A stretch of 64,000 bases of DNA. It comes from Cystobacter ferrugineus. Its GTDB lineage: Bacteria; Myxococcota; Myxococcia; Myxococcales; Myxococcaceae. The notes under the pieces are model-generated. The model saw only the letters and a list, made by a program, of their open reading frames with translations, had not been told where the DNA came from and did no database searches. The number at the start of each line of letters is the position of its first letter. The stretch's first letter is position 1. Positions 1-64,000 of the stretch are shown here, in pieces. The position numbers were made by a program, and so were the translations under genes. The DNA lies in assembly GCF_001887355.1 (NCBI RefSeq), contig NZ_MPIN01000002.1:372001-436000 (forward strand), read 5' to 3'.

Positions 1-88
1 AGGCGCGCAGACCGAGGATGTTGAGCAGCACCAGGCTGCCCACGATGCCGAGCAGCAGGACGGTGGCGTTGAGGGTGTTCTTTCTCAT
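1..88 (-). CDS. GldG-like ABC-associated membrane protein (5' end only)
   Basis: Only the first 29 codons lie in the window; the gene continues past the left edge. The visible start is basic (MRKNT) and is followed by one hydrophobic segment ending in LLNILGLR. This resembles the N-terminal anchor of GldG-type proteins, which partner a GldF-like permease. The ATG is 8 bases after the stop of the permease gene on the same strand, so the two are cotranscribed. The GldG assignment rests on this short segment plus context and is an inference. Confidence 0.6.
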   Translation of the reverse strand, partial: MRKNTLNATVLLLGIVGSLVLLNILGLRA

Positions 89-96
89 CGCGGGCC

Positions 97-816
97 TCAC
101 TGACGAACGTTGCTCAGGGTGCGCGTGGTCAGGGCGAGCCCCACCACGGTGAGCGTCACGTAGAAGAGGACATCGCGCGAGTCGAGCACGCCCCGCGCGA
201 TGTTGTCGAAGTGGTAGTCCACCGAGAGGTACTGCAGGATTTCCGAGAGCGTCTGCGGCAGCACCACCGCGAACTTGTCGACGAAGTAGAAGGCGAAGCA
301 GAGCACCAGGCCGATGATGAAGCCGACGATCTGGTTGCGGCTGAGCGCGCTCGCCCACAGCCCGATGGCCAGGAAGCTCGAGGCGAGCAGCAGCAGTCCC
401 ACGTAGCCCATCACCACCGGGCCCCAGTCGAACGAGGCGCCCGGCGCGGTGAGCGCCGCCACGCTCAAGGGATAGGGCAGGGTGAGCAGCAGCCCCACCC
501 CCACCATGCCCAGGGCCGCGAGGAACTTGCCCGTGACCACCTGCCAGTCATTCAGGGGCATGGTGAGCAGCAATTCCAACGTGCCGGACTTGCGCTCCTC
601 GGCGATGAGCCGCATGGTCACCGCCGGAGCGAAGACCACGAAGAGCACCGGCGCCACTCCGAAGAAGCCTCGCAGCGAGGCCTGGCCCGCCACGAACAAC
701 GTACTGAAATAGAGCCAACCCGCGGTGAGCAGGAATCCGCCGAGCACGATGTAGGCCACCGGCGAATTGAAAAAGCTCCTGAACTCACGCCGGGCGACGG
801 CGAGTGTCGTTCCCAT
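97..816 (-). CDS. ABC-2 type transporter permease, GldF-like
   Basis: A 239-residue inner-membrane protein with six predicted membrane spans. The N-terminal RREF..FFNSPVAYIV segment and the RLIAEERKSGTLELLLTMP stretch around residues 69-87 are typical of ABC-2 permeases of the GldF/NosY class. It would form the membrane channel for the ATPase encoded just upstream, with the GldG-like protein as third subunit. In Bacteroidetes GldAFG is tied to gliding. In delta-proteobacteria the same gene set is widespread and its substrate is generally unknown. AGAGGT lies 5 bases before the ATG. Confidence 0.88.
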   Translation of the reverse strand: MGTTLAVARREFRSFFNSPVAYIVLGGFLLTAGWLYFSTLFVAGQASLRGFFGVAPVLFVVFAPAVTMRLIAEERKSGTLELLLTMPLNDWQVVTGKFLAALGMVGVGLLLTLPYPLSVAALTAPGASFDWGPVVMGYVGLLLLASSFLAIGLWASALSRNQIVGFIIGLVLCFAFYFVDKFAVVLPQTLSEILQYLSVDYHFDNIARGVLDSRDVLFYVTLTVVGLALTTRTLSNVRQ

Positions 817-857
817 TCGCTACCTCTCGTGAGATTGAATCGAAGTCTGGACGGGCG

Positions 858-1871
858 TCACGCCGCGTACGGCGTGGCCTCGGGCTCGGCACGGGCCGGG
901 GTCCCGCTCCTGGCGGCTTCTCCCCCGGTGAGCTTGCGGAAGGTCTCCTCCAGGCTCACGTGCCGGCGCTTCATCTCCAGCAGACAGAGGTCATTGCGCA
1001 CCGCGGCGTCGAAGAGCGCCCGGCGGATGTCCTCCGCGCCGTAGCGCAGGCTGAAGCCGAGCGTGTCGCCGCCCTCGGCCTCCGCGCCCTCCACGCCGGT
1101 GACGCCCGGCACCTGCTCCAGCACGGCGCGCACCTGCTCGGGCCGCAGCGGAACTCCCGAGCGCGAGGCGAGCACCACCGTCACCGAGCCTCCCTCGGAG
1201 GTGGTGAGGCGCTCGGGCGCGTCGTCCGCCACCACCTTGCCCTCGCTGATGATGAGGACGCGGCCGCACGTGCTCTGCACCTCGCTCAGGATGTGGGTGC
1301 TCAGGATGACGGTCTTCTCCCGGCCCAGGTCCTTGATGAGGTTGCGGATCTCCACGATCTGGTTGGGGTCCAGGCCCGTGGTCGGCTCGTCGAGGATGAG
1401 CAGATCCGGATCATGGAGGATGGCCTGGGCGAGTCCCACGCGCTGGCGGTAGCCCTTGGACAGTTGCTGGATGTCCTTGCCCAGCACACTGCCCAGACCA
1501 CAGCGCTCCACCGCGGAGCGGATGCGTGTCTGGCGTTGGCTCTTGGGCACGCCGCGCACGTCGGCGATGAAGTCCAGGTAGTCCCGGACCATCATCTCCT
1601 CGTACAGGGGGTTGTTCTCCGGCAGATAGCCAATCAACCGCCGGGTGGCGACCGGGTCCACGCTGACGTCGATGCCATTGACCTGGGCCACTCCCGAGGT
1701 CGGTGTGACGAAGCCCGCCAGGATCTTCATCGTGGTGGACTTTCCGGCCCCATTGGGCCCCAGGAATCCCACCACCTGCCCCCGAGGCACCTCGAAGCTC
1801 ACCCCGCGCAAGGCCTGTGCGGTGCCGTAGGACTTCGTCAGCCCTTCGATGCGAATCATCGGTTGAGACAC
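858..1871 (-). CDS. ABC transporter ATP-binding protein, GldA-like
   Basis: A 337-residue ABC ATPase. It shows Walker A GPNGAGKST at about residues 38-46, signature LSKGYRQRVGLAQA, Walker B LLILDEPTTGLDP and the H-loop LSTHIL. A C-terminal domain of about 100 residues is typical of GldA/CcmA-like ATPases. The start chosen is GTG at 1871, reading VSQPMIRIEG, because GAGGT sits 7 bases upstream. The ATG four codons later is an alternative, and the reading frame open further upstream lacks family similarity. It energises the permease at 97-816 and heads the three-gene operon. Substrate unknown. Confidence 0.9.
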   Translation of the reverse strand: MSQPMIRIEGLTKSYGTAQALRGVSFEVPRGQVVGFLGPNGAGKSTTMKILAGFVTPTSGVAQVNGIDVSVDPVATRRLIGYLPENNPLYEEMMVRDYLDFIADVRGVPKSQRQTRIRSAVERCGLGSVLGKDIQQLSKGYRQRVGLAQAILHDPDLLILDEPTTGLDPNQIVEIRNLIKDLGREKTVILSTHILSEVQSTCGRVLIISEGKVVADDAPERLTTSEGGSVTVVLASRSGVPLRPEQVRAVLEQVPGVTGVEGAEAEGGDTLGFSLRYGAEDIRRALFDAAVRNDLCLLEMKRRHVSLEETFRKLTGGEAARSGTPARAEPEATPYAA

Positions 1872-2053
1872 GATATCTACCTCGTGAAGCGACCACATGA
1901 GTCGATGTGGGGCCCCACCTAAGACGCCCCACGGCACCTGTCAACGTGGCGGGAAAAGATTTCTTCCCGAATCCGGGAGCGACAGGCGGGTGTCGCGGGC
2001 CCCGTCCCCGCCCCCTGGGCAGGGGTGGGGTTGGGGGACTCGCCAGCGTCCTG

Positions 2054-2395
2054 TCATCGGACGCTCCGGGTGTTCAGCACCTGGCTTTGGAGCACCCCGG
2101 TGGCCAGGTCCAGGACGGCTCGGGCCTGGACCACGAGCAGCAGGGCCAGCATCACCAGGACGGCGAGGATGAGCGGCCCTCGCTGCTTTTGTGGAAGCAG
2201 GGGAATGCCCCTGTGGAAGAACAGCCAGGCGAACAGGAGGGTGAATCCGGTGGAGCCACCAATGACCGCCGTATGGAATCGCTCGGGAGGCGCCGCGTTG
2301 ACGACGAGCGAGCCGGCGACCAGCAGGGCAATCGTGGTGGTTCTCACCTTCCGGGACGCGAGGGCCCGGGCGATTTGAGCATGGGTATCGAGCAT
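2054..2395 (-). CDS. Small three-span membrane protein of unknown function
   Basis: A 113-residue protein with three hydrophobic segments, at about residues 20-35, 45-62 and 73-95, separated by short basic loops. No recognised family motif. GGAGGT is well placed 6 bases before the ATG, and coding strand and composition match the neighbours, so it is probably a real gene. It precedes the ABC operon on the same strand, but with about 180 bases between them a functional link is not shown. Confidence 0.6.
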   Translation of the reverse strand: MLDTHAQIARALASRKVRTTTIALLVAGSLVVNAAPPERFHTAVIGGSTGFTLLFAWLFFHRGIPLLPQKQRGPLILAVLVMLALLLVVQARAVLDLATGVLQSQVLNTRSVR

Positions 2396-2805
2396 GGGCT
2401 ACCTCCGTGCGTCGAGGAAGTGGGGGGGGCGAGAGTGCTTTTCCGCACCGCTCCAGGCCCACGCACGCGTACTGATGCCCATGCTCCACCCCGATGGGTG
2501 GGCAACGCAGGGACAGGTGCCGCGGGCTGAACTCAGCCAGGCGCTGTCCTGCTGGTTTGGGTGGCGAGACAGTTACCCATCCATGAGAGCAATGGCGTGA
2601 TTGGCGGGCCTAGGGGGGTCCACGGCAGGCGGGCGCGAGAATCGTCCGTCGCAGACCGCCCATGGTGGTATCGAGCAGGCCACCAAACAGCCAGACGTGG
2701 CGGTGATCTTTATCCGTTCTTCGCGGCTCTGGATGCACGGCGCTCCTCCTTCGTCAATGCGTCATCCAAGAGGAGGGATTTCGAGGCCGGCATTTGTGAG
2801 TCGCG
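2396..2805. other. Intergenic stretch, nothing recognised
   Basis: About 410 bases between the small membrane protein gene and sppA. Both genes lie on the minus strand, so this holds the 3' end of the sppA transcript and probably the promoter of the small gene. No convincing gene, RNA or repeat was seen. Confidence 0.5.
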
Positions 2806-4587
2806 CTAGTGGATGGACACCTCGAACGGCATGCGGGCGTAGACGCCGGCCGGGTCGTTGAGGGAGCGCAGCACCTCCACCTGGTGCTGGACGTCGGCCA
2901 GCAGCACGTCCACCGCCGAGCGGGCCTTGGGCCGGGCCTCCTCGTTCAGGGACTCCGCGAGCTGCTCGGCGAAGGACTTGCGCCCCTTGGGCATGTCCAT
3001 CCGGTAGTCCTTGCCCACGCCCGCCTTCTCGGCGGCGAAGCGGGCCGCGTCCTCCAGGGTTCCCAGCTCGTCCACGAGCCCCAGCTTCTGCGCCTGGACT
3101 CCGGACCACACGCGGCCCTGGGCGATCTCCTTGAGCTTCTCCCGGTCCAGCTTGCGGCCCTCGGACACCTTGTCCAGGAACTGCTCGTAGACGCGATCCG
3201 TGAGGGACTGGATGCGCGCGAACTCCGCCTCGCTCTGGGGACGCGTGACGGTGCCCAGGGTGGCCATGCGCGCCGTCTGCACGACATCGAAGGTGACGCC
3301 CAGGTCATTGGCCAGCTTCTGGAAGTTGGGCAGCAGTCCGAAGACGCCGATGGAGCCCGTGAGGGTATTGGGCGCGGCGAAGATGCGGTCCGCGTAGGTG
3401 CTGATCCAATAGCCCCCGGACGCGGCATAGGTGCCCATGGAGACCACCAGGGGCTTGGTCTTCTGGGTGAGGATGACCTCGCGCTGGATGAGATCCGAGG
3501 CGCTGGCGCTTCCGCCCGGGCTGTTGACGCGCAGGACCACGGCCTTCACGTCGGGGTCCTGCCGCAGCTTGCGCAGCTCCCGGCTGAGCCGGTCCCCGCC
3601 CACCTGGTCCGAGCGCCCCTCTCCATTGACGATCTCCCCCTCGGCGTACACCACGGCGATGCGGTTCTTGCTCTCTTTGGGGTGGACCTCGATGCCGGCG
3701 TAGGCGATCAGATCGATCTGGTTGAAGCTCTTGTTCTCGGAGTCGGTGCCCGACAGTTTCTTGAGCTCCTCGAGGACCTCGTCGAAGGACGCGACGCGGT
3801 CGACGAGCCCGGCGGTCAGGGCTTCCTCGGGCAGCAGCATGCCCTTGTCGTCCGCCAGGGCCTGCAGGGCCTCCGGGGTCTGCTTGCGGTCGGGGGCGAC
3901 CGTGGTCTTCCACTCGGCCCACAGGTCATCCAGCAGCACCTGCATCTGCTCCCGGCTGGGGTCGCTCATGCGGTTGAGGAGGAAGGGCTCCACCGCGGAC
4001 TTGTACTTGCCCACGCGGGTGACCTGCACCTGGACGCCGAACTTCTGCAGGGCGTCACCGAAGAACGTGGTCTCGGACGCCAGGCCGTTCATCTCCACCT
4101 CGCCCGCGGGGTTCACGATGAGGGGCGAGGCGACGGAGGCCAGGTAGTAGTCGCGCTTGGCCCAATTGACGTTGTAGGCGAGCACGGGCTTCTTGGCCTT
4201 GAAGCGCTGCAGCGCGCCGCGGAACTCGCGCAGCGCGGCGGGGCCCGAGCCGTAGCCGGCGGGCGTGAGGTTGCTGGTGATGTAGAGCCCCGCGATGCGC
4301 TCGTCCGCCGCGGCCCGGTCCACGGCCGCCACGGCGGTGGCGAGCGCCAGGGTCCGGCTCTTCTCTCCCTGGAGGGCGGTCTGGAGGGATTCCGACACGC
4401 CCGGCGCACTGGCGTGGTCCAGCAGGTTCATGTCCAGGTCCACGACGAGCACGGCCTTGGACGGCACCGTGGGCTCGCTGGCGCCACCCACCACGCCCAC
4501 GAAGCCCACGAACAGGAAGATGCTGCCCACGACGAAGACACCCAGCGCCACCAGGCAGGCGAAGAGCGTCTTGAAGAAGTCCTTCAT
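2806..4587 (-). CDS. sppA: Signal peptide peptidase SppA, long (67 kDa) type
   Basis: A 593-residue membrane-anchored protease with one N-terminal transmembrane segment and two S49 peptidase repeats. The N-terminal repeat carries the general-base lysine in the VGKYKSAVEPF context. The C-terminal repeat carries the nucleophile serine in MGTYAASGGYW, followed by the TGSIGV motif. This split Lys/Ser dyad is characteristic of the long E. coli-type SppA, which cleaves remnant signal peptides in the inner membrane. It appears monocistronic, with 77 bases to the next gene upstream. Confidence 0.93.
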   Translation of the reverse strand: MKDFFKTLFACLVALGVFVVGSIFLFVGFVGVVGGASEPTVPSKAVLVVDLDMNLLDHASAPGVSESLQTALQGEKSRTLALATAVAAVDRAAADERIAGLYITSNLTPAGYGSGPAALREFRGALQRFKAKKPVLAYNVNWAKRDYYLASVASPLIVNPAGEVEMNGLASETTFFGDALQKFGVQVQVTRVGKYKSAVEPFLLNRMSDPSREQMQVLLDDLWAEWKTTVAPDRKQTPEALQALADDKGMLLPEEALTAGLVDRVASFDEVLEELKKLSGTDSENKSFNQIDLIAYAGIEVHPKESKNRIAVVYAEGEIVNGEGRSDQVGGDRLSRELRKLRQDPDVKAVVLRVNSPGGSASASDLIQREVILTQKTKPLVVSMGTYAASGGYWISTYADRIFAAPNTLTGSIGVFGLLPNFQKLANDLGVTFDVVQTARMATLGTVTRPQSEAEFARIQSLTDRVYEQFLDKVSEGRKLDREKLKEIAQGRVWSGVQAQKLGLVDELGTLEDAARFAAEKAGVGKDYRMDMPKGRKSFAEQLAESLNEEARPKARSAVDVLLADVQHQVEVLRSLNDPAGVYARMPFEVSIH

Positions 4588-4664
4588 GTATTCACCCCGG
4601 AGAAGCGCTCAGCATGCCGCGACGGCCGCCCGGCGCGGGTAGGAAAAGGTGCCACGATTCGCGA

Positions 4665-7600
4665 TCAACGCTCATTCGCGGACGAAGAAGGGCCCATACG
4701 GGGCGGCTCCCGACCGATTTCAGGGGGAGCTTCCCTGGGCTCGGGCGTGAGCGGAATTTCCAGGGCGGCCGTGGCCCCCTTGCCGGGGCCCTCGCTCTCC
4801 AGCGTCAGCCTCCCTCCCATCATCCTCGCCGCCAGCGCGCTCGAGTGCAGGCCGAAGCCGTGGCCGTCCTTGCGCGTGGTGAAGCCATGCGTGAAGAGCT
4901 TGCCGAGGACGTCCGGCGCGAGGCCCACGCCGCTGTCCGTCACCTGGATGCGTGCCGTCCCGTTGTCGGCGGTGAGCCGCACGCGCAGGTGCCGCTGCCC
5001 CTCGGGCATGGCGTCCATGGCGTACTTGGCGTTGGCCACGAGGTTGACGAGGATCTGCATCACCTTGTGCTTGTCGAGCCGCACCCGGGGCAGGAGGGCG
5101 AACTCGCGGGTGAGGGTGACGCCATGGCGCTGGAGCGAGGTGTACTGGATGCGCAGCGTGTCGTCGACGAGCTGCGCCAGGTCGCACTCCTCGGTGAGCA
5201 GCGGCGTCTTCGCGTAGGTCTGCTGCACCTGGACGATGGCGCGGATGTGCTCCAGGTGCCGGTTCATGGCGTCCAGGCTCTCCTGCAGGGTCGTCTGCTC
5301 CTTGATGAGCTCGGAGGCGAGCGCGGTCATGTAGTCGGGCAGGCGGCTCCCCCGGGGATCCTTGGAGAGGAAGTCCACCAACGTCTCGCGGTGCTCCTCG
5401 AGCAGCGCGGCCACCTGCCGCACCCGGACGACCCGCGACGCGCCCACCGCGTGCCGCGTCGTCTCGAGGTTGACGACGGCGCTGGTGAGGACGTTGCCCA
5501 CGTTGTGCAGCACGTTGGAGGCGATCTCGGACATGCCCGCCGCGCGTGCCAGCTCCACCAGCCGGGCCTGGGCTTCCTTGAGCTCGTGCGTGCGCTCGTC
5601 CACGCGCCGCTCCAGCTCGTCGTTGGCGTCGCGCAGGGCGGACTTGGCCTGCTTGATGTCGGCGTAGAGCCGCGCGTTCTCGATGGAGATGGCCGCCTGG
5701 GAGGCGATGTGCCCGAGCAGCCGGATGCGCGCCGGGGTGAAGGCGTCCGCGGTGAGGCTGTTCTCCAGATAGAGCACGCCGACGAGCTCCTCCCGGCGCA
5801 GCAGCGGCAGGCAGAGCACCGCCTTGGCCCGGCCGCGCTCGAAGTAGCTGTCGGAGGCGTAGGGATGGGGGCGGGAGGCATCCCCGATGAGCACGTGCTC
5901 GTGCGCGCGCTTGACGTAGGTGAGGAGCGACCACGGCAGCTCGTGGGTGGAGTGCTCTTCCGGGAGCACCACGGCCTTCCCCTCCGCCACGTTGGCGATG
6001 GCCACCAGCCGCAGCTTGTTGCCGAGCGGGCGCAGCAAGGCGCCGCGCTGGGCGCCGGCGTTCTCCATGGCCACCCCCAGGAGCGTGGACACCAGTTGCT
6101 CCAGGACGATCTCCCCGGAGATGGCCTGCTGGGCCTTCACCACGGTGAGCGCATCGAGCTGCGTCGAGGTCGTATCGGAGGCGCCACGGTCCGGCTCTCT
6201 CGCCACGTTCGAGAGCGAGGGCCACTGGTCATCCAGGTGCTTGACCTTGCCGTGGGCTCCCCACGTCCGGTACGCCTCTCTCGCCTCGCGGGCGTAGGCC
6301 AGGGCGATGCTCTTGACCCCCCGCTTGTGCCAGAAGCGCGCCGCGAGCTCGTTGGCGAGCGCGACGTTCTGGATGTAGCCGTGCTCGTGTGCCGAGTGGA
6401 GCGCCTCATCGTAGGCGTGCATCGCCTCGTCCCACTGGCCCAGGCGGTAGGCGAGCTCCGCGGAGACCATCCGCTCGGCGGCGCGGAAGTTGCCGGGGCA
6501 GTGCTCCACCCAGACCTCGAACTGTCGCTGGTGCCGCCGCATGGCCTCGACGTACTCCCGCCGGGCTTCCGGCGCCGCGTCCTCGCAGCAGGCGGACAGG
6601 GTCAACGCGCCGTAGAGGTGGAAGTCCACCAGCTGGATGTGGCCGACCGAGGACCAGAGGAACTCCTCGGCCCTGGCCGCCGCCTCACGCGCCTCCTCGT
6701 ACCGGCCACACATGAAGCGCGACTGGGTCTTGGTGATCCAGTACCAGCACACCACGGTGCTCATGTGGGGGGTCAACGACAGCCCGGTCTCGAAGGACTT
6801 CTCGTCGAAGCCGTCTCCGTTCAGCGACTCGAAGGAGGGCGACAGGCCGCGCAGTTGCTGAATGTAACGCTGGGTGTGCCGGATGACCTGCTGGACGCCC
6901 TGGAAGCTGGCCTTGCGCGCGAAGTCCATGCGCGCGATCGACTCCTGGTGGATTTCGTCCAGGCCATGCCCGAGGGCGAGGCGATTCGTGATGATGTGGT
7001 TGCAGGCATAGCAGGCGGTCTGGAAATCACCCGCCGGAACGGCCTGCTGGAAGGCGTTGCGGATGTACTCCAACGAGTGCGCGAGGGGCTGGACCCAGGC
7101 GCTGAGGAGCTCCATCGAGTAGAGGATCCTCGGCCGGGAGGTGGAGAAGCCGTGGCGCTCGACGAGGGCGAGGGCCAGCTCGCCGAAGGCATGGCCCTCG
7201 CGGTATCGCCCGAACAGGTCGCCCAGGGTGATGCCGTACCACGCATACCCGTTCGTGATGGCCTCGCTGTTTCCATGGCGCAGGGAGAGGGAGACCATCC
7301 GGCACAGGTGGAGGACGAGCAGGTTGACGTCGGTGAAGAGCGCGGGCGTGAACAGGGCGGCGAGGACGCTCATCACCACCTGGATGTCCGGGTCCGTCAT
7401 GAGCGGCAGCTCGAGGAGGCTCGTGATGGGGCGTCCTCCCATCAGGGACCACACCTCCGCGTTGGCGGCCTCCACCTCCTCCCGCGAGGGGTGGGGGGAC
7501 ATGGGCATGCCCAGCGAGGCCAGACACTCCAGCAGACAGGTCACGGCGAGCTGGGTTTCACTGGTGGCGATGTGGATGTCGCTCAGCAGCACGGACACCA

Positions 7601-10037
7601 GCGCGAGCTGCGCGGGGGTCCGTGCCCGGGGGCGGAGCGCCTCCATGAGCTGGCGTGCCCCGTCCGTGTTGCCGCTCATGAACTCGCTCGTCGCCCGCTG
7701 GAGGCTGAGCTGGAAGGCCAGTGTGTGCTCACTCTCCCAGACGTCGCCCGGCAGCAGCGAGAGGGCTGTCGTGAAGTAGGTGATGGCCGAGCGGTGCGCC
7801 GTCGAGGCCTGGGCCTTCCTGCCCGCCTCGGCGTTGAGCCGAGCGACCTGGTGGCGCTCCTCGGGAAGCACGAGCAGCTCGGCCCCGGCGTTGAGCTGGT
7901 TCACCACGTCGAAGAGCTTCTCGCGCACCTCCTCCGGGGGCAGGCTCGCCAGCAACAAGCGGCCGATGCGCAGGTGGATGGCCTTGCGCTCCTCCTCGGG
8001 GATGAGGGCATGGGCCGCCTGCTGGATGCGATCGTGGAGGAACCGGTACTGCTCCTGGCCCGCCTGCATCAACAGGCCTTCCTGGAACGCCGGCTCGAGT
8101 CCCTGCTCCACCTCATCCTCCGCTCTGTCGGAGATGATGGCCAGGGTCCGTGGCGGGAAGGCATTGCCCGCGCACGCCGCCAGACGCAACAGGTGCTGGG
8201 TCTGCTCGGGGAGCTGTCGCAGCCGGCCCACCAGGAAGTCGACGACGTTGTCGGAGTAGGCCCGGGCCCGGATGCCCTGCTCATCCCAGTGCCAGCCGCC
8301 CTCGGGCGTGCGGGTCAACAACCCGTCCTGGTTCAGCGTCCGCATGAGCTGGAGGAAGAAGAAGGGATTGCCTCCGGTCTTCTGGTGGACCAGGGTCGAG
8401 AGCGGCTCGATGACCTCCTGCTCCGCGCCCGGGAGCGCATCGGTGATGATCTGCCGCAACTGCTCCTGGCTCAGGGGCTCGAGCCGGAGTTCGGCCACCC
8501 ACGCGCCGCCCTTGCGCAGCTCCTCCCGCGCCAGCATCAGCGGGTGGGAGGGGCTGACCTCGTTGTCGCGGTAGGCGCCGATCATCAACAGCGGCGGGGT
8601 GTCCGGATGGGTGAAGAGGTGCCGGATGAGCCGGAGGCTGGCCACGTCGGCCCACTGCAGGTCATCCAGGAAGATGACGAGCGGGTGCTCGGGGGTGGAG
8701 AGCACCCCGAGGAAGCGCTGGAAGACCCAGTCGAAGCGGTGTTGCGACTCGGCGGGTGAGAGCGCGGGGAGCTCCGGCTGCCTGCCCACGACGAGCTCGA
8801 GCTGGGGGACCAGATCCACGAGGAGCTGTCCGCTACCCTCCCACGCCTCGTGTAGCTGTTGGCGCCAGGCCTCGAGCTCCGCGTCGGTGCCGGCCAGGAG
8901 CTGGCGCACCAGGCCCCGGATGGCCTGTGCCAGGGTGGCGTAGGGGATGTCTCGCTGGAACTGGTCGAACTTGCCATCGAGGAAGAGGCCTCGCCGCTGC
9001 ACGACGGGCCGGTACAGCTCGTGCACCACCGCGGACTTCCCGATGCCCGAGTAGCCGCTGAGCAGCACCAGCTCCGGATGTCCGCCCCGGGCAACCCGCT
9101 CGAAGGACTGGAGCAGCGTGTTCACCTGCGCTTCGCGCCCGTAGAGCCGCTGGGGCATCTGGAAGTGGGTGGGGATGTCGTGCTCGCCCAGGGGGAACGG
9201 CTCGAGCTCGCGCCCCTGGCCGAGCGCCTCCTGGCAGCGCAGCAGATCCGCCTTCAGCCCTTCGGCGCCCTGGTAGCGCTCCTCGGCCACCTTGGCCAAC
9301 AGCTTCATCACGATGGCGGACAGGGCGGGGGGAATGGCCGGGACGCGTTCATGTGGCGCTTTCGGGATCTGCGCCATGTGGGCGTGGAACCACTCGAGTG
9401 CATCGCGTCCATGGAAGGGCAGGGTGCCGGTGAGCAGTTCGTAGAAGGTGACCCCCAGGGAGTAGAGATCGGTGCGGTAGTCCACCGAGCGGTTCATCCG
9501 CCCGGTCTGCTCCGGGGACATGTAGGCCAGGGTCCCCTCGATGAGCGCGGCGGGGGCCGCCTCCACGTGCTCCACGCTCTGGACGGTGGCGCTCCCGAAG
9601 TCGATGATGCGCGTTTGCCCCGAGGGCAGGAGGATGATGTTGGAGGGCTTGAGGTCCTTGTGGGTGACGCCGCGGCGGTGGATCTCCGTGAGCGTTGCCG
9701 CCAGGGAGATGGCCAGCTCGAGGAATCGCTCCACCCCGAGCGGAGTCCCCACGGTGTCGGACAGGGCGGTTCCTCCTTCTCCTTCCATCAGGAGCACCGG
9801 CTGCCCGCTGCTCAGCTCGCAGCCCAGAGCCCGGGGCACGCCGCGCACCTCGCTCAGCCGCTGCAGGATGGCGTGCTCCCGGCGGTAGTCGTCGCGCTCG
9901 CGAGTGCCGGGGTGCGCGGACATGGGCATCTTGACGATGACGGGCAGGCGATCCGAGTCGCGCACCGCGCGGTACAAGATGTTCGTGCTCGTCGACTTGA
10001 GCTTGTCGATCAGCGTGTAGCCAGGAATGCCGACCAT
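4665..10037 (-). CDS. Hybrid Ser/Thr kinase - AAA ATPase - GAF - histidine kinase
   Basis: A 1790-residue cytoplasmic signalling hybrid. Order: Ser/Thr kinase (HKDLKPSN and DFG at about residues 126-148), a STAND/AAA ATPase (Walker A in GYSGIGKS, Walker B in IFLDDLQWAD), a long TPR-like helical region, a GAF domain (ILYLEN-type context), a coiled coil, then a histidine kinase core. That core has a noncanonical H-box (VLHNVGNVLTS), N-box (NLVANAKYAMD), DSGVGL and GHGFGLH. Such trifunctional kinases are known in myxobacteria and cyanobacteria. The ATG at 10037 is chosen because AAGGTGG lies about 11 bases upstream and the paralogue at 33224-36073 begins at the same place (MV.LPGYTL). A GTG five codons earlier is possible. 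No response regulator adjoins it. Confidence 0.92.
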   Translation of the reverse strand: MVGIPGYTLIDKLKSTSTNILYRAVRDSDRLPVIVKMPMSAHPGTRERDDYRREHAILQRLSEVRGVPRALGCELSSGQPVLLMEGEGGTALSDTVGTPLGVERFLELAISLAATLTEIHRRGVTHKDLKPSNIILLPSGQTRIIDFGSATVQSVEHVEAAPAALIEGTLAYMSPEQTGRMNRSVDYRTDLYSLGVTFYELLTGTLPFHGRDALEWFHAHMAQIPKAPHERVPAIPPALSAIVMKLLAKVAEERYQGAEGLKADLLRCQEALGQGRELEPFPLGEHDIPTHFQMPQRLYGREAQVNTLLQSFERVARGGHPELVLLSGYSGIGKSAVVHELYRPVVQRRGLFLDGKFDQFQRDIPYATLAQAIRGLVRQLLAGTDAELEAWRQQLHEAWEGSGQLLVDLVPQLELVVGRQPELPALSPAESQHRFDWVFQRFLGVLSTPEHPLVIFLDDLQWADVASLRLIRHLFTHPDTPPLLMIGAYRDNEVSPSHPLMLAREELRKGGAWVAELRLEPLSQEQLRQIITDALPGAEQEVIEPLSTLVHQKTGGNPFFFLQLMRTLNQDGLLTRTPEGGWHWDEQGIRARAYSDNVVDFLVGRLRQLPEQTQHLLRLAACAGNAFPPRTLAIISDRAEDEVEQGLEPAFQEGLLMQAGQEQYRFLHDRIQQAAHALIPEEERKAIHLRIGRLLLASLPPEEVREKLFDVVNQLNAGAELLVLPEERHQVARLNAEAGRKAQASTAHRSAITYFTTALSLLPGDVWESEHTLAFQLSLQRATSEFMSGNTDGARQLMEALRPRARTPAQLALVSVLLSDIHIATSETQLAVTCLLECLASLGMPMSPHPSREEVEAANAEVWSLMGGRPITSLLELPLMTDPDIQVVMSVLAALFTPALFTDVNLLVLHLCRMVSLSLRHGNSEAITNGYAWYGITLGDLFGRYREGHAFGELALALVERHGFSTSRPRILYSMELLSAWVQPLAHSLEYIRNAFQQAVPAGDFQTACYACNHIITNRLALGHGLDEIHQESIARMDFARKASFQGVQQVIRHTQRYIQQLRGLSPSFESLNGDGFDEKSFETGLSLTPHMSTVVCWYWITKTQSRFMCGRYEEAREAAARAEEFLWSSVGHIQLVDFHLYGALTLSACCEDAAPEARREYVEAMRRHQRQFEVWVEHCPGNFRAAERMVSAELAYRLGQWDEAMHAYDEALHSAHEHGYIQNVALANELAARFWHKRGVKSIALAYAREAREAYRTWGAHGKVKHLDDQWPSLSNVAREPDRGASDTTSTQLDALTVVKAQQAISGEIVLEQLVSTLLGVAMENAGAQRGALLRPLGNKLRLVAIANVAEGKAVVLPEEHSTHELPWSLLTYVKRAHEHVLIGDASRPHPYASDSYFERGRAKAVLCLPLLRREELVGVLYLENSLTADAFTPARIRLLGHIASQAAISIENARLYADIKQAKSALRDANDELERRVDERTHELKEAQARLVELARAAGMSEIASNVLHNVGNVLTSAVVNLETTRHAVGASRVVRVRQVAALLEEHRETLVDFLSKDPRGSRLPDYMTALASELIKEQTTLQESLDAMNRHLEHIRAIVQVQQTYAKTPLLTEECDLAQLVDDTLRIQYTSLQRHGVTLTREFALLPRVRLDKHKVMQILVNLVANAKYAMDAMPEGQRHLRVRLTADNGTARIQVTDSGVGLAPDVLGKLFTHGFTTRKDGHGFGLHSSALAARMMGGRLTLESEGPGKGATAALEIPLTPEPREAPPEIGREPPRMGPSSSANER

Positions 10038-10052
10038 ATGAAGACTGTCCAC

Positions 10053-10364
10053 CTTGGTTGAGCCCCCCGCTCCCCATGCTCCGGAGGGCGATGGCTCGCG
10101 ACTCGCGGACGGGGCTGGTGCCGGCTCGCTGCCGGGGCTCCCATGGGGTGCAGTTCTCGTATTATCGAAAACTGGTACTGGTTACGGCGGAAAATAATCT
10201 GGTCCTGGATGGTTGCCCCTTGACTGCTTGATAGGCCTCGCCGAGTCCAGAGTCTATTCACCTGGAGTCGCGCGACGCGCGGACCCAGAGACACACCCGC
10301 GGCGCACGAAGCTCACGGCTCACCGCGAAGCTGCCGGAAGTCTTCTCGCAAGCTGCTCGAGGGG
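10053..10364. other. Intergenic region upstream of the hybrid kinase
   Basis: About 310 bases with a locally AT-rich patch near 10155-10200, which probably holds the promoter of the hybrid kinase gene and the end of the upstream two-gene transcript. No gene or clear hairpin was identified. Confidence 0.4.
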
Positions 10365-11216
10365 CTAGAGCAGGGGGACGCCCACTCCAGCCGAGGCCGT
10401 CAGGATGACACTGCGGAAGCGCTCCGGCGCGCTCACCGCGAGCTTCTCGACGCCCACGTCCGCCAGGAAGGTCAGCCGGGACAGGGGCGTCACCCGCACG
10501 CCCACCGTGCCGCCCCCACCGGCGCCCACGCCCGTCACCAGCGTGCCGCGCAGGGCGATGCGCGGCTGGATGAGGCCGTGACCCAGGAGGTAGCCCAGCT
10601 CCAGCCCCATCCCCCACCGGCCATCGGGACCCGGAAGCAGTCGCGCGCTGGAGTCCAGTCCTCCGTAGCCCAGGCTGACCCCCACGCCAAACCCCCGGGC
10701 GCCCTGGCCCAGCATGTCGACGTAGCCGAACACCTCCGGACGCAGCCGGAAGGCGTCCGGCCCGGTCCGCATGGCCTGGTGCTCGTCCTCGTGCCTCTCC
10801 TCGGCGGGCCGCGAGGGCTCGGCCTCCGTCGTGCTCCGCCGCTGCTCGGCTGCCCGGGCCTCGGCCTCCGCCCGGAGCCGCTCGGTCTCCACGTTCCCCC
10901 GCGCCAGGTCCGCCAGCGCCACGAAATCAGGAGGAAAGCGCCTGGAGTCCACCCGTTGCTCGGGGTGGCGCCGCGCGAGCTCCTCGAGTTGCGCGAGGGC
11001 CTCGTCCTTCATTCCGAGCGCATGCATCGATGCGGCGAGGTAGGCGCGCGCGAGCGCCTGCTCCCTCGACGAGGAGCGCGGATCGTCCGCTTCCCGCTGA
11101 AGCTTGTCGATCGCCTTTTCGTACTGGCCACGCTTGTAGAAATCGACTCCCCGCGGCTGCGACCACGCGGCCATCGGAGCGAGGAGGACCATCAGGACAA
11201 AGGCACGCGGGGACAT
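10365..11216 (-). CDS. Exported TPR protein with a C-terminal barrel-like region
   Basis: A 283-residue protein with a cleavable signal peptide (LMVLLAPMAAWSQ). A TPR-like section of about 80 residues follows (YKRGQYEKAIDKLQ, ARAYLAASMHALGMKDEAL, then a FPPDFVALAD segment). Next comes a charged Ala/Glu/Arg linker, and a Gly-rich C-terminal half of alternating hydrophobic strands suggesting an outer-membrane or beta-rich domain. It follows the Ser/Thr kinase gene by 33 bases on the same strand, so the pair is likely an operon. That C-terminal domain may be the surface module of the kinase-linked system. No enzyme motif. Function unknown. Confidence 0.75.
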   Translation of the reverse strand: MSPRAFVLMVLLAPMAAWSQPRGVDFYKRGQYEKAIDKLQREADDPRSSSREQALARAYLAASMHALGMKDEALAQLEELARRHPEQRVDSRRFPPDFVALADLARGNVETERLRAEAEARAAEQRRSTTEAEPSRPAEERHEDEHQAMRTGPDAFRLRPEVFGYVDMLGQGARGFGVGVSLGYGGLDSSARLLPGPDGRWGMGLELGYLLGHGLIQPRIALRGTLVTGVGAGGGGTVGVRVTPLSRLTFLADVGVEKLAVSAPERFRSVILTASAGVGVPLL

Positions 11217-11249
11217 GGAAGGACACGGCTCCTGATGGAGGGTGGGGTG

Positions 11250-13010
11250 CTAGCCCTCGGTCTCACAGGCGATCTCGTAGAGGGTCTGCTTCCCCGGGCG
11301 AATATCGAGCTGCTTGCGAGGATTCTCGATGCCGGGATTTTCGCGCAACTCGAGCGTATGCATGCCGGCACTCAGGCGCATGTCGTGCAGCGGGGGCATC
11401 TTCCCCACGTAGCTGCCATCCACGTACACCTCGGCCCAGCACTCACTGACCAGGGTCAGGGTTCCCTCTTTGGAAGGGGCGCGGTTCTTCTCGGCGGTCG
11501 TGGTGCTCCGGGTCGTCCGGGCGGGCTCGGGGCTGGTTTTTGGCGGAGCCGAGGAGGGCGTCTCCCCCGCTCCGAGGATGGACACCGCGGTGGCTCCTGT
11601 CGCGGGCTGTGTGGACGGCGCGGCCAGGGGCTCGGTTGCCTGGATGCGAACAGGACTTTTCTGTCCGGAATCGACGGGCTCCGGGGCCTTCGGTGAGTGG
11701 AAGAACAGGGTGGTTCCCAGGCCCACGAAGAGCATGGCGACGCCCACCGCCACCCGCCGCGCCGTGTGCGAGCCAGGGCTCGGCGCGCGCTCGAGTCGGT
11801 CGGTCTCGACGGTCCGCGTGTCGCGAGGCGGGGTATTCAGCCGGGTCGGGGTGGAGGAGGGCTCGGGGACGAGCGGACGCGACCCGGACACGGTCCTCGG
11901 TGCGGCCCGCGTCTCCACGACGGAGGAGACGCGCCCCGAGCGCCTGCTGACTGGAGAGCGCGGGGCGGCCGCCCTGGCTCCTTGCCGGACCTGGGCACGC
12001 GGCGCGGGGACGGGCTCCGGCGCGCTCCGGGGATGGCCGGCCACCTGGGTCGACTCCGCGGCGAGCGTCCGGGAGATGAACTTCAGATCGCGCGTCACCT
12101 CCTCCGCCGAGGCCGGTCGGTGCTCGGGATTCTTCGCCAGCAGGCGCAGGACGAGCATGTCGAGCTCGGGCGGCAGCCCTTCCACGAAGGACGATGGCGC
12201 GGGCGGCGGTGTCTGCACCTGGTGGATGGCCACCTGCATGGGAGTCGCCGCCTGGAAGGGCAGCCGTCCCGTGAGCATCTCGAACAGGATGATGCCCACC
12301 GCGTACAGGTCCGTGCGCGGGCTCACCGCCTGCCCACACGCCTGCTCTGGTGCCATGTAATCCGGCGTGCCCACGATCATGCTCGCGCGAGTCTGGGGCG
12401 TGGCGGAGTGGGGCGCCGCGGCCTGCTTGGCCAGACCGAAGTCGAGCACCTTCATGTACTCGGTGCCGTTGGACTCCTGCACCACGAAGAGGTTGCCCGG
12501 CTTGAGGTCGCGGTGGATGACGCCCACGCCGTGCGCGGCCGACAGCGCGCCGAGCACCTCGATGATGAGCTGGATGGCCTCGGCGGGTGGCAGTGCGCCC
12601 CGGTCATGGAGCACCTCGTCGAGTGGCCGCCCGGTGAGGTATTCCATGACGAGGTACTGGCCCAGCCCCGGGAGCGTGCCGAAGCCGAAGATGTCGATGA
12701 TGCCGCGGTGGCGGATGGCGCTGGTGGCGCGCGCCTCCGCGATCAGATCTCGCGAGCGAACGCTCTCGGAGGAGTCGGGGCGGATGAGCTTGATGGCGAC
12801 CTTGCGGCCGATGATGGGATGCTCGCCCTCGTAGACGACGCCCATTCCTCCGCTGCCAATGCGCCGGCGCACCTCGTACTCGCCGATCCGCTGGCCCACC
12901 ACGACGTCCCTGACGACGGTGGCCTCCCACTCCCTCTCGGACTCGTCCAGGGAAGGCGGCGGTGGCCGGCGTCCGTCGCGCATCTGCACCTCATCGTCGG
13001 AACCGCTCAT
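11250..13010 (-). CDS. Transmembrane Ser/Thr protein kinase with PEGA domain
   Basis: A 586-residue Pkn-type kinase. The cytoplasmic kinase domain has glycine loop IGSGGMGVVYEG, catalytic HRDLKPGN, DFGLA and a GTPDYMAPEQ activation segment. A Pro/Arg/Ser-rich linker follows, then a single membrane span (VAVGVAMLFVGLGTTLFF). The extracytoplasmic tail ends in a PEGA-like domain (WAEVYVDGSYVGKMPPLHDM). The start at 13010 is fixed by AGGAGGT 9 bases upstream; the longer open frame lacks support. It probably phosphorylates cytoplasmic partners in response to an envelope signal, and is cotranscribed with the TPR protein downstream. Two 21-base tandem repeats lie about 215 bases upstream. Confidence 0.93.
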   Translation of the reverse strand: MSGSDDEVQMRDGRRPPPPSLDESEREWEATVVRDVVVGQRIGEYEVRRRIGSGGMGVVYEGEHPIIGRKVAIKLIRPDSSESVRSRDLIAEARATSAIRHRGIIDIFGFGTLPGLGQYLVMEYLTGRPLDEVLHDRGALPPAEAIQLIIEVLGALSAAHGVGVIHRDLKPGNLFVVQESNGTEYMKVLDFGLAKQAAAPHSATPQTRASMIVGTPDYMAPEQACGQAVSPRTDLYAVGIILFEMLTGRLPFQAATPMQVAIHQVQTPPPAPSSFVEGLPPELDMLVLRLLAKNPEHRPASAEEVTRDLKFISRTLAAESTQVAGHPRSAPEPVPAPRAQVRQGARAAAPRSPVSRRSGRVSSVVETRAAPRTVSGSRPLVPEPSSTPTRLNTPPRDTRTVETDRLERAPSPGSHTARRVAVGVAMLFVGLGTTLFFHSPKAPEPVDSGQKSPVRIQATEPLAAPSTQPATGATAVSILGAGETPSSAPPKTSPEPARTTRSTTTAEKNRAPSKEGTLTLVSECWAEVYVDGSYVGKMPPLHDMRLSAGMHTLELRENPGIENPRKQLDIRPGKQTLYEIACETEG

Positions 13011-13224
13011 ACGGCCGCACCTCCTGGGAAATGGCTGTCGTGCGGAAGATCCGTCCGTGAGGACGAGACCGTGAAGAGGAGAAGATCGTCGCGGAACGTG
13101 GCCCCCCACGTCCACTCCGCCTCATCCGAAACAGGGACCCCTGCCCTCGTGCCGAGCGCGTGGTTCCGAATTGTCATGGGTCGCGAGAAACCTGCATGCG
13201 ACGGCCCATGTTAGGAGCGCGGAG

Positions 13225-13266
13225 CTTGCGTCTGGGCGCCAACCACTTGCGTCAAGGCGCCAACCA
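13225..13266. repeat. Two tandem copies of a 21-base unit
   Basis: Two adjacent copies of CTTGCGTC-NN-GGCGCCAACCA, differing only in the two central bases (TG versus AA), with a third partial start after them. They lie 215-256 bases upstream of the Ser/Thr kinase start. Each unit contains the palindrome GGCGCC. They may be regulator-binding sites, which is an inference from position and periodicity of two helical turns. Confidence 0.55.
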
Positions 13267-13516
13267 CTTTCACTCGCTGAGTGGTGGGATCAGTCCGCGC
13301 GTGGTGCTTCCGTGGGGTGGACCCACGATGCGAGTCTTTGCCAGACACCTGGAGTGAGTTGTGCGGGGACAGGCCGCCAGCCTGGCCGCACGGAGAGAGA
13401 AGACCCGGTGCGCCGGGGTGTTTCAAGGGGAGGGTAGACGACCAGGCCCGCGGCCCTCCCCGCGAAAGAGCCAGGGGCGGGCCAGCGGGCCGGTGTGAAG
13501 CCACGGCAGCGGGAGC
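13267..13516. other. Intergenic stretch with small hairpins
   Basis: Between the kinase upstream region and the end of the glycoside hydrolase gene. Small inverted repeats are visible: CACTC-GCT-GAGTG at 13271-13283 and CGTGGG-GTGGA-CCCACG at 13311-13327. No gene was seen, and no classical terminator with a T-run. Confidence 0.35.
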
Positions 13517-15043
13517 CTAGAGCCCGTGCCGCGTCTTGTACTCGTTGCTGGAGATGAGGGCCTCCACCACGTCACCTCGCGTCACTCCCGTTTGCAGGGC
13601 ATTCACGTAGGCGGCGAGCCCGGAGGCATCGGGATCCCTGCCCAACAAGACCGCGTACGCATAGGTGACGAAGTACGTGTTGGACATCGCGTTCAGCGTC
13701 GACGCGGGGGTGTAGTTCCCCGTGGCGAGTCTGTGGGTGCGGTACTCGTTGGAGTTGAGGAAGGCGACCTGCAATTGAATGCGGGTCATGGAGCCGTTGG
13801 TGAGTGCGTTGGTCCAGGTGGCCAACCCCGACGCATCGCCCACGCGCCCCAGGAGGATCTCGTAGAGGTACTTCACGTAGTCCGCGTGGGTCATCGAGTT
13901 GGCAACCACGGGAGGTGGCTCCCCCGTGGGGGGCGGCTGTCCACCCGCCGCGGCCTGGTTCGCGTTGATCTGCGCGTCGGTCAGCAGCCCGCGGCTCGTG
14001 ATCGTGGTCCTCTCCGCCGTAGTGAGGTTTCCGCCGGCGAAAGCGGAGACCAGGAAGAGCTGCACCTTGGGCGTGTTGAGATCATACATCAGCCCGAAGC
14101 GGCTCTCGGACATCGAGTCGAGTTCCGGCTGATCCAGCAGCTCATAGAAGGAGACCGACTCGAGGTTGACCTTTGTCTGGGACAAGATGATGTTCAGATG
14201 TTTCGTGATGCTCCGGAAGCAGGCCTCGGTCATCGGCTTGCCAGGGAGGTTCTCGTACGGGGTCCTGCTGCCATAAGGCGTGTGAGGGTCCCCCGCATAG
14301 ACTTCCGCGCAATTGAACTCATTGATCCTGACGGGCTTGTTGAAGCGGGCCATGTTGGCGAAGAGCCCTCCGGAACCGAACCAGGGGTCCGTATCCAGGC
14401 TCGTCTGCTCCGCCCAGGGATAGATGTGGTAGCCCAGGACATCGAACACCACGCCTTGCGAGACCATGAAGTCGATGAAGCCATAGGCACGGCCGATGAA
14501 TCCCAGGATGATCCGCAAGGGTACCCCGGAGCTGGCCCGGACATCCCTGATGGCTCGGGACATCCCTCGGTTGACGGCGGCCTCACGCTGGCCACAGTCG
14601 GTGTTGTACGGCGAAGCATCCATGGCGGACGAGCTGGGCGCGATCCTCAACTGGCGCTCGTTCTGGATCTCCCAGTCGCGAATCAGATGCTTCATCTGAT
14701 TGACGATGTTCCGGGTGGCATCATAGGCCTGTTGTTCCGTGGCCTGGGTCCCGCAGGTGTAGCTGTTGTTCTTCGGATCGTACAACATGGCTTCCACCTG
14801 GATGTTGCGCTCCTTGAAAGCCGTCACGACCTGGGTGAGCCAGTTGATGTCCGACTGGGGAGAGATGTCCAACCGGACGGAGCGGATGTTCCTCTGGCTC
14901 AGCACCAGCGCCGTCTGTCTGGCCTGGTCCACCGTGCTGACGTGCCGTGGATGAAGATTCACTCCATAGGTCAGCGCTTGGGCCGTTGAAGACCACGCGA
15001 GGACCAGCAGGCCCAGTGCTGAAAGCAGCTTGAGTCGATTCAT
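13517..15043 (-). CDS. Secreted glycoside hydrolase-like protein with two DUF4214 repeats
   Basis: A 508-residue exported protein. A signal peptide (LLSALGLLVLAWSSTAQA) is followed by a TIM-barrel-like domain starting YGVNLHPRH. Candidate catalytic acids are the Glu in EIQNERQ (acid/base position of clan A glycosidases) and the Glu in RINEFNCAE (nucleophile position). A Pro/Gly linker (GGQPPPTGEPPP) leads to two DUF4214 repeats, each with an LLGR.PDASGLA core and ending SNEY. DUF4214 is common in secreted and sugar-linked proteins. The start at 15043 gives a proper signal peptide preceded by GGGAG; the extra upstream open frame is not supported. Substrate unknown. Confidence 0.78.
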   Translation of the reverse strand: MNRLKLLSALGLLVLAWSSTAQALTYGVNLHPRHVSTVDQARQTALVLSQRNIRSVRLDISPQSDINWLTQVVTAFKERNIQVEAMLYDPKNNSYTCGTQATEQQAYDATRNIVNQMKHLIRDWEIQNERQLRIAPSSSAMDASPYNTDCGQREAAVNRGMSRAIRDVRASSGVPLRIILGFIGRAYGFIDFMVSQGVVFDVLGYHIYPWAEQTSLDTDPWFGSGGLFANMARFNKPVRINEFNCAEVYAGDPHTPYGSRTPYENLPGKPMTEACFRSITKHLNIILSQTKVNLESVSFYELLDQPELDSMSESRFGLMYDLNTPKVQLFLVSAFAGGNLTTAERTTITSRGLLTDAQINANQAAAGGQPPPTGEPPPVVANSMTHADYVKYLYEILLGRVGDASGLATWTNALTNGSMTRIQLQVAFLNSNEYRTHRLATGNYTPASTLNAMSNTYFVTYAYAVLLGRDPDASGLAAYVNALQTGVTRGDVVEALISSNEYKTRHGL

Positions 15044-15294
15044 GGCTCTCCCGGAAACAACAGGTTGGGCAGCGCTGTCCCATATTTCATGTTTTGATGC
15101 AATGGTTGTCGGCTCTGCCCTCCAACCCATGCCAGAGGAGACCTTCCGGGACTTCGCCGTGGCCGGTAACGGGGGGCCCTCTCCTCCGTCCGTACGCTGC
15201 AAGGTGTGATACTTCAGCACTACACCTGCCATGGATGCCCGGAATGGTCTCCAGGTGCCGGATTCGATGTGGCGGGGAGAGTGCATGTCACCGC

Positions 15295-15321
15295 GGGATG
15301 GATGGCGCGGCGCTCCATCCC
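15295..15321. promoter_or_regulatory. Inverted repeat upstream of the bacteriophytochrome gene
   Basis: GGGATGGA and TCCATCCC flank an 11-base spacer, about 125 bases before the phytochrome start and 250 before the divergent hydrolase start. It could be an operator or a hairpin; only position supports this. Confidence 0.35.
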
Positions 15322-15445
15322 GTTCTGTGATTGACGGTTCATCCAAGGGTTCCTTGTTCCGGAGTCGTCGGATGAGAGAGTAGACGTTCAGTCAGGCACG
15401 GGGAGGGGGAGGCTGGAGTTCACGAGTCAGCCCGCGTGAACAATC

Positions 15446-18145
15446 TTGTTGGACACGAGGGGAATGCGAACCGATGCCACCCAGCCGGGGCAGTTGGCCG
15501 ATCTGACCCACTGCGACAAGGAGCCCATCCACATCCCTGGCCGCATTCAGGCCCATGGGGTGCTGCTGGTGCTTCGGGAACCCGCGTTGACCATCGTGCA
15601 GGTCAGCGAGAACGTCGCCGACTTCCTCGGGATGCCGGTGGGTGCGCTGCTCGGAGAGCCCCTGCGCTCCTTCCTCCGGGAAGAGCAGCTCGCTCCGCTG
15701 CTGGAGTGTCTGCATGGGCAGAGCCTCACCGAGCCCGTGCGGCACGATCTCGTGTTGCGCACCCCCACCGGGGAGCGGCTCTTCGACGCCCTCCTCCACC
15801 GCTGCGGCGGGGCGCTCATCCTGGAGCTCGAGCCCTTCTCGCGGGAGGACGCGGTGGCGCTCGTGGCGCCCTTCCAGCAGGCGCGCGAGGCGCTCGCGCG
15901 GCTCAAGGTCGCCACGAGCCTCGACGAGCTCTATCGGATCGCGGCGAGCGTGGTGCGCCGGCTCACCGGCTTCGACCGGGTGCTCATCTACCAGTTCGAT
16001 CCGGAGGGAAACGGCACGGTCGTGGCCGAGGATCGGGAGGAGCACCTCGACACCTACCTGGGCCTGCACTATCCCGCCTCGGACATCCCGCGGCAGGCTC
16101 GGCAGCTCTATCTGCGCAACTGGCTACGGCTCATCCCGGACGCGCACCGTCCCACCGCCGCGCTCGTTCCCGACCTCCACCCCGACACCCGGCAGCCGCT
16201 CGACCTGAGTCTCTCCATCCTGCGTGCCGTCTCCCCGGTCCACATCGAGTACATGAAGAACCTGGGCCAGCGGGCCTCCATGAGCATCTCGCTCATCCGC
16301 GGCAACCAGCTCTGGGGGCTCATCTCCTGCGGCAATCACCAGGAGCCCAGACACGTCCCCTACGATCTCCGGGTGGCGTGCGAGCTGGTGGGCCAGATCC
16401 TCTCCCAGCAGATCTCCCTCTACGAGGCGGCGGAGCACTCGCGCCAAAGGATGAGCCTGCGGCTGCTCACGGAGCAGCTCACCGAGCAGATGGCGGAGGC
16501 CTTGGACTTTCGCGACGGGCTCCTCCGGCATCAGCCGAACCTGGGCGACCTGTTCGACGCCTCCGGCGCGGCTCTCTGCTTCGACGGGGAGTGCTCGCGC
16601 CTGGGGCGGACACCGGGCGAGGATGAGCTGTGGGCCCTGGCGCGGTGGCTCGACACGAACGCCCGCCTGCCTGTGTTCCACACCCATGCGCTGTCGCGGC
16701 TGTTCCCCGCGGCCGAGCGGTACAAGGACGTGGCCAGTGGGTTGCTCGCCCTGCGCATCTCCAGGCTCCAGAACCACTATGCCTTCTGGTTCCGTCCGGA
16801 GGTCGTCCAGACGGTGACGTGGGGGGGAGACCCGCGCAAGCCGGTGGAGCTCGGCCCGGACGGGCCCCGGCTGCACCCACGCAAGTCCTTCGAGCAATGG
16901 AAGGAACTCGTCCAGGGCCAGTCGAAACCCTGGCTCGCGCAGGAACTCGAGGCGGCACACGAATTGCGGCGGGCCATCATCGACGCGGACCTCAAGCGGC
17001 AGATGCTCCGCGAGAAGGAGGCCCGGGCCGAGGCCGAGGAGGCGCGGTGGTTGTTGACCTCCCTGACGGAGGCCATTCCCCAGATGGTGTGGTCCACCGA
17101 TCCCCTGGGCAATCCGGACTTCTACAACAGCCTCTGGTTCGAGAAGACCGGATGCTCCCTGGATGAGGCCCGGGGGCAGGGCTGGGCACAGGTCGTCCAC
17201 CCGGAGGACCGGCAGCGCACCCTCCAGGCGTGGCTCGAGGCCACCCGGATGGGGCAGGACTTCGAGATCGAACACCGCTTTCGCATGGTGGATGGGAGCT
17301 ACCGTTGGCAGCTCTCGCGCGCGCTGCCCGTGCGCGGCCCGGAAGGACAGGTGACGCGCTGGTTCGGGACCTCCACGGACATCGATGACCAGAAGCGCGC
17401 CGAGCAGGAGCGCTCGCGGGCCATCCTGGCGCGCGAGGAGATCCTCGCCATGGTCACCCACGATTTGAAGAACCCACTGGGTGTCATCCTGTTGACCACC
17501 GCCCTGATGCGCCGCTCGAAGTTCGAGGGCGAGCAGGGCGAGCAACTTCGGGGATACCTGGAGAAGATCCAGCGTGCGGCCGAGCGGATGAACAGCCTCA
17601 TCCGCGACATCCTCGATCTGGCACGCATCGAGGCGGGGCATTTCATCATCGAGCCGGCGCCGCACCTGCCCGTCACGCTGATGGACGAGGCCATCGAGCT
17701 GCTGCTGCCCCTGGCGACCCAGAAGGGCCTGCGGTTGGAGAGGCACGGGGGGAGCGAGCTCCTCGGCCCGGTACACTGCGACCGCGAGCGGATCCTCCAG
17801 GTCTTCTCCAATCTGTTGGGCAATGCCATCAAGTTCACCCCGGCGGGGGGCTCGGTGCTCGTCTCCGCCGAGCCGGGCGAGGGCACCGTGCGCTTCTCGG
17901 TGAAGGACACCGGGCCCGGCATTCCCGCCGAGCAGCTACCCCACCTCTTCGATCGCTACTGGCAGGCTCGGGACAAGGCGCGCATGGGCTCGGGGCTCGG
18001 GCTGTTCATCTCCCGAGGCATCATCGCCGCTCACGGCGGCCAGATCTGGGCGGACAGTTCCGTGGGTGTGGGCAGCACCTTCTCCTTCACCTTGCCGCTG
18101 GACTCACAACACAATCAGCCCCTGGGGATGCATCAACCAGGATGA
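15446..18145 (+). CDS. Bacteriophytochrome histidine kinase
   Basis: An 899-residue red/far-red photoreceptor kinase. Order: PAS-GAF-PHY photosensory module, an extra PAS (residues about 540-650), HisKA (VTHDLKNPLG, about 670) and HATPase (NLLGNAIKFTP, DTGPGIP, GSGLGLFIS). The biliverdin-attaching Cys is in THCDKEPIHIPG (residue 23, or 17 from the internal ATG at 15464). The GAF has the PASDIP motif near 210 and SPVHIEYMKNLG. The PHY tongue has PRKSF near 477. Where most relatives read CHH before the D-ring region, this one reads CGNH (about 294). TTG at 15446 and ATG at 15464 are both possible starts; GAGGGG directly precedes the ATG. No heme oxygenase or response regulator is adjacent. Confidence 0.93.
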   Translation: MLDTRGMRTDATQPGQLADLTHCDKEPIHIPGRIQAHGVLLVLREPALTIVQVSENVADFLGMPVGALLGEPLRSFLREEQLAPLLECLHGQSLTEPVRHDLVLRTPTGERLFDALLHRCGGALILELEPFSREDAVALVAPFQQAREALARLKVATSLDELYRIAASVVRRLTGFDRVLIYQFDPEGNGTVVAEDREEHLDTYLGLHYPASDIPRQARQLYLRNWLRLIPDAHRPTAALVPDLHPDTRQPLDLSLSILRAVSPVHIEYMKNLGQRASMSISLIRGNQLWGLISCGNHQEPRHVPYDLRVACELVGQILSQQISLYEAAEHSRQRMSLRLLTEQLTEQMAEALDFRDGLLRHQPNLGDLFDASGAALCFDGECSRLGRTPGEDELWALARWLDTNARLPVFHTHALSRLFPAAERYKDVASGLLALRISRLQNHYAFWFRPEVVQTVTWGGDPRKPVELGPDGPRLHPRKSFEQWKELVQGQSKPWLAQELEAAHELRRAIIDADLKRQMLREKEARAEAEEARWLLTSLTEAIPQMVWSTDPLGNPDFYNSLWFEKTGCSLDEARGQGWAQVVHPEDRQRTLQAWLEATRMGQDFEIEHRFRMVDGSYRWQLSRALPVRGPEGQVTRWFGTSTDIDDQKRAEQERSRAILAREEILAMVTHDLKNPLGVILLTTALMRRSKFEGEQGEQLRGYLEKIQRAAERMNSLIRDILDLARIEAGHFIIEPAPHLPVTLMDEAIELLLPLATQKGLRLERHGGSELLGPVHCDRERILQVFSNLLGNAIKFTPAGGSVLVSAEPGEGTVRFSVKDTGPGIPAEQLPHLFDRYWQARDKARMGSGLGLFISRGIIAAHGGQIWADSSVGVGSTFSFTLPLDSQHNQPLGMHQPG

Positions 18146-18309
18146 ACCAGACACTTCCGGCCGGGGGAGCGCGCACGGCTCAACAGCCGGATGAGCAGCA
18201 ATTGAGCCTCTGATCCGCGCTGCCTAGCTTTCGCTCCACCACCGGGTCTGGCTTTCATGGATGCATGAGAGTCATGACCCGTGGCCACTGCCTGCGGGAG
18301 TCATCAGAC

Positions 18310-19491
18310 ATGCTCATGAGGAAAACCATGCGTCGTGGTGTCGTGCTTGTCTTGCTCGCTGGCCTGGTTGGGTGTGGGGCTCCGGGGCTGGATGGGATTG
18401 AAACCAGACCAGACATGAATCGAAGAATGACGGCGTCTGATGTTGCGCTGCGTGACGGTGACGCGCCGGGTGCTCCGTCCTGGGCGGTCACCGGGAGCAT
18501 GGGGCTGCCGCGTCTATATCATACCGCCACCTTGCTGCCCTCGGGCCAGGTGCTCGTGGCGGGTGGTTTCAACAGAACCACGGAGGCGTACGAGCCGAGA
18601 GCGGGGACGTGGTGGCGGGCGGCCAATACCCTCACCACCCACCGCTCGCACACGGCGACGCTGCTGCCCGATGGCCGGGTGCTCGTGGCGGGCGGCGGGC
18701 GGCAATCCAGCACGGGGGTCAACGCGGAGCTGTATGACGAAATCACGGCCCGGTGGAGCGCCGCGGGCATCATGCTCACGACGCGCTTCGGCCACACGGC
18801 GACGCTGCTGCCCGATGGCCGGGTGCTCGTGACGGGAGGAACCGACAGGGAGTTCGGCGGGCGCACGCTGAGCTCGGCCGAGGTGTATGATCCGGGTACC
18901 GACACCTGGACGGCCACGGGAAGCCTGGGCACGGCGCGCACCCATCACACGGCGACGTTGCTGCCCTCGGGGCAGGTACTGGTGGTGGGGGGCGATGACA
19001 GGGGAATCCGGTCGAACACGGCGGAGCTGTATGATCCGAGCACCGGGACGTGGTCGTCCACGGCCGGCATGTGGGCGTCGCGCACCTATCACTCCGCGAC
19101 GTTGCTGCCCTCGGGCCAGGTGCTCGTGGTTGGCGGTGACCCGGATGGGAGCAATGTCTCCACGGAGCTGTACGACCCGGAATCCAAGACGTGGTCGTCC
19201 ACGGCCAACATGAACGTGGCACGGCGTTATCACTCGGCCACCGTGCTGAATGATGGCAGGGTGCTCGTGGTGGGTGGCTACCATGACAGCGCTGGTATTC
19301 ACTTCTCCGCGGAGTTGTATGACCCGGCCACGGGGACCTGGAGCTCCACGGCCAGCATGAACGCGGGCCGTTTCCAGCACACGGCCACGTTGCTGCCCAA
19401 TGGCTCCCTGCTCGTCGTGGGGGGTGCCGGCAATCAGGATCAATCCTCCGCCGAGCTGTACGCGCCGCAAGCCCCCGTCGTCCTGGAGTGA
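18310..19491 (+). CDS. Kelch-repeat lipoprotein
   Basis: A 393-residue lipoprotein with lipobox LVGC (Cys at about 22) followed by six kelch-type blades of about 50 residues. Each carries a variant of [17 protein letters not shown] and ends AELYDP.TGTWS. The blades should close into a six-bladed beta-propeller at the cell surface or in the periplasm. At DNA level the blade repeats are very similar, suggesting recent internal duplication. GGGAG 9 bases upstream supports the ATG at 18310. It lies between two sensor kinases but has no visible enzymatic motif. Ligand unknown. Confidence 0.88.
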
Positions 19492-19515
19492 GCCCGGGCG
19501 CGTTGCCCGTGGCTC
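19490..19515. terminator. Bidirectional hairpin between convergent kelch and histidine kinase genes
   Basis: A stem of GAGCC plus CGGGC pairs with GCCCG plus GGCTC around a short loop, with one bulged T. It overlaps both stop codons. There is no long T-run, so termination efficiency is uncertain. Confidence 0.5.
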
Positions 19516-20974
19516 ATGGCCCCGAGTGAGTGAGCATGGGGACTTCGTGCGCCACGGGCACGACGAAGGAGAAGGTACTTCCGCGGCCGGGCTCGCTCTC
19601 CACCCAGATGCGCCCTCCGTGCGCCTCGACGAGCCCCTTGGCGATGGACAGCCCGAGCCCGGCTCCCCGGCGATCTCCGTGCCGCATCTGCCAGAAGCGA
19701 TCGAAGAGGTGCTCGCGGGCCTCGGGGGGAATTCCCGGGCCGGTATCACTCACCCAGAAGCGCACCACCGCTCCCTCCGTCCGGGCGCCGAGCGTCACCC
19801 GGCCCCCGGGCGGGGTGAACTTCAGGGCGTTGCCGAGCAGGTTGGAGAAGACCTGGAGGATCCGCTCCCGGTCCACGCGAACCCAGGGCAATGCCTCGGC
19901 GATATCGATGCTCAGTTGGAGCCGCGAGGCCAGCGGCCGCACCTCGTCGAGCGCCTCCTGGAGGAGTGACCCCGCGGGTTCCGGACCGGTCTCCACGGCC
20001 AGCCGGCCAGCCTCGATACGGCTCACGTCCAGCAGATCCTCGATCAACCGGTTCATGCGCTCCACGGAGCCGCGGATGATGCGCAAGGAAGCCTGGAGCC
20101 GTCCGTCGCTGGCGATGGTCTGCTGCCTCAACAAGGTCTGGGCGCTGATGGAGATGGCATTGAGCGGATTGCGCAGGTCATGTGCCACCACGGCCAGGAC
20201 GTCGTCACGTGCCTGGGTGGCCTCCCGGGCGGCTCGGTAGAGCCGGGCACTCTGGAGCGCGAGCGCGGCCCGGCGTGCCAGTTCCTCCGCCAGCCGCAGG
20301 TCCATCTCTCCATAGGCAGGGTGGGGAGCACTGGAGACGAGGACGAGCGTGCCCATGAAGCTTCCGTGGACCAGGAGTGGCAGGCCCATGAGTGAGCGCG
20401 GGCTCAGCTCGAGCAGGAGCCGGAGGTGCTCCTCGCTTCGAGCGAGGGACGCGAGGCTGCCGGTGGACACGTCCGACAGCACCCAGGGTCGTCGCGTCTC
20501 CAGCAGGGACGAGAGCAAGGACGGGCCGCGCCGCTCCAGCGCCGTGCGCTCCAGGGCCTCGACGAGTGGCGCCTTGTCCGCGTCACGGTGTATGACCTTC
20601 AGCCGCCGGGGCCGCCACTCGTCGGCCTCCAGGGCGAGCAAGCCGCAGTCCGCCAGGGCGCCCACCGCCAGCGTGGCGATGTTCGTGAGCGTCTGCTCAT
20701 GGTCCAGCGTCGATGCGAGGCGGGTGCCCACCTCGCTCAAGAAGCGGCCCTCCCACTCGAGCCTCTCCATCTCGGGGGCCGATGCCTCCCGCTGCCGCGA
20801 GCCGAGCAGGATCCCCACGCCCAGTGTCAGCGCCATCAACACCACCACCGATGGGAAGTTCCAGCCCCCCGACGGCCTTGGAGACGTCACGGAATGCACC
20901 AGCGTGAGGACTCCCAGAACGAGGAGCCCCAAGAACATCATCCTTCCCACGGTCTCCCAGGGGAGCCGGCGCAT
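19514..20974 (-). CDS. Membrane sensor histidine kinase with GAF domain
   Basis: A 486-residue kinase with two N-terminal membrane segments and almost no periplasmic loop. A GAF domain follows (residues about 85-235, starting [13 protein letters not shown]), then HisKA ([14 protein letters not shown]) and HATPase ([30 protein letters not shown]). The catalytic half is closely similar to that of the bacteriophytochrome nearby, so they may share partners. With so short an outer loop, the input is probably cytoplasmic or intramembrane. It is divergent from the B12-binding protein gene across a 198-base region holding a perfect inverted repeat. No response regulator adjoins it. GGGAGGG precedes the ATG. 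Confidence 0.9.
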
Positions 20975-21002
20975 GTCCTTTCCCTCCCCCGTGAGAACTC
21001 CT

Positions 21003-21021
21003 GACCAGAGGGGCTCTGGTC
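21003..21021. promoter_or_regulatory. Perfect inverted repeat in the histidine kinase / B12 protein divergent region
   Basis: GACCAGAG and CTCTGGTC are separated by GGG, 29 bases upstream of the kinase ATG and about 150 upstream of the B12-protein ATG. It is a candidate operator for one or both genes. Confidence 0.45.
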
Positions 21022-21172
21022 TCCCTCAAGATGGAGCGGGCGGAAGGTCTTTCCAATCCCAGTGCATGCAAGGGGGAGGCAGGCAGGGCGGCGACAGGGC
21101 CTTCTCCATCTCGCGGCGAAGAAGGCGTCGTGGCTACATTGGGTTTGGAGGAGGCGCGCGCGCCGGAAAACC

Positions 21173-21850
21173 ATGGAACAAAGCCAGCCAGCGGAGCTTC
21201 GCTTCCTTCGCCTGCTCGCGTCCTATCTCGCCACGCAACTGGCGGGGGACCTGCGGGGCGTCTTGCGCCTCCTGGATGAGTCATTGGCGCGGGGCGCCTC
21301 TGTCACGGACCTCCAGTGCCAGGTCATCCAGGCGGCTCAGCGAGAGCTGGGCCGGCTCTGGCAGCAAGGCCATATCGGCATCGCCCAGGAGCACCGGGCC
21401 ACCTCCATCTCCCAGGTGGCGCTGGCCCACCTCTTCTCTCGCGCCCAGCCCGCGCCCGCCCGGGGCATGAGCGTGGCGGTGGCCTGTGTCGAGGGGGAGT
21501 TGCACGAGATGCCCGCCCGCCTGTTATCCGACTTCCTGGAGCTGGCGGGCTTCACCGTGATACACCTCGGAGCCAACCTCCCCACGGACGGCCTGGTTTC
21601 GCTCCTCGAACGAGAGCCGCCAGACGTGCTGGCCCTGTCGGTGACGATGCTCTTCAACATCCCGGCCCTTCGCAGGGCCGTCGCGGAGGTCCGCGGGCGG
21701 CTGGGCCCCGCTCTGCCCATCCTCGTGGGCGGCCTCGCCATCAACGCGCACCCTGGACTGGTGGAGGAGCTGGGCGTGGCGAGCGCGGGTCCCACTCCGG
21801 CGGAGCTGGAGTCCTCCGTGCTGCGCGCGGTGGCTCGGCGTCTTCATTGA
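21173..21850 (+). CDS. Stand-alone cobalamin-binding protein with Wx9EH light-sensor signature
   Basis: A 225-residue soluble protein with a helical B12 cap (residues about 15-90) and a Rossmann-like B12-binding domain (about 98-210). The cap has Trp63 followed by nine residues and Glu73-His74, the Wx9EH signature of CarH/LitR adenosylcobalamin photoreceptors. The lower-ligand region reads VEGELHEMP with His111, a variant of the E/DxHxxG motif. The residue after Trp63 is Gln, where CarH has His132. There is no MerR DNA-binding domain, so output must go through a partner, possibly the divergent histidine kinase. The ATG at 21173 is chosen because the cap starts there. The ribosome-binding site is weak. 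Confidence 0.85.
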   Translation: MEQSQPAELRFLRLLASYLATQLAGDLRGVLRLLDESLARGASVTDLQCQVIQAAQRELGRLWQQGHIGIAQEHRATSISQVALAHLFSRAQPAPARGMSVAVACVEGELHEMPARLLSDFLELAGFTVIHLGANLPTDGLVSLLEREPPDVLALSVTMLFNIPALRRAVAEVRGRLGPALPILVGGLAINAHPGLVEELGVASAGPTPAELESSVLRAVARRLH

Positions 21851-22087
21851 AGATGGGGGCGCCTGACCCACCCAGGGATGGGGCTTGCCCGCTCCTTCGA
21901 CGTCTCGGACGGCGGGGCAATCCATTATCAACTTCAAGGCGTTGGGGAATGGAGTTTCCGCTCCAACACGCCGTGGCAGTTTGATGGAGGAAACTCCCGC
22001 GATTCTGGCCTAACAGGAATTCAAGTCGGTCCTACTCTCGCCTTCCCCTGTCTGAATTGAGATCAGGGAGAAAGCGCAGGACTGAAC

Positions 22088-23674
22088 TTGGGGCTCTTGT
22101 CTATCAGAAATAGCAGCCTTCCGCTGCTGGGCGTGGGATTGATGGCGGGCGCCGCGGCCATCACCCTTCCACAATCATGGCCCACGCCGTGGCCACGACC
22201 GGACGAGCAGAAGGTTTCTCAGGAACTCGTGGTCAAGTATGGCACCAATCGCATTTGTCGGACCATGGAGCAGGGCCAGTGCAAGCAATGGGATGATGTG
22301 AAGTTGCGCTCCTACAATGGGGGGCTCGTCGGACCGACCATCGAGGTGCGGCCCGGTTCCACCTTGAGTATCCTCCTGGACAATCAGCTTCCGTTGGAGC
22401 CACCCCTGCTGGAGACTCAGCTGCTCCATCCCACTCCCAACATCCCGCACGGCTTCAACACCACCAACATCCACACCCACGGGCTGCACGTGTCTCCCGT
22501 GGGCAACTCGGACAATGTTCTGCTGGCCATCGGCCCCCAGAAGCGGTTCGAGTATGAAATCAAGATTCCTGACGACCACCCCGCCGGGCTCTACTGGTAT
22601 CACGCCCACAAGCACGGCTCGGTGGCCCTGCAGGTCTCCAGTGGCATGGCCGGCGCCTTGATCGTCCGCGGCGACATCGACGAGGTCCCCGCCATCAGGA
22701 ATGCCCGGGAGCGGATCTTCGTCTTCGAGCAGATCCCCTATTCCCTGATGGAGGATCCCGAAGCGCCGGGCACGCAGATCAACATGGTGGAGAACTACGA
22801 CGCGTTCATGCCGGGGCGATGGGAGGAGTCCGGTCTGCGCACGCTCATCAATGGGGAGCTCCTGCCCACCATCAGCATCAGGCCGGGTGAGACACAGCGC
22901 TGGAGGTTCATCCACGCGGGCACCATGGAGGCGCTCCGGCTCCGGCTCGTGCGCGAGAGCGATCAGCAGGCCCTGATGACGCAGTACCAGATCGCTCATG
23001 ATGGCATCACCACCGGTCGCCTCGACGCGGTCCAGGAAACGGAGATGTTTCCCGGCTACCGGGTGGACGTGATGGTGAGGGCCGGTGCCGTGCAGGAGAC
23101 CTACCTGCTGGTGGATGAGGCGAGTGCCGTCGCGGACTCGCTGCATGGCCAGGCGGAGTCGCGCAAGGTCCTGGCTCGCGTCGTGGTGGAGGGCAGGAGC
23201 TTCGGCATGATGCCGCTGCCCAGCCCGGCCGAGCTGGCCAGGCTTGTTCCCTTCCAGCCCATCGCGGACAATGAAATCACCGGCACCCAGGAGGCGAACT
23301 TCGATGTGGATTTCAGTGTCCTCCCGCCCGTGTTCATGATCAATGGCAGACCCTACAACCCGAACGACCCGCCGCGCCGGCTCCAGCTCGAGGCGGTGGA
23401 GGAGTGGCGCGTCTCCGCCACGGCGGTCCAGGGCCATCCCTTCCACATCCACGTCAATCCCTTCCTGGTGATGCTGGGGAATGGAAAGGACATCTGGAAG
23501 GATACCCTCTTCATCCGGCCAGGCCAGTCCTTCAAACTGCGCACCCGCTACAGGCGCTACATCGGGAAGTTCGTGCTGCACTGCCACATCCTGGACCATG
23601 AGGACATGGGCATGATGGAAGTGGAGGAAATCGTCCCACCCGGTTCGATGAGCAGTGGAGAGCACCCCCACTGA
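22088..23674 (+). CDS. Periplasmic multicopper oxidase
   Basis: A 528-residue three-cupredoxin oxidase with a hydrophobic export region at the N-terminus. All four copper motif groups are visible: HTHGLH at about 129-134, WYHAHKHG at about 170-177, HPFHIHVNP at about 450, and HCHILDHEDMGMM at about 500-512. The last contains the type 1 Cu Cys and an axial Met. Such laccase-like enzymes oxidise phenols or Cu(I). The TTG at 22088 is the longest start; ATG at 22142 would lose part of the signal. AGGGAG lies about 15 bases upstream of the TTG. A strong hairpin follows the stop. Confidence 0.92.
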   Translation: MGLLSIRNSSLPLLGVGLMAGAAAITLPQSWPTPWPRPDEQKVSQELVVKYGTNRICRTMEQGQCKQWDDVKLRSYNGGLVGPTIEVRPGSTLSILLDNQLPLEPPLLETQLLHPTPNIPHGFNTTNIHTHGLHVSPVGNSDNVLLAIGPQKRFEYEIKIPDDHPAGLYWYHAHKHGSVALQVSSGMAGALIVRGDIDEVPAIRNARERIFVFEQIPYSLMEDPEAPGTQINMVENYDAFMPGRWEESGLRTLINGELLPTISIRPGETQRWRFIHAGTMEALRLRLVRESDQQALMTQYQIAHDGITTGRLDAVQETEMFPGYRVDVMVRAGAVQETYLLVDEASAVADSLHGQAESRKVLARVVVEGRSFGMMPLPSPAELARLVPFQPIADNEITGTQEANFDVDFSVLPPVFMINGRPYNPNDPPRRLQLEAVEEWRVSATAVQGHPFHIHVNPFLVMLGNGKDIWKDTLFIRPGQSFKLRTRYRRYIGKFVLHCHILDHEDMGMMEVEEIVPPGSMSSGEHPH

Positions 23675-23681
23675 GCCCCCC

Positions 23682-23721
23682 CACCGGGCTGCTTCGAGTG
23701 TGTGACTCGGACAGCCCGGTG
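23682..23721. terminator. Hairpin terminator after the multicopper oxidase gene
   Basis: CACCGGGCTG pairs perfectly with CAGCCCGGTG, with an inner CGAGT/ACTCG stem. It is 8 bases after the oxidase stop and just beyond the pseudo-aspartokinase stop on the other strand. A related hairpin at 24345-24382 occupies the same position after the intact aspartokinase, so it seems to belong to the duplicated segment. Confidence 0.65.
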
Positions 23722-23747
23722 CATGGCCTCCTCCTCGCGTCCGCCGC

Positions 23748-24290
23748 TCAGGCCGGGGCGCTGAGGGTGGGGCCCGGCGGACGTCTCGCCAATGGAGTGA
23801 CCCGAGGCAGGTTCCGTAGGGGTGATGAACGCCCTCCCTCCGCGGAATCGCCTCTCCCCTGACGGAACCAACCCAGGACGGTCTCGCCCGAAGGTGTCAT
23901 GCGGCGGGGAGACGACTCGGTTCGTCAGGTCCGGTGTTCCAGCAGGCAGGCCGTTGACCTGCGGCTCGTTCCCCCAGGCTCGACACGGAGATGTGCTCAG
24001 CGGCTTCAGGCCTCGGCACGGGCGGGCGGAGATATCGCCGGAGCGCGGGCCGCCACCCACCAGCGGCGACCCTGGTCTGCTCTTCCGGGCCCCGCGGTCC
24101 ATGGGCGCCTGACTCGTTCGGGAACTGCTCGAGATGAAGGAGAACTGTCCGTCCGGGGCGCGCGCCCGCCCGCATCGGGCATGGCGGGGCATGTCCACGC
24201 TCACGTTCAGCTCGGCCACCAGGTCCGCCACCTGCTTCGGGTGACTCCCTGGGGCCAGGCCCGTCCTCCCGGCCGCGCACCCGCTCGAGA
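23748..24290 (-). pseudogene. Decayed duplicate of the aspartokinase C-terminal (ACT) region
   Basis: Read on the minus strand, this stretch contains a recognisable but broken copy of the end of the aspartokinase at 24408-25727. [11 protein letters not shown] and HARC match the intact gene's [17 protein letters not shown], then ISARPCRGL matches IAARLCRGL, and PPHDTF matches LLHDTF. The stop context SAPA-stop is shared, the two stops being exactly 660 bases apart. About 29 identical bases run through the AELNVSVDM part. Insertions and deletions disrupt the frame, and the N-terminal kinase domain is absent. It is probably a tandem partial duplication that decayed. Confidence 0.82.
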
Positions 24291-24344
24291 CGCGCTCCAT
24301 CGGGAAGTCCGTGCCGCACTGCACTGCTACCTCCTGGACCCCGA

Positions 24345-24382
24345 ACCGGGCTGCCCTGCGATCAGGGCTCGGGCAGCCCGGT
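24345..24382 (-). terminator. Hairpin downstream of the aspartokinase gene
   Basis: ACCGGGCTGCCC pairs perfectly with GGGCAGCCCGGT around a 14-base loop, 26 bases after the aspartokinase stop. It is the probable end of the six-gene biosynthetic operon. No clear U-tract follows. Confidence 0.55.
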
Positions 24383-24407
24383 GCGTGGTTTCCCTCTGTT
24401 CCGCCGC

Positions 24408-25727
24408 TCAGGCCGGAGCGCTGGCGACGAGCTCCCCGACGGAGCTCTCGCCGACGAGCTCGAAGGTGTCATGCAGCAGGCGGATGGCGTGGTCCGCGTG
24501 ACGCGACTCCACCAGGCAGCTCACCCTCAGCTCGTTCACCACCAGGCCCGACACGGGGATGCCCTGCTGGTTCAGGCCGCGGCACAGGCGGGCGGCGATT
24601 CCCGGATCCGAGCGCAGGCCGATGCCCACCAGCGACACCTTGGCCAGGTCCGACGATACCCGCAGCACACGGACATCCAGCTTCTTGGAGAGCTGCTCCA
24701 GGTGGGGCCGCGCGCGGAGCAATTCCCCCTCCGGCAGGGTGAAGGAGATGTCCGTCCGGGTCAGCTCCTGGATGCAGCGGGCATGGCAGAACATGTCCAC
24801 GCTCACGTTCAGCTCGGCCAGCAGATCCGTCACTTCCGCCACCTGCTCCGGGCTGCACTCCACCCCGAGCAGCTCCACCCGGGCCTGCCCGCGCTCGCAC
24901 GCCAGCCCCGTCAACTTCCGGGCCTCGAGCACCTGCTCCCGGGCGACGATCCGGGTGCCTTCCTCCTCGGAGAACGTACTGCGTACGTGCACGGGTACCT
25001 CGTATTTCATGGCGATCTCCACGCTGCGCACCTGGAGCACCTTGGCCCCCAGGGACGCCAACTCGAGCATCTCTTCATACGGAATGGTGCTCAGCTTCCG
25101 CCCGGAAGGGCAGACACGGGGGTCGGCCGTGTAGACACCATCCACATCGGTGTAGATTTCACAGACATCCGCCTTCAGCGCGGCCGCCACCGCCACCGCC
25201 GTGGTGTCCGAGCCGCCGCGCCCCAGGGTGGTGATGTTGTTCTCGGGATCCACCCCCTGGAAACCCGCGACCACGACGATGTGCCCCTGGGCGAGGGCAC
25301 GGCGGAGGCGGCCCTGCTCCACCCGCTGGATGCGGGCCCGGGTGAAGGCGCTGTCCGTGATTACCGGCAACTGGTGTCCCAACAGGGAGAAGGCCCGTCC
25401 GCCCTCCGCCTGGATGGCCAGCGCCGTCAGCGCCACCGACACCTGCTCTCCCGTCGACGCGAGCACATCCATCTCCCGCGAGTCCGGCAGGGGGTGCATC
25501 TGGTGGGCCAGCTTCAACAGCCGATCCGTTTCGCCGGCCATGGCGCTGACCACCACCACCACGTCGTTGCCCTCCCGCTGGCTGGCCAGCGCGATGCGGG
25601 CGATGTTGCGGATGCGCTCGATATTCGCCACGGACGTCCCCCCGAACTTCTTCACGAGGAGGGGTCGCCGGCGGTTCTGGAGCGCCCCTCCTCCCGAAGG
25701 AAGGGGGCTGATGACCGTGGGTTTCAT
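24408..25727 (-). CDS. Aspartokinase
   Basis: A 439-residue aspartate kinase producing aspartyl-4-phosphate, the first step toward aspartate semialdehyde. The N-terminal [12 protein letters not shown] motif, the GRGGSDTTA segment and the [19 protein letters not shown] segment are diagnostic. Two C-terminal ACT domains follow. The ATG overlaps the stop of the aldolase gene (ATGA), so translation is coupled. It sits last in an operon of 3-amino-4-hydroxybenzoate-type genes, which suggests a pathway-dedicated supply enzyme rather than the housekeeping copy. Feedback sensitivity cannot be read from the sequence. No aspartate semialdehyde dehydrogenase is in the cluster. Confidence 0.93.
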
Positions 25728-26587
25728 TTCACGACCTCTTCCACCACGGGGGACCAGCGCACCTGGGGAGCGTGGTCGGGCAGGGCCCAGGTGACGGTGG
25801 ACTCCGGCACCACGGCATGGTTCCCCAGGACCACCTCCTGCAGCCGGCTGAGCGTGGCGCGGGCGGACTCCCGCTGGAAGATGTTGCGTCCCACGCACAG
25901 CCCGGTGGCGCCGCAGCGCACCACCTCCTCGGCCATCATGAGGATCTCCGCCTCGGAGCGCATCGCTCCCCCCGCGAAGAACACGGCGGTGTGCTCCCGG
26001 ATGCCCTCGAGCAGCGTGGGCATCAGCGCGAGATCATCCGGCGCGGCCAGCTTGAGCGCGTCCGTGCCCAACTCCACGCACGCGCGCATCAGGTGCTTGA
26101 GCCTGTTCACGCGCTGCTCCTGCGCGTCGCAGGAGACCTTGTCGTAGAGCATGGTGAGCACGGGCAGGCCGTACTGCTGGGCCTCGTCCACCACCGAGCC
26201 GAGCTGGGCCAGGTTGTGGGCGTCGTTCTTCCCATCGAAGTTGAGCTGCAGGGAGACCGCGTCCGCCCCGAGCCGCAGCGCCGCCTCCACCGAGGTCAGC
26301 CGCTCCTTGCGGTCCGGTGTCGAGGCCAGCGACATCATGCCATTGAGGTGGATCATGACGCCGATGCCCTTCAACAGACCGTGGCTCCCGAGCCGCTCCA
26401 CCATGCCCTTGTGGGCGATGATCCCCGTGATGCCCGGATGACCGAGCCAGCGGGACAACTGCTCCATGCTGGCCAGGCCCTCCACCGGTCCAATCGTCAG
26501 CCCATGATCCATGGGGACGATGATTCCCCGTCCGCTCCGCCGGTCCACGAAATGCGACCAGCGAATGCGTTTGGCGGTTCCATTCAT
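25724..26587 (-). CDS. Class I aldolase, GriI / ADH synthase family
   Basis: A 287-residue aldolase of the DhnA/LacD-like class I family, which includes archaeal 2-amino-3,7-dideoxyheptulosonate synthase and GriI of grixazone synthesis. PMDHG (residues 25-29) gives the conserved Asp, and Lys179 in [11 protein letters not shown] is the probable Schiff-base lysine. GriI condenses aspartate semialdehyde with DHAP; the archaeal enzyme uses 6-deoxy-5-ketofructose phosphate. The start at 26587 has GGAGGAG upstream, and a longer open frame beyond it overlaps the next gene and is rejected. It is flanked by aspartokinase and the dehydroquinate synthase II-like gene, so it acts on their substrate and product. 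Confidence 0.87.
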
Positions 26588-26637
26588 GATGACAGTCTCC
26601 TCCTGCTTGAAATGAAGTACTCCGATGGGGAAGGCGC

Positions 26638-27888
26638 TCAGGTCTCGATGATGTGCTCGTCGACCTTGATGCCCACGTGCCGGCCGGGCTGGGCCAGGTG
26701 GCCGAGCACCTTGTCGCCGGGCTTGAGCGCGGTGATGTTCAGCGGCTTGGCCTCGTCGGAGAAGATCCGGACGTGCCAGTCGTCCTGCATGATGGCGTTG
26801 ATGCGCTCGCCGCTGGCGAACTCGACCTCGATGAGGCGCAGGGGCCGCACCTCCGTCTTCATCCGGCCGACGCTGGAGCGGCGCGTCTTGCCGGTGTGGT
26901 CCACCAGCATGATGGACGCGCCCGCGCGCAACTCGCTCATGTAGTCCGTGCGGTTGTTGTAGTTGTAGACGTAGCTGTGCACGGCACCGGCGTTCACCCG
27001 GAAGGGGCGCAGCTCCATGTACGGCAGGAAGAAGACCTCGGGGCAGCACAGGATTCCGCCCTGCGAGGTGGAGCCCACCAGCATGCCCTCCGTCGGGGAG
27101 AAGAGCGTCGTGGTGTCGATGCAGCTACGGTAGCCCATGCCGATGGGCACGCTGCGCACCACGCTGGCCACCTCCACCTTCGTCGCCGCGCGATCCAGCC
27201 GGCCCAGCCGCGAGACGAACTCGCTGAGCGCCCCGTGGTTGCGCGGCGAGAACATGACGCCGTCCGCGCCCACCTCCATGACGCCCAGGGTGACGATGGC
27301 GTCGTCCACGTCCGTCGGGGTGTTGATCTCCTTGATGAGCACGGTGCGCGTGGCCTGCAGCGAGGCGATCACCAGCTCCAGCGGGATGTTGGTGGGATCC
27401 CTGAAGCGCACCATCAGGTAGGCATGGTGGACGCCTTCCTGGATGGACGCGTGGAGGCTGGCGCCGTCATCCACGTAGGCGCGGTAGCAGGTCTTGAATC
27501 CCAGCTCCGCGGCCTTCTGCAGCACCTGGATTTCCGGGCTGGCCACCACGAAGGTCTGGCCGCCCTGGGGCAGGGTCTTGAGCCGCTCGAGATCCTCGAT
27601 GCGCGGGGTATGGAGCACCTTGAGCATGCGCGCCGGGATGGCCGGCGCGAGCGTGGCGACGTTCTCCGGGTAGAGGACGACACCGGTGTAGGCCTGATTG
27701 ACGATCCGCCCGAGCAAGCCCTCGCTGTCCGCGGGCGTGGCCAGCCCGGCCGTGTCGAACCAGACGATGAGCGAGCCGGCTTCCTCCACCCGGTTGCGAT
27801 CCCCCTCGACGCGCTCGAGGCGGATGCGCTCGCGCTTCTGCATGTTGACGGCATCATTGTTCACGGTGTTGGTCGCGGTAACGTCCAT
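26638..27888 (-). CDS. 3-Dehydroquinate synthase II / GriH-like enzyme
   Basis: A 416-residue protein of the 3-dehydroquinate synthase II family. Characteristic stretches are GADGVMFSPRN, PIGMGYRSCIDTTT, EGMLVGSTSQGG, NAGAVHSYV and GIKVDEHIIE. Archaeal members oxidatively deaminate and cyclise the aldolase product to dehydroquinate. GriH instead helps form 3-amino-4-hydroxybenzoate from the GriI product. The clustering with ligases and an amidohydrolase favours the second role, but this is inference. The ATG at 27888 has GGAG 11 bases upstream; an ATG eight codons earlier (27912) is possible. There are 50 bases to the aldolase gene. Confidence 0.85.
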   Translation of the reverse strand: MDVTATNTVNNDAVNMQKRERIRLERVEGDRNRVEEAGSLIVWFDTAGLATPADSEGLLGRIVNQAYTGVVLYPENVATLAPAIPARMLKVLHTPRIEDLERLKTLPQGGQTFVVASPEIQVLQKAAELGFKTCYRAYVDDGASLHASIQEGVHHAYLMVRFRDPTNIPLELVIASLQATRTVLIKEINTPTDVDDAIVTLGVMEVGADGVMFSPRNHGALSEFVSRLGRLDRAATKVEVASVVRSVPIGMGYRSCIDTTTLFSPTEGMLVGSTSQGGILCCPEVFFLPYMELRPFRVNAGAVHSYVYNYNNRTDYMSELRAGASIMLVDHTGKTRRSSVGRMKTEVRPLRLIEVEFASGERINAIMQDDWHVRIFSDEAKPLNITALKPGDKVLGHLAQPGRHVGIKVDEHIIET

Positions 27889-27997
27889 GATTGTGTGTTC
27901 TCCACCCGGCATGTGCGTGCTGCCTACCGTCCGCGGCGCGAGAAAGGCCGGGATGAGTTGACGCGGACGGAATGGTTTGTCTTGGATTGCCGCTGTC

Positions 27998-29227
27998 CTA
28001 CGGGCGGTGCTCTGGAGTGCTCACGTAGATGGGCTTGCCCGCCATCCCGAACGAGATCGGCTCCTGGCGGTCGTAGAGGGTCCCCTTGGGGACCAGGTCG
28101 ACCTTCAGGCGCAGGCCGTGGTGCTCCTCCAACCGGGAGAGCAGGGCGGGCCGCAGCGCGTCTCCCTCCCGCTCCTTCTCCACCGTGAAGAGCAGATGCC
28201 CGTCCGGTGCGGAGGACGCCCGCCAGAAGCGCCGGCTGGGCAGTTGGGAGACGATTTCCTCCAGCTCCCAGAGATCGATCGGCCTGCCCTGGCTCCACAG
28301 CAGATCCTCCACCCGGCCACGGACGATCAGGGTCGAACGTTGGCCGCACCCGCAGGGCTGCTCCACGCGCTGGACGCGGTCGCCCGTGAAGTAGCGGATC
28401 ATGGGTGAGGCCCTCGGGGTGAGCGAGGTGATGACCGAGTAGCCCGTTTCGCCCGGCGCCACTTCCTTCTCGAGCCGCTCGTCCAGCACTTCCATCAAGA
28501 AGTGCTCCTGCCAGGGATGGAGCCGCTGCTCCCGGCAATCCATGGCCTGGGGACCCGTCTCGGTCATCCCATAGTTGTCATAGACGGGCACGCCCCAGAG
28601 CTCTTCCAACAACTTGCGGCGGGCCTGCGTCAGGGGCTCCCCGGCGCAGCAGAGGGCGCGCAGGTGGGGAAAGTCCCGGCGAAGCTCGAGCCCCGCCATC
28701 TCCGCTGCCTCGGCGATCATCACCGCCGACAGGGAGATGGTGGCGAGCACGGTGACTTGCAGCTTCCTCATCAGCTCGACCACGCGGGGCAGCGGGGTGA
28801 TGGAGCTCCGGCTGTCAGCGGGGATCACGCAGGCGCCCTTGTGCTGGGCGGCCCCATGGACGAAGTGCCCGATGGTGGAGAGGGCATAGGGAAAGCGGAT
28901 GAGCACCCGATCCCCGGGCTTGAACCCGACGCCCCACTCGGAGAAGTGCGAATGGATCTCCGCCAGATCCTCCCCGCTGAACCAGGCGGACACGGGCGTG
29001 CCCGTCGTCGCGGAGGACTCGTGGTATTGCAGCAGCTTCTCGGGCGGGACACAGATGAGGCCGTGCGGCGACTGCCGGCGCAGGTCTTCCTTGGTGGTGA
29101 AGGGGAGGCGCTGGAACTCCTCCCAGGAGCGAAGGGGCGTGCCCGGCAGGCGCTCCCGGTAGAAGGGGGCGCCTCGTGCGTGCCGCAGCACCTGATTGAT
29201 GCTGTCCATGCGTTCTGATGTGGCCAT
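27998..29227 (-). CDS. AMP-forming aryl acid ligase, PaaK-like (first)
   Basis: A 409-residue adenylate-forming enzyme of the phenylacetate-CoA ligase type. The phosphate-binding loop reads SSATTGTP at residues 71-78. DNYGMTETGPQ is the A5-like motif and IRYFTGDRV the ATP-ribose motif. A CGCG segment follows, and the C-terminal mobile domain is short. It would activate an aromatic acid as adenylate or CoA thioester. It lies between the amidohydrolase (23 bases) and the dehydroquinate synthase-like gene in one operon. GAGGGA precedes the ATG at 29227. The two ligases are divergent from each other, suggesting different substrates or one coupling role. Confidence 0.85.
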   Translation of the reverse strand: MATSERMDSINQVLRHARGAPFYRERLPGTPLRSWEEFQRLPFTTKEDLRRQSPHGLICVPPEKLLQYHESSATTGTPVSAWFSGEDLAEIHSHFSEWGVGFKPGDRVLIRFPYALSTIGHFVHGAAQHKGACVIPADSRSSITPLPRVVELMRKLQVTVLATISLSAVMIAEAAEMAGLELRRDFPHLRALCCAGEPLTQARRKLLEELWGVPVYDNYGMTETGPQAMDCREQRLHPWQEHFLMEVLDERLEKEVAPGETGYSVITSLTPRASPMIRYFTGDRVQRVEQPCGCGQRSTLIVRGRVEDLLWSQGRPIDLWELEEIVSQLPSRRFWRASSAPDGHLLFTVEKEREGDALRPALLSRLEEHHGLRLKVDLVPKGTLYDRQEPISFGMAGKPIYVSTPEHRP

Positions 29228-29250
29228 GGGTCGTGATTCCCTCGTGGTGG

Positions 29251-30003
29251 TCAATCCAGGTGGAGCAGCTCGCGGATGTTCCCGCCGAGGATCTGCTCGC
29301 GCTCTGCGTCGGTGATGGGAAGCAGGAGGACCTTCCTCATCTCCAGGGCGGGGTGGGAGAGGGGGAACTCGGAGCCGAAGATCACCTTGCTCGCCCCCGT
29401 CTTCTTCACCGTCTCCACGACGTGCAGGTAGCTGCTGAGCGACGTCTCGAGGAAGAAGTTGTCCAGCTCGGCGGCCGTTTGGGTGGCTTCCCCGTCGGTG
29501 GGCAACTGCCCCATGTGCTCCAGGATGAAGTTCGTGCGGGGGCACTTCCTGGCCAGCAGGGCATAGTCGCCGGTGTTCGCCCCCGGCCGCCAGCCATTGT
29601 GGGAGACCACGGGAACGCCATGCTCGCCGCACAGCCTGGCCAGCTCGGCCATCGAGTCGTCCTGGAAGTTGAACTTGTGGACGAGCGGAGACACCATCAA
29701 TCCCCGGAAGCCCTGCTCCAGGTACTGCTCCAGCTTCTCGGCGGCCTGGGGATCGCACGGATTCACACAAGCCATTCCAATCAGCTTGGGACTGGACTGG
29801 ACGCAGTTCCCCACGTACTCGTTCTTCGGGACCGCGTCTGGCTTCTTCTGGCCAGACACGAACTCGCTCATCTTCCTCACATCCAGCATGCCGCCCGGAC
29901 AGATGACGGCCTGGTCGATACCACTCTGGCTCAGCACCTCCAGGTACTGCTCGGTGGCGCCATAGGTGGTGGGGGAGACGTGTGCATGGGCATCGATGAT
30001 CAT
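29251..30003 (-). CDS. Amidohydrolase-2 family metal enzyme
   Basis: A 250-residue TIM-barrel amidohydrolase. Metal ligands visible are His6 and His8 (DAHAH), His135 (VVSHNGW), His163 (LEHMG) and an acidic residue in GSEFP, where Glu212 replaces the usual Asp. In benzoxazole pathways (nataxazole/caboxamycin/closoxazole type) an amidohydrolase of this family closes the heterocycle from an o-hydroxyaryl ester or amide intermediate. Placement between two aryl-acid ligases and next to 3,4-AHBA-type genes supports a similar cyclodehydration role here, which is inference. GGAGG precedes the ATG; 28 bases separate it from the upstream ligase. Confidence 0.86.
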   Translation of the reverse strand: MIIDAHAHVSPTTYGATEQYLEVLSQSGIDQAVICPGGMLDVRKMSEFVSGQKKPDAVPKNEYVGNCVQSSPKLIGMACVNPCDPQAAEKLEQYLEQGFRGLMVSPLVHKFNFQDDSMAELARLCGEHGVPVVSHNGWRPGANTGDYALLARKCPRTNFILEHMGQLPTDGEATQTAAELDNFFLETSLSSYLHVVETVKKTGASKVIFGSEFPLSHPALEMRKVLLLPITDAEREQILGGNIRELLHLD

Positions 30004-30031
30004 GGATGGATTCCTCCGGTGGTGGGGTGGA

Positions 30032-31363
30032 TCACTCGCGGACGACGCGGACCGCCTTGGCCGTCGGGCGGGGCAGGCGATCGACGATCTCGATGTCGAA
30101 GGACAGGCCCGTCGAGAGCTTCATCCGGTTGGCGAGCGTGGTGGCCAGCTCCTGGGAGGGTTGGACTCCTTGAGCCAGCTCGCAGCGAATCTTGATGCTC
30201 GCGCTGTCGGATTTCGGCATGACGAACTGGAACCAGTTGCCGACCTCGGGCATGCGCATCAGGTGCTCCTCCACGAAGAAGGGCGAGAACGGCTGGCCCC
30301 GGAAGTGGAGCTGGTCGAACGCGCGGCCCTTCATGTGGAAGCGGGTGAGCGTGGAGCCGCAGGCGCACGCATCGGTTCGCAGGGAGCCCAGGTCTCCCGT
30401 GCGGAAGCGGATGACCGGGCTGTCGTAGCGCAAGAGCGCCGTCACGACGATCTCTCCCACCTCCCCCGGAGGCAGCACCGTCCCGGTCTTCGGGTCCACG
30501 ATCTCCATGAGGACGTGGGCTTGGGCCAGGTGGTAGCCGTCATGCACGTCACACTCGATTCCGAGCTGCCCGCACTCGAGCGAGCCATAGAAGTAGTTGG
30601 CCGTGGTCCCCCAGATCTTCTCCACGCGCTGGCGGAAGGCGGGCGAGCACCCTTCGCCGGTCAGCCACATCTTCTTGAGCCCCAGGCTCTTCGGATCGAA
30701 GGAGGCCTTGGCCGCTTCTTCCGCCAGGGTGATGGACCAGGAGGGGCTGGTGACGATGATGGAGGGACGCAGATCCCGGAGCATCTTGATGGTCTTGGCG
30801 GGCGTGGAGTAGGCGCCGCCCTTTCCGGCGGGGATGACCGTGGACTGGTAGCCATCCATGAAGGTCTTGTGGAAGGCGAGCCCCGCGGTGCTCATTTCGT
30901 ACGGGAGGGCATTGAGACACACGTCACCGGGTCCGACCGGGAACAATTGCGTGTATCGGGGGGCGAGGTCGTGGAGCAGATAGTCATTCCACGTATACGT
31001 CATGTAGATTTCCTCACCGCCCGTCGTCCCCGTGGACACCTGGATGAGCACGACGTCCTTCTTGTCGCAGGTCAGCAGCAGCCAGGGCTGTCCGCGCAGC
31101 TCGTCCTTCGTCAGGAAGGGGAGCCGGGTGACATCCGAGAGTTGCTGGAGATCGCCGGGAGAGATTCCGGCCCGGGTCATCTTCTCCCTGTAGAAGGGAG
31201 AACGGTCATACGCCCGCTGGACGACGGCCTTGAGGGCCTCGAACTGATAGGTGGCCAGCTTCCCGGGGGGCATGGTGTCTGCCTGCCCCTCCCCGGAGAA
31301 GTAGTTCGCGATGGCGGGGGGATTCTTCAGGGACCGCAATCTCTCTTCAAAGCTCGAGCGCAT
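30032..31363 (-). CDS. Phenylacetate-CoA ligase-like adenylating enzyme (second)
   Basis: A 443-residue PaaK-family ligase and the first gene of the operon. The P-loop STGTTGG is at residues 110-116, preceded by the typical FYREKM and LPFLTKDELR segments. FYGSLECG and IRFRTGDLG motifs and a CACGS segment are visible, with a C-terminal domain ending in a Lys-containing PTAKAVRV. It should activate an aryl carboxylate with ATP, possibly transferring it to CoA or directly to the amine or phenol of a second unit. AAGGAAGG lies 9 bases before the ATG. A perfect inverted repeat is 66-83 bases upstream. Confidence 0.87.
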   Translation of the reverse strand: MRSSFEERLRSLKNPPAIANYFSGEGQADTMPPGKLATYQFEALKAVVQRAYDRSPFYREKMTRAGISPGDLQQLSDVTRLPFLTKDELRGQPWLLLTCDKKDVVLIQVSTGTTGGEEIYMTYTWNDYLLHDLAPRYTQLFPVGPGDVCLNALPYEMSTAGLAFHKTFMDGYQSTVIPAGKGGAYSTPAKTIKMLRDLRPSIIVTSPSWSITLAEEAAKASFDPKSLGLKKMWLTGEGCSPAFRQRVEKIWGTTANYFYGSLECGQLGIECDVHDGYHLAQAHVLMEIVDPKTGTVLPPGEVGEIVVTALLRYDSPVIRFRTGDLGSLRTDACACGSTLTRFHMKGRAFDQLHFRGQPFSPFFVEEHLMRMPEVGNWFQFVMPKSDSASIKIRCELAQGVQPSQELATTLANRMKLSTGLSFDIEIVDRLPRPTAKAVRVVRE

Positions 31364-31428
31364 GTCTCTACACCTTCCTTCTGGAAGCCAATGGGGGGTG
31401 TCTATTTGGGGATGTCCATACTTCCGCG

Positions 31429-31446
31429 AAGGCCTACCCAGGCCTT
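31429..31446. promoter_or_regulatory. Inverted repeat upstream of the biosynthetic operon
   Basis: AAGGCCT and AGGCCTT are separated by ACCC, 66-83 bases before the first ligase ATG. It is the only strong dyad in the 424-base divergent region and a candidate operator. No regulator gene is adjacent. Confidence 0.45.
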
Positions 31447-31787
31447 ACACTCTCATTCTGGGAATTCAGCGGAAGCGGTGGAGGCATTCACGGGCCTCAA
31501 TGTAGACACGTCCGGTGCGTGCGCTAGCCTGGCCCAGAAGGCTGTATTCATTCACTAATCTGGCGCGACTCCAGGGCAGGGCTCCCCACGGGGCGGGGCG
31601 GGCGGCCGGGCTTGGTTGGAGTTCATAGGTGATTGGGATTGGACGCGCGCGTGCGCCGTGTCTCATCCCTGGCAAAGTTCACTGCCGGACGCATCGCCGC
31701 GGGATTCGCGGGGCGGGTGATGCGCATCCGGCTGGCGCTTCTGGCATCCTCTCGTCATCCCCGCTTCTCGAGCGAAGGAGTCACGAC

Positions 31788-32114
31788 ATGAGCGTACGCA
31801 CGCTGTTGTTGGTCCTCTCCACCACCACCTTGTCGGTGTTCACCGGCTGCGCCACCGGCCAGACGGCGGCCCGTGCGGACACCCCCGCCGCCAGCACCTC
31901 CCCGGAGGAGGTGGCCCAGGGCGAGTTCAAGGCATGCGGCTGCTTGCTCCACGCCAAGGCGGAGGATGGCTCCGCGCAGGCCGCGGCGGGCAGGGGTTGT
32001 CAGTGCCCACATTGCTCGCATGGCGCCATTGGCAGCGCGGGGAAGGGCCCCTCGTGCGGCTGCTTGCATAACAGCAAGGGCGACCAGGCTCAGGTCCGGG
32101 AGGGCGTGCCCTGA
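31788..32114 (+). CDS. Small Cys-rich lipoprotein
   Basis: A 108-residue lipoprotein with lipobox VFTGC after a signal peptide. The mature part has three cysteine clusters, CGC, CQCPHC and CGC, interspersed with His and Gly. This pattern suggests binding of a soft metal (Zn, Cu) or disulfide stabilisation. GAAGGAG is 7 bases before the ATG. It is divergent from the aryl ligase operon and appears monocistronic. No named family was recognised. Confidence 0.75.
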   Translation: MSVRTLLLVLSTTTLSVFTGCATGQTAARADTPAASTSPEEVAQGEFKACGCLLHAKAEDGSAQAAAGRGCQCPHCSHGAIGSAGKGPSCGCLHNSKGDQAQVREGVP

Positions 32115-32218
32115 GGCGGAAACTCGCACGCGCGGGCACGAGGGAGTTCTCCCCCATGTCCCGGGTCGTTGCGAGCTGAGTGGTCAGGGGGGTGGTGGAG
32201 GGAGCCGAGGCCGCGGCC

Positions 32219-32926
32219 TCAGGCTTGGACGGTCACCGCGAAGGGCCTGGTGCGCTCGAACTCGCGGAGGATCGCATCCACCTTATCGAGTTCCAGACTG
32301 AAGGTTGCGCGTATCTCCTCCAGCGGTTTGTCCAGCAGCGTCTTCCAGTCCGTGCCGAACAGCCGCCTGGCCCGCCGCCCCAACAGCCACCCCCTTACCA
32401 CCTGCGGCATCGCCACCTCGCACAACTCGAAGTTGTTCAGGAAGGTGAAGCACAGGCCGGCCACGAAGACGCCCATCGGCACGCGGGAGCCGCTCTGGGC
32501 GAAGTAGAAGGCTTGAAGCCCCAGCTCTCCCTCGGAGGTCGTCGGGAAACCCGTCATCACGTGCCACAGGTCGTGTGTCTCGAACAGGTGGGCCTTCACG
32601 TAGCTGGCCGCGTCCGGGGCCTCCTGCACGGGCAGCACGCTCGGGTCCAGGCCGGTCCTGCGCGCATGGTCCGCGAAGGTACGCCCCAGCGTGCCTTCGG
32701 GGAGGCGGCCCAGTTCCTCCAGGTCGATGCGTCCCAGCCGGGGGCGCTCCCGCAGCACGCGCGCGAGCTCCGGATCCCGGGACATCCGCTCCACCGCCTT
32801 CCGCGCCGCATCCGTCGAGGCGAACAGCGCCTCGATCAAATCGAAGACCCGATCGGGATCATTGGCATCACGGATCATGGCCAGGACGGCACGGCTGACG
32901 CGGATCGTCTTGATGACATGTTGCAT
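32219..32926 (-). CDS. COQ4-like protein
   Basis: A 235-residue soluble protein of the COQ4 family. The metal-binding signature HDxxH-x11-E is intact (His118-Asp119, His122, Glu134; HDLWH followed by GEL). In ubiquinone-making organisms COQ4 supports oxidative decarboxylation and hydroxylation of the quinone head group. Myxobacteria mainly use menaquinone, so the substrate here is uncertain. Small myxobacterial COQ4-like proteins may act in secondary or lipid metabolism. The start at 32926 gives a normal family N-terminus with AAGGAAGG upstream; the longer open frame is not supported. Confidence 0.83.
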   Translation of the reverse strand: MQHVIKTIRVSRAVLAMIRDANDPDRVFDLIEALFASTDAARKAVERMSRDPELARVLRERPRLGRIDLEELGRLPEGTLGRTFADHARRTGLDPSVLPVQEAPDAASYVKAHLFETHDLWHVMTGFPTTSEGELGLQAFYFAQSGSRVPMGVFVAGLCFTFLNNFELCEVAMPQVVRGWLLGRRARRLFGTDWKTLLDKPLEEIRATFSLELDKVDAILREFERTRPFAVTVQA

Positions 32927-33223
32927 GACGGACCTTCCTTTCCTCTTCTTCTTCTTCCCATTCCACGAGCCCAGGGGTGGGCCGGGATGTTTCGAGAAGA
33001 ACCTACTCATCACGCTCAACCCCGCCGGTTCATACCTGGAGTCAGTAACTCCATTCGAAATGCAGCAGAACGGGGGGCGGAGGAGAGCCGCTTGTTTCCG
33101 CCAGGAGATAAGCCTCTCGTTCCCCGGGGCGAGTGTTGCGCTGGCACGTTCGGGGTACGAAGGTTCAGTCTGGCGATTCGTTGTCTGCTGTAGAGATAGA
33201 CACCCGGAGGTCCATCCCTGGAT

Positions 33224-36073
33224 TCAACGCCACAGCGAGTCGAGGTGTTGGAGCTTTCCGTGGGCACCCCAGCGCAGCCAGGCCTCCCGGGCCTCGCGGG
33301 CATAGGCCTCGGCGAGGGTGTCGACCTGTTGCATCCGCCAGAATCGGGCCGCCAGCTCACTCGCGAGGGCGGCCTGGTGGGTGAAGCCCTGCTGGCGGGC
33401 GGACTTGAAGGCCTGCTCGTAGGCGTGGAGGGCCTCGTTCTCCCGGCCCATGAGGCGGGCGAGCTCCGCGGACACCAGCCGCTCGGGCGCGTGGAAGGTG
33501 GAAGGATTGTGGCCCGCCCACTCCGCGAGCTGGAGTTGGTGGCCCCGGATGGCATCGAGCGCCGAGCGCCGCTGCTCGGGTGTCATCCCCTCGTGGCAGG
33601 CGGCGAGGCTCAGCGCGCGGTAGAGGTGCAGGTCCAGGAGCGGGAGCTGACCCAGGGAGGCCCAGCGCAGCTCGAAGGACTTGTTCACGGCCTCGAGCGC
33701 CTCCGCGTAGGCGCCGCTCAGGAAGCGTGCCTGGGCCTTGGTGAGCCAGTACCAGCACTGAGTGGTGCTCACGGCGGTGCCCAGCCCGGCCTCGAAGGAC
33801 GCCTCGTCGAAATCCTCGCCGTTCAGCGAGCCGAACGAGGGGGCGAGCCCGCGCAACTGCTGGATGTGGCGCTGGAGGAAGCGCAGCACATCGCGCACGA
33901 GCAGGAAGCCCGCCTTGCTCACGAAGTCCAGGCGCGCGACCGACTCCTGGTACACCTCGTCCAGGGGGTGCCCCAGGGCGAGGCGGTAGGTGACGAGGTC
34001 GTGGCTGGCGTAGCAGGCGGTGGAGATGTCGCTGCTCTGGAGCGCGTGCTGGGTGGCCTCGTGGGCCAGGTGCAGCCCGTGGGAGAGGGGCTGGGTCCAG
34101 CAGGAGATCATCACCCGGGCGTGGAGCGCCCTGCCTCGCGAGGCGCTCAGGCCGTGACGCTCGACGAGCTCGCAAGCGAGCTGGCCGAAGGCCTGGGCCT
34201 CCCGGTACTTCTTGAAGGTGGGGCCCATCACCACCGCGTACCAGGCGTATCCATGGACGGACGCGGCCGTGTTGCCGTGGACGAGGCTGAGCGAGACCAT
34301 CCGGCAGATATGGAGGACGAGCAGTGAGGGGCTGATGAAGTACACCGGTTCGAACAGGGCGCCGAGCACGCTCATCAGCGCTTCCTGGTCCGGATCGTTC
34401 ACGAAGGGCAGATCGATGAGGCTCGCGATGGGACGCTCCCCCAGGAGGGACCACACCTGTGCGTTGGCCTTCTCCACCTCCTCCCAGGAGGGGTAGAGCG
34501 GCATCGGCATGCCCATTTGTTCCAGACATTCCAACAGGCAGGTGGTGGCTTCCAGGCCCTCGTGGGCGACGGTGTGGAGCTGCGTCTTCAGCCGGTAGAC
34601 GGCCGCCAGCTCCGGACGGGTGCGTGCCCGGGGACGAAGCTCCTCCACCAGGCGGCGGGCCTCGGCGGCGTTGCCGCTGATGAACTCGCAGCTCGCCTGC
34701 TCCATGCGGACCTCGAAGGCCAGCTCGAAGTCCGTTTCCCAAGGGTCATCGGAGAGGTGCTGGAAGGCCGCGGCGAAGTAGGTGGCGGCCGAGCGGAACG
34801 CGGTCGATGCCCGGGCGCGCCTCCCCGCCTCGGCGTTCAGGCGCGCGGCGCGGCGGCGCTCGGAGGGCTCGTTGATCAACGCCGCTCCGGCGTTGAGCTG
34901 GCTCACGACATCGAAGAGCCTCTCGTGCACCTGTTCGGAGTAGCCCTTCGCCCGGACACCCGCCTCATCCCAGCGCCACGTTCCCCGAGGCGTGCGCGCG
35001 AGCAGGCCGTCCTGGTGGAGCGTCCGCATGAATTGCAGGACGAAGAAGGGGTTGCCTCCGGTCTTCTCCTGGAGGAGCACCGAGAGCGGTTGGACGAGCT
35101 CTCCTTCCGCACCAGGGAGCGTGTCGGCGATGAGTTGCTGGAGATCCTCCAGGCTCAGTGGGCCGATCTGGAGATCGGTCATCCGCGCGCCGGCCTTGCG
35201 GCTCTCCTCCAGCGAGTCACTCATCCCGAGTGGGAAGTCCTCGTCCACCCCTCGAAGCAGATCCGCCTGGCACTGCGCGAGGTCGGCCTTCAGCCCGTCG
35301 GCGCTCTGGTAGCGCTCCTCGGCCACCTTGGCCAACAGCTTCATCACGATGGCGGACAGCGCGCGCGGCACGCCCGGCACCCGCTCCACCGGAGGTTGGG
35401 GGACCAGGGCCATGTGTGCGTGGAACCACTCGAGCGCGTCCCGTCCGTGAAAGGGGCGGCTGCCCGTCAGCAACTCGTAGAGCGTGACACCCAGCGAGTA
35501 GAAGTCGGTGCGGTAGTCCACCGAGCGGTTCATCCGCCCGGTCTGCTCGGGGGACATGTAGGCCAGGGTGCCTTCGAGCAGGGGGGCGGGAGTCGCCTCC
35601 ACGTGCTCGACGAGGCGCAGGGTGGCGGTGCCGAAGTCGATGAGGCACGCCTCGCCCGTGGGGGTGAGGATGACGTTGGAGGGCTTGATGTCCTTGTGGA
35701 TGACGCCACGGCGGTGCAGCTCCGCCAGCGTCGAGGCCAGGGAGATGGCCAGAGTCAGGACACGGGTGGGCTCGAAGGGTTGTCCCGTGAGCTCGGACAG
35801 GGTGGTGCCCTCCACGGGCTCCAGGAGGAGCACGGGACGTTCGTGGACGCGTTCGTGGGCGTGGAGGTGGGTGACTCCGCGGACGTCCCGGAGCCGCTGG
35901 AGGATGGTGGCCTCCCGGTGGTAGCGCTCGCTCTCGCGTGGACCCGGAGTGGAGGCCGTGGGGGTCTTGAGGATGAGCGCCAGGCCATCCGCGTCCCGCA
36001 CCGCGAGGAACAGCAGGTTCTTCCCCGTGGGCTTGAGGGCCCCTCGAAGTGTGTAGCCTGGAAGATTCACCAT
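33224..36073 (-). CDS. Ser/Thr kinase with TPR region, internally deleted paralogue of the hybrid kinase
   Basis: A 949-residue paralogue of the hybrid at 4665-10037. The kinase domain is intact (HKDIKPSN, IDFGTA), and the helical TPR-like part is well conserved. The ATPase segment has lost the Walker A/B half: the sequence jumps from the end of the kinase (about residue 290) to the C-terminal ATPase part (SLEDLQQLIADTLPGAEGELV). A second in-frame deletion joins YSEQVH to ERLFDVVSQLNAG. It ends at HLDSLWR, where the other protein continues into GAF and histidine kinase domains. The frame is open throughout, so it may be a working kinase-TPR protein. Confidence 0.88.
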   Translation of the reverse strand: MVNLPGYTLRGALKPTGKNLLFLAVRDADGLALILKTPTASTPGPRESERYHREATILQRLRDVRGVTHLHAHERVHERPVLLLEPVEGTTLSELTGQPFEPTRVLTLAISLASTLAELHRRGVIHKDIKPSNVILTPTGEACLIDFGTATLRLVEHVEATPAPLLEGTLAYMSPEQTGRMNRSVDYRTDFYSLGVTLYELLTGSRPFHGRDALEWFHAHMALVPQPPVERVPGVPRALSAIVMKLLAKVAEERYQSADGLKADLAQCQADLLRGVDEDFPLGMSDSLEESRKAGARMTDLQIGPLSLEDLQQLIADTLPGAEGELVQPLSVLLQEKTGGNPFFVLQFMRTLHQDGLLARTPRGTWRWDEAGVRAKGYSEQVHERLFDVVSQLNAGAALINEPSERRRAARLNAEAGRRARASTAFRSAATYFAAAFQHLSDDPWETDFELAFEVRMEQASCEFISGNAAEARRLVEELRPRARTRPELAAVYRLKTQLHTVAHEGLEATTCLLECLEQMGMPMPLYPSWEEVEKANAQVWSLLGERPIASLIDLPFVNDPDQEALMSVLGALFEPVYFISPSLLVLHICRMVSLSLVHGNTAASVHGYAWYAVVMGPTFKKYREAQAFGQLACELVERHGLSASRGRALHARVMISCWTQPLSHGLHLAHEATQHALQSSDISTACYASHDLVTYRLALGHPLDEVYQESVARLDFVSKAGFLLVRDVLRFLQRHIQQLRGLAPSFGSLNGEDFDEASFEAGLGTAVSTTQCWYWLTKAQARFLSGAYAEALEAVNKSFELRWASLGQLPLLDLHLYRALSLAACHEGMTPEQRRSALDAIRGHQLQLAEWAGHNPSTFHAPERLVSAELARLMGRENEALHAYEQAFKSARQQGFTHQAALASELAARFWRMQQVDTLAEAYAREAREAWLRWGAHGKLQHLDSLWR

Positions 36074-36354
36074 GTCTCAGGTGGTCCCCGGGACTCGAGC
36101 CTGGGCCGCGGAGACCTCCTGGCACGATACGGGGGAGGGGACGTGGGAGCCAGTAGGTGAGGCGTGTTGTGCTTATCGAGGGCTTCGCGGCAATTCACCG
36201 TGACTTCCGACCCGGAGCGAGGCCGGGACTCGATGTCACGGTTCCTGTGACGCGTCGTGCGGTCACCCTGCCGCGGCCGGCCAGGGTCGGGTGAATCGAG
36301 GGTGGCCATGACCGCGAGGCTCCGGGGTTGTGAGGCACTTCACTGCCTGGTTGT

Positions 36355-36378
36355 GAAGCGGCGCACAGCCGCCGCTTC
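36355..36378 (+). promoter_or_regulatory. Hairpin in the leader of the oxidase operon
   Basis: GAAGCGGC pairs with GCCGCTTC around GCACAGCC, about 300 bases upstream of the oxidase start. It could be an attenuator or terminator hairpin. No T-run follows. Confidence 0.4.
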
Positions 36379-36400
36379 GCTCGATGGGTAGGGTGTCTTC

Positions 36401-36514
36401 ATGTTCCCTTTCCTTTTCGTCATGGCACGGACTCCTCTCGAGAAGGTCCTACAGGCTGTCTTCCTGGTGGTGGCGTTGGCCAATCTGGCCGCCAACCAAT
36501 CTCAACGGAGGTGA
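36401..36514 (+). CDS. Possible 37-residue membrane peptide
   Basis: ATG-initiated frame encoding a single hydrophobic segment (VLQAVFLVVALANLAA) with basic ends. It has a weak AGGGTG upstream. The frame ends inside a strong GGAGGTGAT Shine-Dalgarno sequence belonging to the next short frame. Coding status is uncertain. Confidence 0.25.
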   Translation: MFPFLFVMARTPLEKVLQAVFLVVALANLAANQSQRR

Positions 36515-36519
36515 TCTTC

Positions 36520-36669
36520 GTGGCGGGGGCAGTGAGGGTTTGTAAGGTCGTGTTTCTCACTCCCTCTTGCACCCGAGGGCCATGTCTACAGTCTCGGCTA
36601 CCCGTTACAAACCATTCAGGCTATCCTGCGCCCGCCTCCCCGGCAGGGCTTCTGAATGGCCGCACGTGA
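36520..36669 (+). CDS. Possible 49-residue leader peptide
   Basis: GTG-initiated frame with a near-perfect Shine-Dalgarno (GGAGGTGAT, 36507-36515) 4 bases upstream. It contains three cysteines and ends 12 bases before the giant oxidase start. The strong ribosome-binding site and position suggest a leader peptide. Codon quality is poor, so this is tentative. Confidence 0.25.
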   Translation: MAGAVRVCKVVFLTPSCTRGPCLQSRLPVTNHSGYPAPASPAGLLNGRT

Positions 36670-36681
36670 CGGGGGTACACC

Positions 36682-39600
36682 TTGAGACGCATGGTGGTGA
36701 GCGTGGGCCTGCTCCTGCTGGGAGCGTGGTCCGCCATGGCGGAGGAAAACCTCCCGAAGTCCGTTGAGCCCGAGGCGCAACCGGTCATACCCCAGGCAGG
36801 GCCCGCCGAACGCGAGGGACAGTGGCCCGCGCCGCCTCCTGTCTGCGCGAGGACCCTCACCGCCAGCGTGGCGGTGCTGGACCAACCGCTGATGTACAAC
36901 CGCCTGGGCGCGCAGAACGTCAACGGAATCATCTATGCGCTGACACGTGACTTGATCAACCAGGACACCGGACTGCCGCTGTCGCGGGGAGGCGATGCGG
37001 CGCCGGGCCGCGTCATCCTCCGCCCGGACAAGCGGCCACGTCCCCTCGTGCTCCGGGTCGCGGCGGGTGACTGCCTGCGGGTGCACTTCCAGAACCTGCT
37101 CACGCCCCTGGCCAACCCCAGGTCGGTCCCCAGCATCCTCAACCGGCTCAAGTTCCTGCTGCCCATCGACGACCAGGTGGCGGACCGCTTCGCGAGCTTC
37201 ACCGTTCCGGGCCTCCAGCTCGTGAGCTCCATCGCGGATGACAGCTCCTTCGTCGGGCGCAACGACAGCAGCCTGGTTGCCCCGGGCGGGAGTGCCACCT
37301 ACACCCTCTTCGCTCAACGTGAGGACACGTTCCTGGTGACGAGCTACGGGGCCACCTTCGGTGGAGAGGGCACCCATGGCAACGGCGCCAATGGCATGTT
37401 CGCCGCCATCAACGTGGAGCCCCCCGGGGCGAGCTTCTACCGCAGCCAGGTCACGGAGGAGGAACTGCGCCTGGCCACCACGGGCACCACCCCCACCGGC
37501 CAGCCCACGCTCGACTACGAGGCCGTCTACCCCGCCACCGAGCCGTGGCTCAGCGAGGGCAAGGCCGGGCTCCCCATCCTCGACATGCTCACGCCCTCCG
37601 GGGAGCTGGTCCATTCGGACATCAGCGCCATGATCGTGGGCCCCCTGCCGGATGGCGGTTTTCCTCCCAATACCTATCCGCTGGAGAGCGTGGGCCGGCG
37701 CAATCCCAGCCTGCCCAACCGGCTGGAGTCCTTCCGTGAGTTCACCGTCATCTTCCATGACGAGGTGGCCGCCGCCGACGCCTTCCCCGGTTTCTTCGAG
37801 GATCCCGTCTTCAGCCACACCCTGGCCGGGGTGCGAGACGCCTTCATGATCAACTACGGCTCGGGAGGCATCGGTTCGGAGATCATCGCCAACCGCCTGA
37901 GCGTGGGACCCATGCATGACTGCCTGGACTGTGCCTTCGAGGAATTCTTCCTCAGCTCCTTCACCGTGGGAGATCCCGCCATGCTGGTGGACGTGCCCGC
38001 CAACGTGGGCCTGGAGACGCTCGCTCCGGGGCAGGCGCCGCCGCCCGGCACGACCGGGCCCAAGGCCACCCGGGCCTTCTTCCCGGATGATCCCAGCAAC
38101 GTCCACCACAGCTACACCGGCGATTTCGTCAAGTTCCGCAACCTCCACATCGGCCAGGAGCAGCACGTCTTCCACCTGCACAACCACCAGTGGCTCTTCA
38201 ACCCCAACGACGACAACGCCAACTACATCGACGCGCAAGGCATTGGCCCGGGCACGGACTACACCTATGAGATCAGCTTCGGCGGCTCGGGCAACCGCAA
38301 CAAGACGGCGGGGGACGCCATCTTCCACTGTCATTTCTATCCCCACTTCGCCCAGGGCATGTGGGAACTGTGGCGCGTGCATGATGTCTTCGAGGGGGGC
38401 ACGAAGCTGGCGGCGAGTGGAGAGGAATTCCATCTCAAGCCCTTCGGGTTACAGGATGGGACGCCAGCCGTGGGCGGGCGGGCCCTGCCGGACGGAGAGA
38501 TCGCCGCGGGCACGCCCATTCCGGCGGTGGTGCCCCTGCCCGGCAGGCCCATGGCTCCCATGCCCGGGCGTGTCGAGGTGGCGGCCAATCCTCGCACCAC
38601 CCAGGCTTCCTCCTTCCATGCCCTGAAGCCGGGAGCCACCGTTCCGGTGGGCAGCAACTCCCGCGTCGTCGAGCGCGACGTCAACCCGGGCTTTCCCTTC
38701 TGGGTGGCGAGTATCGAGAAGACGGTGGGCCAGCGCGCCACCACCCCGCCCCTGGACATGCTCACGGAGGCGGAGGCCGCCGCGCTCCAGGAGGGCGCCA
38801 ACCCGCTGTTCGCCGGCCGCACGGATCTGGTGCCCAACGCGGGTGGTTTCAACGGCGGGCTGCCACGGCATACCCTGGAGGGGGTGGCCGCGGGAGGAGA
38901 GGCCGTGTCCACCTTGAGCCGCCTGGACTTCAGCAAGGAGCTGGTTCGCGCCCGGCCGGTGTACTTCCCCGAGGAGGGCACGGACGTGGAGCAGACGGCC
39001 ATGGCCTTCCATGCCCGGCGCCACCATCCGAGCACCGCGCTGCTGCGGGACGGCGGCACGGTGGCCGGCTCCTTCGTCACCAACGGAGGTCCTCCCGTGC
39101 CCAGCGCTCCCTACAACGAGCCCTGCGTGGATGATGAGGGCAACCGGATCCTCACCGGCATGCAGCCCCGGTTTTTCGACGGCAAGGGGGGCACGAGCTT
39201 CACGGGCACCGTCCGGTTTGGCGCGAACAACCCTCGCGTCTACAAGGGCGCCAACATCCAGCTCGACGCGGTCTTCAACAAGGCCGGCTACCACTACCCG
39301 CAGGAGCGCATCATCACCCTGTGGGAGGACGTGCAGCCCACCCTCGACAAGTTGCGGCCTCCCGAGCCCTTCGCCATCCGCTTCAACACCTTCGACTGCG
39401 CCAAGTACCTGCACACCAACCTCATCCCCAGTGTCTATGAGTTGGATGACTTCGAGGTCCGTACGCCCACCGACATCATCGGCCAGCACATCCACCTGCC
39501 CAAGTGGGACCTGACCAGCGCGGATGGCTCGGCCAATGGGTGGAATTACGAGGATGGGACGCTGGCGCCGGGCGCGGTGCGCGAGCGCATCGAGGCCATC

Positions 39601-42399
39601 AATGCCTACAACTCCACCCCGGGCAATACGCCGGTGCCCACACTGGACGGCCGCACCCAGCTCGAGCCCCTGCCACACCCCTTCTTCGGCGTCGGCCCCA
39701 ATGAGGCCTGGTTGGGGGCTCGCATCACCATTCAGCGTTGGTTCATCGATCCAGTCTTCAACTCGGATGGGGTCGAGCGCGGGCTGGGCGTCATCTTCAC
39801 TCACGACCACTTCGGCCCCTCCACCCACCAACAGATAGGGCTCTACGGCTCGGTGCTGGTGGAGCCCGCGGGATCCACCTGGAAGCACAACGAGACGGGC
39901 GTGCCGCTGAACACCCGGGACGATGGTGGACCCACGAGCTGGCAGGCCGCCATCCACACCGGAGATCTCAACGGGGATGGCACCGATGACAGCTTCCGCG
40001 AGTTCTGGCTCATGTCCAGCGACTTCCAGCATGCCTACGAGGCGGGGGTGTATGTTGGAGCAGGGCCGGATGGCATTCCAGACCCGGCGCTGACGGCCAC
40101 GCCCAACACCTTCCGCCATGCCATTGCTCCTCCTTTCCGGCAGCAGGCCAACCCCGTGTTTCCAGACCTGGTGGTCAACGCCGCCGTGTGTCCTGGCGGA
40201 GTGCCGCGACCCTGTCCTCAAGCCATCTCGGCGGACGACCCGGGCTTGTTCCTGGTCAACTACCGTAACGAGCCGACGGCCCTGCGCGTCTACGATCCGC
40301 GGCGGTTGGGGCCGGATGGCAAGCCAGGCTCGCAGGCGGATGGCCTGGCGGGAGATCTGGCCTTCGCGCTCCAGACGCGCACGGATCGCGCCATCCCCGC
40401 GTTCAACACCCGGTTGGGCAATACCCCCTATCCACCGCTGACCGGGGACATTGGCCGAGGCGATCCCTTCACGCCCATCTTGAGGGCCTACACCGGTGAC
40501 AATGTCCGGGTGCGGGTGCAGATCGGAGGGCACGAGGAAGAGTTCAACACCACCATGCATGGGCTGAAGTGGCTCCAGGGGGGCTCCAGCTACGGGTCTG
40601 CACCCAACTCCGGTTGGCGCAATGCCCAGGTGCATGGCATCTCCGAGCAGTTCTCCGTCTCTCTCTCTCTCATGCCCCTGCTCGGTGGTGGTTCCGAGGT
40701 GGACTACGCCTATGCCACCAATGGCAGCACGGATGGCTTCTGGCAGGGCGTGTGGGGCGTCATGCGCTCGTACCACGATCCCCGGGCCGACCTCCATGCG
40801 TTGCCCAACATGAAGATGCCGGCATGGATTGGAAATTGGGAGGAGTACGACCCCCAGGCGGGCAAACCACGGGAGGAGGGAGACCAGGCCAGTGGGCAGC
40901 GGAGGGTGGTCCGGGGTGGAGCCTGCCCACGTGCCGCGCCGGTGCGCGGGTATGACATCACCGCGGTACTGGCCAACACCGCGCTGGGCAATCCCCTGGA
41001 GGTCACCCTCGTTCCCGGAGATGACTCGGCGACCCAGCACGTGGGCGCCCCGCTCGAGCCCGAGGGCGGCACGCTGGTGTACAACCCGCGGCGCACCGTG
41101 CTGGACAATGGCAGGTCCGGGCCGCTGCATGATCCCACGGCGATCCTCCATGTGTACACCGAGGATCTGGATCCGCTCACCGGGAGGCTCAAACCAGGCG
41201 TGCCCGTGGAGCCGCTCGTGCTGCGCGCCGCGGCCGGGGAGTGCATCGAGGTCACCCTGCGCAACCGGCTGCCGGAGGTGCTGCCCGACCTGGCCAACTT
41301 CATCACCCTGGCAAGTGTGGTCAACCGGGACCGGAAGGCCGCGCAAGGGGTGACCACCTTCAACAACAACCTCATCCGCCCCTCGAGCCATGTGGGGTTG
41401 CATCCCCAGCTCGTGGCCTACGACGTCGGCTGGGCGGATGGCACCAACGTGGGCAGGAATCGTGAGCAGACCGTTCCGCCTGGCGGCACGATGCTCTATC
41501 GGTGGTATGCCGGAGATGTCCGCGAGGCGAGTATCGTCAAGGGAGAGAAGTCCAACCGCATCGATCTGGCCAACACCCCCATCGAGTACGGTGGCACCAA
41601 CCTCGTTCCGGCCGACAAGATCAAGCAGGGCCAGAAGTCGCTGGTGGCGGCGCTCGTCATCGAACCCACTGGCTCGGTGTGGCAGGAGGATGCCAACCGG
41701 CGCAGCTCGGCGAGCGTGGGCCCGGATGCGAATGGAGACGGTCAGCCGGACAACGTGAGTTTCCGCGACTTCACGATGGTGTGGCAGAAGCAGCTGGGCC
41801 ACCGCTACTCGGATGGCACTGCCGTGGAGAACATCGACGCCGAGATGGCCATCGCGGAGGACAGCCAGGACTCCGGGCACATGGCCATCAACAACGGCTC
41901 CGAGCCGCTGTGGTTCCGCTTCGGCCTGCGGCCCAATGCTCCGCTGGGGAACGAGCCCGGGGGCCTGGGCGCGGTGCCCAACGCCCGCCAGGCCTACAGC
42001 AACACGTTGGTAGGAGGGGATCCGGTCACGCCTGTGTTCATCGCGGACGCGGGCCAGCAGACCCGCCTGCACCTGCTCCAGCCGCACGGCAACTTCCGCG
42101 GCTCCACCTTCCGGCTGCACGGCCATCCATGGCAGCGCGATCCCTATGTGTGTCCGGGCTCGGCCTACCTGGGCCTGCCAGGGTTGTGCAATCCCACCGA
42201 CGTGGCCTCTCAGGCGTTGGGCCTCAATCCCATAGGTTTCTACCGCAACGGCCAGGAGGGACTCATGCCCTATACGCACTATGAGATCCTCCTGCCGAGC
42301 GCCGGAGGAGCCAACGCCATCCGCGGGGACTACCTGTTCCGAGACTATGAGAGCCTCGGCAATACGGATGGCCAATGGGGCCTCCTCCGGGTGCGGTGA
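36682..42399 (+). CDS. Giant secreted multicopper oxidase (Mn-oxidase-like)
   Basis: A 1905-residue exported protein with a signal peptide (SVGLLLLGAWSAMAEE) and multiple cupredoxin domains. Copper-type motifs are FHLHNHQW near 496 and IFHCHFYPHFAQGMWELW near 547. Further on are FTHDHFGPSTHQQ near 1041, TTMHGLKWLQGG near 1289 and RLHGHPWQRDP near 1810. Length and domain multiplication are like MnxG/MofA-type manganese-oxidising multicopper oxidases, which greatly exceed laccases. Substrate Mn(II) is an inference. The TTG at 36682 has GGGGGT 7 bases upstream; ATG at 36691 is possible. It heads a four-gene operon including a double SCO copper-insertion protein. Confidence 0.85.
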   Translation: MRRMVVSVGLLLLGAWSAMAEENLPKSVEPEAQPVIPQAGPAEREGQWPAPPPVCARTLTASVAVLDQPLMYNRLGAQNVNGIIYALTRDLINQDTGLPLSRGGDAAPGRVILRPDKRPRPLVLRVAAGDCLRVHFQNLLTPLANPRSVPSILNRLKFLLPIDDQVADRFASFTVPGLQLVSSIADDSSFVGRNDSSLVAPGGSATYTLFAQREDTFLVTSYGATFGGEGTHGNGANGMFAAINVEPPGASFYRSQVTEEELRLATTGTTPTGQPTLDYEAVYPATEPWLSEGKAGLPILDMLTPSGELVHSDISAMIVGPLPDGGFPPNTYPLESVGRRNPSLPNRLESFREFTVIFHDEVAAADAFPGFFEDPVFSHTLAGVRDAFMINYGSGGIGSEIIANRLSVGPMHDCLDCAFEEFFLSSFTVGDPAMLVDVPANVGLETLAPGQAPPPGTTGPKATRAFFPDDPSNVHHSYTGDFVKFRNLHIGQEQHVFHLHNHQWLFNPNDDNANYIDAQGIGPGTDYTYEISFGGSGNRNKTAGDAIFHCHFYPHFAQGMWELWRVHDVFEGGTKLAASGEEFHLKPFGLQDGTPAVGGRALPDGEIAAGTPIPAVVPLPGRPMAPMPGRVEVAANPRTTQASSFHALKPGATVPVGSNSRVVERDVNPGFPFWVASIEKTVGQRATTPPLDMLTEAEAAALQEGANPLFAGRTDLVPNAGGFNGGLPRHTLEGVAAGGEAVSTLSRLDFSKELVRARPVYFPEEGTDVEQTAMAFHARRHHPSTALLRDGGTVAGSFVTNGGPPVPSAPYNEPCVDDEGNRILTGMQPRFFDGKGGTSFTGTVRFGANNPRVYKGANIQLDAVFNKAGYHYPQERIITLWEDVQPTLDKLRPPEPFAIRFNTFDCAKYLHTNLIPSVYELDDFEVRTPTDIIGQHIHLPKWDLTSADGSANGWNYEDGTLAPGAVRERIEAINAYNSTPGNTPVPTLDGRTQLEPLPHPFFGVGPNEAWLGARITIQRWFIDPVFNSDGVERGLGVIFTHDHFGPSTHQQIGLYGSVLVEPAGSTWKHNETGVPLNTRDDGGPTSWQAAIHTGDLNGDGTDDSFREFWLMSSDFQHAYEAGVYVGAGPDGIPDPALTATPNTFRHAIAPPFRQQANPVFPDLVVNAAVCPGGVPRPCPQAISADDPGLFLVNYRNEPTALRVYDPRRLGPDGKPGSQADGLAGDLAFALQTRTDRAIPAFNTRLGNTPYPPLTGDIGRGDPFTPILRAYTGDNVRVRVQIGGHEEEFNTTMHGLKWLQGGSSYGSAPNSGWRNAQVHGISEQFSVSLSLMPLLGGGSEVDYAYATNGSTDGFWQGVWGVMRSYHDPRADLHALPNMKMPAWIGNWEEYDPQAGKPREEGDQASGQRRVVRGGACPRAAPVRGYDITAVLANTALGNPLEVTLVPGDDSATQHVGAPLEPEGGTLVYNPRRTVLDNGRSGPLHDPTAILHVYTEDLDPLTGRLKPGVPVEPLVLRAAAGECIEVTLRNRLPEVLPDLANFITLASVVNRDRKAAQGVTTFNNNLIRPSSHVGLHPQLVAYDVGWADGTNVGRNREQTVPPGGTMLYRWYAGDVREASIVKGEKSNRIDLANTPIEYGGTNLVPADKIKQGQKSLVAALVIEPTGSVWQEDANRRSSASVGPDANGDGQPDNVSFRDFTMVWQKQLGHRYSDGTAVENIDAEMAIAEDSQDSGHMAINNGSEPLWFRFGLRPNAPLGNEPGGLGAVPNARQAYSNTLVGGDPVTPVFIADAGQQTRLHLLQPHGNFRGSTFRLHGHPWQRDPYVCPGSAYLGLPGLCNPTDVASQALGLNPIGFYRNGQEGLMPYTHYEILLPSAGGANAIRGDYLFRDYESLGNTDGQWGLLRVR

Positions 42400-42404
42400 G
42401 GCAC

Positions 42405-44450
42405 ATGGCCATGACTCCGCAAGACAGAGAGGCCCGGCGCTCCCGGGCCGAGGTCACCGTCGCCGCGCTCGCTGTCCTGTGCATGCTGGCGCCCGTGGCG
42501 ATCCTTCTCCCCGCGCTCGAGCCCGCGCTGCCCCGGGCGGAGCCGGTCGGCCCGGCCGAGCCCATGCAGGGCCCACAGCGGCTCGTCAGGAACGGGGTGG
42601 TGGTGGAGTTTTCCCTGCTCCACCCTGGTGACACCAGCGGTCCACGGCGGCCGCTGATGGAAGGTGATGAGGCCGAGGTGCGCCTGCGCATGACGGATGC
42701 GAGCAGTGGCCTTCCGCTGCGGGGCCTGTCTCCCTCCGCATGGATGGACCTGGGTCACCTGCTGTCGGACAAGGCGGAAGCGCAGCAGGAGTGCAAGGAT
42801 CGGGTCGGTGTCTATCTCAAGGGCCTGGTCGGTATCCGTCCGCTCATCGACCTCAACAGCTACTACCTGCTGGTGCTCAACAAGGATCCGAGCATTTCCG
42901 TCATCGACCCGGTGGTGGGCATGACGGGCAAGACGAGCCTCTACACCACGGTGGTGATCGAGCGCCCGGGGGCTGACTGGGTCAAGAGCCTGGATCAAAA
43001 GAGGCTCTACGTCTCCATGCCGAAGGCCGGAGCGGTGGCGGTGGTGGACACGACGGCGTTCCGGGTCGAGGCCCGGGTGCAGGCGGGTCAGGAGCCCACC
43101 CGGGTTGCCCTGCAGCCGGATGGGCACTACCTCTGGGTTGGCAACGACGCTGGCGAGCCGGTTCGGAGTGGTGTCACGGTGATAGACACGCAGACCCTGA
43201 AGCCAGTCGCGACGATCGCCACCGGGCGCGGGCACCATGAGATTGTCTTCTCCAGCGACGACCGCTATGCCTTCGTCAGCAACAGGGATGAGGGCACCAT
43301 CTCCGTCATCTCCATCGCTCGGTTGGAGAAGGTCAAGGACCTGAAGGCGGGCGCGCTCCCCATCTCCCTGGCGTATTCATCGCTCTCCCACGTCCTCTAC
43401 GTGGCGGATGGGAAGGACGGGGGAGTGACGGCTTTTGACGGCGCTCGCCTGGAGGAGGTGGCGCGGCTGCCCGCGAGGCCGGGCCTGGGGCCCATGCGCT
43501 TCTCCCAGGATGGGCGCTGGGGCTTGATCGTCAATCCCGCCGAGCACGTGGTGTATGTGGTGGATGCGGCGGACAATCAGCTCGTGCACAACATCCCCGT
43601 GAGCGGGCAGCCCTACCAGGTCAGCTTCACCCGGGCCTTTGCCTATGTACGGTTGTTGGACTCGGAGCGGGTGGAGATGATCAATCTCTCCACGCTGGGG
43701 CGGGGCAAGCAGCCCACGGTGCAAGGCTTCGCCGCGGGGCGGACCGCGCCCAGGCTCGCGGGAGACTTGAGCATCGCCGACTCCATCTCCCAGGCCTCCA
43801 CCGAGGCGGCCATCTTCGTGGCCAGCCCCGCGGACAACACCACGTATTTCTACATGGAGGGCATGAATGCTCCCATGGGGAGCTTTGGCAACTACGGGCA
43901 CAACGCCCGGGCGGTGCAGGTGGTGGACAGGAGCCTGCGGGAGGTGGAGCCTGGCGTCTACTCAGCTCGGCTGCGGCTACCCGTGGCAGGTCAGTATGAC
44001 GTGGCCTTCCTCCTGGATGCTCCGCGGGTCCTGCACTGCTTCCGTGTGGAGGCCAAGGCCAACCCCGCTCTGAAGAAGGCACTCGGCGCGCTGGAAATCG
44101 AGTATCTGGACGCTCCGGCGCGGCTGGCCGTGGGCCAGAAGGCGCTGCTGCGCTTCAGGCTTCGCGAGGCCTCGACCCACCAGCCCGCCACCGGGTTGGA
44201 GGAGGTGAAGGTCCTCACCTACGCCGCTCCTGGGCGTCAGCGGGCGGAGGTGGCCGCTCGGGAGGTGGGCGAGGGCGTGTACGAGGTGGAGCCCTCGCTG
44301 CCGGGCGCGGGCTCGTACTACCTCTACGTGGCGGTGCCTGAGTTGAAGCTGAAGTATGGCGATCTGCCCTACCGCGCCCTCTGGGTGGGGGGCATGACGC
44401 AGAGCCAATCCATGAGAGAGGAGCAGGCCCGTGGTCCACAAGCGAACTAG
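42405..44450 (+). CDS. YVTN/YncE-type beta-propeller protein, membrane-anchored
   Basis: A 681-residue protein with an N-terminal membrane anchor (VAALAVLCMLAPVAILLPAL). A propeller of YVTN-like repeats follows (for example KRLYVSMPKAGAVAVVDT, YAFVSNRDEGTISVI, HVLYVADGKDGGVTAFD). Two Ig-like beta domains occur: one near the start (VEFSLLHPG...) and one near the end (LAVGQKALLRFRLREAS). Comparable propellers accompany periplasmic copper and cytochrome systems. It starts 6 bases after the oxidase stop, with ATG 42411 a second possible start, and overlaps the next gene. Probably a scaffold or electron-partner protein for the oxidase; function unproven. Confidence 0.8.
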   Translation: MAMTPQDREARRSRAEVTVAALAVLCMLAPVAILLPALEPALPRAEPVGPAEPMQGPQRLVRNGVVVEFSLLHPGDTSGPRRPLMEGDEAEVRLRMTDASSGLPLRGLSPSAWMDLGHLLSDKAEAQQECKDRVGVYLKGLVGIRPLIDLNSYYLLVLNKDPSISVIDPVVGMTGKTSLYTTVVIERPGADWVKSLDQKRLYVSMPKAGAVAVVDTTAFRVEARVQAGQEPTRVALQPDGHYLWVGNDAGEPVRSGVTVIDTQTLKPVATIATGRGHHEIVFSSDDRYAFVSNRDEGTISVISIARLEKVKDLKAGALPISLAYSSLSHVLYVADGKDGGVTAFDGARLEEVARLPARPGLGPMRFSQDGRWGLIVNPAEHVVYVVDAADNQLVHNIPVSGQPYQVSFTRAFAYVRLLDSERVEMINLSTLGRGKQPTVQGFAAGRTAPRLAGDLSIADSISQASTEAAIFVASPADNTTYFYMEGMNAPMGSFGNYGHNARAVQVVDRSLREVEPGVYSARLRLPVAGQYDVAFLLDAPRVLHCFRVEAKANPALKKALGALEIEYLDAPARLAVGQKALLRFRLREASTHQPATGLEEVKVLTYAAPGRQRAEVAAREVGEGVYEVEPSLPGAGSYYLYVAVPELKLKYGDLPYRALWVGGMTQSQSMREEQARGPQAN

Positions 44451-45546
44451 CCTGGCCGTGGCAGGTTTCCTGGGGGTGCTGCTGCTGGCGGCGGTGGCGC
44501 ATGCACAGCATGATTCTCCCTCCACCGCGGTCCGCCTCGTCGACGCGGAACTGCTCAATCAGGAGGGCGTGCCCGTCCACTTCAAGCGCGAGGTCCTCTC
44601 CGACAAGATCATCGTCATGGACTTCGTCTTCACCTCCTGCACCACCGTGTGCCCCGTACTCTCCTCGCTCCTCGCCGGGGTGCAGGAGTCGCTCGGCGAG
44701 CGATTGGAGACGGAGGTGCGGCTGGTGTCTGTCTCCCTCGACCCCGTACGGGACACGCCCGCGCGGTTGAAGGCCTATGCCACGCGGTACAAGGCCCGCC
44801 AGGGATGGACCTGGCTCACCGGAGACAAACAGGGCGTGGTCCAGGTGCTCGGGGGTCTGGGGGCCTACGCGCCTGATTACAACAACCATGCTCCCATGGT
44901 GCTGGTGGGAGACATGCGCACGGGCAAGTGGGTGCGGCTCAATGGCTTTCCCAGCCAGGAGCAGATCCTGGCGAGGGTGAACGAGCTGGCCGCGGCCCGC
45001 CGGAGCAGCACGACTGTCGAGCCACCTCCCGGCACGGGCTCGGCCTCGCAGCCCGAGGAGAAGTCCAGGAGCTACTTCACCGATACGCCCCTGCTCACGC
45101 AGGAGGGCAAGACGGTCCGGTTCTTCAGTGACGTGTTGAAGGATCGGGTGGTCGTCATCTCCTTCTTCTTCACGCGGTGCCAGACCGCCTGTCCGCTGCT
45201 CACCCAGAAGCTCCTGCAGGTCAAGCGGGAACTGGGCGCGCAATTCGGCAAGGAGGTGCACTTCCTCTCCATCAGCGTGGACCCTGCCTTCGACACACCT
45301 CGGGAGTTGAAGAAGTTCGCCCAGCGCTACCAGGCGGAGACCGAGGGGTGGACCTTCCTCACCGGGAGCAAGGAGGACGTGGGCCAGGTGCTCAGCAGGC
45401 TCGGGCAGACCGTGGGAGAGGTCGAGGATCACACCACCCTGTTCATCGCCGGGAATGTCAGGAGCAGGCACTGGACTCGGCTGCGGTCGGACACGCCCGC
45501 GGTGGCCATTGCCGAGCGCTTGAGAGATCTGGCCGGGCGTCCGTGA
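44431..45546 (+). CDS. Tandem double SCO1/SenC copper chaperone
   Basis: A 371-residue exported protein with two complete SCO thioredoxin-like domains in one chain. The first has the copper-binding TSCTTVCP (CxxxC) and a downstream His in NNHAPMV. The second has TRCQTACP and VEDHTTLF. Each domain carries the SVSLDP or SISVDP strand and the GWT(W/F)LTG motif. SCO proteins insert copper into cuproenzymes or reduce their thiols. A tandem fusion is unusual and fits metallation of a multi-copper partner. GTG start at 44431 with AGAGGAGC upstream, overlapping the propeller gene by 20 bases. Confidence 0.9.
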   Translation: MVHKRTSLAVAGFLGVLLLAAVAHAQHDSPSTAVRLVDAELLNQEGVPVHFKREVLSDKIIVMDFVFTSCTTVCPVLSSLLAGVQESLGERLETEVRLVSVSLDPVRDTPARLKAYATRYKARQGWTWLTGDKQGVVQVLGGLGAYAPDYNNHAPMVLVGDMRTGKWVRLNGFPSQEQILARVNELAAARRSSTTVEPPPGTGSASQPEEKSRSYFTDTPLLTQEGKTVRFFSDVLKDRVVVISFFFTRCQTACPLLTQKLLQVKRELGAQFGKEVHFLSISVDPAFDTPRELKKFAQRYQAETEGWTFLTGSKEDVGQVLSRLGQTVGEVEDHTTLFIAGNVRSRHWTRLRSDTPAVAIAERLRDLAGRP

Positions 45547-45560
45547 GTGGGGGCTGTTGA

Positions 45561-47129
45561 ATGCGTCTCGGGCTCTGTGGCTGGTGGCTGGTGACCCTGT
45601 TCTGCTGCGGGGCCGGGCGCCCGATGGGGCTCACGGCGCGGGAGCAGGCGGGCAGGAAGATCTACCTGGAGGGAGAGAGCCCCACGGGGAGGGAGATCTC
45701 GGCGGAGATTGGCGCGGGGGCGCGCCTGCCGGGCAGTGCCGTGCCCTGCGCCAACTGCCATGGAGAGGAGGGCCGGGGCCGACCCGAGGGCGGGCTGCTG
45801 CCCCCGGAGATCACCTGGTCTCAACTGACCAGGCCCTACGGCCATCACCACCCGAATGGCAGGCGACACGCCTCTTTTTCGGACAAGAGCGTGGCCCGAG
45901 CCGTGGCCGAGGGGCTCGACCCTGACGGCAACCGATTGGATCCGGCCATGCCGCGCTACTCCATGTCCGCCGAGGACATGGCGAGCTTGATGGCCTACCT
46001 CCAGCACTTGGAGGCGCAGGGAGATCCCGGGCTGACGGAGTCGGAGATCCGGCTGGGGGTGGTGCTTCCCACGCACGGTCGGCTGGGTGAGGCAGGCCGG
46101 GCCATGGCGGGGTTGCTGAAAGCCTATTGCGATGCGCTCAACGCCTCGGGAGGGATTCACGGCCGCCGACTCGAGCTGGTCCTCGCGGAGTATGACAGTG
46201 ATCTGGGCACGGGCCTCGCGAGCGCACGGGAGCTCCTGGCGCGGGGCTCTGTCTTCGCGCTGCTCAGCGGGCTGGTGCCGGGGGCGGAGAGGGAGCTGGC
46301 CGCGCTGGCCGAGCAGGAGCGGATTCCCCTCATTGGTCCGATGACGCCGTGGACGTGGGAGGGTGAGCCGCCCGGCCGCCAGGTCTTCTTCACCCTCTCT
46401 GGGGTAGGGGAGCAGGTCCAGGTCCTCGCCGAGTACGCCGCCAGGGAATTGCACAAGCAAGGGCCTCGGGTTGCCATCATCCACCCAGAGCAGGCGGGCT
46501 TGACCGAGGCGGCCCGTGCGGCGCGCGGGCGGTTTCGAGCGCATGGCTGGGAGCAGGTGGAGGTGCTGCGGTATGAGCGTGGAAGTTTCGACTCGGAGGT
46601 GGCCGCGCGGCTGAAACGGAGCGGCACGCGGGTGGTCCTGTTCCTCGGCAATGAGGAGGAACTGGCGGGGCTCATGGGCAAAGCGCGGGCGCTGGGCTGG
46701 GCTCCCTACCTGCTGCTCTCGGGGACGCTCTCGGCCCGGGCGGCGGCGCAGGCGCCGGCCTTCCTCGATGGGCACCTCTTCCTCGCCTACTCCAGCCTGC
46801 CCTCGGACGAGAAGCCCGAGGCGGTGGAGTCCTTCAATCGATTGAGGGCCGGGGTACACGCCTGGGAGCGCCACCGGGTGCCCCAGGTGTCCGCGTATAC
46901 GGCCGCGGCCGTGCTGACCGAGGCCCTGCGCCGCACCGGCAGGCAGTTGAGCCGGGCCAGGCTGCTCAGCCATATGGAGAAGCTGTATGCCTTTGAACCC
47001 GGGTTGGTACCTCCGGTGAGCTACGGACCCGAGCGGCGCGTGGGCGCGCGGGGGGCCTATGTCGTCACCGTGGACCTCACGACTCGTACGTTCCGACCGC
47101 TCGGCGGGTGGAGGGCGCTGAAGCCCTGA
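45561..47129 (+). CDS. Cytochrome c - periplasmic binding protein fusion
   Basis: A 522-residue exported protein with a short signal (LVTLFCCGAG). An N-terminal class I cytochrome c domain has heme-binding CANCH at 63-67 and a candidate axial Met in MPRYSM. It is fused to a type I solute-binding protein of the branched-chain amino acid family (residues about 160-500; GVVLPTHGRLGEAG, YCDALNASGGIHGR, then PLIGPMTPW). It would couple heme electron transfer with ligand sensing. It is the last gene of the oxidase operon, 14 bases after the SCO gene. The 3' end overlaps the convergent MFS gene by 53 bases. Ligand unknown. Confidence 0.88.
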   Translation: MRLGLCGWWLVTLFCCGAGRPMGLTAREQAGRKIYLEGESPTGREISAEIGAGARLPGSAVPCANCHGEEGRGRPEGGLLPPEITWSQLTRPYGHHHPNGRRHASFSDKSVARAVAEGLDPDGNRLDPAMPRYSMSAEDMASLMAYLQHLEAQGDPGLTESEIRLGVVLPTHGRLGEAGRAMAGLLKAYCDALNASGGIHGRRLELVLAEYDSDLGTGLASARELLARGSVFALLSGLVPGAERELAALAEQERIPLIGPMTPWTWEGEPPGRQVFFTLSGVGEQVQVLAEYAARELHKQGPRVAIIHPEQAGLTEAARAARGRFRAHGWEQVEVLRYERGSFDSEVAARLKRSGTRVVLFLGNEEELAGLMGKARALGWAPYLLLSGTLSARAAAQAPAFLDGHLFLAYSSLPSDEKPEAVESFNRLRAGVHAWERHRVPQVSAYTAAAVLTEALRRTGRQLSRARLLSHMEKLYAFEPGLVPPVSYGPERRVGARGAYVVTVDLTTRTFRPLGGWRALKP

Positions 47130-48408
47130 GCCCCGGCCACAGGCGGACCAGCAAGGCCGCCAGCGCCGAGGTGGTCGCCAGCAGCGTCACCGCCACCCAT
47201 CCCCACCGGGCCAGCACGAGGCTGCCGCTCGCCGCGCCGATGGCCATGCCGATGAACATGCCGAAGATCAGCATGGCGTTGATCCTGCTGCGTGCGGAGG
47301 GATCGAGGCCAAAGACGATCGTCTGATGCGCCACGAGCGTGATCTGGACGCCGAGGTCGAAGCCGATCGCGCTGGCGGCGAGCAGCCACAGCCGGGTGTT
47401 CGCTTCGAGCCACGGCGACGCGAACATCGTGGCGAACGAGACGGCGGTCAGTCCGGCGCCCAGGCGCGTGACCACTTCGGGGCCGACGCGGTCCGCGATA
47501 CGGCCCGCCACCGGCGCGCCCAGCGCCCCGGCCGCGCCAGCCAGGCCGAAGGCACCAGCGGCCGCGCTGCCCAGGTGAAACGGTGCGCCATGCAGCATCA
47601 CGGCGAGGGTCGACCAGAACGCACTGAAGCCGACCGAGAGCAGGCTCTGCGCCATCGTGGCCCGGCGCAGGGCACCGTGCTCGCGCCACAGGCTGGCGAG
47701 CGAGCCGAGCAGGGCCGTGTACGTGAGCGTGCTGGTCGGGCGGAAGCGGGGCAGGCCGCGCCATGCCACCAGGCCGATCAGCGCCACGCTGGCGGCGGCG
47801 AGCATGTACATGGCGCGCCAGCCGAAGTGCTCGGCGACCACTCCGCTGATGACGCGAGACAGCAGGATGCCGAGCAGCAGGCCCGTCATCACCGTGCCGA
47901 CCACCTTGCCGCGCTCCCTCTCGGGCGCGAGGGTCGCGGCGGCCGGCACGATGTCCTGCGCCAGGGTCGCCGTCAGGCCGATGGCGAAGCTCACCACCAA
48001 CAGCAGGCTGATGCCGGGAGCGAGGCCGCCCAGCAGCAGCGCCACGCTCAGGACGGCGGCCTTGATGAGGATGATGCGGCGCCGGTCGAAGCGGTCGCCC
48101 AGGGGCGCCAGCAGCAGGATGCCCAGCGCGTATCCCAGTTGGGTGAGCGTGGGCAGGAACCCCACCGCGGCGTCCGAAGCGCCAATGTTGGCCCCCATCA
48201 CTCCCAGCATCGGCTGGCTGTAGTAGAGCGATGCCACCGACAGCCCGGCGCTCGCGGCCAGTAGCAGGCGCAGGCCGCTCGACAAGGGCTCGCCGCCACT
48301 GTGGCTGGCGGTCTCGGGCCGCGACGGCCGGATCGTAGTGGCGGCGGAGGCCACCGCGGCGATAGGACCGTTTCCGGCGGTGCTATGTACGGTACGAATG
48401 AAGGACAT
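47077..48408 (-). CDS. MFS transporter
   Basis: A 443-residue major facilitator with about twelve membrane spans. The loop 2-3 signature reads LLAPLGDRFDRRRIIL, close to the MFS motif A. A hydrophilic N-terminus of about 45 residues precedes TM1. It resembles drug or sugar-efflux MFS proteins of the AraJ/YdhP-like group. The start at 48408 has GGGGAGAAC upstream; the longer frame runs through the regulator's promoter and is rejected. It is divergent from a LysR gene, sharing a perfect operator-like dyad, so it is probably induced by that regulator. Its end overlaps the cytochrome fusion gene on the other strand. Confidence 0.88.
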   Translation of the reverse strand: MSFIRTVHSTAGNGPIAAVASAATTIRPSRPETASHSGGEPLSSGLRLLLAASAGLSVASLYYSQPMLGVMGANIGASDAAVGFLPTLTQLGYALGILLLAPLGDRFDRRRIILIKAAVLSVALLLGGLAPGISLLLVVSFAIGLTATLAQDIVPAAATLAPERERGKVVGTVMTGLLLGILLSRVISGVVAEHFGWRAMYMLAAASVALIGLVAWRGLPRFRPTSTLTYTALLGSLASLWREHGALRRATMAQSLLSVGFSAFWSTLAVMLHGAPFHLGSAAAGAFGLAGAAGALGAPVAGRIADRVGPEVVTRLGAGLTAVSFATMFASPWLEANTRLWLLAASAIGFDLGVQITLVAHQTIVFGLDPSARSRINAMLIFGMFIGMAIGAASGSLVLARWGWVAVTLLATTSALAALLVRLWPGLRASAPSTRRAVGTYES

Positions 48409-48490
48409 GATGTTCTCCCCGGCGATGCGAGTCGAGGCAACAGTGCGCCAGGGCACTGGGCATCGGTAGTAGCGTGCTCCGCACAGCGGA

Positions 48491-48507
48491 TATACGCTTC
48501 GCGTATA
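48491..48507. promoter_or_regulatory. LysR-type operator in the MFS / LysR divergent promoter
   Basis: TATACGC and GCGTATA are perfect inverted arms around TTC. They contain the T-N11-A arrangement typical of LysR recognition sites and lie 23-39 bases upstream of the LysR ATG and about 85 upstream of the MFS ATG. Most likely the binding site for the adjacent regulator. Confidence 0.65.
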
Positions 48508-48529
48508 AAGCAGCTTGCACCGTGCCCTC

Positions 48530-49519
48530 ATGCCCAACTCTTCGAAGCCGCCTCGGCCGCGTGTTTCCCGGATGCGGAATTCCCCGCCCGCCGAGTCGGT
48601 CACCACCGACCGGCTCGAGCTGATGCAGACCTTCATCCGCATCGTCGACGCCGGCAGCCTCTCCTCCGCCGCCGCGCAACTGGGCACCACGCAGCCGACG
48701 GTGAGCCGCCGGTTGCAGGCGCTGGAGCGCTCGCTCGGGCTGCGGCTGATCCAGCGCTCGACCCATGCGATGAAGCTCACCGAAGACGGTGCGCGCTGCT
48801 ACGAGCGCGCGAAGGAGTTGCTGGCCAACTGGGAAATGTTCGAGTCCGATCTGCGCGGCGCGAGCGACGAGCCGGAGGGCACGCTGCGCGTCGTGGTGCC
48901 CCACGCGTTCGGGCAACAGTTGCTGGTGGGGCCGCTGACGGAATACCTGAATCGCCACGCGCGGGTATCGGTCGAGTGGCTGCTGCACGACCGGGCGGTG
49001 GACTTCATCGCGGACGGCATCGACTGCGCGATCCACGTCGGTGAGGTGCATGACCCCAACGTGGTGGCGATCCGCGTGGCCGAGGTGCCGCGCATCGTCG
49101 TGGCCGCGCCGTCCGTGCTGTCAGGCGTGCCCATGCCGACCCATCCCGACGAGCTCGCGCGGCTGCCCTGGCTGTCGCTGCGCACGTTCTATCGCAACGA
49201 GGTCTCGCTGACCCACGTGGCCACTGGCGAGGTCCAACCCGTCGTCTTCCACCCGCGCCTGAGCACGGACAGCCTCTACGCCATCCGCAGCGCCGCGGTG
49301 AATGGCCTCGGCGTCTGCGTGGCCTCGGCCTGGGCGCTCCACGAAGACATCCTGCAAGGCCGGCTCGTGCACCTGGTGCCGCGCTGGAGGGCCGCTCCCT
49401 TGCCGATGTATCTGATCTACCCGTATGCGCGGTTCCATCCAGCGAGGCTGCGCACTTTCGTGGAGTTGATGCGGGAGACGATTCCGTCGGCCGTGGCGGT
49501 GGCCCTGGACGGGGGATGA
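48530..49519 (+). CDS. LysR-family transcriptional regulator
   Basis: A 329-residue regulator with an N-terminal winged helix (SLSSAAAQLGTTQPTVSRRLQALERSLG) and an effector-binding domain typical of LysR proteins. It has the TLRVVVPHAFG start and the NGLGVCVASAWAL segment. The start at 48530 is the first ATG after the operator-like dyad; ATG 48572 is possible. It probably controls the divergent MFS gene and itself through the dyad at 48491-48507. The effector is unknown. Its stop abuts the convergent AraC-type gene. Confidence 0.9.
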   Translation: MPNSSKPPRPRVSRMRNSPPAESVTTDRLELMQTFIRIVDAGSLSSAAAQLGTTQPTVSRRLQALERSLGLRLIQRSTHAMKLTEDGARCYERAKELLANWEMFESDLRGASDEPEGTLRVVVPHAFGQQLLVGPLTEYLNRHARVSVEWLLHDRAVDFIADGIDCAIHVGEVHDPNVVAIRVAEVPRIVVAAPSVLSGVPMPTHPDELARLPWLSLRTFYRNEVSLTHVATGEVQPVVFHPRLSTDSLYAIRSAAVNGLGVCVASAWALHEDILQGRLVHLVPRWRAAPLPMYLIYPYARFHPARLRTFVELMRETIPSAVAVALDGG

Positions 49520-49520
49520 G

Positions 49521-50363
49521 TCACTGCACGGCGCGCGCGAACTGGCCCGGGGTGAGCCCGATGACGCGCTTGAAGTGCCGGTTGAGCTGGCTCTGATCAT
49601 AGAGCCCCACCCGGAGCGCGACCTCCAAGGGCGTCAGACCCTGGGTCAGCAGCCCCATGGCCCGGGAGATGCGCAGGTGGGTGAGGTACGCGTAGGGCGG
49701 CATCCCCACCTCTTCCCGGAAGGCACGGCACAGGTGGAACTTGTCCAGTCCCGCCCGCTCGGCCAGGGCGTCCAGCGTGATGCCCTGCTCCAAGGCGTCG
49801 TGCAGCGCCTGGAGTGCCCGGCGGACGGGCCAGCGAGCGCGCCACTCCGGCTCGTCCATGTCACCGAAGCACGTGGCCAGCGCGGAGAGCGCCTCGGTCA
49901 ACGCCGTCTGGAGTTCGAGGGGGTTGGACGGCTCCACCCTGTCCTCGCCCAGCAGGTCATGGAGACGGACGAAGGGGGCCGCCGTGGGTTGCTCGCGCGC
50001 GAACTGTACCCGCCGCAGATGGGAGGAGGCCGGGTAGCCCAGCGCCTCACGGGCCCCGGTGACGAGCGCCTCATCGAAGGAGATCACCTGGAAGCGGGAG
50101 GGACCCTCGCGGCGCAGGTCGCGGTGGACCTGGCCACTCTGCTTGAGATCGAGCGTCCCGGGAGAGGTGAACCGGACCTTGCCATGGCCCCACCACTCCG
50201 CGCGGCCCGAATACGTCATCGTCACCGAGAAGCGCTCCTTCACGGAGCGCCACAGCCGCTCGTCGGTCCTGAACCGCGACACCCGCACGCCCGGCAGCTC
50301 GGGGGGGAGGATGACCTGGATGGAGAGCGGGCCATCGGAGACGGCGCGAGGGGGAGGGCTCAC
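49521..50363 (-). CDS. AraC-family transcriptional regulator
   Basis: A 280-residue regulator. The N-terminal part is a cupin-like sensing domain (TMTYSGRAEWWGHGKVRF, GTLDLKQSG). The C-terminal AraC DNA-binding domain has two helix-turn-helix motifs (TLDALAERAGLDKFHLCRAFREEVG and TPLEVALRVGLYDQSQLNRHFKRVIG). The GTG start at 50363 gives a full-length family member. Divergent from the SDR gene with a 42-base nested dyad between them, so it probably regulates that gene. Confidence 0.9.
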   Translation of the reverse strand: MSPPPRAVSDGPLSIQVILPPELPGVRVSRFRTDERLWRSVKERFSVTMTYSGRAEWWGHGKVRFTSPGTLDLKQSGQVHRDLRREGPSRFQVISFDEALVTGAREALGYPASSHLRRVQFAREQPTAAPFVRLHDLLGEDRVEPSNPLELQTALTEALSALATCFGDMDEPEWRARWPVRRALQALHDALEQGITLDALAERAGLDKFHLCRAFREEVGMPPYAYLTHLRISRAMGLLTQGLTPLEVALRVGLYDQSQLNRHFKRVIGLTPGQFARAVQ

Positions 50364-50395
50364 CCCTCGATTCTACCGCGAGCCGCCACCTTGGC

Positions 50396-50437
50396 TTGGG
50401 CGTTCTTGGCGGGAGCTGTCCCGCCAACAATGCCCAA
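50396..50437. promoter_or_regulatory. Nested 42-base perfect dyad between AraC regulator and SDR genes
   Basis: Inner arms TTGGCGGGA and TCCCGCCAA flank GCTG. Outer arms TTGGGC and GCCCAA lie 4 bases further out on each side. The whole is symmetric with three 4-base spacers. It lies 33 bases from the AraC start and 58 from the SDR start. Strong candidate operator. Confidence 0.65.
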
Positions 50438-50494
50438 TCCCGCCGCGCGTCCGCCGTCTATTCCCTTGCCCCGGAGATTGGACAGGAGAACTTC

Positions 50495-51232
50495 ATGTCG
50501 GGAATCCAAGACAAGGTTGTCGTCATCACGGGTGCGAGCAGCGGAATCGGGGAGGCGACCTCGCTCCTGCTCGCCGAGCGGGGTGCGAAGGTCGTGCTCG
50601 GTGCTCGCCGAGCGGATCGCCTCGAGGCGCTCGCCAGCCGTATCGCGGCAGCGGGGGGCGAGGCGGCCCATGCATGTACGGACGTCAAACGGCGCGATGA
50701 CCTGTCCAAGCTCGTCAAGTTGGCATGTGAGCGGTACGGCAAGCTCGACGTTCTCGTCAACAATGCCGGAGTCATGCCTGTCTCTCCCCTGGATGACCTG
50801 CGCATCGAGGATTGGGAGGAGATGATCGACGTCAACATCAAGGGGGTGCTGTATGGCATCGCCGCGACGCTGCCTGTCTTTCGTGGGCAGGGATTCGGGC
50901 ATTTCGTCAACATCGCTTCCACGGCGGGACATCGCACCGTGCCGAACCAGTCAGTCTATTCCGGCACGAAGTTCGCCGTGCGCGCCATCTCCGAGGGGTT
51001 GCGCCAGGAGGCCGGCGACAAGCTGCGCGTGACAATCATTTCGCCTGGCATCGTCCGGACGAGCTTCGCGGATGGTGTGACGAGTCCGGAGGTGAGAGCC
51101 CAGCTCGCCACCTTGCGAGACAAGCTCGCGATGCCGCCGGATGCGATTGCCCGCGCCATCGCGTTCGCGATCGAGCAGCCGGCCGATGTCGATGTGAACG
51201 AGATCGTCATCCGTCCCACCGCGCAGGTGTAA
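50495..51232 (+). CDS. Short-chain dehydrogenase/reductase
   Basis: A 245-residue cytoplasmic NAD(P)-dependent oxidoreductase. The cofactor motif is GASSGIGE near residue 14, followed by NNAGVM. The active site is Ser plus YSGTK, and the C-terminal segment resembles members of the YdfG-like group (INEIVIRPT-type ending, here VNEIVIRPTAQ). ACAGGAG lies before the ATG at 50495. Divergent from the AraC-type regulator with a large dyad between, suggesting inducible expression. Substrate unknown. Confidence 0.92.
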   Translation: MSGIQDKVVVITGASSGIGEATSLLLAERGAKVVLGARRADRLEALASRIAAAGGEAAHACTDVKRRDDLSKLVKLACERYGKLDVLVNNAGVMPVSPLDDLRIEDWEEMIDVNIKGVLYGIAATLPVFRGQGFGHFVNIASTAGHRTVPNQSVYSGTKFAVRAISEGLRQEAGDKLRVTIISPGIVRTSFADGVTSPEVRAQLATLRDKLAMPPDAIARAIAFAIEQPADVDVNEIVIRPTAQV

Positions 51233-51273
51233 CTCCACCTCGCCGAGGCGGGGTTCGGCCTGGCGGGGGGTGC

Positions 51274-52203
51274 TCATGAGTGGGTGGCTCCGAACCGGTG
51301 CGCGAGCAGGCCCCAACACAGGCCCCGGTCACTCACGAGGCAGCGGTCGAGCCCGAGTGCCCGAAGGCCCTCGAGCAGGATGAGGCAGCCGGCGGGAATC
51401 ACGTCCTCGCGCTTGGGCTGGAGGCCGGGCAGTTTCCGTCGCTCGGCGAGCGGCAACCCGCACAGCTTGTCCGCCAGCGCCTCCAATTGGACGAGCAGGA
51501 GGGTGCCCCCGTGCACGCGCTCGGAGTCGTACGGGTCGATGGCGTGCTGCACGGCGAAGAGCGTCGTCACCGTGCCGGACATGCCCACGAGCCGGGCGCC
51601 CGGAGGGCAGGGGGGCAAGGCGGAGAACGTCTCGCGCAGGTGGGCCTCCACGCGGGCCCGGTCCTCGGCGGTCAGCGGATCCGACGTCACGAAGCGCTCG
51701 GTCATGCGCACCGAGCCCACATCGAAGCTGTGGCAGAAGGACACGCGGCCCTGGGTGTCGCCGTAGATGAACTCGGTGGAGCCGCCGCCGGTATCCATCA
51801 CCACGAGGGGCCCCGAGGCGTCACGCCCGAAGTCCGCCCAGGCCGAGGTGAAGCACAGCTGCGCCTCCAGTTCGCCGGAGATGATGTCCACGGTGACGCC
51901 GGCGCGCTGTTGGGCGGCGGAGAGGAACTCGGCACCGTTCTCCGCGTCGCGCGCGGCGCTGGTGGCGGACACGGCGATGGCCTCCGCGCCGAGGCTCCGG
52001 GCCTCGGAGGCGACAGCGGAGAGCACCTGGAGGGTGTCCTCCATGCCCTCGGTCGAGAGGCGGCGGCTCTTGTCCACGCCCCGGCCCAGGCGGGTGATTT
52101 CAGTGCGCTCGCGGACGGCCTGGAAGCGGCCATCGGGCTGGCGGTCGGCGACGAGCAGGAGGACCGCGTTGGTCCCGACGTCGATGGTGGCGTACCGAGG
52201 CAT
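51274..52203 (-). CDS. Ppx/GppA family exopolyphosphatase/phosphatase
   Basis: A 309-residue protein of the ASKHA fold. The phosphate 1 motif IDVGTNAVLLLV begins at residue 7, and the phosphate 2 motif reads MDTGGGSTEF. GMSGTVTTL matches the third loop. The length is that of short Ppx/GppA proteins lacking the C-terminal HD domain. Such enzymes hydrolyse polyphosphate or pppGpp. Monocistronic, convergent with the SDR gene and divergent from the lipoprotein pair. Confidence 0.92.
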   Translation of the reverse strand: MPRYATIDVGTNAVLLLVADRQPDGRFQAVRERTEITRLGRGVDKSRRLSTEGMEDTLQVLSAVASEARSLGAEAIAVSATSAARDAENGAEFLSAAQQRAGVTVDIISGELEAQLCFTSAWADFGRDASGPLVVMDTGGGSTEFIYGDTQGRVSFCHSFDVGSVRMTERFVTSDPLTAEDRARVEAHLRETFSALPPCPPGARLVGMSGTVTTLFAVQHAIDPYDSERVHGGTLLLVQLEALADKLCGLPLAERRKLPGLQPKREDVIPAGCLILLEGLRALGLDRCLVSDRGLCWGLLAHRFGATHS

Positions 52204-52428
52204 TCGCCGGAGTTTATCAGCCCAGCAGCGTCTCCAAGGTCACGCTGGACGAGCTCGCGTGGGCGGAGCGGTCTCGGCCGCGTCGGGAGCCGGGGCGGCC
52301 TCCCCGCGTGACTTTTGAAGTCACCTCCGCTAGCTTGAAGACGCGGCTTGCCGCTGCTTCACAGGGAGTGCTATGTTCTCGGGTTATAGAGGTTTTCAGC
52401 GGAGAGACGAGGTCCGAAGGGCCGGCCC

Positions 52429-53211
52429 ATGACGAACGAGCATTCACGCGGAGGGCTGACAGGGACCCTGTTGGTATCGAGCCTGATGCTCCTGGGCTGT
52501 TCGGCCTCCCAATCCATCGAAGGGGTGGTGCGCCCCCAGCCAGGAGAGGCCTTCCTGGACAGTCTCCCGGGCCCGATGCCGGGCTTTGGGCCCTTTGACT
52601 CCTATTCGGATGCGTTGCTCGCCGCGTGCCCGCGCATCCTGTCCAAGCCGAACGCGACCGCGGGCCGGGTGCAGTCCCAGGACTTTCAATTGCGCTGGCG
52701 CGTCTCCCGCGAGTACTGCGCCTGGCTCTATTACACTCCGGACCACAAGTACGAGATGAGCATGTTGACGGACCAGTCACGGCTGGACGGTCTGGACAGG
52801 AAGAAGAGCTGTGTCCTGCCTTCCCACGTGGATGATCAGCGCTATCCACCGGGCAGTCTCAAGTATGTCTTCGCGCTGCACAATCATCCCTACGCGGCCA
52901 GGCTCTCCGACGAGGACATCCGCGCCATCGTCGCCAAGGGACGGACTCACGGCTTCGAGGCCGAGACCCGGGACGGCAAGGTCCGGCTCGCCGTCATCGC
53001 CTTCTTCTCCACCTCGAGTGACTCCGAGCACCCGACGTGCGATGGCTTCTTTCAATACATTCCCCTCACGAGCCAATTGCTGAAATGGACCCAGGCCGGG
53101 GGGCAGTGGCGCTGCCAGCAGACGGGCTCGCTGCGCTGGCTCAATGAGACGGATTTCCGGGTCGAGGAGCGCGTGGCGCCCTGCCAGCTCGCCTCCGGGG
53201 GAACGCCATGA
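52429..53211 (+). CDS. Lipoprotein with JAB/JAMM-like HxHP..SxxD motif
   Basis: A 260-residue lipoprotein (lipobox LLGC). A central region reads ALHNHPYAARLSDEDI, resembling the HxHP...SxxD zinc motif of JAMM metallopeptidases such as RadC, with one residue fewer between His and Ser. A candidate upstream Glu is not obvious, so catalysis is uncertain. The C-terminus is Trp/Cys-rich (QWRCQQTGSLRW). Its stop overlaps the ATG of the next lipoprotein gene (ATGA), so the two products probably act together on the envelope. No named family was recognised with confidence. Confidence 0.75.
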   Translation: MTNEHSRGGLTGTLLVSSLMLLGCSASQSIEGVVRPQPGEAFLDSLPGPMPGFGPFDSYSDALLAACPRILSKPNATAGRVQSQDFQLRWRVSREYCAWLYYTPDHKYEMSMLTDQSRLDGLDRKKSCVLPSHVDDQRYPPGSLKYVFALHNHPYAARLSDEDIRAIVAKGRTHGFEAETRDGKVRLAVIAFFSTSSDSEHPTCDGFFQYIPLTSQLLKWTQAGGQWRCQQTGSLRWLNETDFRVEERVAPCQLASGGTP

Positions 53212-53819
53212 GACTCGGACGTCTGCCCCTCGCGCTCACCGTCCTGCTCTCGAGCTGTGCGTTCTTCCAGCGCGCGGCGCCTCCGCTCCAGGAAGAGCTC
53301 TCCATCCGCTTCCCCTCCTTCCACGAGCCCCTGGCTGGAGACGGCGGCGCGGGACAGCCCCTGGACGTGGAGGGCGTGACGCTCCGGGCCCTCACCCTCG
53401 CGGCCAATGACTTTCTTCCCCAGAGGGCGGGCGAGCGGCCCTGCTGGGAGAAACAGGAGGCCCACCGCTACCGGGTCCTCCGCCAGGGCGACATCGTCTT
53501 CGTGTATATCTTCCTGGATCCCGCCGCGTGCGGGCACTCGGTGCTCGATGGGGGCGTGAAGTACGCCATCCATGTCGATGGCCGTATCCTCCGCCGCCTG
53601 TTCGACGGTGAGCCCGAGGCCCTCGCCGCGGACTCCGGGACGGCCGGTGAGCCCTCCTCCGAGGGGACGCCTGTTCCGGCATCCCAGGTGGGCTCTACCC
53701 GGGCCGCGCCCGCGTCCGGCCTGCCCGCTTCGTGGTTCGACGGCGGTGCTCCCGATGCCGGGATGGCGGAGACCCCGGACACCGCCGATGGCGGTGTCCG
53801 GACTCCAGACGCGGGCTGA
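53208..53819 (+). CDS. Lipoprotein of unknown function
   Basis: A 203-residue lipoprotein (lipobox LSSC). It has a folded region of about 110 residues containing GDIVFVYIFLDPAACGHSVLDGG and VKYAIHVDGRILRRLFDG, then an Ala/Pro/Gly/Ser-rich disordered tail. Translationally coupled to the preceding JAMM-like lipoprotein by a 4-base overlap. No known domain recognised; the pair suggests a small envelope-associated module. Confidence 0.75.
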   Translation: MRLGRLPLALTVLLSSCAFFQRAAPPLQEELSIRFPSFHEPLAGDGGAGQPLDVEGVTLRALTLAANDFLPQRAGERPCWEKQEAHRYRVLRQGDIVFVYIFLDPAACGHSVLDGGVKYAIHVDGRILRRLFDGEPEALAADSGTAGEPSSEGTPVPASQVGSTRAAPASGLPASWFDGGAPDAGMAETPDTADGGVRTPDAG

Positions 53820-53823
53820 GTGC

Positions 53824-53854
53824 CGATGGGACCGGGATGAACCCGATCCCATCG
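53824..53854. terminator. Bidirectional hairpin between convergent genes
   Basis: CGATGGGA pairs with TCCCATCG, and inner GGG pairs with CCC around an ATGAA loop. It sits 5 bases after the lipoprotein stop and 11 bases beyond the sugar dehydrogenase stop. Confidence 0.65.
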
Positions 53855-53864
53855 TGATGCTCGA

Positions 53865-55568
53865 CTACTGCGGGGTCAGCTTGCGCAGGGCGCCGTCACC
53901 GCCGCCCTTGACGTACCAGATGCTGCCATCGAGCGGAGACACCTTCAGCGCGCGCACCGCACCGGTGTACACGTTGTTCGCACTGCGGCCGTAGCGCTCG
54001 ACGCCCGTGACGTTGTTGGTCGCCGGGTCGATCACCACGCGGTACAGCGCGATGGACGAGGTGGAGCCGAGCAGTGCGGAGCCCTTCCACTGCGGGAACA
54101 GGTTGCCGTTGTAGAACGCCAGCCCGGACGGGGACATGGAGTTGGTGGTGGAGAACCAGCCCCAGTACGCCGCCGGCGGCGTGAACTGCGGCGCGGTGTC
54201 GTGGCGCGGATACGGCTGGCCCGGCATGTAGGCATCGCCGTTGTAGTGGTTGCCGTTGCTCACCAGAGGCCAGCCGTAGTTGGCACCCTTGATGATGAAG
54301 TTGAACTCGTCGCCGGAGGCGGGGCCCATCTCATTGAGCCACAGGTTGCCGCTGCCGTCGAACGCCAGGCCGTAGGGATTGCGGAAGCCCTTGGCCCACA
54401 CCTGCCCGCGCACGCCGCCCAGAGACGCCTCGGGGTTGTCGCTGGGGGTGCTGCCGTCGAGGTTCAGGCGGATGATCTTGCCCAGCGCGCTGTCCGTCTG
54501 CTGCGCGACGTGTCCGCGGTCGCCATTGGCGGCCGGGATGTCGCCGTCGCCCACGGCGAGGTAGACGTGCTGGCCATTCGGAGCGAACGCGATGCGCGCG
54601 CCCGGCTGACCGCGGACGGAGTAGCTCGACGGCTCCTGCCAGATGACCTGGAGGTTGGACAGGCTCGCGGTACCACCGCTCTCGTCGAGGCGCGCGGACG
54701 CCAGGGTGAGGTGGTTGTTGTTGTCCGCGCCCTTGGCCACGTAGCTGAACCACAGCTTGCGGTCCTGGGCGAAGGTCGGCGAGGTCGCCACGTCGTGGAG
54801 GCCGCTCTGGCCGCCACCGCCGTTGGCACCCACGGAGACCGGCAGGCCGCTGATGGACGTCTTCACGCCGGCCGGCGTCACGATGTACATGCGGTCACTC
54901 TTCTCGGTGACCACGATGCGGCCGTCGGGCAGGAAGTCCAGACCCCACGGGTTGTTGAACGCCGCCACCTCGGTGATGTTGAACGGCGCCGCGGGCTCCG
55001 TCTGGTTGCCGGTGACGCGCGCGTTGTACGACACGGTGGGCGCCGTGCCCGGCTCGGCCGGATCCGTCGGGTCGGTCGGATCCGGGTCCGGCTGGCTGCC
55101 ACCGCTGGTGGCGTAGACCTCGAACTCGTGCAGCGAGTAGCCGTAGATTCCGTTCTTCTGCGTGCCGTACATCGAGACGTAGCGCGCCAGGACGGGAGTG
55201 AACGAGATGTCTTCCGTGCCCCCCTGGCCGTTGGTCTTGGTATGCACGGTGCTCCAGGTGGTGCCGTCGTTGGAGACCCGGATGGTGTAGGCGGTGGCGT
55301 ACGCGTTCTCCCAGCGCAGCACCACGCGGCCGATCGACTGCTCACTGCCGAGGTCGACGGTGATCCACGTGGGGCTCACGAACTCGGAGCCCCAGCGGGT
55401 GCCCAGGTCTCCGTCGTTGGCGTTGGCGGCCTTGAGCGCCACGGGGTTCTCGGTGCTGCTGGCGGCGATGGGCTTGTTCAGCGCGAGGTTGACCGGTGCG
55501 GTCTGCGCGAAGGCGCACGGGGCGGCGATGCTGGCCAGTAGCAGAAACGAGTGCTGCACGCGACGCAT
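53865..55568 (-). CDS. Discoidin-fused PQQ-dependent sugar dehydrogenase
   Basis: A 567-residue secreted protein. A signal peptide (LLLASIAAPCAFAQ) is followed by an F5/8 type C (discoidin) carbohydrate-binding domain, residues about 22-155 (LALNKPIAASSTENP, DGDLGTRWGSEF). A Pro/Thr/Asp linker leads to a soluble-glucose-dehydrogenase-like beta-propeller (NPWGLDFLPDGRIVVTEK, GLHDVATSP, GFRNPYGLAFD, then GANYGWP). The propeller oxidises aldoses with PQQ and calcium; the discoidin domain may tether it to polysaccharide. ATG at 55568 is taken from two close starts. A low-GC region lies upstream. Confidence 0.88.
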   Translation of the reverse strand: MRRVQHSFLLLASIAAPCAFAQTAPVNLALNKPIAASSTENPVALKAANANDGDLGTRWGSEFVSPTWITVDLGSEQSIGRVVLRWENAYATAYTIRVSNDGTTWSTVHTKTNGQGGTEDISFTPVLARYVSMYGTQKNGIYGYSLHEFEVYATSGGSQPDPDPTDPTDPAEPGTAPTVSYNARVTGNQTEPAAPFNITEVAAFNNPWGLDFLPDGRIVVTEKSDRMYIVTPAGVKTSISGLPVSVGANGGGGQSGLHDVATSPTFAQDRKLWFSYVAKGADNNNHLTLASARLDESGGTASLSNLQVIWQEPSSYSVRGQPGARIAFAPNGQHVYLAVGDGDIPAANGDRGHVAQQTDSALGKIIRLNLDGSTPSDNPEASLGGVRGQVWAKGFRNPYGLAFDGSGNLWLNEMGPASGDEFNFIIKGANYGWPLVSNGNHYNGDAYMPGQPYPRHDTAPQFTPPAAYWGWFSTTNSMSPSGLAFYNGNLFPQWKGSALLGSTSSIALYRVVIDPATNNVTGVERYGRSANNVYTGAVRALKVSPLDGSIWYVKGGGDGALRKLTPQ

Positions 55569-55599
55569 GTGGGACTCCATGGTTGTTTGGGTTGGGTCG

Positions 55600-56140
55600 C
55601 AGGAAACCTGGGGGGCGACAAAGCGGTTTCCTCACCCAAGACGGACGACAGCGCCGGATTGGGATGTCTGTCTCATATCATGACGCGACATTCTATGGAG
55701 AGAATTCAGAGGCGCATTCCCACATATTTCCGAGGAAAGCGGATTCTCCGCCGCGGGGGGGCGGGTTGTCTTCCATTGAAAAGAAAAAACCCGACAACCC
55801 CTGAGGATTGCTGGGCTTCGACCGGACAGGCCGAGTGTGTGGGTTGTCTCCTATTGCATACGTTGTGGGCTTGCATGGTTGGTGCGGAGTTGATGCGGAC
55901 AAGTGTAAATGAATAATGTTTTGTTAGAAGACAAGAATGGGTGGGTATGGATTTATTGGAAGACAAGAATGAGTGACAGGTTGGTGGGAGGACAGCTTTG
56001 TCAACCGCGCTGTCGCGACGCGGAGGAGGACGGGGAGGCGCTCGCGAGCAGGGTGGAGCACCGGCATCCCCGCTCCCCCGCTCGAGGTCCCCTCCGGCGA
56101 CCCCGAGACGGGGCACATGGAGGGCCAGGGAGGGCGCGGG
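55600..56140. other. Low-GC repeat region 3' of tRNA-Asp
   Basis: A 540-base gene-free region, with an AT-rich core at about 55850-55985, unusual in this genome. It contains an imperfect 47-base copy (55779-55825) of the tRNA-Asp terminator (56141-56187), two copies of GGGTTGTCTYCYATTG (55763, 55841), and two copies of GAAGACAAGAATG (55927, 55959). No convincing gene was seen. Confidence 0.6.
55779..55825. repeat. Degenerate copy of the tRNA operon terminator region
   Basis: It matches 56141-56187 over about 47 bases, including the A-rich AAAAGAAAAA block and GAGGATTGCTGGGCTTCGAC. The stem is broken (left arm ACCCGACAA against right arm TTGCTGGGCT), so it is a decayed duplicate rather than an active terminator. 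Confidence 0.65.
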
Positions 56141-56180
56141 AAAAGAAAAAGCCCAGCAACCCCGGAGGATTGCTGGGCTT
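56141..56180 (-). terminator. Rho-independent terminator of the tRNA operon
   Basis: AAGCCCAGCAA (56149-56159) pairs perfectly with TTGCTGGGCTT (56170-56180). On the minus strand the stem runs into TTTTTCTTTT. It begins 8 bases beyond the tRNA-Asp 3' end. Confidence 0.85.
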
Positions 56181-56187
56181 CGACTGG

Positions 56188-56261
<74 letters not shown>

Positions 56262-56284
56262 ACAACGACTACACTCAACGGACT

Positions 56285-56356
56285 TGGGCGGAACAGGGAT
56301 TGAACCTGTGACCCTCGCCTTGTAAGGGCGACGCTCTACCGCTGAGCTATCCGCCC
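56285..56356 (-). tRNA. tRNA-Val (anticodon TAC)
   Basis: A 72-base cloverleaf on the minus strand. The acceptor GGGCGGA pairs with TTCCGCCC-type sequence. The D-arm reads TAGCTCAGCGGTAGAGC, the anticodon loop CTTACAA gives TAC, and the T-arm contains CAGGTTCAATCCCTG. Discriminator A, CCA not encoded. First gene of the two-tRNA operon. Confidence 0.95.
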
Positions 56357-56390
56357 TCTCGCGCGTCACCGCGTTGCGACGGGGCGGGCT

Positions 56391-56418
56391 TTTATCGGCC
56401 TCCCCCCGACCCTGTCAA
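56391..56418 (-). promoter_or_regulatory. Sigma-70-type promoter of the tRNA operon
   Basis: On the minus strand TTGACA (56413-56418) and GATAAA (56391-56396) are separated by 16 bases, with the tRNA-Val 5' end 35 bases downstream of the -10 box. A consensus -35 is uncommon in this GC-rich DNA. Confidence 0.75.
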
Positions 56419-56551
56419 GCATACCTTTTCCGGGGATGATTCATTCCGGGCCCTCCCGTCTCGGGCGTTGACCGGGACGACTCCTCCTGTGACAACCCTC
56501 GCCCCCCGCTCGCCCCCCGAGGGACTTGGGGAGCCACCCGGAGCTTCCACC

Positions 56552-57589
56552 TTGAACGACCGCCTCCTTCGCGCCGCCCGCCGCCAGCCCACGGACACGA
56601 CCCCCGTGTGGCTCATGCGCCAGGCGGGCCGCTACCTGCCCGAGTACAGGGCCATCCGCGGCAACATCGCCTTCCTGGACCTGTGCAAGCACCCGGACCT
56701 CGCCGCCGAGGTCACCGTCCAGCCCATCACCCGCCTGGGCGTGGACGCGGCCATCATCTTCTCGGACATCCTCATCCCCGTGGAGGCCATGGGCATCGAG
56801 CTGGAGCTGGGCGACAAGGGGCCGCACTTCCCCAACCCCGTCCGCTCCGCCGCCGACATCGAGCGGCTCGGCGTGCCCGACCCCGTTCAGGGCACCGGCT
56901 TCGTGGCCGAGGCCATCCGCCGCACCCGGCGCGCCCTCAACGACTCGGTGCCCGTCATCGGCTTCTGCGGTGCCCCCTTCACCCTCGCCGCCTACATGGT
57001 CGAGGGCGGCGGCTCCAAGAGCTACATCCTCATCAAGCGCCTGCTCTTCGAGCAGCCCCAGCTCGTCCACACGCTCTTCGAGAAGCTCACGCGCACGCTC
57101 ATCCCCTACCTGCTCATGCAGGTGGAGGCCGGCGCGAGCATCGTGCAGATCTTCGACTCGTGGGGTGGTGAGCTCTCTCCCTGGGACTACGAGCGCTTCT
57201 GCCTGCCGTACCTCACGCGCATGGTGAAGGAGGTGCAGGCCAAGGGCGTGCCCGTCATCCTCTTCGGCACCGGCATGTCCAACCACCTGCCGCTGCTCAA
57301 GCGCACTGGCGCGGACGTCATCGGCCAGGACTGGCGCACCCCCCTCGACGAGGCCCGCCGCGTGCTCGGCCCGGACGTGGCCGTGCAGGGCAACCTGGAT
57401 CCGCTCCACCTCTTCCTGCCGCGCGAGGAGCTGGAAGCGCGCGTGGTGGACATCCTCCGGCGCGCGGGGCCCGTGGGCCACATCTGCAACCTCGGCCACG
57501 GCATCCTCCCGCCCACGGACCCGGAGGCCGCGAAGTTCTTCGTGGACGCCGTCCACAAGCACGGCTTCGCGCTGCGCCAGTCCCCCTGA
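56552..57589 (+). CDS. hemE: Uroporphyrinogen decarboxylase
   Basis: A 345-residue cytoplasmic enzyme of heme synthesis that decarboxylates uroporphyrinogen III to coproporphyrinogen III. Signature WLMRQAGRYLPEYR near the N-terminus, IIFSDILIP, and GFCGAPFTLAAYMVEGGGSK. The TTG at 56552 is chosen because GGAG lies 8 bases upstream and the family begins exactly with NDRLLRAARRQ. The longer frame from 56468 adds an unrelated Pro-rich extension. Monocistronic by appearance, beside the divergent tRNA operon. Confidence 0.95.
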   Translation: MNDRLLRAARRQPTDTTPVWLMRQAGRYLPEYRAIRGNIAFLDLCKHPDLAAEVTVQPITRLGVDAAIIFSDILIPVEAMGIELELGDKGPHFPNPVRSAADIERLGVPDPVQGTGFVAEAIRRTRRALNDSVPVIGFCGAPFTLAAYMVEGGGSKSYILIKRLLFEQPQLVHTLFEKLTRTLIPYLLMQVEAGASIVQIFDSWGGELSPWDYERFCLPYLTRMVKEVQAKGVPVILFGTGMSNHLPLLKRTGADVIGQDWRTPLDEARRVLGPDVAVQGNLDPLHLFLPREELEARVVDILRRAGPVGHICNLGHGILPPTDPEAAKFFVDAVHKHGFALRQSP

Positions 57590-57664
57590 GCCGCCAGGTT
57601 GTGTGATGGTTGACACCCCGCGTGCCCCCTCTCCAGGCGGGCCCCAGGGCAGGGGAGTGTCGGG

Positions 57665-57680
57665 TTGATTCCAGAATCAA
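57665..57680. promoter_or_regulatory. Operator-like dyad upstream of fadI
   Basis: TTGATTC and GAATCAA, perfect 7-base arms around CA, 71 bases before the fadI ATG. The form fits a TetR-type repressor site, as used in beta-oxidation control; the regulator is not in the window. Confidence 0.5.
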
Positions 57681-57718
57681 TCTCCCGTTGACGCGCCGCA
57701 CCACCGCTCATTAGATGC

Positions 57719-57745
57719 GCCTCACCCCGCAGGGAAAGGTGAGGC
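57719..57745 (+). promoter_or_regulatory. Hairpin enclosing the fadI Shine-Dalgarno sequence
   Basis: GCCTCACC pairs perfectly with GGTGAGGC around an 11-base loop. The right arm contains the probable ribosome-binding GGTGAGG, 6 bases before the ATG, so the stem would hide it. Confidence 0.5.
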
Positions 57746-57750
57746 ACACA

Positions 57751-59052
57751 ATGGCACGCGAGCAGCAAAACGGTCACCGCAGGGTGGCCATCGTCCGTGG
57801 ATTGCGGACGCCCTTCGCGAAGGCGGGTACGGACTTCGCGAGGCTCACCGCGTTGGATCTGGGCCGCATCGTGGTCCAGGAGTTGGTGCAGCGCTCGGAG
57901 ATCGATCCGCAGGAGATCGATCAGGTGGTGTTCGGGCAGGTCATCCCCACGCTCACCGCGCCGTCCATCGCGCGCGAGGTGGTGATCGCCGCCGGGCTGC
58001 CGCGCAAGATCGACGCCTTCACGGTGTCGCGCGCGTGCGCCACGTCCATCCAGGCGATGACCACGGCGGCCAACGCCATCGCCGTGGGCGAGGCGGACGT
58101 GGTGCTCGCCGGAGGCACCGAGTGCATGTCGGACGCGCCCATCTTCACCAGCCGTCCGCTGGCCCAGGCGCTGATGGCCGCCTCCAAGGCGAGGGATCTG
58201 CCCGGCAAGCTCAAGGCCTTCCAGGCGCTCAAGCCGGGAGACCTGGTGCCCGTGCCCCCGGCCATCGCCGAGCACTCCACCGGCCTGACCATGGGCGAGA
58301 GCGCCGAGAAGATGGCCAAGGAGAACGGCATCTCCCGAGAGGAGCAGGATCGGATCGCGCTCGCCTCGCACCAGAACGCCGCGCGCGCCTGGAAGGAGGG
58401 CTTCTTCGACTCCCACGTCATGCACGTGGTGGTGCCGCCCAGGTACGAGAAGGTCGCCGACAAGGACAACATCGTGCGCGCGGACACGAGCCTGGAGTCG
58501 CTCGCCCAGCTCAAGCCCGTGTTCGACCGCAAGTACGGCACCATCACCGCGGGCAACGCCTCGCCGCTCACCGACGGCGCCGGCGTGCTCTTGATGATGA
58601 GCGAGGAGAAGGCCAGGGCGCTCGGCCTGGAGCCGCTCGGCTACCTGCGCTCGCACGCCTTCGCGGCCACGGACCCCGGGGACCAGCTCCTGCAGGGCCC
58701 CGCCTACGCCGTGCCGGTGGCCCTCAAGCGCGCGGGGATGACGCTCGCGGACATCGATCTCGTGGAGATGCACGAGGCGTTCGCCGCCCAGGTGGCGAGC
58801 AACCTCCAGGCCCTGGCCTCCAAGGAGTTCGCCAGGAAGGCCGGCTGGAGCGCGCCGGTGGGCGAGGTGGACCGCACGCGGCTGAACCTGTCGGGCGGCT
58901 CGCTGTCGCTGGGACATCCCTTCGGGGCCACGGGGGCGCGCATCGTCACCCAGGCCCTGCATGAGCTGAAGCGTCAGAACAAGAACACGGTGCTGTGCAC
59001 CGTCTGCGCCGCCGGTGGCCTCGGTGCCGCGGTGGTCCTGGAGCGTGCGTGA
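57751..59052 (+). CDS. fadI: Acetyl-CoA acyltransferase (3-ketoacyl-CoA thiolase)
   Basis: A 433-residue thiolase performing the last step of beta-oxidation, releasing acetyl-CoA. The nucleophile Cys is in SRACATSIQAM. The C-terminal HEAFAAQVASN and the CTVCAAGGLGAA motif give the catalytic His and second Cys. Its length and proximity to a FadJ-type alpha subunit identify FadI rather than acetyl-CoA acetyltransferase. ATG at 57751; an upstream frame start at 57715 is less likely. Its stop overlaps the next start (TGATG), so expression is coupled. A hairpin covers the ribosome-binding site. Confidence 0.93.
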   Translation: MAREQQNGHRRVAIVRGLRTPFAKAGTDFARLTALDLGRIVVQELVQRSEIDPQEIDQVVFGQVIPTLTAPSIAREVVIAAGLPRKIDAFTVSRACATSIQAMTTAANAIAVGEADVVLAGGTECMSDAPIFTSRPLAQALMAASKARDLPGKLKAFQALKPGDLVPVPPAIAEHSTGLTMGESAEKMAKENGISREEQDRIALASHQNAARAWKEGFFDSHVMHVVVPPRYEKVADKDNIVRADTSLESLAQLKPVFDRKYGTITAGNASPLTDGAGVLLMMSEEKARALGLEPLGYLRSHAFAATDPGDQLLQGPAYAVPVALKRAGMTLADIDLVEMHEAFAAQVASNLQALASKEFARKAGWSAPVGEVDRTRLNLSGGSLSLGHPFGATGARIVTQALHELKRQNKNTVLCTVCAAGGLGAAVVLERA

Positions 59053-61292
59053 TGGGTGCCATGGTTGCTCAGGAGTCCGAGGTGAAGCAGGGCCTGTCCT
59101 TCCAGCTCGAGGGGGACATCGGCCTCGTGGTGTTCAACCAGGTGGACGAGCCGGTGAACACGCTCTCGCCCCAGACGGGCGCGGCGTTCGCGGCGCTGCT
59201 CGACCGGGCGGAGAAGGACGCCGCGGTGAAGGCGCTCGTCTTCATCTCCGGCAAGAAGGACAGCTTCGTGGCCGGAGCGAAGATCGACTTCCTCCAGACC
59301 ATCAAGACGGCCGCGGAGGCCACCGCCACGTCCCGGGACGGGCAGCGGGTCTTCGACCGGCTGGAGTCCTTCCCCAAGCCGGTCGTGGCGGCCATCCACG
59401 GCGCGTGCCTGGGCGGCGGTCTGGAGTGGGCGCTCGCGTGCCACTACCGCATCGCCACCGACAGCCCCAAGACGACGATCGGGCTGCCCGAGGTGCAACT
59501 GGGACTGCTGCCCGGCGCGGGAGGCACCCAGCGTCTGCCGGCGCTCATCGGCGCGCAGGCCGCGTTGGATCTCATCCTCGCGGGCAAGACGGTGAAGCCC
59601 TCCAAGGCGAAGCGGTTGGGCATCGTGGATGAGGTGGTGCCCGTGCCCATCCTGCGTGAGGTGGCGCTGCGGCGCGCCCGCGAGCTGGTGGCCGGGACGC
59701 TGAAGGTGGAGCGCTCGCACGGCCAGGGGCTCAAGGCGGTGGCGCAGCAGGGCAAGAAGGGTGGCCTGGGTGGGCTGCTGCTGGGGCTCGCCAACAAGGA
59801 GATGTGGACCGAGGTGGCGCTGGAGGACAATCCCCTGGGCCGCAAGGTGCTCTTCGAGCAGGCGAAGAAGCAGCTTCGCAAGAAGACGCGCGGCAAGTTC
59901 CCCGCGCCGGAGAAGGCGCTCGAGGCCATCCGGGTGGGTCTGGAGTCCGGCCGCGCGGCGGGTCTGGAGGCCGAGGCCCGGCTCTTCGGAGAGCTGGTGG
60001 TGTCGGATGTCTCCAAGCGGCTGGTGGAGATCTTCTTCGCCACCACGGCGCTCAAGAAGGAGAACGGCACGGACAAGGCCGACGTGAAGGCGCGCCCGGT
60101 GAAGAAGGTGGGCGTGCTGGGCGGCGGTCTGATGGGCGGCGGCATCGCCTATGTCAGCTCCGCGCTACAGGGCGTGCCGGTGCGCGTGAAGGACAAGGAC
60201 GACGCGGGCGTGGGCCGTGCCCTCAAGCAGGTGCAGGGCATCTTCGACGAGCGCGTGAAGCGGCGCTCGCTCACCTCGCGCGAGTCGGCGGCGAAGATGG
60301 CGCTCGTCACCGGCGGCACCGACTACAGCGGCTTCAAGAACGTGGACGTGGTCATCGAGGCCGTCTTCGAGGATCTGGCGCTCAAGCGCCGCATCCTCGG
60401 CGAGGTGGAGGCCGTCACGCGCGAGGACTGCATCTTCGCCTCCAACACCTCGAGCATCCCCATCACCCAGCTCGCCGAGGGCGCGCGCCGGCCCGCGCAG
60501 GTCATCGGGATGCATTACTTCAGCCCGGTGCACAAGATGCCCCTCTTGGAGATCATCACCCACAAGGGCACCGCGGATTGGGTGACGGCCACGTGCGTGG
60601 AGATCGGCAAGAAGCAGGGCAAGACGGTCATCGTCGTCAACGACGGGCCGGGTTTCTACACCTCGCGCATCCTGGCGCCGTACATGAACGAGGCCGCGTA
60701 CCTGCTGGCCGAGGGCGCCGACATCGCCGAGCTGGATCGGGCGCTCGTGGAGTTCGGCTTCCCCGTGGGCCCCATCACCCTGCTGGACGAGGTGGGCATC
60801 GACGTGGCGCAGAAGGTGGCGCCCATCATGGAGGCCGCGTTCGGCAAGCGCATCGCGGCGCCCAAGGCGTTCGACAAGGTGGTGGCCGACGGACGGCTCG
60901 GCCGCAAGAACAAGAAGGGCTTCTACACCTACGACGGCAAGAAGAAGGAAGTGGACACCTCCGTCTACGAGCTGCTGCCGCATGGCCGCGAGCGCAAGCA
61001 CCTGGACGCCCAGGAGATGGCCGAGCGGTGCGCCCTGCAGATGGTGAACGAGGCGGTGCGCTGCCTGGGCGAGGGCATCCTGCGCAGCCCGCGTGACGGC
61101 GACGTGGGCGCCATCTTCGGCCTCGGCTTCCCGGCGTTCCTCGGAGGCCCCTTCCGCTACGCGGACAGCCTCGGGCCCGCCGAGCTGTTGCGGCGCCTGG
61201 AGCACTACCACGACAAGTACGGCGAGCGTTTCGAGCCCGCGCCGGCCCTCGTGGAGAAGGTGAAGGCCGGCGGGAAGTTCTACCCGGGCTGA
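59052..61292 (+). CDS. fadJ: Trifunctional-type fatty acid oxidation alpha subunit
   Basis: A 746-residue two-domain enzyme. The N-terminal enoyl-CoA hydratase (residues about 15-200) has catalytic Glu in GACLGGGLEWALACHYR and in GLPEVQLGLLPGAGGTQ. The middle to C-terminal 3-hydroxyacyl-CoA dehydrogenase has the NAD motif VGVLGGGLMGGGIAYVSS near 356 and the HYFSPVHKMPLLE motif. It hydrates and oxidises acyl-CoA intermediates for the thiolase encoded just upstream. The ATG overlaps the fadI stop by one base. Confidence 0.94.
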   Translation: MGAMVAQESEVKQGLSFQLEGDIGLVVFNQVDEPVNTLSPQTGAAFAALLDRAEKDAAVKALVFISGKKDSFVAGAKIDFLQTIKTAAEATATSRDGQRVFDRLESFPKPVVAAIHGACLGGGLEWALACHYRIATDSPKTTIGLPEVQLGLLPGAGGTQRLPALIGAQAALDLILAGKTVKPSKAKRLGIVDEVVPVPILREVALRRARELVAGTLKVERSHGQGLKAVAQQGKKGGLGGLLLGLANKEMWTEVALEDNPLGRKVLFEQAKKQLRKKTRGKFPAPEKALEAIRVGLESGRAAGLEAEARLFGELVVSDVSKRLVEIFFATTALKKENGTDKADVKARPVKKVGVLGGGLMGGGIAYVSSALQGVPVRVKDKDDAGVGRALKQVQGIFDERVKRRSLTSRESAAKMALVTGGTDYSGFKNVDVVIEAVFEDLALKRRILGEVEAVTREDCIFASNTSSIPITQLAEGARRPAQVIGMHYFSPVHKMPLLEIITHKGTADWVTATCVEIGKKQGKTVIVVNDGPGFYTSRILAPYMNEAAYLLAEGADIAELDRALVEFGFPVGPITLLDEVGIDVAQKVAPIMEAAFGKRIAAPKAFDKVVADGRLGRKNKKGFYTYDGKKKEVDTSVYELLPHGRERKHLDAQEMAERCALQMVNEAVRCLGEGILRSPRDGDVGAIFGLGFPAFLGGPFRYADSLGPAELLRRLEHYHDKYGERFEPAPALVEKVKAGGKFYPG

Positions 61293-61309
61293 GCCTCACG
61301 GGCGCCGGG

Positions 61310-61338
61310 GCGGGAGGCCGCGACGAGGGGCCTCCCGC
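61310..61338. terminator. Hairpin between convergent fadJ and hydrolase genes
   Basis: GCGGGAGGCC pairs perfectly with GGCCTCCCGC around a 9-base loop, 17 bases after fadJ and 15 beyond the hydrolase stop. It can serve both directions. Confidence 0.65.
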
Positions 61339-61353
61339 TCCGCGCGAGACGTA

Positions 61354-63282
61354 TCAGTCGTCCAGCGCGGGCAGCACCCCCACCTCGAGCGAGCTGGGGT
61401 GCCGCGCCGTGTGGTGGACGCGGTGGAAGGCGCGCACGAAGTCTTCCTCCTTGGCCTCGAAGATGTTGGGCACGAAGGTCTGCGGGTTGCGGTCGATGAA
61501 GGGGAACCAGCTCGACTGCACCTGGATCATCACCCGGTGCCCCCGCTTGAAGGTGTGCAGCACGTCGTTGATGGTGAAGCGCACCCGTGTCACCTCGCCC
61601 GGCGTGAAGGCCTTGGGCTGGGAGTAGCTCTCGCGGAAGCGGCCGCGGAAGGGCTCGCCCCGAACCAGCGTCTGTTGGTGGCCCCGGTCGATCGCGTCCG
61701 GGCTCTCGCCGCGTCGAGAGGCGCCGGGCAGCTTGCCGGGGTTGACGTCGATGAGCTTCACCACCCAGTCCGCGTCCGTGCCCGTGGTGGACACCCACAG
61801 GTCCGCCTCCAGGGGGCCCGCCAGCGTGAGATCCTTCTCCAGCGGCGCCGTCTGGTAGACGAGCACGTCGGGGCGGCGCGAGGCGAAGCGCTGGTCCTCG
61901 GCCATGTAGTTCTTGGCCCAGCCGGTGGTGATCTCCTGTGTGTAGGGCACGGGTCTGGCCGGGTCGCTCACGTACTCGTCGAAGGACTCGCCCGGCGCGG
62001 ACGGGGCCTGGAAGGAGAGGGCGCCCTTGGGCTGGAAGTACAGCCGCTGCTCGCGCACGGCCTTGGGGGGCCAGGTGTCGAAGCGCCGCCAGCGGTTGGC
62101 GCCGGTCTCGAAGATCGTGGCCTCGGACAGGGTGGGGGCCTCACCACCCTTGAGGTGGTGCTTGAAGAAGGCGAAGCCCAGCTCCTGGTAGAGGGGGCTC
62201 GTGGAGAAGCCGAAGTCCGCGTCCCCCAGGGACGAGCCGTCGGTGCGCATCCATCCGCCGTGGATCCACGGCCCCATGAGCAGGGAGTTGGAGATGCCCG
62301 GGTTCTGCTTCTCGATGGCGGCGTAGGTGCGCAAGGGCCCGTAGAGATCCTCGGTGTCGAACCAGCCGCCCACCACGAGCACCGCGGCCTTGATGTTCTT
62401 CAAGTGGGGCAGCAGGTTGCGCGACTGCCAGAAGGCGTCGTAGTTGGGGTGCGCGACGAAGTCCTTCCAGAAGGCGACGTTGCCCTTGAAGTAGCGCGCG
62501 TCCGCGTTGCCGAGCGCGCCGAGCTCCAGGAAGAACTGGTAGGCGTCGGGGGTGCCGTGCTCGAAGCGCTTCCACTCCTCGCTGTCGGTGGGCTGGGGCC
62601 GGGGCAGGCCGAAGCCGGAGAAGAAGTTGAACGCCAGCACCAGGTTGAAGGCACCGTGGCGGTGCATGTCATCCCAGAACCAGTCGGCGATGGGCGCCTG
62701 GGGGGAGATGGCCTTGAGCGCGGGGTGCGAGTCGATGGCGCCCGCGGCCGTGTAGTAGCCAGGGTAGGAGATGCCCCACTGGCCCACGCGGCCGTTGTTG
62801 CCCGGCACGTTCTTCACCAGCCACTCGATGGTGTCGTAGGTGTCGGTGCTCTCGTCGGTGTCCTTGGGGCCCTTCTTCGTGGCCAGGTGCGGCCGCACGT
62901 TGACGAACGTGCCCTCGGACATGTGCTGCCCGCGCACGTCCTGGAAGGCGAAGATGAAGCCCTCCTTCTCGTACTGCGCGGTGGGACCGAGCCGGCGGGC
63001 GTAGCGGTCCACGCCGTAGGGCGCGACGGAGTAGGGCGTGCGCACGAGCAGCACGGGATAGCGCCTGGCCGGGCTCGCGTCGTTGGGGACGTAGACGGAG
63101 GTGAACAACCTCGTGCCGTCGCGCATGGGGATGCGGTACTCGAACTTGGTGTAGTTCGAGCGGAGGTACTCGAAGCGCTCGGGGGCTTCTCCATCGGGAG
63201 AAGGCCGCGCGGTCTGGGCCCACGCCGGTCCGGTGAGCACGAGAAGTCCGAGCACCATCAGGTGACGGAGGGTGGGGTGCAT
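61354..63282 (-). CDS. CocE/NonD family hydrolase (X-Pro dipeptidyl-peptidase S15 type)
   Basis: A 642-residue exported hydrolase with signal peptide LMVLGLLVLTGPAWAQ. An alpha/beta-hydrolase domain starts at FEYRIPMRDGTRLFTSVYVP. The nucleophile Ser is in QWGISYPGYY. The C-terminal jelly-roll domain (residues about 420-630) contains RGHRVMIQVQSSWFPFIDRN. Members hydrolyse amide or ester bonds of acyl amino acids and related compounds, in the periplasm or outside the cell. The start at 63282 is supported by AGGAGA 5 bases upstream; the longer open frame crosses the divergent promoter and is rejected. Confidence 0.93.
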   Translation of the reverse strand: MHPTLRHLMVLGLLVLTGPAWAQTARPSPDGEAPERFEYLRSNYTKFEYRIPMRDGTRLFTSVYVPNDASPARRYPVLLVRTPYSVAPYGVDRYARRLGPTAQYEKEGFIFAFQDVRGQHMSEGTFVNVRPHLATKKGPKDTDESTDTYDTIEWLVKNVPGNNGRVGQWGISYPGYYTAAGAIDSHPALKAISPQAPIADWFWDDMHRHGAFNLVLAFNFFSGFGLPRPQPTDSEEWKRFEHGTPDAYQFFLELGALGNADARYFKGNVAFWKDFVAHPNYDAFWQSRNLLPHLKNIKAAVLVVGGWFDTEDLYGPLRTYAAIEKQNPGISNSLLMGPWIHGGWMRTDGSSLGDADFGFSTSPLYQELGFAFFKHHLKGGEAPTLSEATIFETGANRWRRFDTWPPKAVREQRLYFQPKGALSFQAPSAPGESFDEYVSDPARPVPYTQEITTGWAKNYMAEDQRFASRRPDVLVYQTAPLEKDLTLAGPLEADLWVSTTGTDADWVVKLIDVNPGKLPGASRRGESPDAIDRGHQQTLVRGEPFRGRFRESYSQPKAFTPGEVTRVRFTINDVLHTFKRGHRVMIQVQSSWFPFIDRNPQTFVPNIFEAKEEDFVRAFHRVHHTARHPSSLEVGVLPALDD

Positions 63283-63405
63283 GCTGTCTCCTGGGGGGAG
63301 GCGGCATTGTCGGTGAACGGCGGCGCGTCGGAAAGCGTCGTGTTCGGCACTCACGTGGTGGCGCGTCTTGACCCCCACCCGTTTCTGGACGATGCCTTGC
63401 GGTGC

Positions 63406-64000
63406 ATGTTCCGCTCGTCTTCCCGGACCCTGGCCCTCGTGGTGCTGGCCGCGCTCCTCGCCTGTGCCGCGGCCTCGGGCGCGGGCGCCTGGCGCTTCCA
63501 TCACAAGAACCCCCAGGCCCCCGTGGTGGGGCTCGACGAGTACGTGGTGATGGGGTGGGTGGGGTGGGACGCGAGCTGGTACGCGCGGATCGCCGAGAAG
63601 GGCTATGACTACCGTCCCGGCGAGCAGAGCTCGGTGGCCTTCTTCCCGCTCTATCCCCTGGCCATCCGCGCCGTGACGGCGCTCGGCGCCAACGTGTACC
63701 AGGCCGGAGTGCTCGTCAGCCTGCTGTGTGGCCCGCTCGCGGTGCTGCTCTTCCTGCGCTGGGCGCGCCGGCTCGTGGGCGACACCGCCGCGCTCCATGC
63801 CGCGCTGCTGCTCGCCCTCTACCCCTTCACCTTCTTCCTCTACGGCGTGATGTACTCCGACGCGCTCTTCCTCCTGCTGGTGGTGGGCGCGTTCCTCGCG
63901 TTGGAGAAGGGGCACCTGGTGCTGGCGGTGGCCCTGGGGGCGCTCGCCACGGCGGCCCGGCCGGTTGCACCCGCGGTGGTGGTGGGGCTGCTCGTGCGCC
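63406..64000 (+). CDS. PIG-V-like mannosyltransferase (5' part)
   Basis: The first 198 codons of a polytopic membrane protein running off the right edge. The sequence MGWVGWDASWYARIAEKGY followed by FFPLYPLAIR is characteristic of the PIG-V/GT-C mannosyltransferase family. These use a polyprenyl-phosphate sugar donor, with catalytic acidic residues in the first loop (the Asp in WDASWY). Several hydrophobic segments follow (VLVSLLCGPLAVLLFLRW, AALLLALYPFTFFLYG). Divergent from the hydrolase gene. The ATG at 63406 begins a normal anchor segment. Acceptor unknown. Confidence 0.78.
   Translation, partial: MFRSSSRTLALVVLAALLACAAASGAGAWRFHHKNPQAPVVGLDEYVVMGWVGWDASWYARIAEKGYDYRPGEQSSVAFFPLYPLAIRAVTALGANVYQAGVLVSLLCGPLAVLLFLRWARRLVGDTAALHAALLLALYPFTFFLYGVMYSDALFLLLVVGAFLALEKGHLVLAVALGALATAARPVAPAVVVGLLVR

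Follow-up and report, generated by a model that had tools for sequence, protein, structure and literature searches.

A globin-less, photocobilin-type B12-domain protein beside a divergent GAF histidine kinase in Cystobacter ferrugineus

Introduction

Light-responsive cobalamin-binding domains (CBDs) are marked by the SignatureFinder light signature GxxW, EH, GxxH and GxxxP (PMC11796333). The residue that follows the Trp is His132 in TtCarH, and proteins without this His may have a light-state mechanism unlike that of TtCarH (PMC11796333). SasPcob, a proven green-light AdoCbl photoreceptor, has a Gln at this place (PMC11796333), and its His108 was assigned the role of the lower-ligand His (PMC10979010). 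SasPcob and AbDPcob are less stable without biliverdin (PMC11796333), and an AdoCbl-only photocobilin gives no response at 660 nm (PMC10979010). When isolated photocobilins were mixed with a separate cyclase domain, the authors concluded that stand-alone photocobilins can regulate by contact; the role of the stand-alone proteins is termed 'less clear' in the same paper (PMC10979010).

The pairing of B12-binding proteins with globins in Myxococcales is already in print (Rockwell 2023, PMC10151467). The three-gene pre-2 cluster described there consists of a reductase, a globin and a B12-binding protein, two BBAG-2 proteins bind biliverdin, and a B12-globin association is reported for other Myxococcales. 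The functions of the BBAG proteins are termed 'not yet known'. The term 'histidine kinase' is not found in the main text of that paper, nor is 'kinase' in the main texts of the photocobilin (PMC10979010) and SignatureFinder (PMC11796333) papers.

In the literature searched, we found no published case in which a stand-alone B12 photosensor is paired with a histidine kinase (HK). The abstract of a photoglobin study by Schneider et al. from 2022 is said to report gene neighbourhoods with signal-transduction domains, and the HK association of fused photocobilins may therefore already be published. Here, we analysed a 64,000-nucleotide stretch of Cystobacter ferrugineus DNA (contig NZ_MPIN01000002.1, positions 372,001 to 436,000), which is called the window. 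Coordinates without a prefix refer to the window.

Results

A stand-alone B12-domain protein with a complete light signature

The gene and its parts are located as follows.

21173..21850, + strand: stand-alone cobalamin-binding photosensor-like protein, 225 aa (ORF, Pfam, AlphaFold, Foldseek, VIA-align)
21239..21433, + strand: four-helix cap subdomain, residues 23-87 (PF02607, B12-binding_2, E 1.9e-10)
21359..21394, + strand: Wx9EH motif (W63-H74), in which Gln64 corresponds to His132 of TtCarH (sequence)
21470..21781, + strand: Rossmann B12-binding subdomain, residues 100-203 (PF02310, B12-binding, E 6.4e-18)
21497..21505, + strand: ExH lower-ligand motif, E109-L-H111 (sequence; alignment of 100 CBDs)

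The reading frame starts with the ATG at 21173 and its stop codon ends at 21850; W63 is encoded by TGG at 21359-21361 and H111 by CAC at 21503-21505. Both Pfam matches of the 225-aa protein are to B12-binding domains, and a DNA-binding domain was not found. The first-pass annotation had placed the gene at these coordinates, with W63, E73, H74, His111 and Gln64 and without a DNA-binding domain, and all of this was confirmed by ORF, sequence and Pfam analysis. Since the upstream sequence is not conserved and contains in-frame stops in the related locus L036, the ATG start is supported; the GTG at 21062 was ruled out as the start of a longer protein on the same grounds.

The residues W63, E73, H74 and H111 are invariant across the 17 proteins of alignment A2, so their pattern is not due to chance. 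We then aligned 100 CBDs, comprising the window protein, 98 loci and the MerR-CBD protein of the same genome. All four residues occur together in 98 of them (W63 in 98, E73, H74 and His111 each in 100), and GxxW, EH, GxxH and GxxxP are all complete in 84. The window protein has the complete signature with G60xxW63, E73H74, G108xxH111 and G133xxxP137. Compared with four orthologues, dN/dS was 0.24-0.29, while the +1 frame gave 1.04-1.38. The CBD gene is under purifying selection.

The protein groups with the photocobilins

With phmmer, the closest solved protein was SasPcob (8j2w/8j2x, E 5.5e-27), followed by AbDPcob (8j2y, E 7.3e-21) and CtMerR (8jbs, E 2.5e-20). Weaker matches were obtained with methionine synthases (from E 3.5e-12, 8g3h), TtCarH (about 2e-9) and AerR (7te2, 0.0033). 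The AlphaFold model (mean pLDDT 91.4) had SasPcob 8j2w as its top Foldseek match (E 1.6e-16) and as its best VIA-align match (Z 27.1, 1.9 A, 207 residues), ahead of 3ezx (Z 23.4), 1bmt (Z 22.6) and TtCarH (about Z 20). Thus 8j2w came first with all three programs, and the window CBD is grouped with the photocobilins by sequence, predicted structure and tree.

The protein had been presented as a CarH without its output domain. This description was not borne out: the photocobilins are nearer than TtCarH by the phmmer values given above, and SasPcob and AerR are stand-alone B12 photosensors that were already known. The NCBIfam CarH model reached 46.2 bits against a cut-off of 400. An N-terminal MerR domain was not found by Pfam, and the upstream frame is unconserved. 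The His for the bis-His light state at the TtCarH 132 position is replaced by Gln64, and a fused biliverdin-binding globin (photoglobin) domain was absent from the window protein as judged by Pfam and length. The window genome holds a separate MerR-CBD protein (L002). We rejected the idea of a CarH that had lost its MerR domain, because the photocobilins are closer and this MerR-CBD protein lies far outside in the tree.

From Gln64, a different photochemistry had been proposed. In 78 of the 100 aligned CBDs, the residue next after the Trp is Gln, as it is in the green-light-responsive SasPcob; Gln64 is therefore ordinary for the photocobilin branch and was ruled out as a mark of odd photochemistry inside the family. 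PMC11796333 does agree with the proposal in that His-less proteins may differ from TtCarH in the mechanism of the light state.

Instead of light, the CBD might sense how much B12 is available or in which form (AdoCbl versus hydroxocobalamin), and report the B12 status to the neighbouring kinase in the dark. The CBD fold is common to light-independent corrinoid proteins such as 3ezx and 1bmt, the light-independent methionine synthases match better than TtCarH, and the Dinoroseobacter PpaA interacts with PpsR when given hydroxocobalamin (PMC10890935). However, the light signature is intact, Trp63 included, MetH is without Wx9EH (PMC8156234), and SasPcob and AbDPcob, the nearest relatives that others have assayed, respond to light (PMC10979010, PMC11796333). 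The bilin-globin module of the sister operons (see below) also makes sense for light. We consider sensing of B12 status unlikely.

A role as corrinoid carrier of a methyltransferase system, of the MtaC/MtmC type, is very improbable. The similarity to the fold of 3ezx and weak matches to curated NCBIfam corrinoid-protein models would fit such a role, but the scores are far under the cut-offs of 215-450 bits (the best is 41.6 bits against 370), the photocobilins match better, the protein has Wx9EH, and a kinase is the one neighbour conserved in window-type loci.

The divergent kinase is the conserved neighbour

Two further features adjoin the CBD gene.

19514..20974, - strand: two-TM GAF histidine kinase, 486 aa, the proposed partner (Pfam, hydropathy, conserved linkage)
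20975..21172, no strand: divergent intergenic region, 198 bp, which separates the two start codons

The kinase contains GAF (93-240), HisKA (255-323) and HATPase_c (368-475) domains by Pfam, and the two kinase domains are intact. By hydropathy, it has two hydrophobic segments (roughly residues 10-28 and 40-58) joined by a loop some dozen residues long, which confirms the earlier description as a divergent GAF kinase with almost no external loop. In the gap, a 10-base block, TTCCAATCCC (21051-21060), is identical in all five orthologous loci aligned and is a possible regulatory site. The gap plausibly holds a putative promoter region common to both genes.

To follow the linkage, 59 related genomes including that of the window (G000) were searched for orthologues. 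The CBD was found at an identity of at least 80% in five of them (G000, G002, G003, G010 and G030), with the next best at 55%. The sensor half of the HK was found at 63% or more in the same five genomes, each time beside the CBD; the next match among those listed was 44%, with up to 46 candidates scored per genome. At these identities, neither gene was found in the remaining 54 genomes. Six neighbouring window genes were then used as probes in about 8 kb around the CBD in G010 and G030, which belong to a second genus, and the HK alone remained beside the CBD. The HK of G010 has an extra PAS domain ahead of the GAF domain by Pfam, and that of G030 is of similar length. The window-type pair is known from these five genomes and two genera only.

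The pair is flanked by genes for a kelch repeat protein and a multicopper oxidase, neither of which is a response regulator. A complete bacteriophytochrome (PAS-GAF-PHY-PAS-HisKA-HATPase_c) is encoded at 15446-18145, 1.4 kb past the HK, with the kelch gene in between. It is kept in G003 and was not found within 8 kb of the CBD in G002, G010 and G030. The bacteriophytochrome, the kelch protein and the multicopper oxidase were rejected as parts of the system, because none of them was found in the roughly 8 kb around the CBD of G010 and G030.

The protein could also be a B12 photosensor for which the divergent kinase is a mere neighbour, its true target being another protein elsewhere in the cell. 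The co-occurrence in five of five genomes and the retention of the HK as the sole conserved neighbour of six probed, across two genera, argue against this.

Kinases adjoin most members of the wider family

When 84,980 species genomes were scanned with the CBD alignment, 95 loci were confirmed and 80 of these were kept. CBD, globin, HK and bilin-reductase domains were mapped in the loci by six-frame profile searches. For counting, we used the 53 loci with at least 2.5 kb of flank on both sides and left out the 27 of 80 with less on one side. An HK was present within 2.5 kb in 46 of the 53. By class, these were 15 of 18 loci with a fused globin-CBD, 26 of 27 with a separate globin and 5 of 8 without a globin, two of these last five being CBD-HK fusions. 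By source, they were 30 of 30 myxobacterial and 16 of 23 other loci, with L077 counted as myxobacterial since it was placed inside Myxococcus in the tree although labelled Comamonas. This contig, labelled Comamonas sp. KCTC 72670, probably stems from a mislabelled or contaminated assembly. Over all 80 loci, 67 HKs were found in the 356,019 bp within 2.5 kb of the CBD (0.188/kb) and 7 in the 208,930 bp more than 5 kb away (0.034/kb). The 53 loci are not independent, because 30 are myxobacterial and all of these have an HK. Myxobacterial genomes are rich in histidine kinases, which counts against reading the kinase as a partner.

Outside the simple neighbourhood, the link takes further forms. 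At 14 of 18 loci, an HK lies downstream of the fused globin-CBD gene, in records labelled as ten phyla, many of them metagenome bins. In three relatives, a single chain holds both CBD and HK.

L130:4762-6408: CBD-HK fusion protein (Verrucomicrobiales)
L134:1037-3631: CBD-HK fusion protein (Planctomycetaceae), also with a photoglobin-like N-terminal match
L128:6902-8593: CBD-HK fusion protein (Myxococcota), also with a photoglobin-like N-terminal match

On a plasmid of Azospirillum thermophilum, a HAMP sensor kinase lies downstream of the CBD gene with one small gene between them. The kinase link therefore exists in five forms, namely the window pair, split operons, globin-less operons, fused globin-CBD genes with an HK, and CBD-HK chains. 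The genome survey that the first-pass annotation had proposed thus found homologues near kinases, and the CBD-HK pairing is conserved and recurs in independent forms.

The HK is not a universal partner of the family. It was not found within 2.5 kb in 7 of the 53 loci (L093, L094, L097, L117, L123, L126 and L129), and on a Streptomyces plasmid a relative is flanked by PP2C and STAS genes, and a kinase and a regulator are encoded on the opposite strand at a distance of about 3 kb. These varying partners, and STAS/SpoIIE as predicted for SasPcob (PMC10979010), favour the kinase as a mere neighbour, whereas the wider HK association and the three fusions speak against it; we regard a target elsewhere as improbable. 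As a separate observation, L101:563-1837 is a MEDS-CBD fusion (MEDS PF14417, E 6.9e-42), as probably is L108, a combination listed in PMC11796333.

Sister loci carry a split photocobilin operon

The sister group, at about 50% identity, has operons in the order CBD, a helical protein of about 240 aa, a hybrid HK and a receiver-HK-receiver protein. The 240-aa protein had no Pfam match. Its profile gave six matches in the PDB, including 8j2x and 8j2w (E 0.0019) and 8j2y (0.53), whereas Foldseek found nothing under 0.001, the best being haemoglobin (0.012) and 8j2w at 0.029. The model (mean pLDDT 93.7) resembles two globin units. With VIA-align, where a common helical arrangement alone can yield Z 12-14, residues 124-240 fitted best to the ApcE bilin domain (Z 14.2, 113 residues, 2.8 A) and residues 9-123 to phycobilisome core chains (Z 12.6), with photocobilins at about Z 13. 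These several weak to middling lines suggest a tandem bilin-type globin, an assignment that also leans on the bilin reductase in the operon.

L047:2637-3299 (= L090): bilin reductase gene by split CBD and globin genes (PF05996)

The operon of G008 includes this type of ferredoxin-dependent bilin reductase (PF05996, E 1.9e-30). Matches were also found in L057, L058, L094 and L121, with HKs alongside in L047, L057 and L058, and the reductase loci, which are similar to the pre-2 clusters of PMC10151467, span Myxococcota, Gemmatimonadota and Thermomicrobiota bins. The loci of G008 and of G029, which belong to the same family as the window genome, match named Myxococcaceae MAG contigs exactly (L047 = L090, L046 = L091), so that the window genome is myxobacterial by kinship. 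A short ORF directly upstream of the CBD at L047:985-1323 has heme oxygenase-like ends by eye and no Pfam match at E 0.1.

In the Nannocystis/Kofleriaceae loci L056, L059, L064, L068, L082 and L083, the CBD and a separate globin are divergent from two HKs, which share about 48-51% and 52-55% identity with the operon pair. Since these loci are also divergent, the arrangement seems to have more than one origin. The split operon is present in a named Myxococcus xanthus strain (L067), so that the idea is testable in a genetic model.

A probable loss of the globin

In the tree of the same 100 CBDs, the five window-type CBDs form one clade (support 100/99), whose sister is the second Nannocystis pusilla copy, L055 (100/93). 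Both together fall within a group of globin-bearing split systems (support 100/83 for the 13-row set and 100/94 for the 17-row set), and L088 lies just outside the 17-row set. The operons of L055 and L088 consist of CBD, HK1 and HK2, the kinases being homologous to the split-operon pair, and a globin match was found in neither of them.

The photoglobin profile had no match in the 64-kb window at E <= 1, and globin profile A1 gave nothing at E <= 10 in the window genome, with 150 of 158 candidates scored. At E 0.01, the globin profile detected 10 of the 59 genomes (up to 48 candidates each), and G000, G002 (one contig) and G003 were not among them. The window genome apparently cannot lend a globin in trans. 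G010 and G030 retain a separate split operon in addition to the window-type pair, and in the genome of L055 the other CBD (L056) adjoins a globin; because each has a globin elsewhere, these genomes could share it in trans. The window genome carries two heme oxygenase genes elsewhere (G000:C7:477301-477903 and G000:C8:166277-166843), so biliverdin is probably available although photoglobin was not found.

The sensor half of the window HK had no match in the operon kinases tested, which indicates that the partner kinase has changed. From these sequence comparisons, the simplest reading would be that one globin loss preceded the window clade and L055, that the HK link was kept and that the operon HKs were later swapped for the divergent membrane GAF-HK. 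The earlier reading as a sensor-kinase pair holds for the pairing itself but overlooked the globin half of the ancestral system, which the sister operons carry.

Discussion

We propose, with moderate confidence, that the window protein is a photocobilin-type B12 module that has lost its globin and acts as a separate subunit, passing a light signal to the divergent GAF HK by contact. By analogy with the photocobilins and CarH, we infer that the window CBD binds and photolyses AdoCbl. In the dark, AdoCbl would be bound base-off with His111 below, and Trp63, Glu73 and His74 would form a cap over the adenosyl group. Under green or near-UV light, the Co-C bond would break and the shape or oligomeric state of the CBD would change; the changed CBD would then act through protein contact on the cytoplasmic portion of the two-TM GAF HK and alter its activity. 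The contact with the kinase and the sign of its effect are inferred only. A cytoplasmic input subunit would fit this HK, since its short periplasmic loop leaves no obvious signal from the outside. Because the globin is absent, red-light sensitivity is not expected, as with the AdoCbl-only photocobilin. Since photocobilins are less stable without biliverdin, a globin-less relative might need another partner.

More generally, and at somewhat less than an even chance, B12 photosensors may feed two-component signalling in trans, with a soluble AdoCbl module serving a separate sensor kinase as its light-input subunit and with the bilin-globin as a detachable antenna. The window pair would then be an antenna-free form, connected to a membrane GAF kinase, in which red-plus-green sensing is reduced to green only. 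Across records of ten phyla, the gene maps suggest histidine kinases as one concrete output, and the sensors can be arranged in a series that runs from fused through split to globin-less forms. If true, two-component systems would be under green-light-gated, B12-based control via a separate subunit.

The window protein shares the W-x-EH and E/DxH motifs of the CBD and the Gln after the Trp with the photocobilins SasPcob of Saccharothrix syringae and AbDPcob (the Gln with SasPcob), but it is without the biliverdin globin and has a histidine kinase as neighbour. The BBAG-2/B12-binding clusters of Myxococcales (PMC10151467) resemble the sister loci, where the CBD adjoins a globin and in some cases a bilin reductase, a likeness by gene content; the window copy, in contrast, has neither globin nor reductase. 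Relative to the main text of that paper, the HK genes of the split operons are an addition made here. With CarH/LitR, the protein has Wx9EH, the lower-ligand His and the CBD fold in common, and differs in lacking the MerR domain and in the Gln at the His132 position. Like AerR/PpaA, which works by binding a regulator (PMC10890935), it has a free-standing B12 domain by Pfam, yet it matches AerR only weakly in sequence and its neighbour is a kinase. In the Class II LitR and short LOV pair of Pseudomonas, a B12-domain protein is likewise one of two adjacent light-response genes; in that pair, LOV does the sensing and the B12 domain has degenerated (PMC9758184), whereas both B12 subdomains of the window protein are intact.
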